NCBI RefSeq assembly: GCF_900102795.1
Contig: NZ_FMWG01000005.1
Location: forward strand, 124,001-188,000
Origin: Epibacterium ulvae
Lineage (GTDB): Bacteria > Pseudomonadota > Alphaproteobacteria > Rhodobacterales > Rhodobacteraceae
Direction of reading: 5' to 3'
DNA length: 64,000 bases
Below are positions 1 to 64,000 of this stretch, in pieces. The position numbers and the translations under genes were made by a program. Within the stretch, counting starts at the first letter, position 1. The number at the start of each line of letters is the position of its first letter. Under the pieces are notes generated by a model. It searched no databases and was not told where the DNA came from. It worked only from the letters and a program-made list of their open reading frames with translations.

Positions 1-885
1 AAAGAGACGCGCCTTGCAATGATCACTGCAGGCGAAGCCCCCGACAGTGCTTATCTGGATGCTTTGATAAAACTGGTGCGCGATGACACGCTGGATCCAG
101 CTTTTCGCGCGCTGGTCTTACAGGCTCCGGGGCAATCCGATCTTGCCCAAACCCTGCACGCGCGTGGGCAGGTTCCTGATCCACAAAAGATCTATGACGC
201 CTCCGAAACCTTTACCCAGACACTTGCACAGGCGCTTAGCGACAGTCTGCCACGGCTTTATGCCGCGACCACTGTCGACGGACCATACAGCCCCGATGCG
301 GAAGGTGCCGGCAAACGCGCGCTGAATGCCCGCATTTTGTCTTTGCTGACCCGTCTGGACGCCGGAGAGCAAGCCCAGCGCCAATTTGAAACGGCTGACA
401 ATATGACGCTGCAATATGCGGCGCTGGCCTGCCTGTTAAAAGCCGACAAAGGCGCAGACGCCTCTGCCTCCTTCTTTGACCAATGGCAGGAGGACCGGCT
501 GGTGATGGACAAATGGTTTGCCCTGCAAATCAGCTGCGCCGAACCCGAGGCGGCCGCGCGTATCGCAAAAGAGTTGACCACACATCCACTTTTCACTCTG
601 AAAAACCCCAACCGGTTCCGCGCCGTTATGGGAGCATTGTCAGGGCATCACGCAGGCTTTCATCAGATCTCAGGCGCAGGCTACACGCTGTTGGCGGACA
701 ATCTGATTGCCCTTGATGCGCTAAACCCACAGACCACGGCCCGCATGTGTGCAGCATTCCAAAGCTGGCCGCGCTATGACACGGCGCGCCAAGAGCTGAT
801 CAAAGGAGAGCTGCAACGGATCGCCACAACCAAGGGACTAAGCCGCGACACCAATGAAATGGTGACACGCATTCTGAACGCATGA
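1..885 (+). CDS. pepN: Aminopeptidase N, C-terminal part (truncated by window edge)
   Basis: The reading frame is open from base 1, so the true start lies upstream of the window; the visible 294 residues end at the stop at 883-885. The sequence is the all-helical C-terminal domain of M1-family alanyl aminopeptidase (helical repeats rich in Ala/Leu, ending in the typical 'MVTRILNA' tail). The zinc site (HExxH) would be upstream and is not visible. PepN is a cytosolic zinc exopeptidase that removes N-terminal residues from peptides. A GC-rich hairpin follows the stop. Identification rests on recall of the family's C-terminus, so the call is firm for the family but cannot address activity. Confidence 0.85.
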   Translation, partial: KETRLAMITAGEAPDSAYLDALIKLVRDDTLDPAFRALVLQAPGQSDLAQTLHARGQVPDPQKIYDASETFTQTLAQALSDSLPRLYAATTVDGPYSPDAEGAGKRALNARILSLLTRLDAGEQAQRQFETADNMTLQYAALACLLKADKGADASASFFDQWQEDRLVMDKWFALQISCAEPEAAARIAKELTTHPLFTLKNPNRFRAVMGALSGHHAGFHQISGAGYTLLADNLIALDALNPQTTARMCAAFQSWPRYDTARQELIKGELQRIATTKGLSRDTNEMVTRILNA

Positions 886-893
886 CTTCAAAT

Positions 894-918
894 CGGGGCG
901 CAGCCAATGCGCCCCGTT
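894..918 (+). terminator. Hairpin after pepN
   Basis: A perfect 9-bp stem (CGGGGCGCA, 894-902, with TGCGCCCCG, 908-916) and a 5-base loop lies 9 bases after the pepN stop. Only two T follow, so it is a weak or Rho-assisted terminator rather than a classic one. Confidence 0.5.
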
Positions 919-1076
919 CCAAGGGATTGTTTCCAAATGGAATTTGAAATGAGGCAACAAAAGGTTAACGCAACCTGCATCGCTTTGGAAAATCCCTAAC
1001 GCTGCCTTTATTGCGCCCCAAAGCCCCCCGATCTTAGCATGATCAAAGAAGCTGCCAAAAGAGCGGACCCTACTTC

Positions 1077-2396
1077 ATGCTGAAATTGCCCTTCGCCAAC
1101 CGAATTCCCGTTGCACGCTTTCAAAGCAACCTCGTAGCAGAGCGATTGACAGCCTCACTCTTGGCCAAGTTGAGCAAACGACAGCGTACCCCCGCGATAC
1201 TACATTCCACAGAAACAAGTATTTTTGACGAAACCGGCCCAGATGATGCACGTTTGCACATCAATATCCGTGACATTGATAAAGATGAACACGATGCCTC
1301 CCAAGCCAGAGAGCGCGGATTGTTTCTTGCGCGTCAGGATCGATGGGAGGATCTGGTTCACGAACTGAAACAAGCCGAACACGCAGGAACCATCACCGCA
1401 AGCGGACAACCTATTTCTGATCTCATCGCTTTTGGGGCGCGTGGCGACGTGGTCAATGCGGTAGAACACGCATTAAGTGAAAATCATAGTACAGAGGATC
1501 GGGCGCTTATCCAGGGCGTGATGGCTCTGGAATCGGCACGTCTTGACCTTGGCCAACCCGCTTTGATGACAGCGCTTGTCGCTTTGACGCATATTGATCT
1601 GGGCTGGATATGGCGCTCAAAAGCAGGGGCTCACTATTGCGCCCGCACGCACAAACAGCGCGCCCAGCGCCATTTTAGCCGCGCCGCGTCCTTACTGACC
1701 CCATTAGAGGGCGAGATCCTGAACAGCCCATTGATCGCTGCTGCAAAATGCGCGCTTTACCCCCATTTCCCAGCCCCAGCGCTTGAGGTTGCAGATGCCT
1801 ATGCTGCACTAATTGATCTGGCGCCTGAAAACAGCCGCCATATGCGCGCACTTGGCACAGCTTTGTTGCCACAGGTCGGCGGATCATGGGACACGTTAGA
1901 GCTTGAGGCCCGACGCACCGCTGCACGCACAGAAACTATCTGGGGCATGGGCGGGTATACTTGGGTCTATTTTGACGCGCTCTTATGTGACGCTCAGGCG
2001 GCCTCCCAACTTGATGTTTCGCTTTTTGTCGAAGGTCTTCAGGATATCCTTGCCAAAGACCCCAATCAGGCCACCATCAATCTAATCACAGCCTATTGCG
2101 GTGTTGCAGCCAAACGTAGCCTCGAAGAGGAACCCACTGGAGCAGAGCTACGAACAGAGCTGTCAGACATGGCTGAATGGTTGGCGCGCAATCGCTTATG
2201 CGAAATTCACCCCCTCACCTGGGCTCATGCCTCGAAAGGGTTTGCGAACAACCTGCCTGACACATCCCTTGCACGGTTTGCCTCCCGCGGCAAAGATGCA
2301 GCACGCCATTACCTCGCAGACCTTTTTGCATCGGAACTGTGCAGCGGCCAAACTGTTACCTACACCCCGGCAGGCGTAGAGCTGGCCGCTGGCTAG
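1077..2396 (+). CDS. Conserved hypothetical protein (439 aa)
   Basis: Not recognised. A 439-residue protein with no signal peptide and no clear membrane segment, rich in Ala, Leu, Arg and His and with an acidic/basic mixed stretch at about residues 50-110. The middle part (about 150-330) has a helical look with many Ala/Leu spaced as in solenoid or TPR-like repeats, but I cannot assign a repeat family. The start at 1077 is the first ATG of the open frame; no strong ribosome site is seen before it. It ends 9 bases short of the convergent tex stop, with no terminator between. A cytoplasmic roseobacter-group protein of unknown role is the best statement. Confidence 0.7.
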   Translation: MLKLPFANRIPVARFQSNLVAERLTASLLAKLSKRQRTPAILHSTETSIFDETGPDDARLHINIRDIDKDEHDASQARERGLFLARQDRWEDLVHELKQAEHAGTITASGQPISDLIAFGARGDVVNAVEHALSENHSTEDRALIQGVMALESARLDLGQPALMTALVALTHIDLGWIWRSKAGAHYCARTHKQRAQRHFSRAASLLTPLEGEILNSPLIAAAKCALYPHFPAPALEVADAYAALIDLAPENSRHMRALGTALLPQVGGSWDTLELEARRTAARTETIWGMGGYTWVYFDALLCDAQAASQLDVSLFVEGLQDILAKDPNQATINLITAYCGVAAKRSLEEEPTGAELRTELSDMAEWLARNRLCEIHPLTWAHASKGFANNLPDTSLARFASRGKDAARHYLADLFASELCSGQTVTYTPAGVELAAG

Positions 2397-2405
2397 GGCG
2401 CATGA

Positions 2406-4742
2406 CTAAGTCTTCTTGAACGCATCCATCAATGCAGCCCCCAGCGCGCCGTTACTGTCGCTACTTTGCTCTTTGCGAATGGCTTTTCCGCGGTTGGGCT
2501 GGGCTTTGTTACGATGTGTGTTTGGCTTATCCCGATTGCCTGCCTGCGCGCGCGCATCCCGTGTTTCTTTTGCGGAAGCGCCGCCATCTTTGCGCATCGT
2601 CAGTCCAATACGTTTGCGCGCCACATCCACTTCTGTGACCGTCACGCGCACGACTTGGCCGGTTTTTACAACTTCATGCGGGTCTTTGACAAACTTATCC
2701 GCCAGTTGGCTGACATGTACCAAACCGTCCTGATGCACACCAATATCAACAAATGCGCCAAAGGCAGCCACATTTGTCACGCTGCCTTCTAAAACCATGC
2801 CCGGCTTGAGATCTGTAATTGTCTCAACACCCTCTTTAAAACTGGCTGTGACAAAACTGGGCCGCGGATCGCGACCCGGTTTCTCAATCTCAGCAAAGAT
2901 ATCGCGCACAGTTGGTAGACCGAAACTCTCTTCGACAAAATCAGCAGGGTTTAGGGCTTTTAACGCGGCACCATCTCCCATCAATTGGCGAATATCCCGG
3001 CCACAGGCCGCGACCACTTTACGCGCAACTTTATAAGCTTCAGGGTGGACGGATGAGGCATCAAGCGGCTCTTTCCCATCGCGGATCCGCAGAAAACCTG
3101 CGCATTGCTCAAACGCTTTGGGACCAAGACGCGCAACCTTTAACAGCTCTTTGCGCGACCGAAAGGCACCATTTTCGTCCCGATGCGCAACAATCGCCTC
3201 AGCAAGCCCCGGGCCAAGACCCGAGATATGGGTCAGCAACGGGGCAGAGGCCATATTCAGATCAACCCCCACTGCGTTCACCACATCCTCGATCACGGCC
3301 TCTAGCGATTTGGACAATTTATGCTGGTCCACATCATGCTGATATTGCCCCACACCGATGGATTTGGGTTCGATCTTGACCAGCTCCGCCAAAGGATCTT
3401 GAAGGCGGCGCGCGATGGACACTGCGCCACGCAGTGAAACATCCAGATCCGGGAACTCTCGCGCGGCCAGTTCTGATGCCGAATAGACCGACGCGCCCGC
3501 TTCCGAAACCACAACCTTGGTTGGTTTTTTCACTTTGGCAGGCAGGTGCTGCAACACCTCTGCCACCATTTTTTCCGTCTCACGACTGGCGGTTCCATTG
3601 CCAATGGCGATCAATTCAACGCCATGAAGGGCAATCAATTTGGTGATCGCAACCTGTGCGCCGCGCAGATCATTTTTGGGCTGAAACGGATACAGCGTCT
3701 CTGTTGCCAGCACCTTGCCCGTCGCATCCACCACGGCCGCTTTCACTCCGGTGCGAATGCCGGGATCAAGTCCAAGAGTTGGCTTGGCTCCAGCAGGTGC
3801 GGCAAACAACAGATCCTTTAGATTTCTGGCAAAGACATGGATGGCTTCATTCTGCGCACGGCTCCGCAGATCGCTCATCAGTTCCAGCATCAAAGACAGC
3901 GACAGTTTCACCCGCCAAGTCCAGCCTGCCACCTTGCGCAGCCACAGGTCCCCGGCGCCTTGGCTTTTTATGGCAAGGGCGGCACAGATCATCGCTTCGG
4001 CCCGCGCTATACCCTCTTCATCGGGGGCAATATCCAGCGTGAGAATGTTTTCATTGGCCCCGCGCAACATTGCTAAGGCCCGGTGTGACGGCACATCTGC
4101 CCAGCGCTCTGAATGTGCAAAATAGTCTGAAAACTTTGCACCTTCAGCTTCTTTCCCCTCAATCACCTTCGCGGTCAGCCCTGCGTGATCCTGCATGAAA
4201 CCACGCAAACGTCCCAACAAATCGGCCTGTTCTGTCAAACGCTCTGTCAGAATATCGCGTGCCCCATTCAAGGCATCTTTTACAGTCGTGATCGTCTCGT
4301 TCAGATAGGCCTCAGCCAAAGCCTCAGGCGGGGCCATCCGGTCTGCCAAAATCGCCTCAAGCAACGGTTCCAGTCCATTTTCACGTGCTATCATCGCCTT
4401 CGTGCGGCGTTTAGGTTTGTAGGGAAGATAGATATCTTCAAGCTGCGCTTTTGTCTCAGCCGCCGCAATCGATTTTGCCAAATTGGCGGTCAGCTTGTCC
4501 TGGCTTTTTATGCTCTCAAGAATTGTGGAGCGCCGCGCCTCAAGCTCGCGCAGATAGACAAGACGGTCTGACAGCTGGCGCAACTGGCTGTCATCCAAAC
4601 CGCCCGTAACCTCTTTGCGGTAACGCGCAACAAAGGGCACGGTTGCGCCACCATCCAGCAATTCCACGGCTGCATTTACCTGCTTGGCTGCAGCATTAAT
4701 CTCAGTTGCAATGGTCTGGGCAATCCGAACAGAGGTGTCCAA
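2406..4742 (-). CDS. tex: Tex, RNA-binding transcription accessory protein
   Basis: 778 residues, the usual length for Tex. Domain order is visible: N-terminal Tex helical region, a YqgF/RNase H-like domain opening at about residue 325 ([17 protein letters not shown]), helix-hairpin-helix region at about 500-560 ([15 protein letters not shown]), and a C-terminal S1 RNA-binding domain at about 650-725 ([16 protein letters not shown], then [11 protein letters not shown]). The last 60 residues are a basic, low-complexity tail ([11 protein letters not shown]), which may add nucleic-acid binding. Tex is a cytosolic nucleic-acid-binding protein linked to transcription processes; its exact role is not settled. 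It stands alone, convergent with the unknown gene on its left. Confidence 0.95.
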
Positions 4743-4943
4743 TGTCTTCTCCTACAGATATTTGGATCACCTGTTTAGCGTTACCAAACGTATTGGCCAA
4801 GGCGAAAGCACAGCTCTGTGTTCCAAGCAGCACGCCACATGGCATTCCCTGCGAAACATTGTTGCACCGCGCACATTAACCTTTTTATTATTGCTCCAAA
4901 CCACAGTTTTAATCTTAGACCGATACATAAGGGCCTTTGCCTG

Positions 4944-5393
4944 ATGAAGCATCTCACGACCCTCGTTGTCTGCACCGCGGCACTCACGTCTTTTGCTGAT
5001 ATTGCGACAGCGCAAGACGCACCACTGAACTGGAGCGCTTTGTCTCAGCTCAGCAACTCGGAAGTAGAAAACACTGCGCGCAACACACTCGCCGCGCAGG
5101 GCATTACGACCATATGCCAGCTGTCCCCCAATACAGACGCGCTGCAGGCTCAGCACAGCACCGAAAACACAGCCCTTTCAGAGGCTGGACTGCTGCCCGT
5201 CCCCGAAGATCAATACCTGATCGCCTATTTTGACGATACAGGCCTTAAGACATCAGAACTGCTACATGCCTTTTCCGGCCCGGTGCAATCAAAGACCCAA
5301 TTTAATGCCGTTTATGTCTGTGCAACCAATCAAGACGCCCGTTTTTCGGCCAAATCTCAAGGGGACCATATTCGCGTCACGCTGCACCCCTAA
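4944..5393 (+). CDS. Small exported protein of unknown function (149 aa)
   Basis: The open frame begins at 4818, but the ATG at 4944 gives a clean signal peptide (MKHLTTLVVCTAALTSFADI, cut near ATAQ-D), so this start is chosen. The mature part is about 125 residues with two cysteines (CQLS and YVCAT) that could form one disulfide in the periplasm. No family is recognised. It is divergent from tex and lies 79 bases before the first of two periplasmic binding proteins; whether it is co-transcribed with them is unclear because no terminator is seen between them. Confidence 0.7.
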   Translation: MKHLTTLVVCTAALTSFADIATAQDAPLNWSALSQLSNSEVENTARNTLAAQGITTICQLSPNTDALQAQHSTENTALSEAGLLPVPEDQYLIAYFDDTGLKTSELLHAFSGPVQSKTQFNAVYVCATNQDARFSAKSQGDHIRVTLHP

Positions 5394-5472
5394 AAAAGAT
5401 ACATCGTTAGCTCATCATAAATACCTCATCGGCACACTGGACTTAGTTTTTTGGAAAATGGGGATTTCATAG

Positions 5473-6198
5473 ATGACGAGAAAATGGGTTAAACTATTAT
5501 CACTTGTGGGGTCGCTATGCGTTGGCACAGCGACGACGGCTCAGCCGATTACAGCCTATACAGCTGTCTTGCCCCCGTTTACTCTTGGCACTGAAAAAGA
5601 AATGCCGGGGATTTCCCATGAAATCCTGACAGAAATGGCCAATCGTGCCGGCGTAAAAATTACGATTGAATATGTACCTTGGAAACGGGCACAAGTCTTT
5701 GTTCAAGAGACACCAAATACCTTACTTTTTACGGCTGGGCGGTCCACCGCGCGCGAGCCGCTCTACCATTGGGTCACAGAATTCCTTACGACCGACGAGA
5801 TTTTTGCAACGACCTCTGCCCCTGTAAATTCAATAGACGAGGCAAGACAGCTCTCTCAAATTGCAGTTCTTGATGGATCTCCAAAACAAAAACAACTCAG
5901 TGCCCTTGGACTAACAAATATCTATTCAGCCACAACCACCTCAGCTGCGGCACGATTGCTTGGCAGCAATCGGGTAGATGCATGGTACACATTCGATCAC
6001 CGTGTGCTTCATGCAATGAAGGCTGAAGGGTTAGATCCGAAAAGCGTTACCATTGGCGCGCCAATACAAACCTCAAGCCTCTGGTTAGCTGCCCACCTGG
6101 AATTCGACAAGGAAGTCTCTGAAACCCTTACCAACGCCTTACGAGAGATGCGCATGGACGGCAGTTATGAGGCAATTGTATCAAAATACCTGAACTAA
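5473..6198 (+). CDS. Periplasmic solute-binding protein, family 3-like
   Basis: 241 residues with an N-terminal signal peptide (basic MTRKW, hydrophobic core, cut near TTAQ-P). The body has the pattern of bacterial extracellular solute-binding proteins of the polar amino-acid type (SBP_bac_3): YTAVLPPFT near the N-terminus, PGISHEILTEMANRAG, then VPWKRAQ, and a closing domain ending GSYEAIVSKYLN. No permease or ATPase gene is adjacent, so it is an orphan binding protein; in related proteins such orphans can also serve as sensors or have unknown ligands. It is clearly a paralogue of the next gene (shared ITAYT, PWKRAQ, KAEGLDP/KQEGLDP and KYLN ends). An intrinsic terminator follows. Confidence 0.85.
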   Translation: MTRKWVKLLSLVGSLCVGTATTAQPITAYTAVLPPFTLGTEKEMPGISHEILTEMANRAGVKITIEYVPWKRAQVFVQETPNTLLFTAGRSTAREPLYHWVTEFLTTDEIFATTSAPVNSIDEARQLSQIAVLDGSPKQKQLSALGLTNIYSATTTSAAARLLGSNRVDAWYTFDHRVLHAMKAEGLDPKSVTIGAPIQTSSLWLAAHLEFDKEVSETLTNALREMRMDGSYEAIVSKYLN

Positions 6199-6228
6199 TT
6201 CGATATTTGATCCAGTCATCACTATGAA

Positions 6229-6252
6229 AAGACGCCCAACTGGCGTCTTTAC
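6229..6252 (+). terminator. Intrinsic terminator after first binding protein
   Basis: Perfect 8-bp stem AAGACGCC (6229-6236) and GGCGTCTT (6242-6249) with a CAACT loop, followed by TTTACTT. It separates transcription of the two paralogous binding proteins. Confidence 0.8.
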
Positions 6253-6291
6253 TTATTTCAATCAGACGCACCACGTAGCGCTGAACCCGCC

Positions 6292-6311
6292 CTTTTACGC
6301 ACTTTTACGCA
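6292..6311. repeat. Perfect 10-bp tandem direct repeat
   Basis: The decamer CTTTTACGCA occurs twice head to tail (6292-6301 and 6302-6311), about 140 bases before the second binding-protein gene. One helical turn per unit would put both copies on one DNA face, which suits a regulator site, but chance slippage is possible. Confidence 0.4.
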
Positions 6312-6448
6312 AGATCCTCTAAAGTTTTAATTTCTCGATCACTTTGGATGATCAAAGTTAGGACTACCGCAATAAAAAACCTTTACTCCGCAAGAGACTG
6401 CCTGCCTGGCAGCACTATACAAACACACTTGCACAAGGCAAATTCGAG

Positions 6449-7177
6449 ATGTTCAAACGCTCATCACTTCGCACCAGCCTGGCTTTGGCCCTAGGTCTCT
6501 TTACAACTGCAGTTCAAGCCGAGACGATCACGGCCTATACTGGCACGTTGCCCCCTTATACGATGGAAAATGGTGGTGCACCGCAGGGGATTGCGCATGA
6601 ACTCGTTACCGAAATGGGCAAGCGCGCAGGTATTGATATCACAATCGAATACATGCCTTGGAAACGCGCCCAAAGCACCGTTCAACAAACGCCCAACTCC
6701 CTGTTACTCCCAACCAGCCGGACAACCCCGCGCGAAGATATCTACGCATGGGTCTCCCAACTTCTGGTCGCCGATGAAGTCTTTGCGACCAAAAGCTCAA
6801 GCATCGATTCACTTGATCAGGCGCGCGGTCTGAAAAGTATTGCAATCATGGGCGGCACACCGCGCGACAAGCGACTGCATGCTGAAGGCTTTGAAAACCT
6901 GACCGTGACCAAAGACACAATCACCGCAATTCGTCTGCTGGATGCGGGGCGCACGGATGCTTGGTTCACATTGAACCATCGCTTCTTCTACACGCTGAAA
7001 CAGGAAGGGCTGGACCCCAACGGCGTAACAGTTGGTTCCCCGATCAAATCACAACAGCTTTGGCTTGCCGCGCATAAAGACTTTGACGCAGACACCGCTG
7101 CAGCGCTCGCAAAAGCCATGGAAGAGCTTCAAGCTGACGGCACCTATGATGCGATCTTGGCAAAATACCTGAACTGA
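6449..7177 (+). CDS. Periplasmic solute-binding protein, paralogue of the preceding one
   Basis: 242 residues, signal peptide MFKRSSLRTSLALALGLFTT cut near VQAE-T. It aligns end to end with the preceding gene: ITAYTGTLPPYTM, QGIAHELVTEMGKRAG, MPWKRAQ, the DAWFT motif and the GTYDAILAKYLN end. Family 3-type solute-binding fold; ligand unknown. No transporter genes flank it. It has its own 250-base upstream region containing the terminator of its neighbour and a 10-bp tandem repeat, so the two paralogues are probably regulated apart. Tandem duplication followed by divergence is the simplest history. Confidence 0.85.
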   Translation: MFKRSSLRTSLALALGLFTTAVQAETITAYTGTLPPYTMENGGAPQGIAHELVTEMGKRAGIDITIEYMPWKRAQSTVQQTPNSLLLPTSRTTPREDIYAWVSQLLVADEVFATKSSSIDSLDQARGLKSIAIMGGTPRDKRLHAEGFENLTVTKDTITAIRLLDAGRTDAWFTLNHRFFYTLKQEGLDPNGVTVGSPIKSQQLWLAAHKDFDADTAAALAKAMEELQADGTYDAILAKYLN

Positions 7178-7318
7178 TCCCTCACACATCGCTAAATTTG
7201 GCAGGGGCAGCGCAATTTCGCGGTGCCCTTTTTCCCGTGGCCTTTCATTGTCCCTTGCCCCTTGCGCCGCACAGGCCTAGAACGCAGAGAACACATGGAT
7301 CAAAGGAAGACAGCGACA

Positions 7319-8830
7319 ATGCTCGACCTGACATATGAACTCCCCAAGCCCAAGGTGATTTCGGGCGCCAAGCATGACTGGGAACTGGTCATCGGCATGG
7401 AGGTACATGCCCAGGTCAGCTCTAATGCGAAACTGTTTTCAGGCGCCTCCACCAAATTCGGAGCCGAGCCCAATTCAAACGTCGCTTTTGTGGACGCAGC
7501 GATGCCCGGCATGTTGCCCGTGATCAATGAATTCTGCGTCGAACAAACCGTGCGCACTGGTCTGGGCCTGAAAGCAGAGATCAACCTGTGGTCCGCCTTT
7601 GATCGCAAGAACTATTTCTACCCTGACTTGCCCCAAGGCTACCAGATTTCCCAGCTTTATCATCCCATTGTAGGCGAAGGCGAAGTGCTGGTTGAACTGG
7701 GGGATGGCACTGCGCGCAATGTGCGTGTGGAACGGATCCACATGGAGCAAGACGCGGGTAAATCCATTCATGACATGGATCCCAACATGTCCTTTGTGGA
7801 CCTGAACCGCACCGGTGTCTGCCTGATGGAGATCGTCTCGCAGCCCGACATTCGCGGCCCCGAAGAAGCTGCGGCTTATATCGCAAAGCTGCGCCAGATC
7901 ATGCAGTATCTGGGCACCTGTGACGGCAATATGCAAAACGGCAACCTGCGCGCGGACGTGAACGTCTCTGTGTGTCTGCCGGGTCAGTATGAGAAATTCC
8001 AGGAAACCGGCGATTTCTCCCATCTGGGCACCCGGTGTGAAATCAAGAACATGAACTCCATGCGCTTTATCCAACAAGCGATCGAGGTTGAAGCGCGCCG
8101 CCAGATTGCCATCATCGAGGCCGGGGGCAAAATCGATCAAGAGACCCGTCTTTATGATCCAGATAAGGGCGAAACACGGTCTATGCGGTCCAAAGAAGAA
8201 GCGCATGATTACCGCTATTTCCCTGACCCTGATCTGTTGCCGTTGGAGATCGAACAGGACTGGGTGGATGATATCGCGGCCAAATTGCCCGAACTGCCCG
8301 ACCAGAAAAAATCACGCTTTATCAGTGAGTTTTCGCTCACTGACTATGACGCATCAGTGCTCACCGCTGAGGTTGCCGCGGCGTCATATTTTGAAGAGGT
8401 GGCACAGGGGCGCACCGGGAAACTGGCCGCCAACTGGGTGATCAACGAATTGTTTGGCCGTCTGAAAAAAGACGACAAAGACATCACCGAAAGCCCTGTT
8501 TCGCCTGCACAGCTGGGCGGAATTATTGATCTGATTTCCTCAGATGCGATCTCGGGCAAAATCGCCAAAGATCTGTTTGAAATCGTCTACACCGAAGGCG
8601 GCGATCCTGCTGAAATCGTTGAAGAACGTGGCATGAAACAGGTGACAGACACCGGCGCGATTGAGGCGGCTTTAGATGAGATCATCGCGGCCAATCCAGC
8701 GCAGGTGGAAAAGGCCAAAGAGAACCCAAAACTGGCGGGCTGGTTTGTGGGTCAGGTGATGAAAGCCACCGGCGGCAAGGCCAATCCAAAGGCGGTCAAC
8801 CAGCTGGTTGCGGCCAAGCTGAAGGGATAA
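7319..8830 (+). CDS. gatB: Aspartyl/glutamyl-tRNA amidotransferase subunit B
   Basis: 503 residues from the ATG at 7319, chosen because AAAGGAAG lies about 10 bases upstream and the protein then begins [11 protein letters not shown], the normal GatB start; the frame itself is open from 7223. The catalytic half begins [15 protein letters not shown] and contains the family signature around [14 protein letters not shown]; the C-terminal YqeY-like/helical tail ([20 protein letters not shown]) binds tRNA. With GatA and GatC, which are not in the window, it forms the GatCAB enzyme that converts misacylated Glu-tRNA(Gln) or Asp-tRNA(Asn) into the amide form. A strong terminator follows. Confidence 0.97.
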
Positions 8831-8851
8831 TTCCGCACGCCTCAAATCAAC

Positions 8852-8885
8852 AAAAGGCGCTTCTATTGAGGCGCCTTTTTTCATG
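8852..8885 (+). terminator. Intrinsic terminator after gatB
   Basis: Perfect 9-bp stem AAAAGGCGC (8852-8860) with GCGCCTTTT (8871-8879), a 10-base loop and a run of T to 8881. Confidence 0.9.
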
Positions 8886-8894
8886 GGACTTTGA

Positions 8895-8947
8895 GGGGGT
8901 GACATCCATGCACCCTTTGTGCACCGCCTGTGCACCGTCTCGCTGCA
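8895..8947. repeat. Dispersed GGTGACATCC/TGCACC repeat, copy A
   Basis: GGGGGTGACATCC followed by three TGCACC units and CGCTGCAT. The same arrangement occurs inverted at 41468-41521 (GGGGGTGACATCC, TGCACC-type units, GATGCAGC). Both copies are intergenic, next to the ends of housekeeping genes (gatB, mraY) and beside a gene of unknown function. Probably a member of a genome-wide intergenic repeat family. Confidence 0.65.
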
Positions 8948-8954
8948 TGTGGTT

Positions 8955-9491
8955 TCACCCAAGTCCGAGAAATCTGAAAATCGCGCTGAGTGCTGACTGC
9001 CAGTAAGGGGTGAGAACCTGAAGGCTTGCCGCATCTAATGCAGCAACTGCCGCGACACCCGCCGTCGTTCCTATCGTTTTCCCTGCGCTGGTTCCTGCGG
9101 CCTTGAAAGCGTTTTCTGTAAAGCTCCACCCGAGAGCGACCATTGCGCGCAAGAGCCGCCCTACAAATGTGACGCGCTGGCTATGCTGAACAAGGTCTTG
9201 TTCATCCTCCACAGGTGCCAATATTTTTTTACCCGTCTCTGGCAGATCTGAAAGCGCGCCGGGATCAGAGTGTTCACCCACAAACTGAGCCGTTTTGAGG
9301 AGCGCAACAGTCTCTTCTTCCAGTGCGGTATTTGGCATCAGAGATTGAACGCGTTCGACAAACGCCCGCGTTTCTGAATCGGCGCTGTAGATCTCGACCC
9401 CGACGGATTGAACGATCTCCACGAACCCTGCAATTAACGTATCGGTTTTTTGCATCAGGAATTTCACCATTCCGGTCGCGCCGTTTGACAT
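8955..9491 (-). CDS. Unknown protein, likely displaced 3' half of the repeat gene
   Basis: A 178-residue frame beginning MSNGATGMVKFLMQ at the ATG at 9491, preceded at about 10 bases by GGTGAG. It overlaps the larger frame at 9274-10575 by 218 bases in another frame. Over the overlap this frame looks the more protein-like (even hydrophobic/charged mix, then EIYSADSETRAFVERVQSLM), while the larger frame turns into an Arg/Cys-rich tail. So either this is a separate overlapping gene or, more likely, the second half of one protein split by a 1-base shift. The last 70 residues are Ala/Gly-rich with hydrophobic patches and may touch a membrane. No family recognised. Confidence 0.5.
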   Translation of the reverse strand: MSNGATGMVKFLMQKTDTLIAGFVEIVQSVGVEIYSADSETRAFVERVQSLMPNTALEEETVALLKTAQFVGEHSDPGALSDLPETGKKILAPVEDEQDLVQHSQRVTFVGRLLRAMVALGWSFTENAFKAAGTSAGKTIGTTAGVAAVAALDAASLQVLTPYWQSALSAIFRFLGLG

Positions 9492-10575
9492 GCGCGACGA
9501 TCTCACCACAGATTTCATAAAGGTCTGTCGGTAGGTTTCCGGTTTGATTGATATCAAGATGCCAGTCTTGCGTATCCTGATAGAGCAGGAAGTAAGCGCC
9601 GTTGCCCTCGACCCGGTCGAATTTCCGCAAAGCACGATTTAGCTTTCGCTGCATTCGATCATAAAGCACTTGCGGCAACGGGTCACGCGCCTCAACATGC
9701 AACTTGCCGGTCTTCGGGTTTACAGACACCTGTTCATTGCGCTGCGTAAGCGCAAGTGCGTCCTCCGCAAGGTTGCCCTGTGGTTTTGGCAGGGTTTTGT
9801 ATTTTTCCTCAATCTCCGCGATGATCGCAGCCAGCTCTACCGCGCCTGCGCTGGTTTCGCCTTTGTCCCAGTCCTCGGGATCGATCAGCGCGATCTCTTC
9901 CAACATTTTCCAATGACTATCCCAATCCCCGGTTAAGGGACGTCCCGCGACAAGAGCATTGTACCAGTGTCGGATAAATTCATGCCCCGGCGTACGTGTG
10001 AACCAGTCAGATGCCGCTCTCCAAGATCTGACCATAGGTCCTGGTATGTAATCCTGCCAAAGCCGCCACTGCATCAAATCATAACCTTGCTCCATTGCCG
10101 CAATATCCGTGCGCAAGGTCGCCCAGATATTAACGCCAGCGGAGGCGGCGGAGGTAGAGGTGGAGGCGACGGCATCGTAGTAGGCACTGGCAGCGGCATC
10201 GTAGGAGGCACTGGCCGCGGCATCGTAGGAGGCTCCGGCAGCCGCGGCAGCCCCGGCTGCGACGTAGGCGGCAGCAGCATGGGCGTCAGCGCCAGCGGCG
10301 TCGTAGACGTAGGCGGCGTAGGCAGCGGTCCTTGTATCCGATGTTGGTATTTTGTAGGAAACACCGGATATAAGAAGCGCCCTGAAAACAGGGAGTGCTG
10401 TAAAATCACGCTCCCGCGCCCAATCTTGATGCAGTGCTGCACCCCACACCGGAAAGACACGCAAGGCGCAACGTGTGGCCAGCACAACCGCAATATCGTG
10501 GCGGTGCTCTTCTGGCTGTTCTTCCAGCCACGCCTTAAACGTTTCGCTATCTACAATCTCTTCAATCGCCACCAT
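9274..10575 (-). CDS. Ala/Tyr-repeat protein of unknown function, C-terminus probably frameshifted
   Basis: The frame is open from 10632, but ATG 10575 (MVAIEEIVDSETFKAWLEEQ) has AAAGGA 7 bases upstream and is the better start, giving 433 residues. Three parts are seen: an N-terminal region (FKAWLEEQPEEH, then CALRVFPVWG); a low-complexity Ala/Ser/Tyr/Asp tract at about residues 85-150 built of 8-residue AAASASYD-like units; and a region with many Trp (DLMQWRLWQDYIPGP). After about residue 360 the sequence becomes Arg/Cys-rich and implausible, while the +1 frame (see 8955-9491) becomes protein-like. This points to a frameshift near 9480-9500, real or from sequencing. Cytosolic or membrane-associated; no function proposed. 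Confidence 0.6.
   Translation of the reverse strand: MVAIEEIVDSETFKAWLEEQPEEHRHDIAVVLATRCALRVFPVWGAALHQDWARERDFTALPVFRALLISGVSYKIPTSDTRTAAYAAYVYDAAGADAHAAAAYVAAGAAAAAGASYDAAASASYDAAASAYYDAVASTSTSAASAGVNIWATLRTDIAAMEQGYDLMQWRLWQDYIPGPMVRSWRAASDWFTRTPGHEFIRHWYNALVAGRPLTGDWDSHWKMLEEIALIDPEDWDKGETSAGAVELAAIIAEIEEKYKTLPKPQGNLAEDALALTQRNEQVSVNPKTGKLHVEARDPLPQVLYDRMQRKLNRALRKFDRVEGNGAYFLLYQDTQDWHLDINQTGNLPTDLYEICGEIVAHVKRRDRNGEIPDAKNRYVNCRVRGDRSIRRGRDLQRRFRNAGVCRTRSISDAKYRTGRRDCCAPQNGSVCG
10171..10242. repeat. 24-bp tandem repeat, three copies, inside coding sequence
   Basis: Three 24-bp units at 10171-10194, 10195-10218 and 10219-10242, each starting GGCATCGTAG, differing at a few bases; weaker GCGTCGTAG/GACGTAGGCGGC units continue to about 10320. 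Read on the minus strand they code the AAASAYYD-type octapeptide repeat of the gene at 9274-10575. The length is a multiple of three, so copy-number change keeps frame. Confidence 0.8.
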
Positions 10576-10691
10576 GGGCCAATCCTTTGTCTTCAATAGG
10601 GGGACTTTGCCTGTGGGGAGGGGGTTGGGCAAGGGCTTTGCTTGACGGGGGGGATAGAATGGCTAAACCTGCAGCAAACAGGAGCACCCCC

Positions 10692-11207
10692 ATGCAAGCC
10701 TATGAATATAAAGTTGTCCCAGCGCCCTCTAAGGGAACCAAAGCCAAGGGCGTGCGTTCGCCCGAGGGGCGGTTTTCCAATTCGATTGAGATCCTGCTGA
10801 ACGAGCTGGCGCTTGAGGGTTGGGAGTATCAGCGGGCCGAGTTGCTGCCCTCGGACGAGCGCACGGGGCTGACCGGGTCAACAACCAATTGGCGCAATGT
10901 GTTGATCTTTCGCCGCGCTGTTGTGGCGGAGGTGGCAGAGGCGCCTGTGGTCGCACCAGCGCCTGTTGCCGCACCCGCGCCTGAGGTGGTGCCAGATGCG
11001 GTGCATGTGGCCCCTGCAGTCTCTGCCGCGCCGCCCCTCACAGCCACAGCAGGCGATCCCGAAGCACCGCCCACCGCAACACCAGTCCCCGGCCCCGGTG
11101 CCGCAACGATGCTGAAAGATGATGGCGTGGAAGAGGTGAGCCCGGTTGTGGGCGTCACCCAAGCGCTGCGCAGCCGCGCCGCACAGCGCCAGCCGGACGG
11201 CGAATAA
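10692..11207 (+). CDS. DUF4177-type protein with Ala/Pro/Val-rich tail
   Basis: The start at 10692 is chosen because AGGAG lies just before it and the protein then begins MQAYEYKVVPAPSKG, the usual opening of DUF4177 proteins; 171 residues result. Residues 1-75 form the DUF4177 part (YEYKVV, then LNELALEGWEYQRAELLP and WRNVLIFRR). The rest is low complexity (VAPAPVAAPAPEVVPDAV and so on), probably unstructured. DUF4177 proteins are small and of unknown function. It is divergent from the Ala/Tyr-repeat gene and convergent with bolA, whose stop lies 7 bases away. Confidence 0.75.
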   Translation: MQAYEYKVVPAPSKGTKAKGVRSPEGRFSNSIEILLNELALEGWEYQRAELLPSDERTGLTGSTTNWRNVLIFRRAVVAEVAEAPVVAPAPVAAPAPEVVPDAVHVAPAVSAAPPLTATAGDPEAPPTATPVPGPGAATMLKDDGVEEVSPVVGVTQALRSRAAQRQPDGE

Positions 11208-11214
11208 TCAGGGG

Positions 11215-11469
11215 TCAGGCGCCGATGTCCAGCGCCAGCGCATGAATGCGCGGCACGATATCGCCCAGGGCCTTGTGAACGCTGCGGTGCTGCTGCACAC
11301 GGGATTGCCCCGCAAAGGCGGCTGCGCGTATTTTGACCGAGAAATGGCTTTCTCCGCGCCCGTCGTGGCCTGCGTGGCCGATGTGCTGGTCGCTGTCGTC
11401 TGAGACCGAGATCTCAGCTGGGGAAAAGGCCGCTTTCAGGCGCTGTTCGATGTCGTCGCGCATGCTCAT
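11215..11469 (-). CDS. bolA: BolA family protein
   Basis: 84 residues, normal for BolA. Family features are seen: the N-terminal helix IEQRLKAAFSP, the HAGHDGRGESHFSVKI segment and HRSVHKALGDIVPRIHALALD. BolA proteins partner with monothiol glutaredoxins to bind or shuttle [2Fe-2S] clusters and influence envelope and stress responses. The ATG at 11469 is used; a second at 11463 (MRDDIEQ) is possible. GGAG lies about 11 bases upstream. It is divergent from the J-domain gene, a pairing common in alphaproteobacteria near cobST. Confidence 0.92.
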   Translation of the reverse strand: MSMRDDIEQRLKAAFSPAEISVSDDSDQHIGHAGHDGRGESHFSVKIRAAAFAGQSRVQQHRSVHKALGDIVPRIHALALDIGA

Positions 11470-11575
11470 TTTTCACTCATCTCCATAAAATTTCCTCTGC
11501 CCCCTTCTATCTGGCGGGAGTTAGTTTAAACTCTCGATCCCGAGTCGAACAGATGCGTCTAGAAGGTGCACCCCC

Positions 11576-12202
11576 ATGAGCAAATCAGATCCTTTCGGTT
11601 TCGATATGTCCGTAAGCTCTGCCAAAAAGAAAAATCCGCGCGGACGGCGCGCCACCTCGGGGGCGTCTGAGACCTCCGTACGTGTGTGTGATAAGCCGGG
11701 CTGCGATAAGCCCGGTAAATTCCGCGCGCCCAAGGCACCTGATGTGCTGGATGATTTCTACTGGTTCTGTCAGGAACATATCCGCGAATACAACAACAGC
11801 TGGAACTTCTTTGAAGGCACCACCGAGGCTGAGCTGAACGCGCAGCAGTCCAAAGACAAGGTCTGGGAGCGTGAGACCAAGCCGATGGGCGATCCCGAAG
11901 CGCGTGCCTGGGCCCGGTTGGGCATTGAGGATCCGCATCAGGTCCTGGGCCAGAATGCGACGCAAAATCCGGGACGAAACGGCCAGGCTGCAGGCCGCCG
12001 CCTGCCCGCCAATGAGCGCCGCGCGCTAGAGGTTCTGGAAGCAAAAGACGATTGGTCCAAGGCCGACATCCGCAAGGCCTATAAAAAGCTGATCAAGGTT
12101 CTGCACCCCGATATGAACGGGGGTGATCGCAGCCAGGAAGAACAGCTGCAAGAGGTTCGCTGGGCCTGGGATCAGCTGAAAGACAGCCGCAGCTTTAAGT
12201 AA
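11576..12202 (+). CDS. J-domain (DnaJ-like) protein
   Basis: 208 residues. The C-terminal 60 residues are a J domain: RRALEVLEAKDDWSKADIRKAYKKLIKVLHPDMNGGDRSQEE, with the HPD motif intact (HPD near residue 175). The N-terminal half is not a DnaJ glycine-rich/zinc module but carries a short Cys pair (VCDKPGCDKPGKFRAPKAP) and a conserved aromatic part (YWFCQEHIREYN). This architecture is typical of the alphaproteobacterial J-domain protein encoded beside bolA and cobST. It should stimulate a DnaK-type ATPase in the cytosol; the client is unknown. A TTCG-loop terminator follows at once. Confidence 0.9.
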   Translation: MSKSDPFGFDMSVSSAKKKNPRGRRATSGASETSVRVCDKPGCDKPGKFRAPKAPDVLDDFYWFCQEHIREYNNSWNFFEGTTEAELNAQQSKDKVWERETKPMGDPEARAWARLGIEDPHQVLGQNATQNPGRNGQAAGRRLPANERRALEVLEAKDDWSKADIRKAYKKLIKVLHPDMNGGDRSQEEQLQEVRWAWDQLKDSRSFK

Positions 12203-12210
12203 TACACTAA

Positions 12211-12237
12211 AAAACGGCCCTTCGGGGCCGTTTTTCA
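12211..12237 (+). terminator. Intrinsic terminator after J-domain gene
   Basis: Perfect 10-bp stem AAAACGGCCC (12211-12220) and GGGCCGTTTT (12225-12234) with a stable TTCG tetraloop and T-run. Confidence 0.95.
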
Positions 12238-12329
12238 TTGGTTCTTTATTTGCGTTGCTTTGACGGGGCGCAAACCCAATCTTAGATTTACATCCACACG
12301 TTGTCCCTTATTCAAAAGTGGGATGGTCA

Positions 12330-13292
12330 ATGATGTATATTCATTCAACACAGCATTCTTACATCAACACGCGGGTTTACTCCGCACGGGCTCAAACAAC
12401 GCACATCAGTGCTGATCGCGCCAGTAGGTATCAATCTGGCCACGCTGCGCCGCATATCGACACATATGCTGCGCCATCTCGTGCGGAACTGTCACCTTCG
12501 TTAAAAGGGAAATTAGGCTCCCTCAGGTCGTTGACACAGGCGTGGGTCATTGAGCTCACAGCGTCGTTTGAAGATCAAGTGTCACAGTTTGAAATTGAGC
12601 GGCGAAACCACCCTGATCGGTATCCAGAAACTTGGCAAGATTATACCCCTCCTTCGCAACCCATGCTCGAATTTGACGAGAGTGGCGCGATTATAAATCT
12701 GGAAGAGATTAAGGAGATCATCAGGGTTGATGCACAGCTCACGCAAACCGTATCTGGCATACAAAAAGCAGATGCATTTCGTACACATGTCAATAGTCTG
12801 CAGGATTTTGCCACAAGCAGAACCGCATCTCCGGTTTGGACCATCTACATCGGGTCACAACACTTCAAAACCGACGCTGAAAAGTTTCCAGACACTATGA
12901 TCACCGGGGTTGTTGACGCGCAAATGCGGGTTATTGATACCCTAGAGAACTTGTCGAAATCTGCGTACTATAACACTTATGCGGCGGATCATGACCTGAC
13001 AGCCAGACCGATCCCCAGACGAAGCCATGCAGACCGTGACGCGCTGCGCGCAGATCTGTGGGCACATCGCAGCAGTCAGTACAATCATGCGCCATCAGGG
13101 CAAGTGACCGTGTATTCCAGCGTTTTGGCTGCCGATACCGAAAACGCCTATCGCACAGTTGATCTGCGCACCGGGGCCGAACAGATCCAAGCTGAGAATC
13201 AGGCCACAAACCACTCGGAATGGTCAATGAGTAACCGCAAAGAAGACGCCATACAGCGGGTTCTAGCGGCATTCAAAGGAGAGCTAAGATGA
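12330..13292 (+). CDS. Hypothetical protein (320 aa), possible accessory insertion
   Basis: Not recognised. The frame is open from a GTG at 12318; ATG 12330 or the adjacent ATG 12333 (MYIHSTQHSYINTRVYSAR) are better starts. No signal peptide or membrane helix. The first 70 residues are rich in His, Ser, Tyr and Arg and probably disordered; the rest is mixed helix with a conserved-looking VWTIYIGSQHF segment. Codon use and A+T content look less biased than in bolA or cobS, suggesting a recent arrival. It sits between the J-domain gene and merR, a place where bolA/J-domain/cobS are often neighbours, and a short copy of J-domain gene sequence lies just after its stop (13322-13370). Confidence 0.55.
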   Translation: MMYIHSTQHSYINTRVYSARAQTTHISADRASRYQSGHAAPHIDTYAAPSRAELSPSLKGKLGSLRSLTQAWVIELTASFEDQVSQFEIERRNHPDRYPETWQDYTPPSQPMLEFDESGAIINLEEIKEIIRVDAQLTQTVSGIQKADAFRTHVNSLQDFATSRTASPVWTIYIGSQHFKTDAEKFPDTMITGVVDAQMRVIDTLENLSKSAYYNTYAADHDLTARPIPRRSHADRDALRADLWAHRSSQYNHAPSGQVTVYSSVLAADTENAYRTVDLRTGAEQIQAENQATNHSEWSMSNRKEDAIQRVLAAFKGELR

Positions 13293-13387
13293 GGCAAAGC
13301 CGTCGTCACGATGGATCGTCGCAGGGTTGAAGTTGCGGAAGCAAAAGACCACCCCAGCTTTAAGTCTCCAGACCCAAAATCGATACA

Positions 13388-13798
13388 TCAAAGGAGGCGC
13401 AAACCGCGCTCTCTATTGTCTTTAGCCTTGGTGCTGCCCGGATGATCTGCGATCTGCAAGGGGCAGGCTTGCTGCATCATGGAAAGCAGATTTTCACGCA
13501 TATGCTGCATCTGCGCGATCTTTTGGTCAAGCTCCGTGATCTTTTGTTGAAAAAGTGCCGCCGTCTCCGCTGCGGTCATGCCCTGACCCGCGCGCGCAGC
13601 AATAAGGGTGCCCATATCGGCCAGACTAAACCCAAGCTGCTGGCCCTGCTTGATCAGCAAAACCAATCTGGCGACGGCCGGGTCGAAATCGCGATACCCA
13701 TTCGGCCTGCGTATAGATTGTATCAGCCCGCGTTGCTCATAAAGGCGCAAGGTATCACGGCTGACACCGGTTTTGGCGGCAAGTTCACCGATCTGCAT
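13388..13798 (-). CDS. MerR family transcriptional regulator
   Basis: 136 residues. The N-terminal winged helix-turn-helix is classic (MQIGELAAKTGVSRDTLRLYEQRGL, then RRPNGYRDFD), followed by the coiled-coil dimer helix ITELDQKIAQMQHMREN. The effector region at about residue 110 has a single cysteine (QQACPLQIADHP), so it lacks the Cys pair of CueR/ZntR-type metal sensors or the four-Cys SoxR cluster; its ligand cannot be named. It is divergent from a small membrane protein gene; the shared 75-base gap contains a MerR-type promoter, so that gene is the likely target along with merR itself. Confidence 0.92.
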   Translation of the reverse strand: MQIGELAAKTGVSRDTLRLYEQRGLIQSIRRPNGYRDFDPAVARLVLLIKQGQQLGFSLADMGTLIAARAGQGMTAAETAALFQQKITELDQKIAQMQHMRENLLSMMQQACPLQIADHPGSTKAKDNRERGLRLL

Positions 13799-13810
13799 TG
13801 ATGTTTTCCC

Positions 13811-13841
13811 TTGACCTTAGACCATGGTCAAAGGTTTATCT
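13811..13841 (+). promoter_or_regulatory. MerR-type promoter with 19-bp spacer and operator dyad
   Basis: -35 TTGACC (13811-13816), a spacer of 19 bp, and -10 TTATCT (13836-13841). The spacer carries a near-perfect dyad at 13814-13835 (ACCTT, one base, GACCATGGTC, one base, AAGGT). This over-long spacer with a central dyad is the hallmark of promoters that MerR regulators activate by DNA distortion. It points to the gene at 13873. Confidence 0.85.
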
Positions 13842-13872
13842 CTTGCCCCAACCCAAAAAGGAAGGGCAATTC

Positions 13873-14292
13873 ATGTTTTCAGCAAAGACATTTCACAAGA
13901 TTTATCGGTTTTCCGCCTGGTATGACCTGCTGGTCAGCTGGCCTTTTGCGTTGCCGATGACAATGGGGCTGCTGTGGAGCGCCGTCTTTACCCCCTTAAA
14001 CAACGGGCTTGGCCTTGCTCCTTTGCCGCAGCTTGACGTGCATGCGGTCTTGTTTGGCAATTTCTTCGGGGCTGTTGTGATTATCTGGGCGGCGGCGCGG
14101 CTTTATCTGGATGATGTGCGGTTGGCGGTGTTTGACGGCATCGGTCGGTTGCTGTTCTCTTTTGCGATGATATGGGCACTATGGCATGGCATCAGCCCTA
14201 TTCTTTTAGGCTTCCTCCTGCCTGAGCTGGCTCTTGCTGCCCTGCAGCTATTGGGTAAGCGAAGCAGCCAACACCAAGAGCCACTTGCCTAA
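13873..14292 (+). CDS. Small integral membrane protein, probable MerR target
   Basis: 139 residues from ATG 13873, which has AAGGAAGGG 8 bases upstream; the frame opens at 13798 but those codons overlap the promoter. Four hydrophobic segments are visible, at about residues 15-35, 55-75, 90-110 and 112-130 (LLFSFAMIWALWHGISPILLG is the third to fourth turn). No Cys or His cluster suggests metal binding. Family not recognised; an inner-membrane protein controlled by the divergent MerR regulator is the safe description. Confidence 0.75.
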   Translation: MFSAKTFHKIYRFSAWYDLLVSWPFALPMTMGLLWSAVFTPLNNGLGLAPLPQLDVHAVLFGNFFGAVVIIWAAARLYLDDVRLAVFDGIGRLLFSFAMIWALWHGISPILLGFLLPELALAALQLLGKRSSQHQEPLA

Positions 14293-14360
14293 ATTTGCGT
14301 CATACTGCCAAATACTGTCACGCCAGCTGGACCTATTTGGTAATGCCAAATGACGCAATC
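14293..14360. repeat. Nested inverted repeat between membrane gene and cobS
   Basis: Outer arms TTGCGTCAT (14295-14303) and ATGACGCAA (14350-14358), inner arms CCAAATA (14308-14314) and TATTTGG (14334-14340), with CCAGCTGG near the centre. The octamer TGCCAAAT also occurs twice directly (14307-14314 region and 14345-14352 region), allowing alternative pairings. There is no T-run, so it is more likely a protein-binding or structural element than a simple terminator. Confidence 0.5.
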
Positions 14361-14502
14361 GCACCTCTGATTGTATCAGATACGCCGTGCCCCCTTGCTC
14401 TTACATCTCAGATCAGGCACCAATCGGCGCGAACACGTGCCGGATTTTTCGCGGCCGCCCAAGGATAGCCGAATTGCGGCAAAGACACGAAGGACGCCTG
14501 AG

Positions 14503-15489
14503 ATGAGCGACGGATTTTTGGACATCAACGCAAAGCCAACTGAAACCATTTCGGTACGCGACGTCTTTGGCATTGACACAGACATGACCGTCAAAGGTTT
14601 TGCTGAGCGCACCGATCGTGTTCCGGCCGTTGATCCCACATATAAGTTTGATCCTGAAACCACGCTTGCGATTCTTGCGGGCTTTAGCCACAACCGCCGC
14701 GTGATGATCCAAGGCTATCACGGCACGGGGAAATCCACCCACATTGAACAGGTGGCATCCCGCCTGAACTGGCCTTCGGTTCGGGTGAACCTTGACAGCC
14801 ACATCAGCCGGATTGATCTGATCGGTAAAGATGCGATCAAGCTGAAAGATGGCAAGCAGGTCACTGAATTCCACGAAGGCATCCTGCCTTGGGCCCTGCG
14901 CAACCCGGTTGCGATTGTATTTGATGAATATGATGCGGGCCGCGCCGATGTGATGTTTGTCATTCAGCGTGTGTTGGAAACCGATGGTAAGCTGACGCTG
15001 CTCGATCAAAACGAAATCATCACGCCGAACCCCAACTTCCGCCTGTTTGCAACAGCGAACACTGTCGGTTTGGGTGACACCACCGGATTGTATCACGGCA
15101 CCCAACAGATCAACCAGGCGCAGATGGACCGCTGGTCGCTGGTCTCAACCCTGAACTATCTGAGCCACGACGCAGAAGCCGCAATCGTTCTGTCAAAAGC
15201 ACCGCATTACAATACAGAGGCGGGCCGCAAGACCGTAAGCCAAATGGTAACCGTGGCGGATCTGACCCGCACCGCATTCATGAATGGTGATCTGTCCACC
15301 GTGATGAGCCCCCGCAGCGTGATCAACTGGGCGCAAAACGCCGAGATCTTCCGCAACGTTGGCTATGCGTTCCGCCTGTCCTTCCTGAACAAATGTGACG
15401 AGCTGGAACGCCAGACCGTGGCCGAGTTCTACCAGCGCTGCTTTGACGAAGAGCTGCCCGAAAGCGCGGCGAGCGTAAGCCTAGGTTAA
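14503..15489 (+). CDS. cobS: Aerobic cobaltochelatase subunit CobS
   Basis: 328 residues from ATG 14503 ([20 protein letters not shown]), the usual CobS start; the frame is open 132 bases further up. AAA+ ATPase: Walker [10 protein letters not shown] at residues 71-79, Walker [10 protein letters not shown] near 145, and sensor region [15 protein letters not shown]. With CobT it forms the ATPase chaperone complex that drives CobN to insert cobalt into hydrogenobyrinate a,c-diamide in the aerobic B12 pathway. Next to cobT except for one short gene of unrelated type. Confidence 0.97.
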
Positions 15490-15490
15490 A

Positions 15491-15937
15491 ATGGAGCCTC
15501 TTGCTGACGACAAGTTCTGGAAATCTATTGGCCTGATTGAAGGGACAGGGTGGAGCGATGCAAAAACTGATCTCGCTCCGCTCGTGTACTTCTTGAGTAA
15601 GCAGACCGATAACACGATCTTTTCGTTCGAGGAGGCCCTTTCGAGGAAGGTTCACGCACTGGACACCCGAAAGCACTACCGACGCATGTGCGGCTTTTTT
15701 CCGGGACAAGCAGATACGTTCCTGTATAAAAGGTTAGCGGTGGTCGCACAGGGTGAAAGAGTGTTTGAGGCAATTCTCACCAGTCCAAAACGCTACATGC
15801 GTTGGCCCACTGATTGGCTAGAACAATTGCTCTACACTGCGCGTGAAGCCTATGAATTGAAGCACGGTACAGAGATGCCATTTTCGGCGACTGTAAGTGT
15901 CGAGAGTTTTGAAAACGAAAGCGGCTGGCGATCATGA
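15491..15937 (+). CDS. DUF4240-like protein inserted between cobS and cobT
   Basis: 148 residues starting one base after the cobS stop and overlapping the cobT start by 4 bases (ATGA), so it is in the same transcript and probably translationally coupled. The sequence fits DUF4240 as I recall it: [11 protein letters not shown] at the N-terminus, [37 protein letters not shown] and [14 protein letters not shown]. No catalytic residues stand out and no membrane segments are present. Members are of unknown function. It has no known part in cobalt chelation. Confidence 0.75.
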
Positions 15938-17811
15938 CCAAACCAAACGACAACCCCGCCGATCCGTTCAAGAAGGCGCTGGCCGAGGCCACCAAGGTCA
16001 TGGCGGATGATTCCGAACTGTCGGTCAATTACACCGTCGACCCGTCGGGCCTGTCGGGGGATACTATGCGGCTGCCGCAAGTGTCGCGCCGTTTGACCCG
16101 CGAAGAGGTCTTGCTGGCGCGGGGCACTGCGGATGCGCTGGCGCTGAAGCACAAGTTCCATAATGCCGAAACCCATGCGAAATATGTGCCGCAAGGGGAC
16201 ATGGCGCGGGAACTGTATGAGGCGATGGAAACCGCGCGCTGCGAAGCGATGGGTGCGCGCCATATGCCAGGCACTGCGTCAAATATTGATGTGAAAATCA
16301 ATCACGAAGCCCTGCGCAAGGGCTATAATCAGATCACCACCGCCTCAGAGGCGCCGCTGGCGGTTTCCGCAGGCTATCTGATCCGCCATCTGGCCACCGG
16401 CCGCCCACTGCCGGAAGCGGCGACCAACGTGATGGAGTTGTGGCGCGGGTTCATTGAATCACAGGCTGGCGAGACGCTTGAAAATCTGGATGAAACCATC
16501 GCGGATCAGGCCTTGTTTGCCAAATTTGCACGCCAGATGATCACCGATCTGGGCTATGGTGACCAACTGGGCGATGACCCAGACGCATTGGAAGAAGACG
16601 AAGAGTCTGACAACGAAGAAGGCGCTGACGAGGAACAAGATCCCGATAGCACCGGTCAGGACGAGAACGAAGAAGACGAGGCGGACGCATCACCTGAACA
16701 AGCGCAGGAACAGGAGCAAGACGAAAGTCAGGCGCAGGTTTCTGCGGATGAAATGGCCGAGGAAGAGTTCTCGGACGATCAGGAAATGCCCGACGGGGAA
16801 GCACCCCTGGAGCCGCCTGCCCCGCCTCCGGTGTCTGATGCCGATCCGGAGTATCAGGTTTTTCTGGACACCCATGACGAAGAAATCGCAGCCGAAGATC
16901 TGGCTGAAGCGGCCGAATTGGAGCGTTTGCGCAACTATCTGGATCAGCAGCTTGAACCCTTGAAAGGTGCGGTCAGCCGGTTGGCGAACAAATTGCAGCG
17001 TCGTTTGCAGGCACAACAGAACCGCAGTTGGGAATTCGACCTTGAGGAAGGCATTCTGGATGCCGGACGACTGGCGCGTGTGGTTGCAAACCCAACAACG
17101 CCCCTGTCGTTCAAGCACGAAAAAGACACGGAATTCCGCGACACCGTCGTGACCTTGCTGATTGATAATTCGGGCTCCATGCGTGGGCGCCCGATATCGA
17201 TCGCGGCGATCTGTGCGGATGTTCTGGCGCGCACGCTGGAGCGGTGCAACGTGAAGGTTGAAATTCTGGGCTTTACCACCCGTGCCTGGAAAGGTGGCCA
17301 AGCCCGCGAAGCCTGGTTGAATGAAGGACGTCCACAACAGCCCGGCCGACTGAACGATCTGCGCCATATCATCTATAAATCGGCGGATGCGCCGATGCGT
17401 CGCACCCGCGCCAATCTGGGCCTGATGATGAAAGAGGGCTTGCTGAAAGAGAACATTGATGGCGAAGCGCTGGAATGGGCACACCGCCGAATGGTGGCCC
17501 GCCAAGAAGCCCGTAAGATCCTGATGGTGATTTCCGATGGGGCACCGGTTGATGACAGCACACTTTCGGTAAACCCCGCAAATTATTTGGAAAAACACCT
17601 GCGCGATGTGATCGCGATGGTTGAAAAACGCCGTCAGGTTGAATTGCTGGCGATTGGGATCGGCCATGATGTAACGCGCTATTATGATCGCGCGGTTACC
17701 ATCACCGATGTGGATCAGCTGGCTGGCGCGATGACAGAACAGCTGGCAGCGCTGTTTGACAATGATCCCCGCGCACGCGCACGCGTGATGGGGATGCGCA
17801 AAGCGATGTAA
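15934..17811 (+). CDS. cobT: Aerobic cobaltochelatase subunit CobT
   Basis: 625 residues. Three parts: an N-terminal CobT domain (to about 210), a long acidic low-complexity linker (about 212-290, mostly Glu, Asp, Gln), and a C-terminal von Willebrand A-type domain with a metal-ion-dependent adhesion site, [11 protein letters not shown] near residue 410, plus SDGAP near 535. It partners CobS as the ATPase cap of the CobNST cobalt chelatase. It starts inside the end of the DUF4240 gene and is followed by a terminator. Confidence 0.97.
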
Positions 17812-17813
17812 AA

Positions 17814-17852
17814 CGCTCACGATTAGTGCTCACCCCTTGCGTGAGCGCTCAC
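17814..17852. promoter_or_regulatory. GCTCAC repeats with a 12-bp palindrome
   Basis: GCTCAC occurs three times (about 17815, 17828 and 17847), the last as half of the perfect palindrome GTGAGCGCTCAC (17841-17852). It lies after cobT and about 90 bases before the aminopeptidase P gene; a regulator site or part of a 3' end structure are both possible. Confidence 0.35.
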
Positions 17853-17872
17853 AATTTGTGAAACTTATGAAC

Positions 17873-17906
17873 AGGGCCTCGGAGATTTTCCGACGCCCTT
17901 TTCTTT
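17873..17906 (+). terminator. Probable terminator after cobT
   Basis: Stem AGGGC-C-TCGG (17873-17882) against CCGA-C-GCCCT (17890-17899) with one mismatch, followed by TTTTCTTTT. Confidence 0.7.
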
Positions 17907-17939
17907 TGCAGCGCATCCGTCACGTTTAGGATCTGGGAC

Positions 17940-19724
17940 ATGTATCAAAGCTTTGAAGTCACCGCACGCCCCGAGCAAGGCCCTGCCCGTCTGGCTGATT
18001 TACGCGCAGAGATGGCACGTGTTGGTGTGGACGGTTTTTTGATCCCGCGCGCAGATGCCCATCAAGGCGAATATGTCCCCCCCCGCGATGAACGTCTCAG
18101 CTGGCTCACCGGATTTACCGGATCTGCGGGATTTTGTGTGGCCCTTGAGAAGGTTGCAGGTGTGTTCATTGATGGGCGCTACCGCACACAGGTCAAACAG
18201 CAGGTTGCTGATGATTTCACCCCGGTGCCCTGGCCCGAAGTGTCGTTGACAGATTGGCTGAAGGAGCAGCTGCCCCATGGCGGAATTGTTGCTTATGATC
18301 CTTGGCTGCATGCGGCAGGGCAGATCAAACAGGCCGAGGCGGCCCTGAAAGGATCTGGTATCACGCTTAAACGCAGTGAAAACCTTGTCGATCAGATCTG
18401 GAGCGATCAACCTGACGCCCCCAAAGCGCCTGTGATTGAACACCCGATGAAGTTTGCCGGTGAATGCGCCCAAGACAAGACCGCGCGACTGGCCAAGGGA
18501 TTGCGGGATGCAGGCCAAAGTGCAACCGTTCTGACCCTGCCCGACAGCATCATGTGGCTGTTAAACATCCGGGGATCGGATGTGGCGCATAACCCTGTGG
18601 CGCTTGGTTTTGCGATCTTGCATGAAGATGCGCAAATCGATCTGTTTATGCATGCAGAAAAGCTGAGCACCGTAGACCTGCCCGATTTTGTCCGCTTACA
18701 GGATGAGAGCGCTTTTATCCTCCATGTTACACAACTAAAGGGGGCTGTATTGGTGGATATGGCCACGGTTCCACAGATCGTTGCGGATGAATTGGGTGAT
18801 CAGATGGTGGCAGGCAATGATCCCTGTGCCCTGCCCAAGGCGCGCAAGAATGCGGCAGAAATTGCCGGGTCACAGGCTGCCCATATCCGTGACGGGGCCG
18901 CAGTTGTGGAAACGTTAGCCTGGCTTGATGCCCAAGCTCCCGGCACGGTAAGCGAAATTGATGTTGTCAAACACCTAGAAAGCAGCCGCCGCGACGATCC
19001 CACCCTGCGTGAGATCAGTTTTGATACAATTTCCGGCACGGGTCCCAATGGCGCAATCATTCACTATCGCGTTTCGGAAGAAAGCAATGCGACCCTTGAA
19101 GACGGGCATCTGCTGGTTCTGGACAGCGGTGGGCAATATCTGGATGGTACAACAGATATTACGCGGACTTTGGCGATTGGGACACCCGGCCAGGACGAAC
19201 GCTCTGCCTATACCCGTGTGTTACAGGGTATGATCGCAGTCTCACAGTTGCGCTGGCCTATGGGATTGGCAGGCCGCGACATCGAAGCCTTTGGACGCGC
19301 ACCTTTGTGGCAGGCCGGACAGGATTTCAACCACGGTCTTGGACACGGGGTTGGTGCGTACCTCAGCGTACATGAAGGGCCACAACGGCTGAGCCGATTG
19401 AGCGATGTCGCGCTTGAGGTTGGCATGATCCTATCAAATGAACCGGGTTATTACCGTGAAGGCGCATTTGGCATTCGCATTGAAAATCTGATTGTGGTAA
19501 AAGCTGCGCCTAGTACGGCGAGCGCTGACCCAGAACGGGACATGCTATCATGGAAGACCCTTACCTATGCGCCGCTGGAGCCAAAATTAATTGACGTGGC
19601 ACTGCTCGCTCCAAACGAGCGGAACTGGATCAATAGCTATCACAGCGAAGTGCGGCAAATCCTGAGCCCCCGCTTGTCTTCAAGCGCAAAAAACTGGCTT
19701 GATCGTGTCACGCAGCCATTGTGA
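17940..19724 (+). CDS. Aminopeptidase P family (M24B) metallopeptidase
   Basis: 594 residues, the long three-domain form of Xaa-Pro aminopeptidase. Two creatinase-type N-terminal domains (about 1-300; FLIPRADAHQGEYVPPRDER and SIMWLLNIRGSDVAHNPV) precede the pita-bread catalytic domain. Metal-site elements are in place: LLVLDSGGQYLDGTTDITRT (two Asp), HGLGHGVGAYLSVHEG (His) and ILSNEPGYYREGAFGIRIEN (two Glu). It should cleave the residue before proline at peptide N-termini in the cytosol. Stand-alone gene; the DUF427 gene follows 61 bases on. Confidence 0.93.
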   Translation: MYQSFEVTARPEQGPARLADLRAEMARVGVDGFLIPRADAHQGEYVPPRDERLSWLTGFTGSAGFCVALEKVAGVFIDGRYRTQVKQQVADDFTPVPWPEVSLTDWLKEQLPHGGIVAYDPWLHAAGQIKQAEAALKGSGITLKRSENLVDQIWSDQPDAPKAPVIEHPMKFAGECAQDKTARLAKGLRDAGQSATVLTLPDSIMWLLNIRGSDVAHNPVALGFAILHEDAQIDLFMHAEKLSTVDLPDFVRLQDESAFILHVTQLKGAVLVDMATVPQIVADELGDQMVAGNDPCALPKARKNAAEIAGSQAAHIRDGAAVVETLAWLDAQAPGTVSEIDVVKHLESSRRDDPTLREISFDTISGTGPNGAIIHYRVSEESNATLEDGHLLVLDSGGQYLDGTTDITRTLAIGTPGQDERSAYTRVLQGMIAVSQLRWPMGLAGRDIEAFGRAPLWQAGQDFNHGLGHGVGAYLSVHEGPQRLSRLSDVALEVGMILSNEPGYYREGAFGIRIENLIVVKAAPSTASADPERDMLSWKTLTYAPLEPKLIDVALLAPNERNWINSYHSEVRQILSPRLSSSAKNWLDRVTQPL

Positions 19725-19785
19725 TACCGCACTGTTACACGCATAGGGCAAAACCCTGTGACACTCGAACGACTGAGGAAAAGAC

Positions 19786-20127
19786 ATGACCACGATTAAT
19801 ATTCGACAGATCCCTGGCACTTGGGTTGTTCGCTCGGGCGGCGCGGTTCTTGGCGAAAGCGCACGTGTTCTGGAAGTCAGCGAAGGCGACAATGCGCCAG
19901 TGCAATTCTTCCCACGTGAAGACATCGCGATGGCCATGCTTGATCGGAGCGACAAAACAGAAGACCACGCAACTATGGGGCGCTTACACTATTTTGACAT
20001 TGTGAATATGTCTTCCGTGAATAAAAACGCTGCTTGGTCCGTCGAGACGCCCAATGACATTTATGCGGAAATTAAGGATTATCTTGTGTTCGGAAAAATC
20101 GACAGCTTGAAAGTCGAGGAACTTTAA
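19786..20127 (+). CDS. DUF427 domain protein
   Basis: 113 residues with the DUF427 pattern: GTWVVRSGGAVLGESARVLEV, PVQFFPREDIAMAMLDRSD and the closing AAWSVETPNDIYAEIKDYLVF. A small beta-rich cytosolic protein; the family has no settled function. GAGGAAAAGAC lies before the ATG. The stop is followed by a convergent-gene terminator hairpin. Confidence 0.85.
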   Translation: MTTINIRQIPGTWVVRSGGAVLGESARVLEVSEGDNAPVQFFPREDIAMAMLDRSDKTEDHATMGRLHYFDIVNMSSVNKNAAWSVETPNDIYAEIKDYLVFGKIDSLKVEEL

Positions 20128-20207
20128 CACGCCTAGAACGTGTATCCAAACACTGACATAATCAATACACACGCTACAGTCGCGTTTCAAAATCGTTGAT
20201 GCGTAAT

Positions 20208-20245
20208 GAAAGGACCTCAGCCAAATTCCCTGAGGTTCTTTCCAA
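20208..20245. terminator. Bidirectional terminator hairpin
   Basis: A 13-bp stem (GAAAGGACCTCAG, 20208-20220, against CTGAGGTTCTTTC, 20230-20242, one G-T pair) with a 9-base loop sits between two convergent genes, with short T-rich tracts on both sides. Confidence 0.7.
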
Positions 20246-20302
20246 TATTACAAATACACCTTTAAGCGGTTCAGTATTGCAATAAACATCTTAACAGGTT
20301 GA

Positions 20303-20491
20303 TTAGAAAACGTTTCTTGCCAAGGTACGACGTGCTGTCTGAATGCGATCCTGCGGTGCAGCATCTTTGAATTCCATTGCACATTCGATTGCAAAATCAA
20401 TCAAAGCATCAACTGGAGCACGATCAGTACCTAGGTCAATAGCGGTTTCGCCTGCTGTCTTTTCTGACGTTGTCATATTTTGAATTCCCAT
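20303..20491 (-). CDS. Small hypothetical protein (62 aa)
   Basis: A short frame, MGIQNMTTSEKTAGETAIDL, ending RIQTARRTLARNVF. The second ATG at 20476 (MTTSEKTAGE) with GGGAA upstream is an equally good start. The C-terminal part looks like an amphipathic helix (VDALIDFAIECAMEF). No family recognised. It is isolated, with a terminator hairpin 60 bases past the stop and an A+T-rich 5' region, which supports it being a real gene. Confidence 0.55.
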   Translation of the reverse strand: MGIQNMTTSEKTAGETAIDLGTDRAPVDALIDFAIECAMEFKDAAPQDRIQTARRTLARNVF

Positions 20492-20673
20492 TTCGCAAAC
20501 TTCCGCAAAAGTGAGTAACTGCTTCTTTACCTTAATTTCACTTTTTCGTGTTAAGGAGTTGAGATCAAATGAAAGAAATACTTAACCATTTGTAGATGCA
20601 AAATCGTCACAGTTGTGCCCAATTAAAAACAACAGCGAATAATAGCTGACCTAAGGTCAAGAACAGGCGGAAA

Positions 20674-22359
20674 TCAGCTATGCTCTTCTTCAGAGGCCGC
20701 GATCAACGCCTTGTTATAGGCCTTCAGCACATCAATATGGAAAAGCACGCCTAAAACCTCTCCGCTGTCATCACCGCTTGCGCTGACAACTGGGATATAG
20801 GCTAACTCGGTGCGGTCAAAAATTGGCAGTGCCGCTTCCAGAGTAGAAACTGAGCGAACGCAATTCCCCTGTCCGACCAGTGCAGCACAGGTTTCCTGAT
20901 CTGGGCATTTAGGGTCACCGATTGGTCGCATAATTCCCCCACAGTGGAGCAACGACAGGACGTAAGCCTGTGGGCCTGCAGCGCAGTGAATGTCACGGTT
21001 TTCCAGCTGCGTTAGGAAAAAGGAGCGATAGACCATCTTTGAAGCAAGCGCCGTCGAGGTGGAGACCGCAATCATCACTGCAATACCGATCTGCCAATCA
21101 CCCGTCAGTTCAAACACAATCATTGTGGTCGAGATCGGCGCCCCTAACACAGCGGCCGCGACTGCGCCCATGCCAGCGAAAGCATAAAGCGTGTGTGTGC
21201 CAGAGACATCCGGCAGGATCGCAGTTGCAATCAAACCAAACGACAACCCGGTCAAGGCCCCGATCATCAATGCAGGCGAAAACACACCGCCCCCCATTCG
21301 CCCGCCCGCCGTAATCGCAACCGCTGCTGTCTTTACGATGGCAAACATAAAGCATTGGTAGAAGGTGAGCGTGCCGGCCAAAGCTAAAACGGTTGTCTCA
21401 TAGCCGACACCAATAATATGAGGGAACCAGATGGCGATCACCCCAAGCAGCAGACCCGAGACAGCCGGGCGTAACCAGCGTGGCATGTTGAGGGCGCTTT
21501 GTACCTTCGTCATGACACGATCGGTGAAAAACAGCGAGCGCATCATGATCACAGCAACCAGACCACACAAACACCCCAGAATCAAAAACGCGGGCAGCTC
21601 GACATAAAATTGCAGTGCGCCCGGCGTCATCAGTTCAAATTCTGTCACGTCGCCGTATTCAAGCCGGTTGATCACTGTACCAGCAACCGATGCAATCACA
21701 ATTGGTGCAAAAGCATGGACCGCGAAATGGCGCAGCACCACTTCCAGTGCAAAAAGCGCGCCAGCGATTGGCGCGTTAAAGCTCGCCGAAACAGCCGCAG
21801 CGACTGCGCACCCAAGCAGGTCACGGCCAGTAATCCCATCTGCGCGAATACGGTCACTAACCCAGGTCGAAAAGACCCCCGCCAAATGAACAACCGGGCC
21901 TTCCCGTCCGGTAGAACCGCCCGTGCTAAGCGTGATCAGTGAGGCCAGTGCCGACGCGAGGCCCTCGCGTTTTTCAACGCGCCCTTCGCGCAATGCGGCC
22001 CCTTCGATCACATCCGCCACAGAACGCACCCGCGCATCCGGTGTAAAACGGTGCAGAATAACACCAACAATCAGACCACCGAGCGTTGGAATAAGCACCA
22101 AAACATACCAAGGCAATCCTGCTGCGAATGAATGAATATAATTCACATCCTCCGCCCCATAGGCCCAGCCCTGAAGCGCGGTGATCGCTTTGCGGAAAAA
22201 CAGCGCTCCAAACCCAGCAGCAATGCCAATCAAAAGCGCAATCAGCCAGAATTGAAACTGGCTTGGCCCCTGACGCCGCAACACATTCCACGCAGTTTTG
22301 AGGCTTTGTCGGCCATCTGAAAGTTGAAAACGTATTGCCTGCGCGATCAGTTGTTTCAT
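20674..22359 (-). CDS. ClC family chloride channel/transporter with CBS region
   Basis: 561 residues, about ten hydrophobic segments forming the ClC fold, then a cytosolic C-terminal region with CBS-type sequence (about 490-555; VRSVSTLEAALPIF, then YIPVVSASGDDSGEVLGVLF). Selectivity motifs are present: GSTGREGP at 148-155 with gating Glu153, and the GGRMGGGVFSPALMIGA filter region. At the position of the internal proton glutamate of E. coli ClcA (IIEEM) this protein has LEVV (Val207), as in ClC channels, so proton coupling may be absent. The segment before the CBS part has four cysteines. Stand-alone gene in the inner membrane. Confidence 0.92.
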   Translation of the reverse strand: MKQLIAQAIRFQLSDGRQSLKTAWNVLRRQGPSQFQFWLIALLIGIAAGFGALFFRKAITALQGWAYGAEDVNYIHSFAAGLPWYVLVLIPTLGGLIVGVILHRFTPDARVRSVADVIEGAALREGRVEKREGLASALASLITLSTGGSTGREGPVVHLAGVFSTWVSDRIRADGITGRDLLGCAVAAAVSASFNAPIAGALFALEVVLRHFAVHAFAPIVIASVAGTVINRLEYGDVTEFELMTPGALQFYVELPAFLILGCLCGLVAVIMMRSLFFTDRVMTKVQSALNMPRWLRPAVSGLLLGVIAIWFPHIIGVGYETTVLALAGTLTFYQCFMFAIVKTAAVAITAGGRMGGGVFSPALMIGALTGLSFGLIATAILPDVSGTHTLYAFAGMGAVAAAVLGAPISTTMIVFELTGDWQIGIAVMIAVSTSTALASKMVYRSFFLTQLENRDIHCAAGPQAYVLSLLHCGGIMRPIGDPKCPDQETCAALVGQGNCVRSVSTLEAALPIFDRTELAYIPVVSASGDDSGEVLGVLFHIDVLKAYNKALIAASEEEHS

Positions 22360-22448
22360 TCGATTGTGGGTCGCCCGTTCAAGTTTTCAGTCCAATCAAA
22401 CCTTGCTCACACTATGGTAAACCAATCGCAAAAAGGTGCAAATGAGAC

Positions 22449-24104
22449 CTAAGTTTCTGCGGTCAGGAGTGCTTTGGCGGCACCACGTGCCTCTTTGGTG
22501 ATGGTATCACCTGCAACCATTCGCGCGATTTCATCAACGCGCTCCCCTTCGGGCAATGGCACAACTTGTGAAAGCGTGGCGCCATCGACGACCTGTTTTT
22601 GCACGCGCCAATGAAAGGCCCCTTGCGCCGCGACCTGAGGCGAATGGGTTACAACAAGCACCTGCCCGCCTTGGGCAAGTGCGCGCAGACGTCGCCCGAC
22701 TGCATCAGCCGTTGCGCCGCCAACACCGCGATCGATTTCGTCAAAGATCAGTGTTTTAGCGTCGCCATCGCCGCGCAGACAAACCTTTAATGCAAGGAGA
22801 AAGCGGCTTAGCTCGCCGCCTGATGCAATCTTGTTCAAAGCGCCCGAGGGTGCACCGGGATTGGTTGCCACGGTAAAAGCAATCGCGTCGATCCCGTCTG
22901 GCCCCGGTTCTGCTGGTGTGATTTCCGTCTTAAAGACTGCGCGCTCCATCTTGAGCGGCGCCAATTCATGCATGACAGCACTGTCCAGAACGGCGGCCCG
23001 TTGGTGACGTTGCATGCTGAGTGTTTCAGCTGCAGCCTCATAAGCGGCGCGTGCCTTGGCAAGGGCAGCTTCCTGTTCGGCGAGGTTTTGATCCCCTGCG
23101 TCCAATGCATGGAGTTTTTCGCGCAACGTATCGCCGTAAGTCGCAAGCTCATCCGGCAAAACATTGTGTTTGCGCGCCAAGCCTCGCAAAGCAAACAAGC
23201 GTTCTTCGCAGGCTTCTAGGTCAAGAGGATTAAAATCCAGCGCATCTAAGATCTGCGCCACACCATCCTGAGCATCCCCCAATTCAATCATCGCGCGGGC
23301 CAAAGCGGCCATGGGGGCATCCAGACCAATATCATCAGAGATATCGCGCACACCATCTAGCCAGCGCTGCGCATCCCCCATCGCGCTTTCAGCAGAATCG
23401 CTCAGTAAGGAATGCGCACGCGTGATGTCGCCACGCACCCGTTCTGCCCCCTGCATCTGCCGACGTTGGGTATCTAGGGCTTCATCCTCGCCTGCTTCGG
23501 GGTTCAACTGATCCAGCTCTGCAACCGCGTGGCGCAGGAATTCTTCTTCTGCGCGCACAGCTTCAAGGGCGGCACGTGTATCATCCACGGATTTCTGGGC
23601 CTTCGCCGCTGCAGTCCAGCACCTGCGCACATCAACCAACAGATCCTGTGTTTGGGCAAAACTGTCCAGAATATTGCGGTGCCCACGTGGGTTTAACAGT
23701 CCGCGATCATCATGCTGGCCGTGCAGTTCAAGGAGGGTCGCAGATAAGGCCCGCAGCACCTCACCTGAGCAGCGACGATCATTCACCCAGGCGGTTTTAC
23801 GCCCGTCAGCGGTATTGATCCGGCGCAACAGAAGTGTGTCCCCTCCCGGCAGCCCTGCCTCTTCGAGGATTTCATGGGCAGGATGTGCGTCTGGCAGATC
23901 AAATTCGGCCGTGACCTCCCCTTGCGCGGCCCCCTGTCTGACCAGTTCAGCCCGGCCCCGCCAGCCCAAAACAAATCCCAGAGAATCGAGCAGGATTGAT
24001 TTTCCCGCACCGGTCTCTCCGGTCAGCACGTTCAACCCCGGCTGAAAGGACAGCTCCAGGTGATCGATGATCAACATATCGCGGATTTCAAGCGTGCGCA
24101 GCAT
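22449..24104 (-). CDS. recN: DNA repair protein RecN
   Basis: 551 residues. SMC-like ATPase: Walker A LTGETGAGKSILL at about residues 27-39, a coiled-coil middle (about 150-350), and the C-terminal head with signature SGGELSRFLLALK, Walker B LIFDEIDRGVGG and VVTHSPQVAAQG. RecN acts in recombinational repair of double-strand breaks. It is 61 bases downstream of bamD, at the far end of the dcw-lpxC-bamD run, the common alphaproteobacterial order. Confidence 0.97.
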   Translation of the reverse strand: MLRTLEIRDMLIIDHLELSFQPGLNVLTGETGAGKSILLDSLGFVLGWRGRAELVRQGAAQGEVTAEFDLPDAHPAHEILEEAGLPGGDTLLLRRINTADGRKTAWVNDRRCSGEVLRALSATLLELHGQHDDRGLLNPRGHRNILDSFAQTQDLLVDVRRCWTAAAKAQKSVDDTRAALEAVRAEEEFLRHAVAELDQLNPEAGEDEALDTQRRQMQGAERVRGDITRAHSLLSDSAESAMGDAQRWLDGVRDISDDIGLDAPMAALARAMIELGDAQDGVAQILDALDFNPLDLEACEERLFALRGLARKHNVLPDELATYGDTLREKLHALDAGDQNLAEQEAALAKARAAYEAAAETLSMQRHQRAAVLDSAVMHELAPLKMERAVFKTEITPAEPGPDGIDAIAFTVATNPGAPSGALNKIASGGELSRFLLALKVCLRGDGDAKTLIFDEIDRGVGGATADAVGRRLRALAQGGQVLVVTHSPQVAAQGAFHWRVQKQVVDGATLSQVVPLPEGERVDEIARMVAGDTITKEARGAAKALLTAET

Positions 24105-24165
24105 GGGTCAGCCCCACCCTTTTTTGACCCAAAACCGGTCAGCTGGAAGTTGGAAGTGCGCCACC

Positions 24166-25017
24166 CTAGAGCCAATCACCTTTGATGGACTGACGATAGA
24201 TCTGGCTTAGCCAATTGTTGCCGCGATCGCGCAATTTAAGACCATTGGAGGTCAGCAATTTATAGCTGTCTTCATACCAATCGGTGGATTGGAAGTTATG
24301 GCCAAGGATGGCACCTGCAGTCTGCGCTTCCTCAGCCAGCCCCAATGAAAGATAGGCCTCCACCAATCGGTGCAATGCTTCTGCAGTGTGGCTGGTGGTT
24401 TGAAAGTCCTCCACCACCACACGGAAACGATTGATCGCGGCCGGGAAGTGGTTGCGTCGCAGATAGTAGCGCCCGATTTCCATTTCTTTTCCGGCCAGAT
24501 GATCAAAAGCCAGATCAAATTTCAGGATCGCAGAATTGGTGTATTCACTGTCAGGATAGACCTCGATCACAGTGCGCAGCGCCTGCAGGGCCTGAAAGGT
24601 TAGTCCCTGATCACGGCCAACTTCGTCAATCTGGTCATAGTAGCTGAGCGCCAAAAGATATTGCGCATAGGCCGCATCTTCGTCGGCGGGATAAAAATCA
24701 ATATAACGTTGTGCAGCGCCACGGCTGTTTTCGTAATCGCCGCCGCTGTGGAAGGCAAAGGCCTGCATAATCACGGCTTGTTTTGTAAGCTCTGCGTAGG
24801 GGTATAAGCGTTCTACTTCGGAAAAAAAGTGTGCCGCGTCCCCTGTGTGACCGCGTTGAAGTTCAAATTCGCCGCGTTCAAAAATTTGTGCAGGTGTAAA
24901 GCCTTCCAGGTTTTGCGACTGCGCTGCAGCGTCACCATCCGCGCCCCCGCAGTTGGCCAACAGCACCATTAGACATACCGATCCCAAAGCTTTGGTCACT
25001 GTATTGATGCCAAACAT
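24166..25017 (-). CDS. bamD: Outer-membrane assembly lipoprotein BamD
   Basis: 283 residues with a lipoprotein signal: hydrophobic VCLMVLLANC with Cys23 as the lipidated residue. The mature protein has five TPR-like repeats, beginning FERGEFELQRGHTGDAAHFF and including AYAQYLLALSYYDQ. BamD is an essential part of the BAM complex that folds outer-membrane beta-barrels. It lies between lpxC and recN. Confidence 0.95.
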   Translation of the reverse strand: MFGINTVTKALGSVCLMVLLANCGGADGDAAAQSQNLEGFTPAQIFERGEFELQRGHTGDAAHFFSEVERLYPYAELTKQAVIMQAFAFHSGGDYENSRGAAQRYIDFYPADEDAAYAQYLLALSYYDQIDEVGRDQGLTFQALQALRTVIEVYPDSEYTNSAILKFDLAFDHLAGKEMEIGRYYLRRNHFPAAINRFRVVVEDFQTTSHTAEALHRLVEAYLSLGLAEEAQTAGAILGHNFQSTDWYEDSYKLLTSNGLKLRDRGNNWLSQIYRQSIKGDWL

Positions 25018-25218
25018 GGTTGCCTCACTTTACCGTAAAAACTTGATGGGTTTTTAACCCAATTGAGGAAGGTCTACCATATCCCTTAGTTCGGAAAAGC
25101 CCCTTTTGATCAAAGCGCGTTCACTTCACGCTTATTCCGGGGATGACCACACAGAAAGACAGGAAAAGAACCACCCGTGATGGTCTCAGATCTTTTGCAA
25201 GATTTGCAGGAGTTTGAA

Positions 25219-26151
25219 TTAAGCGACGTGGCGCACGGCGGGAATTTCATCCCAAACCAAACCCTGTCCGGGCAGGCGTGCAATCATCACGTTATCGCAG
25301 CGCACCTCTTCCAGAGCGCCGGGGGTATCAAATGCGGCGCGCAGCAAGGTGTTTGTCAAAGAATGGCCCGCACGATCGCCGATGTAATGACCAAAGAGCG
25401 GCGCACCAGCCAAAGCCAAATCACCTAAGGCATCCAGCATCTTATGACGTACCGGTTCATCGGTGTGGCGCAATCCGCCCCCGCTTTGAACCTCTGCTCC
25501 GTCAAAAACCACTGCGTTTTCACCGGGAATACCACCTAGCGCAAGCCCTGCCTTATGCATTGCTTCGACATCTGCACGGCTGCAAAAGGTACGGCTGTCG
25601 CATAATTCACGTGCGAAAGCGCCATTGCGCATGTCTAATGTACGCGTCTGGCGACCAATTGCGCGTTCCGCAAAGTCGATGTGAAATTCGATTTTCAGAC
25701 GATCACAAGGCAGAAGTGTTGCGCGCGCATCCCCATTTTCAACCGTCACTGGTTTCATCACACGCAGCGCACGCACTGAATCAGCAAGACGGCGTACACC
25801 TTGGCGCATGATACCACGGACGAATTCTGCCGATGAGCCATCAAGGATTGGAACCTCTGGGCCATCGATTTCGACCAGCACATTATGGACCCCACAGCCC
25901 GCAATGGCTGCCATGATATGTTCAACAGTCGACACTGACACACCAGCCGCATTCACCAAACGGGTGCAGAGAGGGGAGCGTTCAACATAGTGCCAAAGCG
26001 CCGGGATCTCGCGATTGCCAAGGGAAATATCTGTGCGCTTGAAAACAATACCGTGATTTGACGGAGCTGGACGAAGTGTCATGCGCGCAGGTGCACCAGA
26101 ATGCAGACCTGTTCCATCAAATGTCACGGGTGCTTTCAGCGTATTTTGCAC
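25219..26151 (-). CDS. lpxC: UDP-3-O-acyl-N-acetylglucosamine deacetylase
   Basis: 310 residues, MQNTLKAPVTFDGTGLHSG start. Zinc and catalytic residues of LpxC are present: VEHIMAA (His, about 78), the HKMLDALGDLALAG block (His and Asp zinc ligands), GHSLTNTLLRA (catalytic His), and EDRT-like loop equivalents. Catalyses the committed step of lipid A synthesis in the cytosol. Follows ftsZ, from which it is separated by a good terminator, so it needs its own promoter. Confidence 0.97.
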   Translation of the reverse strand: MQNTLKAPVTFDGTGLHSGAPARMTLRPAPSNHGIVFKRTDISLGNREIPALWHYVERSPLCTRLVNAAGVSVSTVEHIMAAIAGCGVHNVLVEIDGPEVPILDGSSAEFVRGIMRQGVRRLADSVRALRVMKPVTVENGDARATLLPCDRLKIEFHIDFAERAIGRQTRTLDMRNGAFARELCDSRTFCSRADVEAMHKAGLALGGIPGENAVVFDGAEVQSGGGLRHTDEPVRHKMLDALGDLALAGAPLFGHYIGDRAGHSLTNTLLRAAFDTPGALEEVRCDNVMIARLPGQGLVWDEIPAVRHVA

Positions 26152-26316
26152 GATGCGTTCCTTGCGGCTACGACAACCCCACCTGGTCGCCCTGTGACAG
26201 AGAGATACGTGCAGAGTGGTTTGGGCTCAACTCAATCTTTGCAACGAACTGTAACATCACTGACACAAAGCAGCAAAACACTGCCGAAGCGCACTTAACA
26301 CCCTGCTTTAAAACGA

Positions 26317-26342
26317 AAAAGACCGCCCATTGGCGGCCTTTT
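26317..26342 (-). terminator. Intrinsic terminator after ftsZ
   Basis: On the minus strand AAAAGGCCGCC (26342-26332) pairs with GGCGGTCTTTT (26327-26317) through a 4-base loop, with one G-U pair and a T-run. It ends the ftsQAZ transcript before lpxC. Confidence 0.9.
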
Positions 26343-26363
26343 AAGTGAGATATTTATGCCGAA

Positions 26364-28067
26364 TTAGTTCGCTTGACGGCGCAAGAAAGCTGGAATTTCG
26401 ATCCGCTCCTGCTCTGCTGTCCGCTGTGGCTGCGCCTGAGGCGCTGCAGCTGCTGGCTGCTGAACCGGGGGTTGCTGGCGCGCAGGCTGTTGCTTTACTG
26501 CGGCAGCCTCCCCTTGAGCTCCAGTCATACGATGGATGAGAGAGTTCAAACCAAAACGACGCTGTTCTGCGTTGTCTTCCTGTGTGACACCGGGAGCTTG
26601 TGACGCAGCGGCGGCAGCCTGAGGTGCTGCAGCTGGTGCCGCCTGTGCACGTGCCGCAGCGGCCTGCAGGCGGCTGAGCGCTTCAGGAGATGGAGTGCCC
26701 GGCGCCGGGGCTTTGGGCGCAATAAATCCTGCAGACTGTGGTTCTGGTGCGGCTTCAGCCCGTGGCTGGAATTCTGGCACTGCAGGGCGATACGCCGGAG
26801 GAGGCAGTCCGTCGTCTCCCATTTCCTCGTAATCTTCTACAACATCCGTGGCCTGCTCCATCACAGCCGCAGCGCGATCTGCATCCATGGAGGGGAAAAG
26901 CGAAGGTTCGTCAGCAACAGGTGTCGCCGCAGGCGCAGCAGGTGCTACGGTCGCCGCAACTTCCTCAACAACCGGTGCCGATTCTGCAGGTGTCACAGAA
27001 GCTGAAGATACTGTCAGCGGCTCACGCGCTTCGACGGTAACTGACTTTGTCAAAGGGGCCGCCATCGGGCGACGGGGCACTGGCATTTCGGTGTTCACGT
27101 CAGCTGCATCAATGCCGGTGGCCACAACGGAAACGCGCATTTTGCCTTCCATTCCGGTATCCAGTGTTGAACCGACGATGATGTTTGCATCTGGGTCCAC
27201 TTCTTCGCGAATACGGTTCGCGGCTTCATCCAGTTCAAACAATGTCAAATCATGGCTGCCGGTGATGTTGATCAGAACACCTTTTGCACCGCGCAGAGAA
27301 ATTTCATCCAAGAGCGGGTTGGCAATCGCTTTTTCGGCGGCCTGAACGGCGCGGTCTTCACCTTCGCCTTCGCCTGTGCCCATCATCGCTTTGCCCATTT
27401 CGTCCATAACAGCACGAACATCCGCAAAGTCGAGGTTGATGAGACCGGGACGCACCATCAGATCGGTAACGCCTTTAACACCCTGATACAGAACATCATC
27501 CGCCATTGAGAAGGCTTCGGTGAAAGTGGTCTTTTCATTGGCCAGACGGAACAGGTTCTGGTTTGGAATGATAATCAGCGTATCCACAACACGCTGCAGA
27601 GCATCCACACCGTCTTCGGCCTGACGCATACGTTTTGCGCCTTCAAACTGGAACGGTTTGGTCACAACGCCAACGGTCAAAACACCAAGTTCACGGGCAG
27701 CTTGCGCAATGATCGGGGCTGCACCTGTGCCTGTGCCACCGCCCATACCGGCCGTGATAAAACACATGTGCGCACCCGCCAGGTGATCTACGATCTGTTC
27801 GATGCTCTCTTCAGCAGCAGCGGATCCAACCTGCGGGCGAGCCCCTGCTCCCAGACCTTCGGTGACTTTCACGCCAAGCTGAACTCGCGCTTCGGCTGCG
27901 CTTTGTTGCAGGGCCTGTGCGTCGGTGTTTGCAACAACAAACTCCACACCTTCCAACTCTTTGGCGATCATATTGTTGACCGCGTTACCGCCTGCACCGC
28001 CGACCCCGAAAACGGTGATCCGCGGCCGTAGCTCTTCTTGTCCGGGCATCGAAAGGTTCAAAGCCAT
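26364..28067 (-). CDS. ftsZ: Cell division protein FtsZ
   Basis: 567 residues; longer than E. coli FtsZ because of a roughly 200-residue Ala/Pro/Gln-rich linker, typical of alphaproteobacteria. The GTP-binding tubulin signature GGGTGTG is at residues 109-115, with the N-terminal nucleotide-binding [12 protein letters not shown] at 21-32 and the T7 loop [11 protein letters not shown] near 215. The C-terminal peptide [10 protein letters not shown], which binds FtsA, is intact. Forms the Z-ring. Its promoter region is the 342-base gap after ftsA. Confidence 0.98.
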
Positions 28068-28409
28068 GCTTGTTCCGCCTGTGTTATACCGCCCTCCCGC
28101 AAGAGCGATGTTCTATCCAAATATTACTACAATACTACCGCGCAGCGAGCGGCGCGTCATCCAAAAAAGGGTTAAATGCCACAAAATATAGCCTCTGATC
28201 AGCTATAAATGCGGTATTTCGCCTATTCAGGGTATATCTTGCGGATTGCAGACGAAGAAACACAAACGAAGCGATTTGGACCCTTACCATTGGTAAGAAT
28301 CTCAGCTCGTTCTTTCAGTTTCCGGCGACCTGCTCGATCCGCTCAATATCCGCATTCTGCGGTTGTTGCCGAATTATTAACGGCCCCGTTCAAGCTTGTC
28401 ACGTCGCAA
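28068..28409. other. Intergenic region between ftsA and ftsZ (342 bp)
   Basis: No gene is supported; the frames seen here are read-through from other frames of ftsA. It must hold the ftsZ promoter(s). A 15-bp dyad CTTACCATTGGTAAG (28283-28297) and a GC-rich CCGCATTCTGCGG hairpin (about 28350) are visible; no clear CtrA site was found. Confidence 0.5.
28283..28297. promoter_or_regulatory. Dyad upstream of ftsZ
   Basis: Perfect 7-bp arms CTTACCA and TGGTAAG around one T, 216 bases before the ftsZ start; a possible regulator site. Confidence 0.35.
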
Positions 28410-29744
28410 TTACCAATTGTCCTTAAACCAGCGCACCGCACGGCGAAAACTACCGCTGGCTTGACGATCCACAGGCATTTCAAAGTCCCACCACTCATCT
28501 TGTGGATGAGCTGCCAGCAAACACAACCCCACCGAGGAGGCGAATCCGGGACCCGTCGCGGACTGTGGCAACCCATGCACCCGCAACGGACGGCCAAGAC
28601 GGACTTGCTGGCCAAGAATGCGAGTCGCCAATCCATCAAGCCCCATGATCTGGCTGGAGCCACCGGTGAGAACAATCTGTTGGCTGGGCAGATGATCAAA
28701 CCCGGCCGCATCCAATCGGGCACGGACTTCTTCAAGGATCTCTTCAACACGTGGGCGCATAATGCCGATCAATTCAGCCCGGCTGACGGTGCGGCGATCA
28801 TGTTCCCAATCGCCAGTATCGCCGCCAACATCGATCATATCGCGGTCATCTGCCCCCGTAGCCTGCACACCGCCGCACATGGTTTTTATACGCTCGGCAT
28901 TGGCAGTTGGGACGCTCAACCCCATAGAGATATCACTGGTAATATGATCTCCACCCATGCGCACGCTGTCAGCATAGATCATATGTTTTTTCACAAATAT
29001 CGAGATCGATGTGCTGCCACCACCCATATCAATACAGGCCGAGCCCAGTTCTTGTTCATCTTCCACAAGCGCAGAAAACCCCGAGGCATAAGCCGAGGAC
29101 GCGATACCAGCGAGTTCAAGGTCACAACGTTTGATACAATGCACCAGATTCTGAACAATCGACGCATCGACCGTCAGCATATGCATATCAACCTCTAAAG
29201 TCTGCCCCAGCTGACCACGGGGATCGCTTAAGCCCGAACGATTGTCGAGTGCAAAATTGATGGGTTGCGCGTGCAGCACTTCGCGGCTTCCACCATAATC
29301 AGGGATCTCGCAGGCGGCCATAACACGGGCAACTTCGTTCTCTGTGACCTGCTGGCCTTCCAGTTCCACGCAGGCGTTCAGGCCATAAGACCGAGGTGCT
29401 GCACCTGAAAAACACGCAATCACGTGGTCCACACGCACAGCTGCCATTTTCTGCGCGCTTTGCACTGCCGTGCGGATCGCCCGCTCGGTCTCTTGCATGG
29501 CGCAGATTTCACCAAATTGCACACCACGTGACCGGGTCGTTGCGGCCCCAATCACCCGAAACCCAGATTGTCCTGCCAAGGCCCCGATTGAATTGTCTTC
29601 GCTCAGGACACTTGCCCCATCAAACCGCAGAATCAGACATGCGATTTTTGAGCTGCCTACATCCAGAACCGCAACGACACCGCGCTGCATCGCCTGGCGC
29701 CGCATCTGCCGCATTGCCCGTTGAGACTGATAGAGATCTACCAT
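28410..29744 (-). CDS. ftsA: Cell division protein FtsA
   Basis: 444 residues, actin/Hsp70-like ATPase. Visible: phosphate-1 loop AVLDVGSSKIACLILRFDG near residue 25, the ACIDMGGGSTSISIF phosphate-2 loop near 235, and the ILTGGSSQIMG adenosine motif near 355. The C-terminal amphipathic helix (FRRAVRWFKDNW) anchors it to the membrane. Links FtsZ filaments to the inner membrane. The start lies 4 bases after the ftsQ stop. Confidence 0.97.
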   Translation of the reverse strand: MVDLYQSQRAMRQMRRQAMQRGVVAVLDVGSSKIACLILRFDGASVLSEDNSIGALAGQSGFRVIGAATTRSRGVQFGEICAMQETERAIRTAVQSAQKMAAVRVDHVIACFSGAAPRSYGLNACVELEGQQVTENEVARVMAACEIPDYGGSREVLHAQPINFALDNRSGLSDPRGQLGQTLEVDMHMLTVDASIVQNLVHCIKRCDLELAGIASSAYASGFSALVEDEQELGSACIDMGGGSTSISIFVKKHMIYADSVRMGGDHITSDISMGLSVPTANAERIKTMCGGVQATGADDRDMIDVGGDTGDWEHDRRTVSRAELIGIMRPRVEEILEEVRARLDAAGFDHLPSQQIVLTGGSSQIMGLDGLATRILGQQVRLGRPLRVHGLPQSATGPGFASSVGLCLLAAHPQDEWWDFEMPVDRQASGSFRRAVRWFKDNW

Positions 29745-29747
29745 GTC

Positions 29748-30638
29748 TTACCCGCCCCCATTTAATTCTCTGATCCGCCACCAGTTTTCGACGGCATCCT
29801 TAGCCATGCGCACAGTGGGACGTGCAGCAAGGCGCATATCCACCACAGCGACGTCCCGCTCCAACAAATCCTGCACCTGATTGACCGCAATCACCCGCTC
29901 CAAGGCCTGCACCGGATTTTCGGGCGGCAGTTGAATGCGCTGATCTCGGTCCAGAACCACATCCCAACGACGCTCACCGATGCGCACCAAACCACGCAAA
30001 CGCAAACCAAGCGGACGTGCGGCAGACAGGAGTTCAAGCGCTTCTTCAACCTGTTGATCTGCGCCCGCCCCTGCCAGCAACGGCAATGTCGGATGCAGGC
30101 TGCGCTGTCCCAGTTCGGCCACATGCGCACCGGTCTCGTCAATCAGTGCGAGACCCTGATCCGAGCGCCAGACCGCCGCAGGTTTACGCTCCACCACATC
30201 GACCTGCAAAATACCGCCCGGGCGAATACGCACCTCAGCAGTTTTCACGGGATCAAGCTCGATAATATGCGTGCGCAGCTGTTCCAGATCCAAATCAAAC
30301 GAGCTGATCGGGAAATCAAGCGCCATGACTTCGCGAATATCATCGCCGACCTCGGCCACGGCGCCATCAATGGCCATGACATTGACCATGAATTCCGGGC
30401 GTTGCTCGATCGAGCGGCGCAATTCAGCATACCGTTCCAGTAGGTCATCCCGTCGCTCTTGATCGGCAAGATATCCACCAACCGCAACCGCAATCACTGC
30501 CAAGGGCACCCCAAATTTCAATCCGGTGCGAATGCCGGGCGTCAACATCCAGCGCTGGATGCGGTATTTCAGGCGTGAAGGGGCAGGATCAGCCTTCTCC
30601 GGCGTCTTGCGACGCAGACCCGCGATCAACGTGCGCAT
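29748..30638 (-). CDS. ftsQ: Cell division protein FtsQ
   Basis: 296 residues from ATG 30638, chosen because a perfect GGAGGA lies 7 bases upstream; it overlaps ddl by 13 bases. Cytosolic basic N-terminus, one membrane helix ([21 protein letters not shown], about residues 36-56), then the POTRA domain ([17 protein letters not shown]) and FtsQ beta domain ([14 protein letters not shown]). A bitopic divisome scaffold that recruits FtsL/FtsB-type partners. Confidence 0.94.
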
Positions 30639-31546
30639 GAGGCGTCCTCCACCATCCATGCGCATAAGGCAGCAAAACTATAGCCCATGTGCTGCGCCTG
30701 CTCGGGTGCCAGTGACGTGGGCGTCATACCCGGCTGGGTATTTGTTTCCAACAGGATCAGCCCCTCTGCCCCTTTGCTTTCATCCCACCGAAAATCAGTA
30801 CGGCTGACACCACGACATCCCAGCACCCTGTGTGCCTTTAGTGCATAATCGAGGCAAAGATCGAAAATCTCTTGTGGCACATCCGCCGGAACCACATGGC
30901 GTGAACCGCCGGGTTTGTATTTTGCATCATAATCATACCACCCATCCGTCAGGATATCCGTCACGGTAAGGGCACGATCCCCGACAACGGTTGTGGTCAA
31001 TTCGCGACCCGGTGCAAATTGCTCTACCATGACAAGATCCGGCATCGTCTCATCCAATTGCGGCGGCGTATTGGCATCTTCGTGCACGATGTAGATGCCC
31101 ACACTGGAGCCTTCGTTGTTTGGCTTCACAACATATGGGGGCGGCATCATGTGACGCGCGCTCACCTCTTGTTTTGCAAACAAGCCACTTTGCACAACAG
31201 GAAGACCAGCAGACTGAAACACATCTTTGGACCGCTGTTTGTCCATCGCAAGGGCGGACGCCAGAACGCCAGAGTGGGTATAGGGGATTTGCAGCCATTC
31301 CAGAATGCCCTGAACACAGCCATCTTCCCCCCAGCGACCATGCAGGGCGTTAAAAACAACGTCGGGCTGAATACGCTGAAGATCCTGAGCAAGCTCTGGC
31401 CCGACGTCAACTTCGACCACGTCATACCCTGCATCACGCAACGCAGCTGCGCACTCCGCCCCACTGGAAAGCGACACGTCACGTTCAGCTGATTGTCCAC
31501 CAAGAAGCACTGCCACTTTTGGGAGTGTTTTGCTCGCTCCACCCAC
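30626..31546 (-). CDS. ddl: D-alanine--D-alanine ligase
   Basis: 306 residues, the DdlB form. ATP-grasp motifs: [19 protein letters not shown] at the N-terminus, [16 protein letters not shown] (ATP lysine) and [15 protein letters not shown] (metal ligands). Makes D-Ala-D-Ala for the peptidoglycan pentapeptide in the cytosol. The stop overlaps the ftsQ start; upstream is a 279-base A+T-rich gap before murB in which no gene is seen. Confidence 0.96.
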
Positions 31547-31825
31547 CTGTATTGCCTCGATCTCTCTTGGGCTATGCGCCCCTGCTCACTATCCTCATGT
31601 TGAGGACATCGTTACCAGAGGTTTGCCCTCTGTTTTCTAGTCAGTCAGGCAAGTATAATCTCTGGAGCCGCATCCCTGCGGTTACCAAAAGATTTACGCC
31701 ATAAACCGTTATCAATAGATTAATATTTTACGCGAAAAATTAACCAATATCACTTCACGATCAAAGATTCTTTTTCGGAAACTTTGGAACCGTTGCCAAA
31801 TAATTACCCACCTAAAACCCTATAT

Positions 31826-32758
31826 TTAATACCTTTTTTCCAAAATCTCACCTACACGCATGATTTCCCACTGCAGTTTAACACCTGAATTCTGGTAAAC
31901 AGCATTTCGCACCTGCTCTCCCAAACCTTCAAGATCTGCAGCAGTTGCACCGCCAGTGTTGATCAGAAAATTTGAATGCATCTCGCTCATCTGTGCGCCG
32001 CCCAGACGCGCCCCACGCTGACCTGCATCATCAATCACTTTCCAAGCCTTTAAATCATGCACATCATTGGCTTTTCCGGTCGAGGAAAAGCCAGCGGGAT
32101 TGCGAAACGTCGACCCTGCACTGCGGTCTTTTGTTGGCTGGGTTTCGTCTCGTTTTTTCAACTGCGCTGCCATACGCGCGTGCAGCGCCTCAGGATCCCC
32201 TTCGGGCCCTTTCAAACGTGCCGCGACCAAAACAGCGCCCTCTGGGAAAGCGGTTTGGCGATACTGAAACGCCAATTCTTCAGCCCCAATCTCGCGGATC
32301 TCACCCTGACGTGTGACAAGAGTTGCGGACTGAAAGACATCTGCAATGTAATGCCCATAGCAGCCCGCATTCATACGCACCGCGCCGCCAATGCTTCCGG
32401 GGATCGTGCGCAGGAAGGTCAGGTCTATGCCGGCATCAGCGGATTTTCGCGCAACATGTGCATCAAGCGCTGCAGCTCCCACAACAATCTCGTCACCTTC
32501 GATGGCAATCTGATTAAACCCACGCCCCAAACGGATCACAACCGCACGCAACCCGCCATCGCGTACAATCAGATTCGATCCAACGCCCATGGGAAATACT
32601 GAAATTTCTGCGGGAAGCTGAGACAGAAATTGGGACAGATCTTCCAAATCTGCAGGCTGATACAGGTAATCCGCAGGCCCACCGACACGAAGCCACGTCA
32701 AATCAGCCAAAGAACGATCTTTGGTCAGCTTGCCCCGCATGTTCTGGACGTCGATCAT
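31826..32758 (-). CDS. murB: UDP-N-acetylenolpyruvoylglucosamine reductase
   Basis: 310 residues from ATG 32758 ([14 protein letters not shown]), preceded by GGGGGAC; the frame is open to 32890 but that extension is not MurB-like. FAD-binding region [15 protein letters not shown] and [12 protein letters not shown]; active-site serine in SAGSTFRNP; catalytic Glu in the C-terminal WEIMRVGEI region is less certain. Reduces enolpyruvyl-UDP-GlcNAc to UDP-MurNAc with NADPH. Confidence 0.96.
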
Positions 32759-32846
32759 AAGTCCCCCCACAGTATCAGAATGGAGCGGGTCTATCGTGGA
32801 ATCATCAGGTGAAACAATGGGCAAATTTGCGCAGAGTTCCCACCTG

Positions 32847-33095
32847 TTAAAACCGCATCTTTTTTCGCAGCCAGCGGTACAGATATACAAGTGGCCAACG
32901 CAATACGCTGGCCGCGGCGGCGCTGGCCAGACTGCCGCTCAACAGGCCGTTTTCATAGAAAACATAGGCCAAAAGAGGCAGCCCCAAAGCGATCAGGACA
33001 TAAGCACCACGCCAATGATTGCTGCGACTGGGATAGGCGCCATAAAAACCTGCGATTAACAGCCAAAGGCAGAACAAAATCAAAGATATCGTCAT
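32847..33095 (-). CDS. DUF2484 membrane protein
   Basis: 82 residues with two or three hydrophobic segments ([17 protein letters not shown] and [16 protein letters not shown]) and a basic C-terminus (RWLRKKMRF). It matches the small DUF2484 protein that Rhodobacterales carry between murC and murB. Function unknown; its position suggests a link with cell-wall synthesis, which is inference only. Confidence 0.85.
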
Positions 33096-33125
33096 GATTT
33101 TATTCTGCCTTTTGAATTGCAGTTT

Positions 33126-34523
33126 TTATTGCTTCAGCTGCTCTGGCAGCGCATTGGCCCAGGCACTGATGGTACCTGCCCCAAGGCAAACAACCATATC
33201 CCCGGGACGGGCCTGTTCGCGCACCAGACGCGCCAGATCATCGGAATCCAGAATGGCACGGGCATGGCGGTGTCCATGGCGGATCAACCCTGCAACCAGA
33301 TCATCCCGCGCGGCCCCTTCAATCGGGGTTTCTCCCGCGGCAAAAACTTCGGCGATGGCCACCACATCTGCTTCGTTGAAACAGGCACAGAAATCATCAA
33401 ACAAGGAAGACAGGCGAGAATAGCGATGCGGCTGGTGCACTGCGATCACACGGCCTTCGCAAGCTTGACGGGCAGCCTTTAGGACCGCTGCAATTTCCAC
33501 AGGATGGTGACCATAGTCATCGATAATCGTAACGCCGTCCACTTCACCAACCTTGGTAAAGCGGCGGTTCACCCCACCGAACTTGGCCAATGCTTCGCGA
33601 ATTTCACTGCTGCGCATTCCCAGATGCCGCGCCACAGCCACGGCAGACAAAGCGTTTGAAACGTTGTGATCCCCTGGCATCGGCAGGCTGCAGCCTTCGA
33701 TCACCTGATCTTCGGCCTGAAGGTGTATATCGAAATGAGCAATACCTGCTTTGTAGTGCAAGTTCACAGCGCGCACATCGGCCTGTGCGTTAAAGCCATA
33801 GGTTACGACGCGACGGTCTGAAATACGCCCCACCAGCGCCTGTACCTCAGCATGGTCTGTGCAACAAACCGCAACACCATAGAAAGGGATATTAGAGACG
33901 AATTCGTAGAACCCATTGCGCAGGGTATCAAAATCGCCCCAGTGCTCCATATGTTCGGGATCGATATTGGTGACAATCGCAATAGTCGCTGGCAAGCGGT
34001 TAAAAGTGCCGTCGCTTTCATCTGCTTCGACGACCATCCATTCGCCCTGCCCCATCCGCGCATTCGAACCATAAGCATGGATGATACCACCGTTGACAAC
34101 AGTAGGATCAAAGTCCCCATGCACCATCAATTCAGCCATCATGGTGGTTGTGGTGGTTTTGCCATGTGTGCCTGCAATGGCGATGTTGGACTTTAGACGC
34201 ATCAGCTCGGCCAGCATTTCAGCACGGCGCACCACAGGCAGGCCGCGCAAGCGCGCTTCATCCAGTTCAGGATTGCCCGGTTTGATCGCGGAGGAGATCA
34301 CAACCACCGCAGCCTCAGCCAGATTTTCAGCACGCTGACCTTCAAAAATCTGCGCCCCCAATCGTTCAAGGCGCTGGGTGATTTTAGAGGTTTTCAGATC
34401 CGATCCCTGCACCACATAACCAAGGTTCAAAAGCACTTCGGCAATGCCAGACATGCCAATGCCGCCGATACCAACGAAATGAATGGGGCCGACGTCGCCG
34501 GGAAGTTTGGTTGCAGGGGTCAT
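33126..34523 (-). CDS. murC: UDP-N-acetylmuramate--L-alanine ligase
   Basis: 465 residues. Mur ligase order: N-terminal Rossmann [18 protein letters not shown] loop [17 protein letters not shown] near residue 115, EADESDGTF, and [16 protein letters not shown] in the C-terminal domain. Adds L-Ala to UDP-MurNAc. Its ATG overlaps the murG stop by 4 bases (ATGA), so the two are translationally coupled. Confidence 0.98.
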
Positions 34524-35617
34524 GCTTTGTCTTTCTCGGAAAGGCCCTCGACTTCAGCCACCAGACGCTCTGTCGCGTCTGGAATACTGGTGCCAAGAGC
34601 CGCAGCCGACATCTGGATGGCGGCTTTGGGATTGTTCAATATTGCACTGATCTGCTCATGCAGCACGGTGGTTTCCAGCTTGCTTTCGGGGATCAGAACG
34701 GCAGCCCCCGCATCCACCAGCCCGCGCGCGTTGGCGGTTTGGTGGTCTCCGGTTGCTGCGGCAAACGGGATCAGGATCGAGGGACGCCCGATCACCGAAA
34801 TATCCGCCACAGAGGACGCGCCAGAGCGTGAAATCACCAGCTGACATTCAGACAGCAGGTTAGGCACATCGTGAAAAAACGGCTGCACCTCAGCGTGCAC
34901 ACCATGTTCTGCGTAAAACTGGTTCACGCGTTCGATGTCTTCTTCGCGCGCCTGATGGAAAATGCGCAAGCGGCCAATCACCTCCATCGGCAAGGCAGCA
35001 AAGGCTGGCGGCACAATATCTGATAAGATCCGCGCGCCCTGACTGCCGCCCATCACCAGAACAGACATGGGATAATCACCGGGCGGGATATAGGCAGCCC
35101 CTGCACGCTCCAACACTGCTGCGCGCACCGGATTACCTAGATGAGCCGAAGGCACACCTTCTGGCACATTCGTGGGCCAAGTGCCACAGGCAATCCCATC
35201 TACATGTTTGGCAAAAAGCTGGTTAACCCGCCCCAGAACGCCGTTTTGTTCGTGGATCATACGCGGAAGTCTAAGCAGTTTCGCGGCGGCCAAGGCCGGG
35301 ATCGAAGGGTAGCCCCCAAATCCGATCACAGCATCGGGGCGATCCTTGCGCATCGCCAGCGCCATGCTTGCCACACCTGCAGCGATCTTTGGGCCAACCA
35401 TCGCTTTTGCCAAAAGACCACCACGGGCAAATGTCGCCGAAGAAGCTTCGATGATTTCAACCCCTTTGGGGAACCCACCCGTGTAGCGCGCGCCGCGCGC
35501 ATCTGTTGACAGCTTTACCCGCCATCCGCGTGTCAGCATTGCTTCGGCAAGCGCCTGCGCCGGAAACATATGACCGCCGGTACCCCCGGCTGCCATCAAC
35601 AGCAATTTTTGATCCAT
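34520..35617 (-). CDS. murG: UDP-GlcNAc:undecaprenyl-PP-MurNAc-pentapeptide transferase
   Basis: 365 residues from ATG 35617 with AGGA upstream; a TTG precedes it in frame. Glycosyltransferase family 28: N-terminal [17 protein letters not shown], and the C-terminal donor site [20 protein letters not shown] with the following TGDHQTANA. Acts at the inner face of the membrane to turn lipid I into lipid II. Confidence 0.97.
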
Positions 35618-35669
35618 CAATCCTAAACCCGTTTACACCCAGCACATCAAAAAGATGGTGCCAACCCAC

Positions 35670-36839
35670 TCAACCTCGCCCACGCCCCCGTAGGAAGTCT
35701 GCAATTTCGCCTTGTGGACGGGTCCGTGTAAAGGCCAAAAGCATGCCAACTGCAATACCCCCTGCAATCAGCGAAGATCCGCCGTAGCTTACAAACGGCA
35801 GTGTCATGCCTTTTGCAGGCAACAGACGCACGGCAACACCCATATTGATCATGGCCTGCACACCAAACATGCAGACAAGGCCAGTGCCCGCAAGGCGGAT
35901 AAAGGGATCACGCTCTTTCATCAGGCGAAACAGGGACCGCACCACGATCGACGCATAAAGACCAATCAAAATTACAACCAGAACAAGACCGTATTCCTCG
36001 GCTGCGACTGCGATAATGAAATCCGTATGCGCATCCGGCAGCGACCATTTCACCTGCCCCTCGCCAACACCGACGCCAAACAGACCGCCTTCACGGATCG
36101 CATTTGTGGCATACCCCATCTGGGTTGTTGGATCGATATCCGGGCTCAGGAAGCCATCAATGCGGCGGGCAAAGTGTTCTGACGCGGAATAGGCCACAAC
36201 CCCTCCAACAATCACCGTGCCAGCCATCGCCACCAGTAATAGCATCGGCGCACCAGCGACAAAATACATAACGCCCCAGCCAAACAGGATCAGGCAAGAT
36301 TGGCCAAAATCCGGCTGCATCACCAAAAAGCCAACAACCGTCAGGCACAGCGCAAAAGACCACAGCGTGCCCGGCGGGCCATTGATCTGCTGACTGGCCG
36401 CAATCAGCCAAGCCGCCACAACAATAAAACCGGGCTTCAAAAATTCAGACGGCTGCACCGAGGCAAATCCAAGGGAATACCAGCGCACTGCCCCTTTGCC
36501 AAAATCGGTCCCCAGAACCGGTAAAAGCGCAAGTGCTACAAAGGAACAAATAAAACCAATCACAGCCAATCTGCGCACCAGAGTTGGTGTCATCATAGAG
36601 GTCAGCACCATCGCCAGAAGCGCCATAAATCCAAAGGCCCCCTGTCGCTGCACATAATGGAAATTGTCAAACCCGTTGCGCGACGCCAAAGGTACAGAGG
36701 CAGCCAGCCCCAGCAGTAAACCGATCACAAACAACAGGAGAATGCAGGACATCGTCCACTTGTCTAGCGTGCGCCACCATTTGGGCAGAATAGGTTCGCC
36801 AGTTTGCACGGGGACCGTGCCATAGACCATTTCAGTCAT
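35670..36839 (-). CDS. ftsW: FtsW, lipid II polymerase of the divisome (SEDS family)
   Basis: 389 residues with about ten membrane segments. SEDS family features: LQPDFGQS-type loop seen as MQPDFGQSCLILFGWG, the ATNAIREGGLFGVGVGEGQVKWSLPDAHTD region broken here as GVGEGQVKWSLPDAHTDF, and the C-terminal LLPAKGMTLPFVSYGGSS signature. Polymerises septal glycan with FtsI. First gene of the second dcw half; divergent from the FAD gene with a 130-base shared promoter region. Confidence 0.96.
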   Translation of the reverse strand: MTEMVYGTVPVQTGEPILPKWWRTLDKWTMSCILLLFVIGLLLGLAASVPLASRNGFDNFHYVQRQGAFGFMALLAMVLTSMMTPTLVRRLAVIGFICSFVALALLPVLGTDFGKGAVRWYSLGFASVQPSEFLKPGFIVVAAWLIAASQQINGPPGTLWSFALCLTVVGFLVMQPDFGQSCLILFGWGVMYFVAGAPMLLLVAMAGTVIVGGVVAYSASEHFARRIDGFLSPDIDPTTQMGYATNAIREGGLFGVGVGEGQVKWSLPDAHTDFIIAVAAEEYGLVLVVILIGLYASIVVRSLFRLMKERDPFIRLAGTGLVCMFGVQAMINMGVAVRLLPAKGMTLPFVSYGGSSLIAGGIAVGMLLAFTRTRPQGEIADFLRGRGRG

Positions 36840-36969
36840 GGAAATACCGCTGTTTTATGCCTCAATCTCGCCCCTTTTGGGGTCTTGAAACAAACTGTAG
36901 CCGTATTTGATCAATCAGACCAGCCTCTATCCTCTTGCCATTTGCAGGAAATGACCGCATGGCAGGTTT

Positions 36970-38151
36970 ATGTTCTATCAGACGATCATTTTAGGGGCCG
37001 GTGCCGCCGGTATGATGTGTGCCGCTTACGCGGGCGCGGGCACTTTGGTTTTGGATCACGCCAAAAACCCCGGTGAAAAGATACGCATTTCAGGCGGTGG
37101 GCGCTGCAATTTCACCAATCTGGATGTCACTCCCGAGAATTATCTGTCGGCAAATCCCCATTTCTGCAAATCCGCATTGGCGCGTTACACGCAGTGGGAT
37201 TTTATAGAGCTGATCAGCAAACATGGCATCGCTTGGCATGAAAAGACATTGGGGCAGCTGTTTTGCGATGGATCTGCCAAGCAGATTGTCGCGATGCTGG
37301 TTGCAGAGCTGAAATCTGCCGGTGCTGAACTTTGGTTGAACAGCGCAGTTGCAAAGGTAGACACACACGACACCGGATTTAGCCTAGAGGTGATGCAGGA
37401 AGGGACTTTGCGCAAACTCACATGTGCCAATCTTGTCCTTGCCACGGGCGGAAAATCAATCCCCAAGATGGGCGCGACCGGTCTGTCTTATGACATTGCG
37501 CAGCAATTTGACCTGCCCCTTTTACCAACACGCGCTGGCCTTGTTCCCTTTACCTTTGATCAGGAGCGTTTCAAACCGCTTGCGGGCACAGCCCTACCCA
37601 GTCGCCTGTCAAATGCCAGAGCCAGTTTTGATGAGGCGCTTTTGTTCACCCACCGCGGGCTTTCTGGGCCGGCAGTGTTACAACTGTCGTCTTATTGGCG
37701 CGAAGGGGAGGATATCTCGGTCAACCTGGATCCAGAAAATCAACTGTTCAACACCCTGCGCAAACAGCGCCAGACCGAAGGGCGACGGCAGTTAAACACT
37801 GAACTCGCCCATCTTTTGCCAAGCCGTCTGGTAGAGTTTCTGGGCCAGACCCTACCGCTGACGCAGCGGTTGGCTGATCAATCAGACGACGCGTTGCAAA
37901 CCCTTTGTGCGAACCTGCGAGACTGGCGATTAAAACCCTCAGGAACCGAAGGCTATCGCACCGCCGAAGTCACGCTTGGCGGAATTGACACAAACGCGCT
38001 TTCATCAAAGACGATGGAAGCAAAAACCAAGCCCGGCCTTTACGCGATCGGTGAGGCCGTGGATGTGACGGGGTGGCTTGGCGGGTATAATTTCCAATGG
38101 GCCTGGGCATCAGGCCATGCGGCAGGCGTCGCGATTTCAGCCAAATCTTAA
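36970..38151 (+). CDS. FAD-dependent oxidoreductase, HI0933/YhiN (BaiN) family
   Basis: 393 residues. N-terminal dinucleotide fold IILGAGAAGMMCAAYAG, followed by the family hallmark SGGGRCNFTN near residue 42, and the C-terminal GEAVDVTGWLGGYNFQWAW. Members are flavoproteins of poorly known substrate; some related enzymes act in bile-acid dehydroxylation, which is not implied here. It is on the plus strand inside the otherwise minus-strand dcw cluster, ahead of a monooxygenase and a MarR regulator. Confidence 0.93.
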   Translation: MFYQTIILGAGAAGMMCAAYAGAGTLVLDHAKNPGEKIRISGGGRCNFTNLDVTPENYLSANPHFCKSALARYTQWDFIELISKHGIAWHEKTLGQLFCDGSAKQIVAMLVAELKSAGAELWLNSAVAKVDTHDTGFSLEVMQEGTLRKLTCANLVLATGGKSIPKMGATGLSYDIAQQFDLPLLPTRAGLVPFTFDQERFKPLAGTALPSRLSNARASFDEALLFTHRGLSGPAVLQLSSYWREGEDISVNLDPENQLFNTLRKQRQTEGRRQLNTELAHLLPSRLVEFLGQTLPLTQRLADQSDDALQTLCANLRDWRLKPSGTEGYRTAEVTLGGIDTNALSSKTMEAKTKPGLYAIGEAVDVTGWLGGYNFQWAWASGHAAGVAISAKS

Positions 38152-38159
38152 AAGTAGCA

Positions 38160-38204
38160 TTGACAGAAGACATTTCGCGTACCATTTTAGTTATCATGAT
38201 AACT
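38160..38204 (+). promoter_or_regulatory. Promoter and perfect 16-bp palindrome, likely MarR operator
   Basis: TTGACA (38160-38165) makes a good -35; the -10 is not clear. AGTTATCATGATAACT (38189-38204) is a perfect 16-bp palindrome 16 bases before the monooxygenase start and would block RNA polymerase. The neighbouring marR gene is the obvious source of the binding protein. Confidence 0.75.
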
Positions 38205-38219
38205 TAATGAGGTTAACCG

Positions 38220-38513
38220 ATGACGCCCTCCTTTCACCTTTTTGCAAAAATCACCCCCAAACCGGAGCATCTTCAAGATGTTCGCCAAAGCATATTGTCG
38301 ATCCTCGCCCAAACGCGTGCAGAGCCGGGGTGTTTGAAGTTTGACCTGCTCGAAGGACGTGAGGAAGCTTGTTTTTATTTGAGCGAAGAATGGGAAAATG
38401 ATGCAGCACTGGCGGCGCATTACGCATCTGATTACATCGCTCCCATCTTCGCAAAATACGAAAACTGGCTCGCCAAACCTGTAGAGATCCACAAAATGAC
38501 GGCCTTGGGGTAA
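38220..38513 (+). CDS. Antibiotic-biosynthesis-monooxygenase (YgiN-like) family protein
   Basis: 97 residues, the ABM ferredoxin-like fold seen in quinol monooxygenases: FHLFAKITPKPEHLQDVRQS, TRAEPGCLKFDLLEGRE and FYLSEEWENDAALAAHYASD. Such enzymes oxidise quinols or polycyclic aromatics without cofactor. It is 7 bases before marR, and both lie behind a palindromic operator, so an autoregulated two-gene operon answering to a quinone or phenolic compound is plausible. Confidence 0.88.
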   Translation: MTPSFHLFAKITPKPEHLQDVRQSILSILAQTRAEPGCLKFDLLEGREEACFYLSEEWENDAALAAHYASDYIAPIFAKYENWLAKPVEIHKMTALG

Positions 38514-38520
38514 ATATTGA

Positions 38521-38949
38521 ATGTTCTTCCTCAAAGAACTCCCGACCGAAGAAATGGTTCGCAACTATACTCGGAACTATAGCTCTGATCCTGCGCGCAT
38601 CAGCGAAACACTCCACATGATGCGCCGGGCAAGCCTGTTGATCCGCAAATTAGAGGCTTATTTTGCGAGCCATAACCTCTCACAGCTGCGGTTCCTGATC
38701 CTGATTGTCATAGATCGCGAACCCGATGAACACAGCGCGCTTACACCGCAAGATATTCTGGACCGTCTGGATGTTTCAAAACCAGTGCTCAGCCGAACCT
38801 TACAGACCATGGAGCGAGATGCACTCATTCGCATCACCGCCAACAAAAAAGACGGGCGGTCAAAATCCGTCTTTCTGACGGATCAAGGCCGCGCCAAGCT
38901 CACAGCGGTATTGCCGGACTACTACGCGCTTCTTGTTGAAGAGCTTTGA
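38521..38949 (+). CDS. MarR family transcriptional regulator
   Basis: 142 residues. The winged helix is seen in LTPQDILDRLDVSKPVLSRT and LQTMERDALIRITANKKDGR, with helices on either side for the dimer. Starts 7 bases after the monooxygenase gene. MarR proteins repress through palindromes of 16-20 bp; the palindrome at 38189-38204 in front of the operon fits. The effector is unknown. It converges with murD, whose stop lies 21 bases away. Confidence 0.9.
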   Translation: MFFLKELPTEEMVRNYTRNYSSDPARISETLHMMRRASLLIRKLEAYFASHNLSQLRFLILIVIDREPDEHSALTPQDILDRLDVSKPVLSRTLQTMERDALIRITANKKDGRSKSVFLTDQGRAKLTAVLPDYYALLVEEL

Positions 38950-38969
38950 ACGGTTAAAGCATCATGCGT

Positions 38970-40379
38970 TTATGGGTTTTCCGAGCTCAGATGCCGCCTG
39001 ACCTCAGCAATAAACGCATCACCACGCTGTTCAAAATTGTCATATTGATCAAAACTTGCAGCAGCTGGGGCCAGCAGGACCGTATCGCCGGGGTCTGCAT
39101 CCGCGACAGCGCGTGCCACCGCAACCTCCATCGTTGTGCAGACCTCAGCCTCAACATCCAGCTGCATTGCAAAATTCGCAGCCTCCCGACCAATCACATA
39201 AGCCTTAGCGACCGTCCCGGTCTGCCCCTGAAGCGCAGCCAGCCCACCCTCTTTTTCCAAGCCGCCGCAGATCCAGCGGATTTTGGGAAAGGCGCTCAGC
39301 GCTTTGATGGCGCTGTCCAGATTGGTGGCCTTGCTGTCATTCACAAAGCGCACGCCACCTGTTTCGCCAATCAGTTGGCTGCGGTGGGGCAATCCGGGAT
39401 AGGTTGCCAGAGAATCCTCGATTTGCCGCGGCGCCAGCCCCAGCGTCCGTGCAGCAGCATAAGCCGCACAGGCATTCTGGTGGTTATGGGTTCCGGGCAA
39501 GCCCGGAATACTGCGCAGATCAAGTGCCGCAACCTGACGGCCTTTGCGAAACTCGCTCAAGAATCCTTTTTTGGCAAAGACCTGCCAACCGGGGCCAGAC
39601 AATTTGCGGGTTGCGGAAACGCGGATCACCCGATCATCGCTTGGCCCTTCTGACAATTGCCCAGCAAGAAACGCGCCTTCGTCTTCATCAATGCCGATGA
39701 TGGCCCGATCCGGGCCGCCTTCAGCAAACAAGCGGCGTTTGGCGGCGAAATATCCGCCCATACCAGCGTGACGATCCAGATGATCCGGCGAGAGATTCGT
39801 GAACACAGCCACATCCGGCGTCAACGCGCGGGCCAGTTCGGTCTGATAGCTCGACAACTCCAACACGACGATGCCGCCATCGCTGGGCGGATCGATATCC
39901 AGAACACCACGTCCGATATTGCCCGCCAGCTGGCTTTCGCGCCCGGCTTCACACAAGATGTGATGCAAAAGCGCGACCGTGGTTGATTTCCCGTTTGATC
40001 CAGTGACCGCCACAACACGGGGCATCTGTTCAAAATTGTCCCACTCCCGCGTCGCAACGGAGCGGAAGAACAGGCCAATATCATTGTCAACAGGCACCCC
40101 TGCCGTAAGGGCTGCCTGAACAACGGGGTTTATGGTGGGATAGAGATGCGGAATACCCGGAGAGACAATCAGCGTGGCAATATCATCAAAAGCGCCACCG
40201 CGTGTTAGATCACGACAGGTAAATCCCTCGCCTTCAGCCACCTCACGCGCCGCTGGATTATCATCCCAGCACACCGCCTCAGCCCCGCCAGCGCGCAACG
40301 CCCGCGCTGTCACAAGCCCGGATCGCCCAAGGCCCAGAACCGCCACTTTCGCGCCACTATATCCACTGACCGGGATCAT
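38970..40379 (-). CDS. murD: UDP-N-acetylmuramoylalanine--D-glutamate ligase
   Basis: 469 residues. [19 protein letters not shown] at the N-terminus, ATP loop [20 protein letters not shown] near residue 125, [15 protein letters not shown], and [15 protein letters not shown] in the C-terminal domain. Adds D-Glu to UDP-MurNAc-L-Ala. It is cut off from ftsW by the plus-strand FAD-monooxygenase-marR block and from mraY by an unknown gene. Confidence 0.98.
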
Positions 40380-40460
40380 CGCCTGCCCTCCGAAATTCTA
40401 TGGTTGGCACAACCTGTACTGAGGTCGCGCGGAATTGCAAGCGGGGTGGGTTATTTGGAA

Positions 40461-41351
40461 TTAGGCGTTTTCAAGGTCTTCTGTGTTCGCAGAAATGTAA
40501 TCTAAAACATCAAAGCCCCTTTTAGTGATTCTATAAGTACCATTTTTAAGCTTTAGGAAAAGACTCATTGCAGCCAACTGATTAAAAGCCTCTTGCAAAT
40601 CGGTTTTTTGGCGAAAATCACTCGCAACAAGCTCTTTACGGTATGTATGGTTTTGAGTAATAATTAAGGAACCATTTTTATGGGTGAGCTCCCCATCATC
40701 GGTGTCTGCCGCTAAACGAAGCATTAGAACTGCAAACGGTAACTCACCTATTTTTTCTGCCTGAATGGCGAGATCTTTATCGGCAGCCTCATCTTTAAGA
40801 TTCTCTGCTTTTTTGCGCGTCTCTTGCAGCTCTTCCTCTACTCCGACTTCCCGCGCTTCGTCCAAACGCTTCTTATCCTCGATCAACTCCTGCTCCCGAT
40901 GCGCCTTGGTCTCCGCCACCGCCGCATCAAATGCAATCCTCGCCTCTTCCTCAGCCAGCGCCATTTTAAACTGTGCAACCTTCAGGTCAGACTTGGCTTC
41001 TTCTTCGGCAATCGAGGCCTGAATATGCGCAATTCGCCGTTCCCGCGCCTCATCAGACTGCAACTGCTTTAGCCGCGCGTTGGGATGTTTTGCAATCTCG
41101 GCCCCCGCATAGCGCAGCCATGGCATGAACACCGCAAAAGCGACCCCACTCAGTATCGGATAAAGGTATAACTGCCATCCATCCGTATGTGCATCAAAAT
41201 AGGCAATCCGATCTGCAACCGGCACATCAGCGAACAGCATAAACCACAGGACCTGCCAATTCCAAAAGGCAAAGGCCAGCAGAATTGACCCCAGAAACGG
41301 GCTGCGGAGCCGTTCGGAAAATGCATCAAAAATATCTTTAACAACTTCCAT
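40461..41351 (-). CDS. Membrane-anchored coiled-coil protein of unknown function
   Basis: 296 residues. Two membrane helices at about residues 18-40 (PFLGSILLAFAFWNWQVLWF) and 60-82 (LYLYPILSGVAFAVFMPWL), then a highly charged, Ala/Glu/Lys-rich coiled coil from about 90 to 200, and a C-terminal domain resembling a winged helix (LQEAFNQLAAMSLFLKLKNG, then YRITKRGFDVLDYI). So a membrane protein with a long cytosolic stalk and a possible DNA- or protein-binding head. Family not recognised by name, though the 'SPF(L)GS...NW' opening is reminiscent of a recurring N-terminal membrane module. It interrupts mraY-murD, has a more A+T-rich 3' end, and copy B of the dispersed repeat lies before it, all pointing to insertion. 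Confidence 0.75.
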   Translation of the reverse strand: MEVVKDIFDAFSERLRSPFLGSILLAFAFWNWQVLWFMLFADVPVADRIAYFDAHTDGWQLYLYPILSGVAFAVFMPWLRYAGAEIAKHPNARLKQLQSDEARERRIAHIQASIAEEEAKSDLKVAQFKMALAEEEARIAFDAAVAETKAHREQELIEDKKRLDEAREVGVEEELQETRKKAENLKDEAADKDLAIQAEKIGELPFAVLMLRLAADTDDGELTHKNGSLIITQNHTYRKELVASDFRQKTDLQEAFNQLAAMSLFLKLKNGTYRITKRGFDVLDYISANTEDLENA

Positions 41352-41467
41352 TTCAAATCATCCATTGCACGCGTTCCGGTTGGGGTGCGTGCTAAAATCA
41401 ACCAAGGCGCAGCTTAGCGGATCATTCGGGAATGGAAAGGTAGCATCTGCCGCTTGGGCAGCCAGAC

Positions 41468-41521
41468 GCTGCATCGCCGGTGCACAAGGGGGTGCATAGG
41501 GGGTGTACGGATGTCACCCCC
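41468..41521. repeat. Dispersed GGTGACATCC/TGCACC repeat, copy B (inverted)
   Basis: Read on the minus strand: GGGGGTGACATCC (from 41522 down), then TACACCCCC, TGCACCCCC and TGCACCGG, then GATGCAGC. Same order as copy A at 8895-8947. It lies between mraY and the unknown 296-residue gene. Confidence 0.65.
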
Positions 41522-41533
41522 TGATTTGAGGCC

Positions 41534-42616
41534 TCAGCGCACCTTGAGTGTCGCAAGACCGATCATGGCAAGGATCAGTGCGATGATCCAGAAGCGGATC
41601 ACAATTGTCGGCTCTGCCCAGCCCTTTTTCTCATAGTGGTGATGGATCGGCGCCATCAGGAAGACGCGCTTTCCGGTGCGTTTAAAATAAAGCACCTGCA
41701 CGATGACCGAGAGCGCCTCAAACACAAAGAGACCACCCACAATTGCCAGAACCAGCTCGTGCTTGGTGGAGACCGCAATTGCCCCCAACGCGCCGCCCAG
41801 CGCCAAAGAACCGGTATCACCCATGAACACAGCAGCCGGTGGCGCATTATACCACAGAAAGCCCAGCCCAGCGCCAAGGAGTGCCATAGTGAAAATAAAG
41901 ATCTCTCCGGTGCCCTGAACGTAATGCACATCGAGATATTGGGTAAAGTCAGCGCGCCCAACCACATAGGCAATCACACCCAATGTGGTGCCCGCAATCA
42001 TCGCAGGCATAATCGCCAAACCATCCAGCCCATCTGTCAGGTTTACCGCATTGGCGGAGCCGACGATCACACAGACCACAAACGGCACATAGAACAGGCC
42101 AAGATTGATCAACGTGTCCTTAAAGACTGGCAGTGCCAACTGATTTTGCAGCGCGTCAGGGTGGTAAGCACTGGCCCAAAAGGCGGCGATCACTGCGATC
42201 AGGACCCCCAGCGCAAGGCGAACCTTACCGGAAACACCGGCCGTGTTTTGCTTTGATACTTTGGCAAAATCATCGGCAAACCCGATGGCAGCAAAGCTGA
42301 GCGTGACAAAAAGAACCAACCAGACGAAAGGGTTATCCCATCGCGCCCAAAGCAAGGTGCTAAAGGTCAGTGCGCCAACGATCAGCAGACCACCCATCGT
42401 GGGTGTGCCCGCCTTCGAGAAATGCCCCTCAGGACCATCATCGCGGATGGGCTGGCCTTTGCCCTGTTTTTTGCGCAGCACATTGATCAAGGGTTTGCCA
42501 AACACAAAGCCAAACACCAAGGCCGTCAGAAACGCACCACCCGCCCGAAAGGTGATGTAGCGGAACAAGTTAAAAAAGTCTCCGCCATCAGACAGGGCTG
42601 TCAACCAATACAACAT
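41534..42616 (-). CDS. mraY: Phospho-N-acetylmuramoyl-pentapeptide transferase
   Basis: 360 residues with ten membrane segments. Signature parts: [35 protein letters not shown] (catalytic Asp region), [15 protein letters not shown], and [15 protein letters not shown] near the C-terminus. Makes lipid I by joining UDP-MurNAc-pentapeptide to undecaprenyl phosphate at the inner membrane. 15 bases after murF. Confidence 0.98.
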
Positions 42617-42631
42617 AAAAGAGTGGTCCTA

Positions 42632-44038
42632 TTATTCGGGGGTTTGTGTGGCGCTGAACTGACCCATTTCGCGCAGGCCGTCAACAAGGCGCGCCATTTG
42701 CATATAAAAAGATCCTTTGATCAGCACAATATCGCCCGGTTGAACATAGTCTGAGATGCGATCGGCAGCGGTGGCGCTGGTTTCATGCCACGTCCCGCGT
42801 GTGGTCAGAGGCAGACATTCAAACAAAACCTTCATCAACGGGCCGATGCAGTGGATCTGGTCAATCTTGTCGAGGTCTGGATGAGCGGCGAGCCCCTGAT
42901 GCAACGCGTTTTCCTGCGCCCCTAATTCTCCCATGTCGCCCAGAAAGGCAATTCGACGCCCCGTGCACGGGGTCGCTGCCAGAACAGAGAGCGCCGCAGA
43001 GACAGAAGTCGGGTTTGCATTATAGCTGTCATCCAAGACAACGATCTTGCCTTCAGGCAAAGCCACCTCAAACCGCGCACCGCGCCCTTTGACAGGGGAC
43101 CACAGGGCCAGACTTTTCACCGCTTGTGCCACGTCTCCGCCCACGGCCTGAACACAGGCCAAGGCACCCAAAGCGTTCATTGCAAAATGCGCGCCTAGCG
43201 ATTGGATATGCAGCTGGTGTGATTGATCAAAGAGCAAGATATCTGCAACGGTCTCTTCTCCTTGGATCTTGATACTTTTGATCTGGCACTCTGATGCGGC
43301 CTCACCAAAACACAGGGTACTGGACGCCTCAGACTGTTCAGCTGCGGCACGCAAGATAGCAGATGTTTCGACATCTGCATTCAAGACAGCGGTGCCGCCC
43401 GCCTTAAGGCCGTCAAAAATTGCAGCTTTCTCTCGGGCAATCCCTTGGATGCCGTCTGCAAACGCTTCCAGATGCACGCCCGCAACCGTGGTGATCATCG
43501 CCACGTCCGGCTGCGCCTGACAGGCAAGCGGTGAAATCTCTCCGGGATGGTTCATGCCAATTTCAATGACTGCAAATTCAGTCTCTGCAGGCATCCGCGC
43601 CAAAGTGAGCGGAACGCCCCAGTGATTGTTATAGCTGGCAACAGCCGCATGTGTACGGCCCTGATCAGACAGCATACGGGCAAGCATTTCTTTGGTGGAG
43701 GTTTTTCCAACAGATCCTGTAACGGCGACAACTTTGGCCCCTGTTCGCGCCCGTGCAGCCTTGCCCAAAGCCTCTAACGCATTTTGAACGTCATCAACGA
43801 TCAAAAGCGGTGCGTTTGTTGCAACCCCTTCGGGAACATGCGTCACAAGCGCCGCGCCTGCACCTTTTTCCAGCGCTTGGGCAACAAAATCATGTCCATC
43901 CCGCGCAGCCTTAAGCGCGACAAACAGATCACCAGGAAGGATCGTGCGCGTATCGATAGAGATACCATCAACCTGCCAATCAACCGTGGCCTGTCCGCCC
44001 GTTGCGGCGACGGCCTCGTCCGAAGTCCAAAGTGTCAT
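42632..44038 (-). CDS. murF: UDP-N-acetylmuramoyl-tripeptide--D-alanyl-D-alanine ligase
   Basis: 468 residues. N-terminal substrate domain (SIDTRTILPGDLFVALKAAR), ATP loop VAVTGSVGKTSTKEML near residue 110, IEIGMNHPGEIS, and DDSYNANPTSVSAAL. Completes the pentapeptide by adding D-Ala-D-Ala. Its ATG overlaps the murE stop (ATGA, 44035-44038), so translation is coupled. Confidence 0.98.
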   Translation of the reverse strand: MTLWTSDEAVAATGGQATVDWQVDGISIDTRTILPGDLFVALKAARDGHDFVAQALEKGAGAALVTHVPEGVATNAPLLIVDDVQNALEALGKAARARTGAKVVAVTGSVGKTSTKEMLARMLSDQGRTHAAVASYNNHWGVPLTLARMPAETEFAVIEIGMNHPGEISPLACQAQPDVAMITTVAGVHLEAFADGIQGIAREKAAIFDGLKAGGTAVLNADVETSAILRAAAEQSEASSTLCFGEAASECQIKSIKIQGEETVADILLFDQSHQLHIQSLGAHFAMNALGALACVQAVGGDVAQAVKSLALWSPVKGRGARFEVALPEGKIVVLDDSYNANPTSVSAALSVLAATPCTGRRIAFLGDMGELGAQENALHQGLAAHPDLDKIDQIHCIGPLMKVLFECLPLTTRGTWHETSATAADRISDYVQPGDIVLIKGSFYMQMARLVDGLREMGQFSATQTPE

Positions 44039-45513
44039 GTCAATTTCCCATCAAGTGCTGCAACCGCGATGCTTGCCTGTTCGGTATCATCAAAGGGAAG
44101 GATCTGGTCTCCGATGATTTGCCCGGTTTCATGACCTTTGCCACAGATGATCAAAGCGTCCCCTGGCATCAATTGGTCCACACCCCGCAAAATTGCCTCG
44201 GCACGGTCTGCGATGTTTTGCGCATCTGGCGCCCCTGACATAACAGCCGCACGGATCACATCCGGGTCTTCGCTGCGTGGGTTATCATCTGTCACGATGA
44301 CGACATCAGCCGCTTTTTGCGCAGCTTCGCCCATCAACGAACGCTTGCCCGCATCACGATCACCGCCTGCGCCAACAATTGCGATCAAACGCCCCAGCAC
44401 ATGAGGGCGCAACGCTTTCACGGCGGTGGCAACCGCATCTGGTGTATGCGCATAGTCCACAAAGACCGTCGCGCCATTTTCACGTGTTGCTGCCAGCTCC
44501 ATACGTCCGCGTACAGTTGTGAGATGCGGCAATGTTTCAAAAACCCGCTCAGGGTCTTCGCCGCTGGCAATCACCAGGCCACAGGCGATGAGCACGTTTT
44601 CCGCCTGAAAGCCTCCAATCAGATTTAAGCGCGCCATGAAGGGTCTGTCATGCCAAGTGAACCGCAAATCCTGCCCCGTGGCATCAAAGCGGGCTCCAGT
44701 CAGGCTGAGATCTCCAGAGCCGCGCCCAACCGAGAGAACCTCCTGCCCCCGTGCAGCCGCAACCGCGCGCATTTCTGCACCGCGTTCACTGTCCATATTG
44801 ATCACCGCTACACCTTCATCAGGAAGGACACGGCGAAAAAGTCCCGCTTTGGCCGCAAAATAAGCCTCGAAACTATGATGATAATCCAGATGGTCCTGGG
44901 TGAAGTTGGTGAACCCTGCCGCTGCCAGCTGAACCCCATCCAGACGGCGCTGATCAAGCCCATGCGAGGATGCTTCCATCGCGGCATGGGTCACCCCAGC
45001 CTGAGCCGCCATCGCCAAGGCGCGATGCAGGGTAATGGGTTCTGGCGTGGTATGGGCCAGTGGGTGCGTCCACGCACCTTCAACACCTGTTGTTCCTAAA
45101 TTCACCGCTTCATGGCCCAGCTCGGTCCAGATCTGGCGGACAAAACTGGCGACAGAGGTTTTGCCGTTTGTTCCCGTTACAGCGACCATACAAGGAGGCT
45201 GTGCGCCAAACCAAAGCGCTGCGGCATATGATAACGCCTGACGCGGATCTTCTGTCACCACAAGCGCGACTTTGCCTGCATCTTCTTCGATCTGCTGGGC
45301 GCCTTCAGCGTCTGTCAAAATAGCGACGGCACCTTGTTCGATTGCCGTTTTGACAAAGGCCGCCCCGTGAACCTTGCTACCGGGAAGTGCTGCAAAGAGA
45401 TATCCATCGCGCACCTCGCGACTATCAACCGCAAGGCCAAAGATCACAGGATCCTCGCCTCCACGCGCCGTCAACCCCAATTGGCTGAGCGCTTGCTGGC
45501 GTTCTTCAGTCAT
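44035..45513 (-). CDS. murE: UDP-MurNAc-L-Ala-D-Glu--meso-diaminopimelate ligase
   Basis: 492 residues. ATP loop VAVTGTNGKTSVASFVRQI, YAHTPDAVATAVKAL, and the DNPR motif (VTDDNPRSEDPDVI) that selects meso-diaminopimelate rather than lysine, as expected for a Gram-negative wall. Adds the third residue of the stem peptide. Confidence 0.98.
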   Translation of the reverse strand: MTEERQQALSQLGLTARGGEDPVIFGLAVDSREVRDGYLFAALPGSKVHGAAFVKTAIEQGAVAILTDAEGAQQIEEDAGKVALVVTEDPRQALSYAAALWFGAQPPCMVAVTGTNGKTSVASFVRQIWTELGHEAVNLGTTGVEGAWTHPLAHTTPEPITLHRALAMAAQAGVTHAAMEASSHGLDQRRLDGVQLAAAGFTNFTQDHLDYHHSFEAYFAAKAGLFRRVLPDEGVAVINMDSERGAEMRAVAAARGQEVLSVGRGSGDLSLTGARFDATGQDLRFTWHDRPFMARLNLIGGFQAENVLIACGLVIASGEDPERVFETLPHLTTVRGRMELAATRENGATVFVDYAHTPDAVATAVKALRPHVLGRLIAIVGAGGDRDAGKRSLMGEAAQKAADVVIVTDDNPRSEDPDVIRAAVMSGAPDAQNIADRAEAILRGVDQLMPGDALIICGKGHETGQIIGDQILPFDDTEQASIAVAALDGKLT

Positions 45514-45541
45514 ATGTCCCCCGTGGCGTTATACTCGCCGG

Positions 45542-47326
45542 TTAGTTTGAGGTCAGGGTTATAGCAGTCACCTGCTCAGGATCAACTTGTGGACGTACGC
45601 CCAACAGCGGGGCAAGCCTACGCACCATTTCTGAGGCAACCGGCACGGCGGTCCAGCCTGCGGTGCGGCGCTCTTCGCCATGCGAGAAAATCGATGGCTC
45701 GTCCAACGTGACTATGAGCGCATATTTAGGATCATGGGAGGGGAAGATCGATGCAAAGGTCGCAATGACCTTATCATCATAATAGCCCCCTTGGGGCTTT
45801 GGCTTATCGGCAGTGCCCGTTTTACCACCAACCTGATAGCCATCGACTTCGGCAAAAGAGGCTGTTCCTTCAGTTACAACCTTGCGCAACATGCGGCGGC
45901 CTGCTTCGGCGGCGCGTTCGGACATGACGCGTTGCCCATATTTGGGCCCATCTTGCTTTAGAATGGTGGGGCTGACATAGCGGCCACCATTGGCAATTGC
46001 CGCATAGCCTGCGGCCAAATGCATAGCGGTCGTTGAAATTCCGTGGCCATAAGAAATTGTCATCGCGGAAAGTTCTGACCAGTTGGTGGGTAAAAGCGGC
46101 TTACCGCCTTTGGCTTCGACAATTTCAAACGGGGTTGGTGTCAACATACCGAGATCGTCCAGAAATTCCCGCTGGCTTTCCACACCGATCTGCTGCGCCA
46201 GACGCGCTGTGCCGATGTTAGAGGATTTCACGATGATCTTTGTGACTGACATTTCATTGCCGTAGTTGCGAAAATCACGGATCGCAAAGCGTCCCCAGCG
46301 CAGCGGTCCGCGGGTATCGATCACGGTGTTTTCATTCACCAAGCCCATGTCGACAGCCTGTGCCGCTGTAAAGATTTTGAAGGTTGACCCGAGTTCATAG
46401 ACCCCCTGAACCGCGCGGTTAAACAGTGGGCTAACCGAAGGGTCAAACCCGCTGGTTGGCGGCGGAGGGCGATCATTTGGATCAAAATCCGGCAAGGACA
46501 CAACTGAGATAACTTCGCCGGTGTGGACATCCATCAAGATAGAGGTGGCCCCTTTGGCGTTCATCAATTTCATACCGCCATCAAGGATCTGTTCGGCGGC
46601 GGCCTGAACTGTCAGATCAAGAGAGAGTTCAAGCGGTGCGTTTCCATTGGCTGGATCCCGCAAATATTCATCAAACTGTTTTTCAATCCCGGCAACGCCA
46701 ATTACCTCAGCGGCGCTCACGCCTTCTTTGCCAAACCCGGCCCCTCCGAGCACGTGTGAGGCAACGCTGCCATTGGGATAAAGGCGCATTTCACGCGGGC
46801 CGAACATCAGGCCGGGATCACCGATGTCATGCACAGCCTGCTTCTGTTCCGGGCTGATTTTCTTCTTGATCCACAGGAATTTGCGCTTCCCTGTGAAATC
46901 TTTAATCAGCCGCTCGCGATCCAGATCGGGGAAGATTGTGACCAATTGATCTGCAGCGGCATGCGGGTCCACCATCTGTGGTGGTTGCGCATAAAGAGAA
47001 TGGGTTTCAAAATTGGTCGCCAGAATGCGGCCTTCGCGATCAACGATATCCGCGCGCTGCATCGCGATACCCGCACCCGCCGTATAAGCAAGGGGTTCAT
47101 GGGGTTCAGATGTCGCCATCACCCCCATGCGCGCGCCAATCGTCAGGAAAGCGCAGACAAAGAATCCCCCCAATACAAGCAACCGACCTTCGGCTTGTTG
47201 GCGGGATTTGGAGGCCATCTCCGCATGGCGTTGCGCCAGGTTCTCCTGCTCGATCGCATCTGGGTTTTGCCCTCTGTCACGCGCGGCAAGGATACGGGCC
47301 AAAGGACGCAGCGGTGTGCGGATCAT
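45542..47326 (-). CDS. ftsI: Penicillin-binding protein 3 (FtsI), septal transpeptidase
   Basis: 594 residues. Short cytosolic N-terminus, one membrane helix (LLVLGGFFVCAFLTIGARMG, about residues 48-67), PBP dimerisation domain, then the transpeptidase with all three active-site motifs: STFK in ELGSTFKIF, SSN in KSSNIGTARLAQQ, and KTG in VGGKTGTADKPKP. Cross-links septal peptidoglycan with FtsW as partner. Overlaps ftsL by 4 bases. Confidence 0.98.
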   Translation of the reverse strand: MIRTPLRPLARILAARDRGQNPDAIEQENLAQRHAEMASKSRQQAEGRLLVLGGFFVCAFLTIGARMGVMATSEPHEPLAYTAGAGIAMQRADIVDREGRILATNFETHSLYAQPPQMVDPHAAADQLVTIFPDLDRERLIKDFTGKRKFLWIKKKISPEQKQAVHDIGDPGLMFGPREMRLYPNGSVASHVLGGAGFGKEGVSAAEVIGVAGIEKQFDEYLRDPANGNAPLELSLDLTVQAAAEQILDGGMKLMNAKGATSILMDVHTGEVISVVSLPDFDPNDRPPPPTSGFDPSVSPLFNRAVQGVYELGSTFKIFTAAQAVDMGLVNENTVIDTRGPLRWGRFAIRDFRNYGNEMSVTKIIVKSSNIGTARLAQQIGVESQREFLDDLGMLTPTPFEIVEAKGGKPLLPTNWSELSAMTISYGHGISTTAMHLAAGYAAIANGGRYVSPTILKQDGPKYGQRVMSERAAEAGRRMLRKVVTEGTASFAEVDGYQVGGKTGTADKPKPQGGYYDDKVIATFASIFPSHDPKYALIVTLDEPSIFSHGEERRTAGWTAVPVASEMVRRLAPLLGVRPQVDPEQVTAITLTSN

Positions 47327-47670
47327 GGTTGCCTCCCGGCATTCAGGTTGGACACGTCCACACCATTGTCGATAATCAAATCGGCCTGCGGGTAAGCAAC
47401 CTCATCCACGCGGCCAAATTGATCAGGGCGCAGGGGCAAAAGCCCAAGGCGATCATAGTTCAGCTCTGCCAGTTCACGCAGCCGGTCAGGGCGATTGAGA
47501 TAAGCCCATTCGGCCCGCAGAACATTCAGCCGCGCCCGCGCATGGCCGATATCACGTTGCAGTTTCCGTGTTTCTTTAAGGGCTTGCTGTGTTGCGTAAT
47601 TCTCTTGATATGCCCAAAACGCTAATCCAAGAACAGACAGAGCTGTTGCGATATAGAGCAGCGTTTTCAT
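47323..47670 (-). CDS. ftsL: Cell division protein FtsL
   Basis: 115 residues: one N-terminal membrane helix ([19 protein letters not shown]) followed by a leucine-zipper-like coiled coil ([20 protein letters not shown]). Small bitopic divisome protein that works with FtsB and FtsQ. Overlaps rsmH by 4 bases and ftsI by 4 bases, so it is translationally coupled on both sides. Confidence 0.93.
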
Positions 47671-48653
47671 GAGCGCATCTCTTTCAGCTGGGGCATTCCA
47701 AGCTCTTTGGGCGTGATCGGTCTGGGATCTGCATCCGTTCTACGACCGACACGCAAGCGCGCGGATCTGGATCTGGGGTTTTCTGCCAATTCCTGATCGT
47801 CAGGACCAACGGCCTTGCGCGTCACAAGATCAAATTGCGAAGGAACCTCTTCGATCTCAGGGGCATAGCGATTGGCACGGCCCGTTTTATTGGCACGATG
47901 CTGAAAGAACCGCTTGACCATACGGTCTTCGATGGAGTGGAACGTCACAACCGCCAACAGACCACCAGGCTTCAGTGCCCGCTCAGCGGCCAAAAGCCCC
48001 TCAAACAGCTCTTCGTATTCCGCATTCACAGCGATACGGAGCGCTTGAAAACTGCGCGTCGCAGGATGAGATTGACCCGGTTTGGAGCGGGGCAGACAAC
48101 CTTCGATAATCTGCGCAAGCCGGAGCGTTGTGGTGATTGGTTCTTCGGTGCGCGCCTTCACAATTGCCTTTGCGATACGGCGGCTTGCGCGTTCTTCTCC
48201 GAAAGTGAAAAGAATATCTGCAAGCTGAACCTCATCAAGTGTTGCAACAAGATCTGCGGCTGATGGCCCGGATTGCGACATTCGCATATCCAAAGGGCCT
48301 TCTTTCATGAAAGAAAAGCCACGCTCTGCCAGGTCAAGCTGCATCGAGGACACACCAAGATCCAGCACAACACCGTCCAAGTCACTGGCGTATTCATCCA
48401 TGCGCGAGAACACACCCGCCTGCAGGATCAGACGCTCCCCGTATTCTCCCACCCAAGGAGCGGCGAGTTCAAATGCAAGAGGGTCACGATCCACACCCAC
48501 CACCTGCGCAGCACCAGCTTCCAGCAAACCGCGTGTATATCCCCCTGCCCCAAATGTGCCATCCAACCAATGACCGGCCACGGGAGAGACCGCCTTTAAC
48601 AGCGGACGCAAGAGAACTGGAATATGGGGCGCTTCTGCACCAGTTGTGGTCAT
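47667..48653 (-). CDS. rsmH: 16S rRNA (cytosine-1402-N4)-methyltransferase
   Basis: 328 residues (MraW). SAM-binding start [20 protein letters not shown], then [21 protein letters not shown] and the C-terminal [16 protein letters not shown] and [11 protein letters not shown]. Methylates C1402 in the ribosomal P site. Follows mraZ by 3 bases. Confidence 0.98.
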
Positions 48654-48656
48654 GAC

Positions 48657-49160
48657 TTAGGCGCCTCCGACGCCATCAAGGAATTCCATCGGGTCAAAGT
48701 CATCGGGCAGTTCTTCCATCCACTTCTCGGATTGAGCAAGCTCTTCTTCCTCATAAGTTTCAGGCTTCCAGATCTGGAACGTATCACCCGCGGCAATAAA
48801 GAACGCTTCTTTCTCGAGATCGATCTTGCTGCGCAATTTGGCCGGCAACACAAGGCGGCCTGTTTCATCAACGCTGGTCGGAAAGGACTGACCGTGGAAC
48901 ATCCGCTGTAACATTTTACGCTGTACAGATCCACGCGGCAACGCGTCGATCTTATCGTCCACCTCGTTGATGGCATCCATCGTATAGCATTCAAGGAACT
49001 TACGGCGCTGATCGCCATAGACAATTACAAGTTCAGGATTGCCACCCGGGTCACAGCTGGGATCAGAGGCTTCAAGCACACGACGAAAGGAGGCCGGAAT
49101 TGATACCCGCCCCTTGGCATCCACCTTGTGGTGGCTTTCACCTCTGAACCTGCGACCCAA
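48657..49160 (-). CDS. mraZ: Transcriptional regulator MraZ
   Basis: 167 residues if started at the TTG at 49160, which has AGGGAG 6 bases upstream and gives the family opening (M)GRRFRGESHHKVDAKGR; a GTG at 49235 in the same frame would add 25 unlikely residues. Two SpoVT/AbrB-like halves are seen, each with the DxxGR motif: VDAKGRVSIPASFR and VDETGRLVLPAKLR. An acidic C-terminal tail (ELPDDFDPMEFLDG) is extra. MraZ is a DNA-binding ring that represses its own dcw promoter through TGGG repeats; such boxes are seen far upstream. Confidence 0.93.
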   Translation of the reverse strand: MGRRFRGESHHKVDAKGRVSIPASFRRVLEASDPSCDPGGNPELVIVYGDQRRKFLECYTMDAINEVDDKIDALPRGSVQRKMLQRMFHGQSFPTSVDETGRLVLPAKLRSKIDLEKEAFFIAAGDTFQIWKPETYEEEELAQSEKWMEELPDDFDPMEFLDGVGGA

Positions 49161-49603
49161 ACGACCGCTCCCTCTTCGCGTCCCTCGCGAAATCGACCCC
49201 CCGAAAGTAAAAGGGGCGGGTTGATCTGCTGCCACTGATCAACCCGCCTCCAACTTCCCGCTGAGCGGGTGTCCGACTGCGCGCGCCATCTGGGGGGATG
49301 TCTGCTCGCTCGCGCGCCGGATCTCTTGGTCGATGAAAGCGAAGGCCTGTATGAAACCTGCTTCTTTATTTTTTGGTCGGGGTCGTTGTAGCGCCCCAGC
49401 TCTCCGTCTCATCTGATGTGAAAGGGATACTATGGGAATTGATGGGCTTGCAATAGTTTTCTTGAGATGCAGAGGGGATTTTATGGTCTCCGCCATATCG
49501 ATTCTGTCGAATAACTACCGGTGATTCAGGAAAACCACCATATATAGAAAAATACACACCTCACAACACCACATAATGGCATTTTGGATTCGATGAGAAA
49601 TTT

Positions 49604-49617
49604 CCCATCTTTTCCCG
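49604..49617 (-). promoter_or_regulatory. Proximal MraZ-type box pair
   Basis: Minus strand: CGGG then TGGG spaced at exactly 10 bases (plus-strand CCCA at 49604 and CCCG at 49614), the spacing of known MraZ boxes. Confidence 0.4.
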
Positions 49618-49634
49618 CGATTCTTCGGTATGAC

Positions 49635-49674
49635 GATTCAAAGAATAGAGTGTTCACTCTCTGTTCTTTGAATC
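49635..49674. promoter_or_regulatory. 40-bp dyad in the mraZ leader
   Basis: Perfect 11-bp outer arms GATTCAAAGAA (49635-49645) and TTCTTTGAATC (49664-49674), then inner arms AGAGTG (49647-49652) and CACTCT (49655-49660) around TT. No T-run follows on either strand, so it is a regulator-binding site or RNA structure rather than a terminator. Confidence 0.65.
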
Positions 49675-49738
49675 TCATAGTTCTTTCCCAAAGCGCCTCG
49701 CCTGCAAGTGATTCGTTTTGGGTTTTTCACCAAATTTT

Positions 49739-49771
49739 CCCTTAAATTCCCACAGCGCCCATGATTTCCCA
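49739..49771 (-). promoter_or_regulatory. Distal phased TGGG cluster, probable MraZ operator
   Basis: Minus-strand GGG boxes begin at plus positions 49768 (TGGG), 49758 (TGGG), 49749 (TGGG) and 49739 (AGGG): steps of 10, 9 and 10 bases. MraZ in E. coli binds TGGGN boxes 10 bases apart. They lie about 580 bases before the mraZ start. Confidence 0.55.
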
Positions 49772-49866
49772 TGAGTTGCGCCAGAAAATCCCAAAACGGC
49801 CCACCACAAGGGCGAGCCGTTAAAATTCACAACCTTCAAATCAGATGAAAGGGCAGCCCCAGCCCG

Positions 49867-50937
49867 TTAGGCCATACCACCCTCAACCAGGCCTCTGGCA
49901 ATCTGCGCATAGGCCTGCGCCATTGCTCCTTCACCTGCCGCTATGGGAGTTCCGCTGTCACCAGCCAGACGGGTCTCCAGATCGATTGGCAAAGACCCCA
50001 ACAAAGGAACGCCGAGCTTTTCCGCTTCTGCTGCGACACCACCATGCCCAAAGATGTGATGCTCGCTGCCGCAGCTGGGACAGGTAAAGAAGGACATGTT
50101 TTCGATAAGGCCCAAAACCGGGGTTTTAAGGGATTTAAACATATCCAGTGCTTTGCGCGCGTCCAACAGCGCAACATCCTGCGGCGTGCTGACAACAATT
50201 GCGCCGCTCAACTCTGATTTTGTGCAAAGCGTCAACTGCACATCCCCAGTTCCGGGGGGCAGATCAACCAGCAGAACGTCAAGCTCTCCCCAATTCACCT
50301 GACCAATCATCTGCTGCAAGGCCCCCATCAACATAGGGCCACGCCAGACCACGGCTTTATCTTCTTCGACCATAAAGCCGATCGACATCAATGTGACACC
50401 ATGGGAATGTAGGGGTTCAATGATCTTGCCGTCGGGGCTCGCCGGACGCCCACTGGCCCCCATCATGCGCGGCTGACTTGGACCGTAGATATCTGCATCC
50501 AACAAACCAACCTTCCGGCCTTCTTTTGCCAAAGCAACCGCGAGATTGGAGCTTACCGTGGATTTGCCAACGCCCCCCTTGCCAGAGCCGATCGCCAGAA
50601 TGCGCTTTACACCGCTTGGCTTCATCGGGGCGGCCTGAGGTTTGGGATGCCCTCCCACCTTGAGCGATGGCGGCGGCTTTGAAGCAGACTCATTATGCGC
50701 TGTCAGCGCGACATTGACGCTGGTCACCCCCGGCAGCTGCGCAATGCGTTCTTGTGCAGCGAGTCGTAAAGGTTCCATCTGTCGAGCCACTTCAGGGGTC
50801 GGTGCTTCGATGACAAAACTCACACGTCCGTCTTCCACACGCAAAGCGCGGATTAAATCATTGGAAATCAGCGAGCCCTGCCCCGGAAAAGGCAAATCGG
50901 CCAATGCTGCGCGAATCTTATCTTGAATATTGTCCAC
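49867..50937 (-). CDS. mrp: Mrp/NBP35 family iron-sulfur carrier ATPase
   Basis: 356 residues. N-terminal DUF59/MIP18-like domain (RVEDGRVSFVIEAPTPEVA), a variable linker, and the P-loop ATPase with deviant Walker A GSGKGGVGKSTVSSNLA near residue 115, then DADIYGPSQPRMMG and the conserved CPSCG (FTCPSCGSEHHIFG) that binds a bridging [4Fe-4S] cluster. Carries iron-sulfur clusters to apo-proteins in the cytosol. Its upstream gap is shared with the divergent DUF1127 gene. Confidence 0.96.
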   Translation of the reverse strand: MDNIQDKIRAALADLPFPGQGSLISNDLIRALRVEDGRVSFVIEAPTPEVARQMEPLRLAAQERIAQLPGVTSVNVALTAHNESASKPPPSLKVGGHPKPQAAPMKPSGVKRILAIGSGKGGVGKSTVSSNLAVALAKEGRKVGLLDADIYGPSQPRMMGASGRPASPDGKIIEPLHSHGVTLMSIGFMVEEDKAVVWRGPMLMGALQQMIGQVNWGELDVLLVDLPPGTGDVQLTLCTKSELSGAIVVSTPQDVALLDARKALDMFKSLKTPVLGLIENMSFFTCPSCGSEHHIFGHGGVAAEAEKLGVPLLGSLPIDLETRLAGDSGTPIAAGEGAMAQAYAQIARGLVEGGMA

Positions 50938-51218
50938 ACTGCTCTCCTACGTTTCCGCATGTATATTGCGCAGACCTACAAGACCCAAGGCGCGAGTTTC
51001 AATTTGCTGTCACAAATGTCCCATTTTCTGCACATAAATTAAGCAAATCCCTATGCCAACAAGCGACTTAAGAATTTACACGCCTTATCAGCACACCACA
51101 CCCATGCAAGAGTCGCATAGCGGATTTGCCAAAAGGCCGGATTGTGCGCCTGCAGCAAATGCTTATTCTGATTTACAAGAAATAAACGATTTGAAGCGAT
51201 GTTAGAAGATAAGACCTG

Positions 51219-51434
51219 ATGGCAAACGTAGCGCATATCTCTGTAGAAGCTCCTAAGCTTGGCCTTCGCAAGCTTTTCGTTGAGCTCCAGAAGCGCTTCA
51301 AAACCCATCATGTTTATCGGGCGACCCATAACGCCCTTCGAGAGCTGAGCGATCGTGAATTGGCGGATTTAGGCCTAAACCGATCAATGGTTAAACGCGC
51401 TGCACTTGAAGCAGCTTATGGAAGAAATATTTGA
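51219..51434 (+). CDS. DUF1127 small protein heading the cuckoo-RNA operon (CcaF1-like)
   Basis: 71 residues, basic, with the C-terminal DUF1127 signature (ALRELSDRELADLGLNRSMV). In Rhodobacter sphaeroides the DUF1127 protein upstream of the CcsR RNAs (RSP_6037, CcaF1) is reported to bind RNA and influence processing of the sRNAs made from the same transcript. Here the first CCTCCTCCC hairpin begins 8 bases after the stop, the same arrangement. The promoter is not obvious to me; RpoH-type control is known for the homologue but not shown here. The ribosome site before ATG is weak. Confidence 0.9.
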   Translation: MANVAHISVEAPKLGLRKLFVELQKRFKTHHVYRATHNALRELSDRELADLGLNRSMVKRAALEAAYGRNI

Positions 51435-51441
51435 GACAGAG

Positions 51442-51471
51442 CAGGTTCCACCTCCTCCCTTTAGGAACCTG
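51442..51471 (+). ncRNA. Cuckoo RNA hairpin 1
   Basis: 8-bp stem CAGGTTCC (51442-51449) with GGAACCTG (51464-51471); the 14-base loop contains CCTCCTCCCT. Confidence 0.88.
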
Positions 51472-51479
51472 ATCTTAAG

Positions 51480-51511
51480 CGGCAGCATCCTCCTCCTCCC
51501 TGATGCTGTCG
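51480..51511 (+). ncRNA. Cuckoo RNA hairpin 2
   Basis: 10-bp stem (51480-51489 with 51502-51511, one G-U pair; core GCAGCATC/GATGCTGT); the 12-base loop is CTCCTCCTCCCT. Confidence 0.88.
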
Positions 51512-51539
51512 CACCTAATACGGCCACATGGCCAGACAT

Positions 51540-51573
51540 ACACCGGGGCTTCCTCCTCCCTATGCCTTGGTGT
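51540..51573 (+). ncRNA. Cuckoo RNA hairpin 3
   Basis: 10-bp stem ACACCGGGGC (51540-51549) with GCCTTGGTGT (51564-51573), two G-U pairs; the 14-base loop contains CCTCCTCCCT. Confidence 0.88.
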
Positions 51574-51580
51574 CAATAAG

Positions 51581-51621
51581 AACGGTGGCGCTCTCCTCCT
51601 CCCTAGCGCCGCCGTTTTTTT
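51581..51621 (+). ncRNA. Cuckoo RNA hairpin 4, also the terminator
   Basis: 12-bp stem AACGGTGGCGCT (51581-51592) with AGCGCCGCCGTT (51605-51616), one G-U pair; the loop is CTCCTCCTCCCT; seven T follow (51615-51621), making an intrinsic terminator. Confidence 0.9.
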
Positions 51622-51660
51622 ATTCAGTGCTTTCCTGCACACACACAAACCTGCTTCCAT

Positions 51661-51692
51661 AATAAAAAACGAGAGCGGCTAAGCGCTCCCGT
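51661..51692 (-). terminator. Intrinsic terminator after uvrD
   Basis: Minus strand: AACGGGAGCG (51692-51683) pairs with CGCTCTCGTT (51676-51667) across a 6-base loop, followed by TTTTTTAT. Confidence 0.88.
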
Positions 51693-51718
51693 TCATAGAT
51701 CCCTGATTATATTCCCCT

Positions 51719-54079
51719 TTAAAAGGGCACATCATCGCTGGCTGACCCATCCGATTTTACGAACCGTGCCACGACCTTTTTTAGGCCTGCCTTCTCAAAA
51801 TCCACTTCCAGCTTATCGCCTTCGATTCCGACAATCGCGCCGTATCCGAATTTCTGGTGGAACACGCGCTCTCCCAATGTGTAGACCGAAACAGCCTGCA
51901 TATCGATGATGCTACTCTTGCTCTCTTTCGGCTGGCCCATGCCGCGTTGGCCTGCGCGGGCCTGCATACGCTTCCATCCTGGAGAATTGTAACCGTCCGC
52001 CTGTGCAACCCGATCATCAATGGTGGACCGGACAGGCGCAGCGGCTGCACCATATCCACCGCCATACAAACCCGGCGGCGTCAAGACTTCCACGTGTTCT
52101 TCTGGCAGCTCATCCACGAAGCGTGATGGCAATTGCGACTGCCATTGCCCAAAGACGCGGCGATTGCCCGCAAAGGAAATTGTACAGATACGTTCCGCCC
52201 GCGTGATCCCCACATAAGCGAGGCGGCGCTCCTCTTCCAAACCTTTGAGGCCACTTTCGTCCATTGACCGCTGTGAGGGGAACAGACCGTCCTCCCACCC
52301 CGGTAAAAACACAGCAGGAAATTCCAATCCCTTAGCCGCGTGAAGCGTCATAATCGACACTTTCTGTTCGCTGTCTTGCTTGTCGTTGTCCATGACAAGG
52401 CTAACATGTTCCAAAAACCCTTGCAGGTTTTCGAAATTCTCCAACGCCTTCACCAATTCCTTGAGGTTTTCAAGGCGGCCCGGCGCTTCGGGGGTTTTAT
52501 CATTCTGCCACATGGTCGTGTAGCCGCTCTCATCAAGCACCAGTTCGGCAAGCTCCATATGAGAGACATCTTCATCGCCCACCAAGCGCCCCCAACGCTG
52601 CAGGTTTTCCACAAGCAAGCGCAGCTGGCCACCGCCCTTGCCCTTAATGCGACCTTCTTCAACGGCAAGACGTGCCCCCTCCACCAAGGGAACGCCACGT
52701 TCGCGGGCAAGCGCCTGAATGGTTTGCTGCGCCTTGTCTCCAAGTCCACGTTTGGGAGTGTTCACAATACGTTCAAAAGCCAGATCATCATCCGGGCTTA
52801 CGACCATACGGAAGTAGGCCATCGCATCACGGATTTCCAAACGCTCGTAAAAGCGCGGCCCGCCAATCACGCGATAGGGCAAGCCAATAGTCAAAAAGCG
52901 GTCTTCGAATGCGCGCATCTGGTGGGAGGCCCGCACAAGGATTGCCATATCGTTTAGATTGACTGGCTCCAGATGACGCGTGCCACGCTGCAATGCCTCG
53001 ATCTCTTCCCCCGTCCAGCGGGCTTCTTCGTCGCCATCCCAATGACCAATCAGGCGCACCTTTTCACCACCTTCAGATGCCGTCCAAAGCTCTTTACCCA
53101 AACGATCGGAATTGCCACGGATCACATTAGACGCCGCTGCCAGAATATGTTCGGTTGAGCGATAATTCTGTTCCAGACGGACGACCATTGCGCCGGGGAA
53201 ATCCGCTTCAAACCGCAGGATATTTCCAACTTCGGCCCCACGCCATCCATAGATCGATTGGTCATCATCGCCCACGCAGCAGATATTTTGATGGCCGCCC
53301 GCCAAGAGGCGTAGCCAGAGGTATTGAGCGACGTTGGTATCTTGGTATTCGTCCACCATGATATAGCGGAACCAGCGTTGATATTGCTGCAAGATATCTG
53401 CATGTGTTTTGAAGATCGTTACCATATGCAGCAGCAGATCGCCAAAGTCGACCGCGTTCAGTTCTAGCAGGCGTTGCTGATACATCGTATAAAATTCAAT
53501 GCCGCGATTGTTATAAGCTGCGGCCTCACCGGCGGACAAACGATCAGGTGTCAGGGCGCGGTTTTTCCAATCATCGATGATCCCAGCCAGCATACGCGCG
53601 GGCCAGCGCTTGTCGTCAATACCTTCTGCCTTGATCAATTGCTTCAAAAGGCGAATCTGATCATCTGTATCCAGAATTGTAAAATTCGATTTGAGACCAA
53701 CAAGTTCAGCATGACGGCGCAGCAGTTTTACGCAGACCGAATGGAAGGTGCCAAGCCACGGCATGCCTTCAATAGAATGCCCCAGCAATCCACCGACGCG
53801 TTCTTTCATTTCGCGCGCTGCTTTATTCGTAAACGTCACTGCCAGCACTTCATTTGAACGTGCGCGTCCCGTGGTCAAAAGATGCGCAATACGCGCTGTA
53901 AGCGCTTTCGTCTTGCCTGTGCCGGCGCCTGCCAGCATCAGGACAGGCCCATCCAGACATTCAACGGCCTCCCGCTGTGCCGGATTCAATCCGTCCAAAT
54001 AGGGCATTGGGCGTGCAGCCATTGCACGCGAAGACAGGGAAGCGCCTTCAAAGGCATCAAATTCATCGGTCATGCTCAT
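51719..54079 (-). CDS. uvrD: ATP-dependent DNA helicase UvrD/PcrA
   Basis: 786 residues. Superfamily 1A motifs in order: Q motif LNPAQREAVE (31-40), Walker A AGAGTGKTKA (50-59), motif II VDEYQDTN, motif III GDDDQSIYGWRGA, motif IV RLEQNYRST, motif V TLHAAKGLEFPAVF and motif VI YVGITRAERICTIS. A C-terminal Tudor-like tail (GERVFHQKFGYGAIVGIEGD) as in PcrA. 3'-5' helicase for nucleotide excision and mismatch repair. Alternative start at the third codon. Divergent from the FMN enzyme. Confidence 0.97.
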   Translation of the reverse strand: MSMTDEFDAFEGASLSSRAMAARPMPYLDGLNPAQREAVECLDGPVLMLAGAGTGKTKALTARIAHLLTTGRARSNEVLAVTFTNKAAREMKERVGGLLGHSIEGMPWLGTFHSVCVKLLRRHAELVGLKSNFTILDTDDQIRLLKQLIKAEGIDDKRWPARMLAGIIDDWKNRALTPDRLSAGEAAAYNNRGIEFYTMYQQRLLELNAVDFGDLLLHMVTIFKTHADILQQYQRWFRYIMVDEYQDTNVAQYLWLRLLAGGHQNICCVGDDDQSIYGWRGAEVGNILRFEADFPGAMVVRLEQNYRSTEHILAAASNVIRGNSDRLGKELWTASEGGEKVRLIGHWDGDEEARWTGEEIEALQRGTRHLEPVNLNDMAILVRASHQMRAFEDRFLTIGLPYRVIGGPRFYERLEIRDAMAYFRMVVSPDDDLAFERIVNTPKRGLGDKAQQTIQALARERGVPLVEGARLAVEEGRIKGKGGGQLRLLVENLQRWGRLVGDEDVSHMELAELVLDESGYTTMWQNDKTPEAPGRLENLKELVKALENFENLQGFLEHVSLVMDNDKQDSEQKVSIMTLHAAKGLEFPAVFLPGWEDGLFPSQRSMDESGLKGLEEERRLAYVGITRAERICTISFAGNRRVFGQWQSQLPSRFVDELPEEHVEVLTPPGLYGGGYGAAAAPVRSTIDDRVAQADGYNSPGWKRMQARAGQRGMGQPKESKSSIIDMQAVSVYTLGERVFHQKFGYGAIVGIEGDKLEVDFEKAGLKKVVARFVKSDGSASDDVPF

Positions 54080-54228
54080 GGGTATAGGTTACGAGAGTTT
54101 ACGCGCAAGGGAAAGAGTTTGTTCACCCTTTGTATTGCAAAGAAAGCTCTAAGAACGGGCAGAGACAGCCCCGCGTTATCGATATTGAAAACTTGCCAAA
54201 CGTCTCTTTCTTCTGGATCACTAGTATT

Positions 54229-55377
54229 ATGGATTTACATTCAGCCTATCCCGCAATTTCAGATCTCAGAGCGCGCGCACGCCGCCGCATTCCCAAATTT
54301 GTCTGGGAGTATCTGGACAGCGCCACCGGCAACGAAGCCACAAAAGCACGCAATCGCACCGCGCTGGATCGCATCGGGTTCTCGCCCTCGATTTTGCATG
54401 GCCCTTTGACCTTTAACCTGCAAAAAGAATTTCTTGGGCAAACTTATCCGTTACCTATTGGCATCGCACCTGTTGGCATGTCCGGTCTGATCTGGCCAGG
54501 TGCCGAGCAAAGCCTCGCCCAGTTTGCAGCCCAAGAAAACCTGCCCTATTGTCTTTCAACTGTCGCAGCGCAATCCCCCGAGGATTTGGCACCCGATATT
54601 GGTGAACAGGCGTGGTTTCAGCTCTATCCGCCGAAAGACCCCGACATTCGAAAAGACCTGCTCGCCCGCGCGCGCATGGCAGGGTTTAAGACGCTTGTGC
54701 TTACCGTCGATGTGCCTGTCGCCTCGCGCCGGGAACGTCAGCTGCGCTCTGGACTGACGCAACCGCCCCGATTGACCCCGCGCCTTTTGACGCAAATCGC
54801 CCAGCGCCCAGTCTGGGCCCTTGGCATGGCGCGTATTGGACTGCCAAAGATGCGCACACTTGCAAAATACACTGAAGGCCCGATGACCGCACGATCCTCC
54901 ACTGCACATATCGGGTATCTGCTGCGCACCTCTCCCGATTGGGACTATGTCAAATGGCTGCGTGATCATTGGCGCGGCCCCCTTGTGGTGAAAGGCGTAT
55001 CACGCGGCAAGGATGCGCAACGTCTGGAACACCTGGGTGTTGACGCACTTTGGGTGTCAAATCATGCAGGACGGCAGTTTGATGCAGGGCCCGCAACTAT
55101 AGATGCCCTCCCTGAAGTCCGCGCTGCCTGTGATTTGCCACTCATCTTTGACAGCGGAGTTGAAGGTGGTCTCGACATTTTGCGGGCGCTGTCACGCGGC
55201 GCAGACTTTATTATGTTGGGACGTGCCTTTCATTATGCCCTCGCCGCACTAGGGCACGCAGGGCCAGCGCATCTCATCGACATCTTAAAACAGGATCTCT
55301 GCGCAAATATGGGGCAATTGGGGGTGGAAAACCTTACAGACACAGCGTTATTGAAACCGATCATGCTCGACACTTGA
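54229..55377 (+). CDS. FMN-dependent alpha-hydroxy-acid oxidase/dehydrogenase (LldD-like)
   Basis: 382 residues from ATG 54229 (MDLHSAYPAISDLRARARRR), the usual start of this family; the frame is open 99 bases further up. TIM-barrel FMN enzyme: VWEYLDSATGNEATK, PLPIGIAPVGMSGLIWPGAE, QLYPPKD, LVVKGVSRGKDAQRL (FMN lysine), VSNHAGRQFDAGPATI (catalytic His and Arg) and IFDSGVEGGLDILRAL. The usual SNHGGRQ is SNHAGRQ here. Likely oxidises L-lactate or a similar 2-hydroxy acid; substrate cannot be fixed from sequence. Confidence 0.88.
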   Translation: MDLHSAYPAISDLRARARRRIPKFVWEYLDSATGNEATKARNRTALDRIGFSPSILHGPLTFNLQKEFLGQTYPLPIGIAPVGMSGLIWPGAEQSLAQFAAQENLPYCLSTVAAQSPEDLAPDIGEQAWFQLYPPKDPDIRKDLLARARMAGFKTLVLTVDVPVASRRERQLRSGLTQPPRLTPRLLTQIAQRPVWALGMARIGLPKMRTLAKYTEGPMTARSSTAHIGYLLRTSPDWDYVKWLRDHWRGPLVVKGVSRGKDAQRLEHLGVDALWVSNHAGRQFDAGPATIDALPEVRAACDLPLIFDSGVEGGLDILRALSRGADFIMLGRAFHYALAALGHAGPAHLIDILKQDLCANMGQLGVENLTDTALLKPIMLDT

Positions 55378-55716
55378 ATGACGCCACTTCAAAACTGCTC
55401 CAGACGCTGTGTAGATCCCACAATAGAGGCGAGCAAGCCGTGCGTCATTCTACCCTATAGGTAAAGGACCATCTGAACACTTCAAAGTGATTCGGGGCCA
55501 CGTTTCCGATACTTGCGCCGCAGTGCAGCAATAGTTGCAAAATCTTTCGCAGCGATCTCGCAACAATGTTTCGATACACTTCTCCCAATTTTGGTACAAA
55601 TCCCTTTTTTCTAGACTGATACCGTTATCAGCCCCCTATTGATCACAATTTCATCTGTACCCTGAGCACCCTTGTCCCTAACACTTCCGCCCAAACTATT
55701 TGAACCGGGGGAAGAA
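55378..55716. other. Intergenic region upstream of pyc (339 bp)
   Basis: No gene is supported. A+T content is higher than in the flanking genes. It holds the short ribosome site GGGGAAG before pyc, a 16-bp dyad at 55616-55631, and a loose pair ATGACG (55378) and CGTCAT (about 55443). It must contain the pyc promoter, not further resolved. Confidence 0.5.
55616..55631. promoter_or_regulatory. CTGATA-N4-TATCAG dyad upstream of pyc
   Basis: Perfect 6-bp arms (55616-55621 and 55626-55631) around CCGT, 86 bases before the pyc start; a candidate operator for pyruvate carboxylase control. Confidence 0.45.
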
Positions 55717-58700
55717 ATGACCGATTTCAAAAAGATCCTAATCGCAAATCGCGGTGAGATCGCCATTCGCATCATGCGGGCAGCTAACGAGATGGGTAAA
55801 ACCACGGTGGCAGTCTACGCGGAAGAGGACAAGCTGGGCTTGCATCGCTTCAAAGCGGATGAAGCATATCGTATCGGCGAAGGCCTTGGACCCGTTGCCG
55901 CCTATCTTTCAATCGATGAAATTATTCGCGTCGCCAAAGAATGCGGTGCGGATGCCATTCATCCCGGTTATGGCCTGCTTTCTGAAAACCCCGACTTTGT
56001 GGATGCCTGCGCCCGCAATGGTATCACGTTCATCGGTCCCAAAGCGGAAACGATGCGCGCCTTGGGCGACAAGGCTTCTGCCCGTAAAGTTGCGGTTGCG
56101 GCTGGCGTGCCGGTTATCCCGGCCACCGAGGTTCTGGGCGACGACATGGACGCCATTCGCACCGAAGCCAAAGAGATTGGCTATCCTTTGATGCTCAAAG
56201 CATCTTGGGGTGGTGGCGGACGTGGTATGCGCCCCATTCACGGCGAAGACGAGCTGGAAGAAAAGGTTCTTGAAGGACGCCGTGAAGCTGAAGCCGCGTT
56301 TGGCAATGGCGAAGGGTATCTGGAAAAGATGATCACCCGCGCGCGTCACGTTGAGGTTCAGATCCTTGGCGACAAAAACGGTGAAATCTATCACCTGTTT
56401 GAACGCGATTGTTCTGTTCAGCGCCGGAACCAAAAAGTTGTCGAACGTGCACCAGCACCTTATTTGACCGAAGAACAACGCGCAGAAATCTGTGATCTGG
56501 GCCGCAAAATCTGTGCTCATGTGAACTATGAATGCGCGGGCACCGTTGAATTCCTGATGGATATGAACACCGAAAAGTTCTATTTCATCGAGGTGAACCC
56601 ACGCGTGCAGGTGGAACATACCGTCACCGAAGAAGTAACCGGCATTGATATTGTGCAGGCGCAAATCCTGATCGCCGAAGGCAAATCCATTGCTGAAGCG
56701 ACTGGAAAGGCCTCTCAGGACGATATTTTCCTGAATGGTCATGCCCTTCAGACCCGCGTGACCACAGAAGACCCGCTAAACAACTTCATCCCTGATTATG
56801 GTCGTATCACAGCCTATCGCGCCGCAACCGGCATGGGTATTCGTCTGGATGGCGGCACAGCCTATGCAGGTGGTGTGATCACGCGCTACTATGACAGCTT
56901 GCTGACCAAGGTAACCGCCAAAGCGCAAACCCCTGAAAAAGCCATCGCCCGTATGGACCGCGCGCTGCGCGAATTCCGGGTGCGCGGTGTTAGCACCAAC
57001 ATTGCTTTTGTTGAAAACCTGCTTAAGCATCCAACTTTCTTGTCGAATGAATACACCACCAAATTCATCGACGAGACGCCTGAGCTGTTCAATTTCAAAT
57101 CGCGTCGCGACCGTGGCACCAAGGTTTTGAACTATATCGCGGACATCACGGTCAACGGGCATCCCGAAACCGAAGGCCGCGCAAAACTTGGCGCGGACAT
57201 CAAAGCACCGCGTGCACCCAAACTGGACGCAGGCAACACGCCTTATGGCACACGCAATCTGCTGGAGCAGAAAGGTGCGCAGGCTGTAGCGGATTGGATG
57301 AAAGCCCAGCGCCAGCTGCTGCTTACCGATACAACCATGCGTGATGGCCACCAGTCTTTGCTGGCGACCCGCATGCGTTCGATCGACATGATCAAAGTGG
57401 CACCTGCATATGCACAGAACCTCAGCCAGCTGTTCTCGGTTGAATGTTGGGGCGGTGCCACCTTCGATGTGGCGTACCGGTTCTTGCAAGAATGCCCCTG
57501 GCAGCGCTTGCGCAACCTGCGCGAAGCCATGCCAAATGTTATGACACAGATGCTGCTGCGCGCGTCTAACGGTGTCGGGTATACCAACTACCCTGACAAT
57601 GTAGTTCAAGCCTTTGTGGCACAAGCGGCGAAAACCGGCGTGGATGTGTTCCGTGTGTTTGACAGCCTCAACTGGGTTGAAAACATGCGCGTAGCCATGG
57701 ACGCAGTGGTTGAAAGCGGTAAAGTCTGCGAAGGCACCATCTGCTACACTGGCGATTTACTTGATCCTGAGCGATCCAAATACGACCTGAAGTATTATGT
57801 GGGCATGGCCAAAGAACTGGAAGCCGCTGGCGCCCATGTTCTGGGTCTCAAAGATATGGCTGGCCTGCTGAAACCAGCTTCGGCACGTATTCTTGTGAAG
57901 GCGCTGAAAGAAGAAACCGGCCTGCCTATTCATTTCCACACACATGACACCTCTGGCATTGCGGGGGCGACCATTCTTGCAGCGGCAGATGCAGGGGTAG
58001 ATGCAGTGGATGCGGCAATGGACGCATTTTCTGGCGGCACATCGCAGCCTTGCCTTGGCTCCATCGTGGAAGGCTTGCGCAATACTGATCGCGACACGGG
58101 TCTGGACATTGGCAAGATTCGCGAAATCTCGGGCTATTGGGAGCAAGTGCGTGCGCAGTATGCAGCCTTTGAAAGCGGCCTTGCCGCGCCAGCATCGGAA
58201 GTTTACCTGCACGAAATGCCAGGTGGCCAGTTCACCAATCTGAAAGCACAGGCACGCAGCCTTGGTCTGGAAGAAAAATGGTCAGACGTTGCGCAGACTT
58301 ATGCGGATGTGAACCAGATGTTTGGTGACATCGTCAAAGTGACCCCTTCCTCCAAAGTTGTGGGTGACATGGCTCTGATGATGGTATCACAAGGCTTGAG
58401 CCGTGAAGAGGTTGAAGACGCCGACACGGATGTAGCCTTCCCGGATTCGGTTGTTGATATGATGCGTGGCAACTTGGGCCAGCCTCCCGGAGGTTTTCCA
58501 GATGCGCTGGTGAAAAAGGTGCTAAAAGGCGAAGCCCCAAACACGGAGCGTCCTGGCGCCCATTTGGAAGCTGTCGATCTAGAACAGGTCCGCGCTGAAC
58601 TGTCCAAGGAGCTGGAAGGCTTTAAGGTCGATGATGAAGACCTGAACGGGTATCTGATGTATCCAAAGGTATTCCTTGATTACATGGGACGTCACCGCCA

Positions 58701-59160
58701 ATATGGCCCAGTGCGGACCCTGCCGACCAAAACGTTCTTCTATGGCATGCAGCCCGGTGAACAGATTGCCGCGGAAATCGATCCCGGTAAGAAACTGGAA
58801 ATCCGCTTGCAGGCAGTCGGTGAGACCAATGAAGATGGCGACGTCAAAGTCTTCTTTGAACTTAACGGTCAGCCCCGCGTTATTCGTGTGGCCAACCGCA
58901 AGGTTAAAGCGACAACTGCGAAACGTCCCAAGGCTGAAGTTGGCAATGCAAACCACATCGGCGCACCAATGCCGGGTGTCGTGGCAACCGTGGCTGTAAC
59001 CGCTGGACAGCATGTGAAAGAAGGCGATCTTCTTCTCACGATTGAAGCCATGAAAATGGAAACGGGGATCCATGCAGAGCGAGACGCGACTGTGAAAGCA
59101 GTACATGTCAGCGCGGGCGGCCAGATCGATGCCAAGGATCTTTTGATCGAGCTTGAGTGA
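55717..59160 (+). CDS. pyc: Pyruvate carboxylase
   Basis: 1147 residues from ATG 55717 with GGGGAAG 4 bases upstream; full length for the single-chain enzyme. Biotin carboxylase (1-450: KILIANRGEIAIRIMRA, ASWGGGGRGMRPI ATP loop, EVNPRVQVEHTVTEE), carboxyltransferase (about 540-830: LTDTTMRDGHQSLLATRMRS, HFHTHDTSG metal site), tetramerisation region, and the biotinyl domain with EAMKMETG, biotin on Lys1113. Converts pyruvate and bicarbonate to oxaloacetate; anaplerotic, cytosolic. A strong terminator follows. Confidence 0.98.
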   Translation: MTDFKKILIANRGEIAIRIMRAANEMGKTTVAVYAEEDKLGLHRFKADEAYRIGEGLGPVAAYLSIDEIIRVAKECGADAIHPGYGLLSENPDFVDACARNGITFIGPKAETMRALGDKASARKVAVAAGVPVIPATEVLGDDMDAIRTEAKEIGYPLMLKASWGGGGRGMRPIHGEDELEEKVLEGRREAEAAFGNGEGYLEKMITRARHVEVQILGDKNGEIYHLFERDCSVQRRNQKVVERAPAPYLTEEQRAEICDLGRKICAHVNYECAGTVEFLMDMNTEKFYFIEVNPRVQVEHTVTEEVTGIDIVQAQILIAEGKSIAEATGKASQDDIFLNGHALQTRVTTEDPLNNFIPDYGRITAYRAATGMGIRLDGGTAYAGGVITRYYDSLLTKVTAKAQTPEKAIARMDRALREFRVRGVSTNIAFVENLLKHPTFLSNEYTTKFIDETPELFNFKSRRDRGTKVLNYIADITVNGHPETEGRAKLGADIKAPRAPKLDAGNTPYGTRNLLEQKGAQAVADWMKAQRQLLLTDTTMRDGHQSLLATRMRSIDMIKVAPAYAQNLSQLFSVECWGGATFDVAYRFLQECPWQRLRNLREAMPNVMTQMLLRASNGVGYTNYPDNVVQAFVAQAAKTGVDVFRVFDSLNWVENMRVAMDAVVESGKVCEGTICYTGDLLDPERSKYDLKYYVGMAKELEAAGAHVLGLKDMAGLLKPASARILVKALKEETGLPIHFHTHDTSGIAGATILAAADAGVDAVDAAMDAFSGGTSQPCLGSIVEGLRNTDRDTGLDIGKIREISGYWEQVRAQYAAFESGLAAPASEVYLHEMPGGQFTNLKAQARSLGLEEKWSDVAQTYADVNQMFGDIVKVTPSSKVVGDMALMMVSQGLSREEVEDADTDVAFPDSVVDMMRGNLGQPPGGFPDALVKKVLKGEAPNTERPGAHLEAVDLEQVRAELSKELEGFKVDDEDLNGYLMYPKVFLDYMGRHRQYGPVRTLPTKTFFYGMQPGEQIAAEIDPGKKLEIRLQAVGETNEDGDVKVFFELNGQPRVIRVANRKVKATTAKRPKAEVGNANHIGAPMPGVVATVAVTAGQHVKEGDLLLTIEAMKMETGIHAERDATVKAVHVSAGGQIDAKDLLIELE

Positions 59161-59183
59161 TCAACACACGTCCCCAATAAAAC

Positions 59184-59216
59184 AAAGGCCGTGCAGAATG
59201 CTGCGCGGCCTTTTCT
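59184..59216 (+). terminator. Intrinsic terminator after pyc
   Basis: 13-bp stem (AAAGGCCG plus TGCAG, 59184-59196, against CTGCG plus CGGCCTTT, 59201-59213, one T-G pair), AATG loop, T-run to 59214. Confidence 0.93.
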
Positions 59217-59270
59217 GTTTGACATTTGTTCACTACAGTTTGCGAAACCTAGTAGCGCAGGATCTACCAC

Positions 59271-59666
59271 ATGCTTTCTATCACCTCGTTTTACGCCGGA
59301 TTGACCGCTCTATTGTTTGTTGTGCTTTCAATCAAAGTCATCAAACTGCGTGGTCGTGCCAAGGTCTATATGGGCAACGGCCAGCCCGGCGAGCACGAGC
59401 CCCTTGAACGCAGCGTACGTGTCCAAGGCAATTGCGCTGAATATGCCCCTTTGGGGCTCATTCTTCTGGCCCTGGTCGAACTGCAACCCACCCCCGGTTT
59501 TGTTGTTCACATACTTGGCGCACTGCTGTTTCTAGGTCGTATCGCACATGCCGTAGGAATGGGCAGTACGCCCCAGATTGCTCAACTGCGCGTTGGGGGG
59601 ATGGTGATGACATTTTTGATGATATCGCTATGTGGTCTTGGGTTAATTGCGCATGCGGTGTTGTGA
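59271..59666 (+). CDS. MAPEG family membrane protein
   Basis: 131 residues, four hydrophobic segments (SFYAGLTALLFVVLSIKVI first, then about 62-80, 83-100, 110-130). The MAPEG pattern LERSVRVQGNCAEYAPLGLI is clear; the GNxxE/Y part binds glutathione in the eukaryotic enzymes. Bacterial MAPEG proteins are integral membrane proteins of mostly unknown substrate, some with glutathione transferase or peroxidase activity. Single gene ahead of the tRNA cluster. Confidence 0.88.
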   Translation: MLSITSFYAGLTALLFVVLSIKVIKLRGRAKVYMGNGQPGEHEPLERSVRVQGNCAEYAPLGLILLALVELQPTPGFVVHILGALLFLGRIAHAVGMGSTPQIAQLRVGGMVMTFLMISLCGLGLIAHAVL

Positions 59667-59796
59667 GCATTCAACACAAGCGGCCAGTGCGACCTAGCAA
59701 ACCGCAGAGAGCATTTATCTGAAACACCAAGATAAAGTCAGCAGAAACAATCAACATCTTACGAAAAGAAAATCACATCTTTTCTGTATTTCGGGC

Positions 59797-59825
59797 TTGC
59801 GGGTGTCACCTGCTTCGCCTAAAAG
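59797..59825 (+). promoter_or_regulatory. Promoter of tRNA-Gly copy 1
   Basis: -35 TTGCGG (59797-59802), 17-bp spacer, -10 TAAAAG (59820-59825). All three tRNA-Gly copies have this arrangement with different spacer sequence, which supports function. Confidence 0.7.
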
Positions 59826-59845
59826 CGCTCTCACTGAATGGTAGC

Positions 59846-59920
59846 GCGGGCGTAGCTCAGGGGTAGAGCATAACCTTGCCAAGGTTAGGGTCGGGCGTTC
59901 GAATCGCCTCGCCCGCTCCA
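59846..59920 (+). tRNA. tRNA-Gly(GCC), copy 1
   Basis: 75 nt including an encoded CCA. Acceptor stem GCGGGCG with CGCCCGC, D arm GCTCAGGGGTAGAGC, anticodon stem-loop AACCTTGCCAAGGTT with anticodon GCC, T arm GGGCGTTCGAATCGCC. Identical to copies 2 and 3. A copy of the downstream terminator follows. Confidence 0.98.
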
Positions 59921-59932
59921 TTTGGAAACAAC

Positions 59933-59957
59933 AAGCCGTCCTTAGGGGCGGCTTTTG
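59933..59957 (+). terminator. Terminator after tRNA-Gly copy 1
   Basis: AAGCCG (59933-59938) with CGGCTT (59949-59954), extended by TCC/GGG inside, then TTTTGTGTTT. The same element follows tRNA copy 3 but not copy 2. Confidence 0.75.
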
Positions 59958-60050
59958 TGTTTATAAGGGTAAGCGTCAAGCCTTGATTGGAATCGCAAGG
60001 CTCTGTAGGAACAGAGGGCGAACAGGAAAGACCCCAAATGGCGAGGCAGG

Positions 60051-61010
60051 ATGCTCACTTCGGTTGAACTTTGTGCAGGCGCTGGCGGTCAGGCATTAGG
60101 TCTGGAACGTGCGGGGTTTGAACACACCGCCCTTGTCGATATCGATAAGCATTGCTGTGCCACCCTGCGCCACAATCGCCCGAATTGGAACGTTCTGGAA
60201 GAAGACGTTCGCGATTTCAAAGAGGTTGCGGAGAGCTATAAAGGGGTTGATCTCCTTGCAGGCGGCCTCCCCTGCCCGCCCTTTTCGGTGGCAGGCAAAC
60301 AGCTGGGCGAAAAAGACGAGCGCAATCTGTTTGATGATGCACTGCAAATCGTGGATGCAACACGCCCTCGCGCTGTCATGATCGAAAACGTGCGCGGATT
60401 TCTGGATGCGGTTTTTCTGGACTATCGCGAAAAGCTGAAAAAGCAGCTGTCAAAGCTTGGATATGAAACGGACTGGCGGCTGCTCAACGCGTCTGATTTT
60501 GGGGTGCCTCAACTGCGCCCACGGGTTGTTATCATCGCATTGCGCAAAGAATTCACCGGGCAATTTGCTTGGCCTGATCCGCTGCCTCATAATCCACAGA
60601 CTGTTGGTGAAACGCTTATTGATCTGATGAAAGAGCGCGGATGGAAAGGTGCAGAAGCCTGGAAGGAACAAGCCAGCGAAATCGCTCCGACGATCGTAGG
60701 GGGATCCAAGAAACACGGTGGGCCTGACCTTGGGCCAACACGGGCACGTCGCGCTTGGGCCGCGCTTGGCGTTGAAGGGCGCACGATTGCCTATGAAGCC
60801 CCTGATCCTTTTCACGAAGGCATGCCGCGCCTGACCGTGCCCATGGTCGCACGCATTCAAGGCTTTCCGGATGAGTGGCATTTTACCGGTGCCAAAACCA
60901 ATGCTTATCGGCAGGTTGGAAATGCATTTCCGCCCCCCGTGGCTGCAGCTGTCGCGCGACAATTGCGCGCAGCAATTGCCAAACCCAACCTGCATGCCGT
61001 GACCGCGTGA
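60051..61010 (+). CDS. C5-cytosine DNA methyltransferase of a restriction-modification pair
   Basis: 319 residues. Motif I ELCAGAGGQALGLERAG (6-22, SAM binding), motif IV GGLPCPPFSVAGKQLG with catalytic Cys75, motif VI MIENVRGF, motif VIII QLRPRVVIIALR, a short target-recognition region (about 180-250), motif IX PRLTVPMVARIQGFP and motif X NAYRQVGNAFPPPVA. All catalytic motifs intact, so it should make 5-methylcytosine. The next gene overlaps its stop by 4 bases and resembles NaeI endonuclease, so this is the protecting enzyme; GCCGGC is the NaeI site but the target here is not known. Confidence 0.95.
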   Translation: MLTSVELCAGAGGQALGLERAGFEHTALVDIDKHCCATLRHNRPNWNVLEEDVRDFKEVAESYKGVDLLAGGLPCPPFSVAGKQLGEKDERNLFDDALQIVDATRPRAVMIENVRGFLDAVFLDYREKLKKQLSKLGYETDWRLLNASDFGVPQLRPRVVIIALRKEFTGQFAWPDPLPHNPQTVGETLIDLMKERGWKGAEAWKEQASEIAPTIVGGSKKHGGPDLGPTRARRAWAALGVEGRTIAYEAPDPFHEGMPRLTVPMVARIQGFPDEWHFTGAKTNAYRQVGNAFPPPVAAAVARQLRAAIAKPNLHAVTA

Positions 61011-61930
61011 AGCAAAATATTCCCTTTAGTCTGATTGCCCCTGGCCACGTGGATTTTGATCTTCTGGCGCAAATTGGTTCGGATTTAACAGCGCGCGCCG
61101 GTGGCACAATAGGGCTGGAAGACACCTTCCCCGTGATGCTGCGCCAGTGCATTGATGATGTCATCATGACTCCCAAAACCGGTCGCCGCAGCTACGAAGA
61201 ATTGGAAAAAACCGAAAAGACCTATATTGGCACGCGGGTTGAAATCGAGCTGATCGCGCTATTAGGCCTGCCAAGAGCAGGTCATCTGGACACCCAAGTC
61301 TGCGGCGTGGACGTTGATATCAAAAACACAATGGGCAGCAATTGGATGATCCCAACCGAAGCCGTGGATAAACCCTGCATCCTTGTGGCCGCAGATGAAG
61401 CGCGGGCACGCTGCTATCTTGGTATCGTCGTTGCCCGCCCCGACTATTTAAGCGCGGGGCAGAACAAGGATGCAAAACGTTCGATTTCTGCCGAAGGGTT
61501 TGCCCATATTCACTGGTTGCTTTGCGATCACCCCTATCCTGCAAATTTTTGGCGCACACAGCCGGAGATCACTGTTACAAAGATTTTCTCGGGAAAATCG
61601 GGCAATGCGCGTATGGCAGAGCTGTTCCGCTGCGTGCAAGGACAGATCATCGAGCGGGATGTGGTCGAGGCCGTCGCGCAACAGAAAGACTTTATGCGAC
61701 GCATTCGTTCTGACAAAGGCAGAGGCACCCGCGATATTCTGGAGCGCGAAGGCATTGTGCTGCTATCCGGGCAATATGACGGCCAACTTATCCGCGCTCT
61801 GAATTTACCGCCCTGCCCCCAAAGCGCCTTTATTTCTTTTGCGCCAAACACACCGCAGCTGATACGGCTTGCACGGCAGGCTGGCTTTCCTGATCTGCCA
61901 GACCTTATGCAAGCCACATCAATGATTTAA
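61007..61930 (+). CDS. NaeI-like type II restriction endonuclease
   Basis: 308 residues from the GTG at 61007, which overlaps the methyltransferase stop (GTGA); upstream codons of the frame lie inside that gene. It resembles NaeI as I recall it: EELEKTEKTYIGTRVEIELI and GVDVDIKN. The catalytic residues Thr69, Glu79, Asp95, Asp104 and Lys106 keep the spacing of NaeI Thr60, Glu70, Asp86, Asp95 and Lys97. The C-terminal half (VARPDYLSAGQNKDAKRSIS; LEREGIVLLSGQYD) corresponds to the NaeI effector-binding DNA domain. Frame and active site are intact, so it should cut DNA. Confidence 0.88.
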   Translation: MKQNIPFSLIAPGHVDFDLLAQIGSDLTARAGGTIGLEDTFPVMLRQCIDDVIMTPKTGRRSYEELEKTEKTYIGTRVEIELIALLGLPRAGHLDTQVCGVDVDIKNTMGSNWMIPTEAVDKPCILVAADEARARCYLGIVVARPDYLSAGQNKDAKRSISAEGFAHIHWLLCDHPYPANFWRTQPEITVTKIFSGKSGNARMAELFRCVQGQIIERDVVEAVAQQKDFMRRIRSDKGRGTRDILEREGIVLLSGQYDGQLIRALNLPPCPQSAFISFAPNTPQLIRLARQAGFPDLPDLMQATSMI

Positions 61931-61966
61931 ATCGAAAAATAACTTTGCGATCCTGGTATTTTTCTA

Positions 61967-61995
61967 TTGCAGGCCTTTCAGGCTTGGCCTAAAAG
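61967..61995 (+). promoter_or_regulatory. Promoter of tRNA-Gly copy 2
   Basis: -35 TTGCAG (61967-61972), 17-bp spacer, -10 TAAAAG (61990-61995). Confidence 0.7.
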
Positions 61996-62015
61996 CGCCC
62001 TCACCGAATGGTAGC

Positions 62016-62090
62016 GCGGGCGTAGCTCAGGGGTAGAGCATAACCTTGCCAAGGTTAGGGTCGGGCGTTCGAATCGCCTCGCCCGCTCCA
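62016..62090 (+). tRNA. tRNA-Gly(GCC), copy 2
   Basis: Same 75-nt sequence as copy 1, anticodon GCC, CCA encoded. It lies immediately after the restriction-modification genes. The match with the other copies ends a few bases after CCA (TTTGG), so it lacks the AAGCCG terminator. Confidence 0.98.
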
Positions 62091-62288
62091 TTTGGTAAAC
62101 CTTGAAGGCTGAAAAACTCTCTAAAAATTCATCTTCGTTCGACATCACTTTAATGATATGTCGTGACTTGGTGCGCCGTTCAAACCCGGACCTACTGGCT
62201 TTCATTGCTGAAAGATCCATCTTACATATTGCGCGCCCCTGATGAGATAAATTTTACAGAATTACAGCTAGCGCACCGCACTTTTTGC

Positions 62289-62317
62289 TTGCAGGCGTGA
62301 AGACCTTCGCCTAAAAG
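62289..62317 (+). promoter_or_regulatory. Promoter of tRNA-Gly copy 3
   Basis: -35 TTGCAG (62289-62294), 17-bp spacer, -10 TAAAAG (62312-62317). Confidence 0.7.
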
Positions 62318-62337
62318 CGCCCTCACCGAATGGTAGC

Positions 62338-62412
62338 GCGGGCGTAGCTCAGGGGTAGAGCATAACCTTGCCAAGGTTAGGGTCGGGCGTTCGAATCGCC
62401 TCGCCCGCTCCA
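62338..62412 (+). tRNA. tRNA-Gly(GCC), copy 3
   Basis: Identical 75-nt tRNA. The 26 bases before it match copy 2 exactly, and the bases after it match those after copy 1. The 247-base spacer from copy 2 holds no supported gene. Confidence 0.98.
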
Positions 62413-62424
62413 TTTGGAAACAAC

Positions 62425-62450
62425 AAGCCGTTCTTAGGGGCGGCTTTTGT
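62425..62450 (+). terminator. Terminator after tRNA-Gly copy 3
   Basis: AAGCCG (62425-62430) with CGGCTT (62441-62446), then TTTTGTGT; nearly the same as the element after copy 1. Confidence 0.75.
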
Positions 62451-62570
62451 GTCTCTGGGCAAATGCACTAAGATCCAGACGGACCCTATTGCAATTTGCG
62501 CCTCTCAAAGCCCCTTGCGACCTCTCTTCAAAGCTTGCACGCTCCTGATAAACAAATGAAGGAGTTTCTG

Positions 62571-63926
62571 ATGGCCCCTGTGGTTTACCCTACCACCAAC
62601 CTGACAGCGACAGAGCAACTGGTTTTTGAACGTGGTGAAGGAATCTATATCTTTGACAACAAGGGAAAACGCTACATCGAAGGGCTCGCCGGGCTTTGGT
62701 GTACGTCGCTAGGATATAGCAATCAGGAGGTGATTGATGCAATTACAGAGCAGTTAAACACCCTTCCCTTTTCCCATACCTTTGGCGGTAAAACACATCA
62801 GCCGATCATGGATCTGGCCGAAAAAATACGTGAGATCGTACCAGTGGAAGATGCCTATGTGTTTTTCGGGAACTCAGGCTCTGATGCAAATGACAGTCAT
62901 TACAAAATGCTGCGCTATTATTTCAACGCCATCGGGAAACCTGAAAAACGCAAGATCATCACGCGCGAACGAGGCTATCACGGCGTCACAGTGGCGGCAG
63001 GGTCTTTAACCTCTCTGCCTGCAAATCTGGCCCATTTTGATGCCCCGCTTGAGGCGTTGAGTATTCTTCGCACAGCTTCTCCGCATTACTATACAGGGCG
63101 TCGGGGAAACGAGACTGAGGAACAGTTTGTCGATCGCATATTGGAAGAATTAGAGACGCAAATTCAGCAGGAAGGCCCTGAAACAATCGCTGCGATGATC
63201 ATCGAACCGATTACAGGGGCGTCAGGTGTTATTGTTCCACCAAATGGCTATTACGAAAAGCTGCAAGCAATCCTGCGCAAACATGACATCCTGATCTGGG
63301 CAGATGAGGTGATTTGTGGCTTTGGACGGACCGGCAATGATTTCGGCTGCACCACGATGGGTATTCAGCCAGATCTGATGACATTCGCCAAACAGTTGAG
63401 CTCTGCTTACTTTCCAATTTCGGCAGCAGTCATTCCCGGCTGGATGTATGAAGCGATGATAGAGCCTTCAAACCAGGTGGGCGTATTTGGCCACGGGTTC
63501 ACCTATTCTGGCCACCCTGCAGCCTGTGCTGCAGCTTTGAAGACGCTCGAAATCTATGAACGTGACAATATGTTTGCTCATGCTGCAGAGGTTGGTGCAC
63601 ACCTGCAGCAAAGGCTGCGTGAGACCTTTGAAAGTCATCCACTGGTCGGGGAAGTGCGCGGGCGCGGTTTGATTGCCGCTCTTGAACTTGTGTCGAACAA
63701 AACCACAGGTGCAAGCTTTGACAAAGGCATTGCAGGCGCAACCGCGCAGCGTGCATGTGAAAAGCATGGCGTTATCTTGCGCGCCGTCGCTGGGAATGCG
63801 CTCGCCTTTTGTCCGCCACTGATCATAACAACCAAGCAGGTGGACGATATGGTTGCAGCGGTCTCTGTCGCCCTAGACGAAACCTATGGCATCTTAAGAG
63901 AACAAAATCTGATTCATATTGGCTAA
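62571..63926 (+). CDS. Class III pyridoxal-phosphate aminotransferase
   Basis: 451 residues from ATG 62571, which has AAGGAG upstream; the frame is open 75 bases further. Fold type I class III: GIYIFDNKGKRYIEGLAGLW, VFFGNSGSDANDSHYKMLRY, GYHGVTVAAGSLTSLP, WADEVICGFGRTGNDFGC and TFAKQLSSAYFPISA with the PLP lysine. The group includes omega-amino acid, putrescine and taurine:pyruvate transaminases; the donor cannot be chosen from sequence alone. Cytosolic. It has a 158-base leader after the tRNA terminator. Confidence 0.92.
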   Translation: MAPVVYPTTNLTATEQLVFERGEGIYIFDNKGKRYIEGLAGLWCTSLGYSNQEVIDAITEQLNTLPFSHTFGGKTHQPIMDLAEKIREIVPVEDAYVFFGNSGSDANDSHYKMLRYYFNAIGKPEKRKIITRERGYHGVTVAAGSLTSLPANLAHFDAPLEALSILRTASPHYYTGRRGNETEEQFVDRILEELETQIQQEGPETIAAMIIEPITGASGVIVPPNGYYEKLQAILRKHDILIWADEVICGFGRTGNDFGCTTMGIQPDLMTFAKQLSSAYFPISAAVIPGWMYEAMIEPSNQVGVFGHGFTYSGHPAACAAALKTLEIYERDNMFAHAAEVGAHLQQRLRETFESHPLVGEVRGRGLIAALELVSNKTTGASFDKGIAGATAQRACEKHGVILRAVAGNALAFCPPLIITTKQVDDMVAAVSVALDETYGILREQNLIHIG

Positions 63927-64000
63927 AATCACAAACACGCGAGAGCGGGTATTGGTATTGTTTTTTGCTACTTCACGTTTTCATCAGTAAAAAATTATCC

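Follow-up and report, generated by a model that had tools for sequence, protein, structure and literature searches.

A CcaF1-CcsR operon of Epibacterium ulvae with two CcsR-like units and a putative LsrB/VtlR-type LysR box

Three described systems come closest to the locus reported here. In R. sphaeroides, one transcript carries the 71-aa DUF1127 gene ccaF1, the CcsR1-4 RNAs and a Rho-independent terminator, and the available text of the study describes the promoter of this CcaF1-CcsR operon as RpoHI/RpoHII only (PMC10253847). RS0680a of the same species has two stem loops (PMC3927594). NfeR1 (alpha-r14) of Sinorhizobium meliloti presents CCUCCUCCC in the loops of differing stems; it has three hairpins and a sigma-70 promoter, PnfeR1, whose LsrB site, TGCA-N6-GCAT, falls between -72 and -60 (PMC10746234). 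In the VtlR/LsrB regulon of Brucella and Agrobacterium, which takes in AbcR sRNAs and DUF1127 genes, VtlR is a direct activator of abcR1 and atu1667, and the gene order trxB-vtlR is well conserved in Alphaproteobacteria (PMC7486931); that DUF1127 genes are switched on by VtlR is on published record (PMC12595884; atu1667 in PMC7486931).

The window that we analysed, 64,000 nucleotides of Epibacterium ulvae, corresponds to positions 124001-188000 of its contig within a 4.0 Mb genome. It holds a CcaF1-like DUF1127 gene of 71 codons at 51219..51434 on the plus strand, whose 71-aa product matches PF06568 at 39.2 bits (cut-off 23.3). Relatives of this protein lie mainly in records named as Rhodobacterales genera, and nine of the 18 genus genomes searched, our own counted, have a DUF1127 match at 1e-12. 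The genes on either side, for a NUBPL/ParA-type ATPase (49867-50937) and a UvrD-type helicase (51719-54079), are both on the opposite strand, and the DUF1127 operon is therefore a separate transcription unit. Farther along, the window has three co-oriented tRNA-Gly (GCC) genes (59846-59920, 62016-62090 and 62338-62412), lying within 166-nt repeats of which the other copies are 75% and 94% like the first; two open frames stand between the first and second copies.

Downstream of the DUF1127 gene lies a compact array of hairpins. The window contains four copies of the motif CCTCCTCCCT, all within 51451-51604 (chance expectation 0.07; none of 100 shuffles reaches four), and each copy sits in the loop of a folded plus-strand hairpin: H1 (51438..51475, which has counterparts in congeners), H2 (51479..51512, the more stable of this pair), H3 (51540..51573, recognised by fold and congener comparison) and H4 (51576..51621). 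The cuckoo-type CCUCCUCCC is accordingly present in all four tandem loops. The 191 nt from 51435 to 51625 fold at -79.4 kcal/mol, with a z score of -7.4. H4 runs into seven T and doubles as an intrinsic terminator; it was absent from our terminator scan because its loop of 12 exceeds the scan's loop limit of 8. A preliminary description of this DNA had proposed a DUF1127 gene followed by four stem-loops with a shared loop sequence, the last also serving as terminator, and the PF06568 match, the folds and the T run bear out these points.

Clustering of this kind is confined to the one place. The broader pattern CCTCCTCCC has 20 sites genome-wide and its reversed counterpart has 15. Of the 20, the four in the window alone form a cluster; the other 16 are at background level, some being GGGAGGA start sites read on the other strand, and we rejected them as a second array. 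Set aside in that judgement was one lone hairpin outside the window, L007 (G000:C18:316023), which has CCTCCTCCCT in its loop and sits after the stop codon of a phasin-like gene (Phasin_2 at 22.5 bits, slightly below the cut-off of 24.9) and ahead of a strong terminator; it may be a second, stand-alone anti-Shine-Dalgarno (aSD) RNA.

The four hairpins form two units rather than four RNAs. The gaps between neighbouring hairpins in the window are 3, 27 and 2-4 nt, and over all folded loci gap sizes fall into clusters at 0-9 and 22-51 nt. At the long gap a small GC hairpin of four pairs, GGCC-ACAT-GGCC (51522..51533, plus strand), separates units 1 and 2. Among 80 related loci, 68 have one or more scored hairpins close to the match on its downstream side. 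Two or more motif hairpins are present at 74 loci, the window and its congeners among them, and the motif is in the loop of 417 of the 543 hairpins folded. Of 121 clean two-hairpin units, all but two (119) have their more stable hairpin in second place; some second hairpins are also terminators, and this contributes to their stability. Across the same 121 units, arms of the GCGG/GCGA/ACGG type are found in 118 second hairpins and 18 first hairpins. Between units, 83 of the 107 spacers contain a small hairpin of at least five pairs (9.9 on average and 17 at most in shuffles), a threshold that the window's own four-pair hairpin falls below. The Rfam CcsR1 model, 83 nt long, itself spans two hairpins, and it matches the window once per unit, at 51433-51517 (39.7 bits) and 51535-51620 (35.5 bits); in Fuscovulum blasticum (L087), four tandem matches (72.3, 56.1, 38.1 and 51.6 bits) cover eight motif hairpins. 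RS0680a, with its two stem loops, we take to be the present-day CcsR1. Since both this RNA and the model span are two-hairpin structures, the array is two CcsR-like RNAs, not the four hairpin RNAs of the preliminary description, and an assignment of the hairpins one by one to CcsR1-4 is ruled out. The cassette anatomy, with a small, a weak and a strong hairpin, corrects how copies get counted.

We identify the locus as a new CcaF1-CcsR operon (cuckoo RNA, CIN1), a published kind, and file it by anatomy rather than under RF02791: aSD loops in all four hairpins, two hairpins per unit, and a position directly 3' of a short DUF1127 gene. The Rhodobacterales cuckoo layout first suggested for it thus holds. 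The covariance search proposed at that stage returned the two matches given above, one per unit, but both are below the RF02791 (CcsR1) gathering score of 65.3, and RF02344 (ar14), at 43.2 bits, likewise stays below its gathering score of 58.8 in the window. Three congener loci score 34.5-45.6 bits with the CcsR1 model, and the gathering score is reached by four of the 16 relatives' loci searched. The likeness to R. sphaeroides ccaF1-CcsR extends to the 71-aa DUF1127 gene, the tandem CcsR-like RNAs with two aSD hairpins each, and the terminator. The window differs in having two units where R. sphaeroides has four CcsR, in stems diverged enough to keep the CcsR1 model below its gathering score, and in a putative LysR box, which the description available for the R. 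sphaeroides operon lacks. With NfeR1 the window shares the CCUCCUCCC loops and the TGCA-N6-GCAT box, whereas NfeR1 differs in its three hairpins and sigma-70 promoter and is, to our knowledge, a stand-alone sRNA with no DUF1127 gene in its transcript. The VtlR/LsrB regulon offers a related box and, in the published accounts available, a LysR protein that activates both DUF1127 genes and sRNAs; in that regulon the proteins and the sRNAs come from genes of their own, and in the window both are part of one operon.

Comparison within the genus indicates what is conserved in the array. Seven of the eight congener loci have the same four hairpins, and L153 has three detected; we aligned the seven with the window, excluding L153. 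The hairpins can be traced one by one through the congeners by stem type and are orthologous within the genus, and therefore the array is older than the species compared. It had been claimed that the stems share nothing; this does not hold, because arm types recur by hairpin position and each hairpin is individually recognisable across congeners. Invariant columns make up 29 of 36 in the loop motif, 51 of 96 in stems and 11 of 51 in spacers, so that the loop motif is the most conserved part, a comparison the preliminary description had called for. Changes on both sides are seen in nine of 47 pairs (shuffle mean 4.2; one of 500 shuffles reaches nine). Paired cells amount to 85.3%, against a shuffle mean of 81.5% (none of 500 shuffles reach the observed value) and at most 51.9% for slid versions, the latter comparison being biased in favour of the structure because it was taken from the window. 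H2 is paired in all 88 cells of the eight aligned rows, with three pairs altered on both sides, and pairing is weaker in H1 (58 of 87 cells) and H3 (63 of 80). As judged from this alignment, the stems are maintained by structure. The earlier idea that they were kept by structure only thus stands as regards the two-sided changes and is too strong as regards the recurring arm types.

These data also bear on a cis-acting role, in which the hairpins would mainly stabilise the 3' end of the DUF1127 mRNA and terminate it, rather than act as RNAs in trans. The hairpins do lie in the 3' UTR adjoining the stop codon, with a terminator at the end, but such a role has no need of a conserved CCUCCUCCC loop, and it is the loop motif columns that are the array's most conserved; the aSD loops of NfeR1, moreover, regulate ntrB in trans (PMC10746234). 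We regard a mainly cis-acting array as very improbable, and read the hairpins as probable trans-acting CcsR-like RNAs.

The proposal that the array grew by copying followed by stem drift fits other lineages and not the recent history of this genus. Whole units have been copied in those lineages, as near-identical hairpins at a spacing of 107-119 nt in L038, L048, L053 and L078 show. In our family census, at least one motif pair 25-55 nt apart was counted in 218 of 295 genomes, a raw count that stands beside untotalled control columns. Two relatives have very long arrays, with 25 motif pairs counted in G165:C1 from 334949 and 13 in G272:C782 from 59908 (each coordinate being the first listed place); both are built from repeats of about 140 nt with three hairpins each, another copying unit than the usual two hairpins.

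Upstream of the DUF1127 gene we find a putative RpoH-type core promoter (51142..51168, plus strand), with TTG at 51142-51144 and CTTATTC at 51162-51168, from which transcription would start near 51177. It is preceded by a putative LsrB/VtlR-type LysR box, TGCAAGAGTCGCAT, of the form TGCA-N6-GCAT (51105..51118, plus strand), at about -72 to -59. Both belong to a conserved promoter block: the upstream regions of most of the 34 relatives aligned show TATGCANNNGCTGCATAGCAGCATTG and then ATTGTGCANNYGCAGCATNNRCCTATNT, the left half of the box being degenerate in the Shimia loci. TTG and CTAT features are known for RpoHI/RpoHII promoters (PMC3441632); the window and its relatives have conserved TTG and CTTAT/CCTAT elements, with a spacing about 1 nt off that description. 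The strict core-promoter pattern is present in 34 of the 69 array loci, by which we mean loci with at least two CCTCCTCC within 60-1300 nt downstream, a definition that admits weak cases such as L056, L068 and L100. We discarded a wider promoter-pattern tally (261 of 390 genomes), many of whose listed matches resemble coding sequence.

The box is a new observation here, and it stands at a fixed distance from the core promoter. We scored the box together with a TTG 35-39 nt downstream of its first base. Exact matches were found at 38 of the 69 array loci, matches with up to one mismatch at 58, and with up to two at 68; in a control stretch 1.35-1.8 kb upstream the corresponding counts are 2, 2 and 5 of 68, and shuffled upstream regions give a mean of 0.00 loci exact and 0.30 within one mismatch. 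The exact composite is thus missing at 31 of the 69, and some relatives have a box with a degenerate left half. In the window the box is exact with the TTG at 37 nt, a box is at the equivalent place in all eight congener loci, and of the 25 loci having both stricter patterns, 24 keep a box-to-TTG distance of 36 or 37 nt. A looser count, of exact TGCA-N6-GCAT anywhere in the 450 nt upstream (58 of 69), was set aside, 20 of the 58 being core-promoter look-alikes; its control loci with an exact box are L068 and L089, where the downstream stretch misses most of the scored hairpins, and their control boxes may be true boxes.

Among the 11 array-less loci, the box with TTG is exact at four and within one mismatch at seven. 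Because it precedes array-less DUF1127 genes as well, the box tracks DUF1127 genes and not strictly arrays. Four of these genes (L054, L063, L080 and L082) keep the exact box and the TTG distance, as if they had lost the RNA part or had never acquired it.

By its letters and position, the window box is the same in motif and place as the LsrB site of PnfeR1 (PMC10746234); counted from the predicted start, TGCA-N6-GCAT lies at about -72 to -59, within the stretch near -72 to -57 where an LsrB/VtlR regulon member would carry it. The Brucella VtlR motif (published in PMC12595884), read on the other strand, is found with up to two mismatches at 51 of the 69 loci (control 2 of 68), and it is poorly kept in the window itself, with five mismatches of 15. 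The genome contains 10 exact copies of an extended box, TGCA-N6-GCATAGC; three of these copies precede DUF1127 genes (in the window and on C17 and C20), and a one-mismatch site precedes a fourth on C10. The chance of three DUF1127-linked sites is about 1.4e-8; leaving out the window, which was the source of the pattern, two of nine sites remain (P 5.7e-6). The boxed DUF1127 genes outside the window are L022 (C20:395386), L025 (C17:63314) and L026 (C10:6205), and at all three a TTG stands 37 nt after the palindrome. It is as if a single regulator served several DUF1127 genes.

A candidate binder is encoded at G000:C25:57432-58292. Queried with the trxB-linked LysR of Microvirga, our genome gives 52 matches, the top one with 48% identity and 276 bits and the next with 126; across four Rhodobacterales genomes there is one outstanding match in each (263-278 bits, next 117-126). 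In the reverse search of Microvirga, the trxB-linked LysR comes first with 274 bits, ahead of a paralogue with 254. By this reciprocal best match, made with the Microvirga LysR only, the genome clearly holds an LsrB/VtlR-like protein and putative LsrB/VtlR orthologue. We had also looked to trxB synteny to support orthology, which failed, and used reciprocal best matches instead: unlike in the VtlR/LsrB regulon, the trxB-vtlR neighbourhood is not found here, there being no LysR gene among ORFs of at least 120 aa in the 3.9 kb surrounding trxB, whose neighbour is Lrp/AsnC-like as recognised by eye. A section heading of PMC11975290 calls LsrB an LTTR unique to Rhizobiales; our sequence match speaks against this, unless it marks a close sister of LsrB.

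A possible objection is that the RpoH-type promoter alone drives the operon, and that the palindrome serves another LysR-type or an unrelated regulator such as OxyR. The R. sphaeroides operon is described, in the text available, with an RpoHI/RpoHII promoter only (PMC10253847), the window's core promoter has the TTG and CTTAT element, and the 52 LysR-query matches make for many candidate binders. But the box equals the PnfeR1 LsrB site in motif and place, it precedes three other DUF1127 genes at an equal TTG distance, and activation of DUF1127 genes by VtlR has been published (PMC12595884; atu1667, PMC7486931). We consider this objection unlikely, if by no means negligible, to be right. With considerable confidence we prefer to read the locus as a CcaF1-CcsR operon with an RpoH-type promoter and an LsrB/VtlR-like activator, whose two CcsR-like RNAs act on GGAGG-type sites.

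Under this preferred reading, the palindrome at 51105-51118 would be the site from which the LsrB/VtlR-like LysR protein most likely activates the RpoH-type core promoter. A single transcript from about 51177 would comprise the DUF1127 mRNA with the two two-hairpin RNAs as its 3' UTR, and cleavage in the spacer with the small GC hairpin would yield two CcsR-like RNAs of about 75-85 nt each, probably assisted by the DUF1127 protein, by analogy with CcaF1 in R. sphaeroides. Each loop would present CCUCCUCCCU and pair with ribosome-binding sites resembling AGGGAGGAGG, and genes that have such sites, chiefly those for transporter binding proteins, would be translated less. Loci of the CcaF1-CcsR kind are characterised by RNase E processing, aided by their DUF1127 protein, and by induction under stress; a role in stress may be supposed for the RNAs of the window.

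The genome has 65 places of the form GGGAGGA-N3-11-ATG, against 13 for the reversed pattern. One is the other strand of the array itself and was left out; the remaining 64 were read, and 41 have open frames of at least 80 codons. Of these ORFs 40 were scanned with Pfam (L233 was left out), and 18 encode solute-binding proteins (SBP_bac_1, DctP, TctC, Peripla_BP_4). A control Shine-Dalgarno set, AAGGAGGA, comprises 14 ORFs, of which 10 were scanned; three are binding proteins, one of them from an NMT1-like family that we presume to count as such. The difference between the sets is not significant (18 of 40 vs 3 of 14, Fisher P 0.20). Among 155 background ORFs, 23 look signal-like under a crude rule for signal peptides. 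The list of solute-binding proteins is one of candidate targets, drawn from start-site matches; it is in line with NfeR1, for which ABC-transporter targets are reported (PMC10746234).

The same numbers might instead mean that the loops have a weak affinity for the GGAGG of many mRNAs and damp translation as a whole during stress, with no discrete targets. GGGAGGA start sites are numerous (65), binding proteins are also present among the control Shine-Dalgarno genes (three of 10 scanned), and the loop presumably resembles the 16S 3' end. Yet CCC is kept after CCUCCU, so that pairing extends to GGGAGG and not to AAGGAGG, which is the ribosome's own preference, and NfeR1 has a confirmed discrete target, ntrB (PMC10746234). 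Such global slowing seems to us improbable. We continue to favour discrete targets, and the suggestion that the loop masks the ribosome sites of many genes is plausible.

A single search of the LysR/VtlR/LsrB literature, mostly without subscription papers, found no mention of CcsR. On balance we lean towards a broader proposal, that an LsrB/VtlR-type LysR protein controls a DUF1127 regulon including the cuckoo RNAs in Rhodobacterales as it does in Rhizobiales. The wiring from LysR to DUF1127 to aSD RNA would then be ancestral to both orders, and Rhodobacterales would have fused protein and RNAs in one operon, with a cassette made of a small GC hairpin, a weak aSD hairpin and a strong one. If this is true, CcaF1-CcsR, NfeR1 and VtlR-DUF1127, which have been described separately, become one system. 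The shared box provides a direct and cheap test of whether one LysR protein stands over DUF1127 proteins and CCUCCUCCC RNAs across Alphaproteobacteria. The LysR link would bring redox or nutrient input to an operon hitherto described with RpoH sigma factors.
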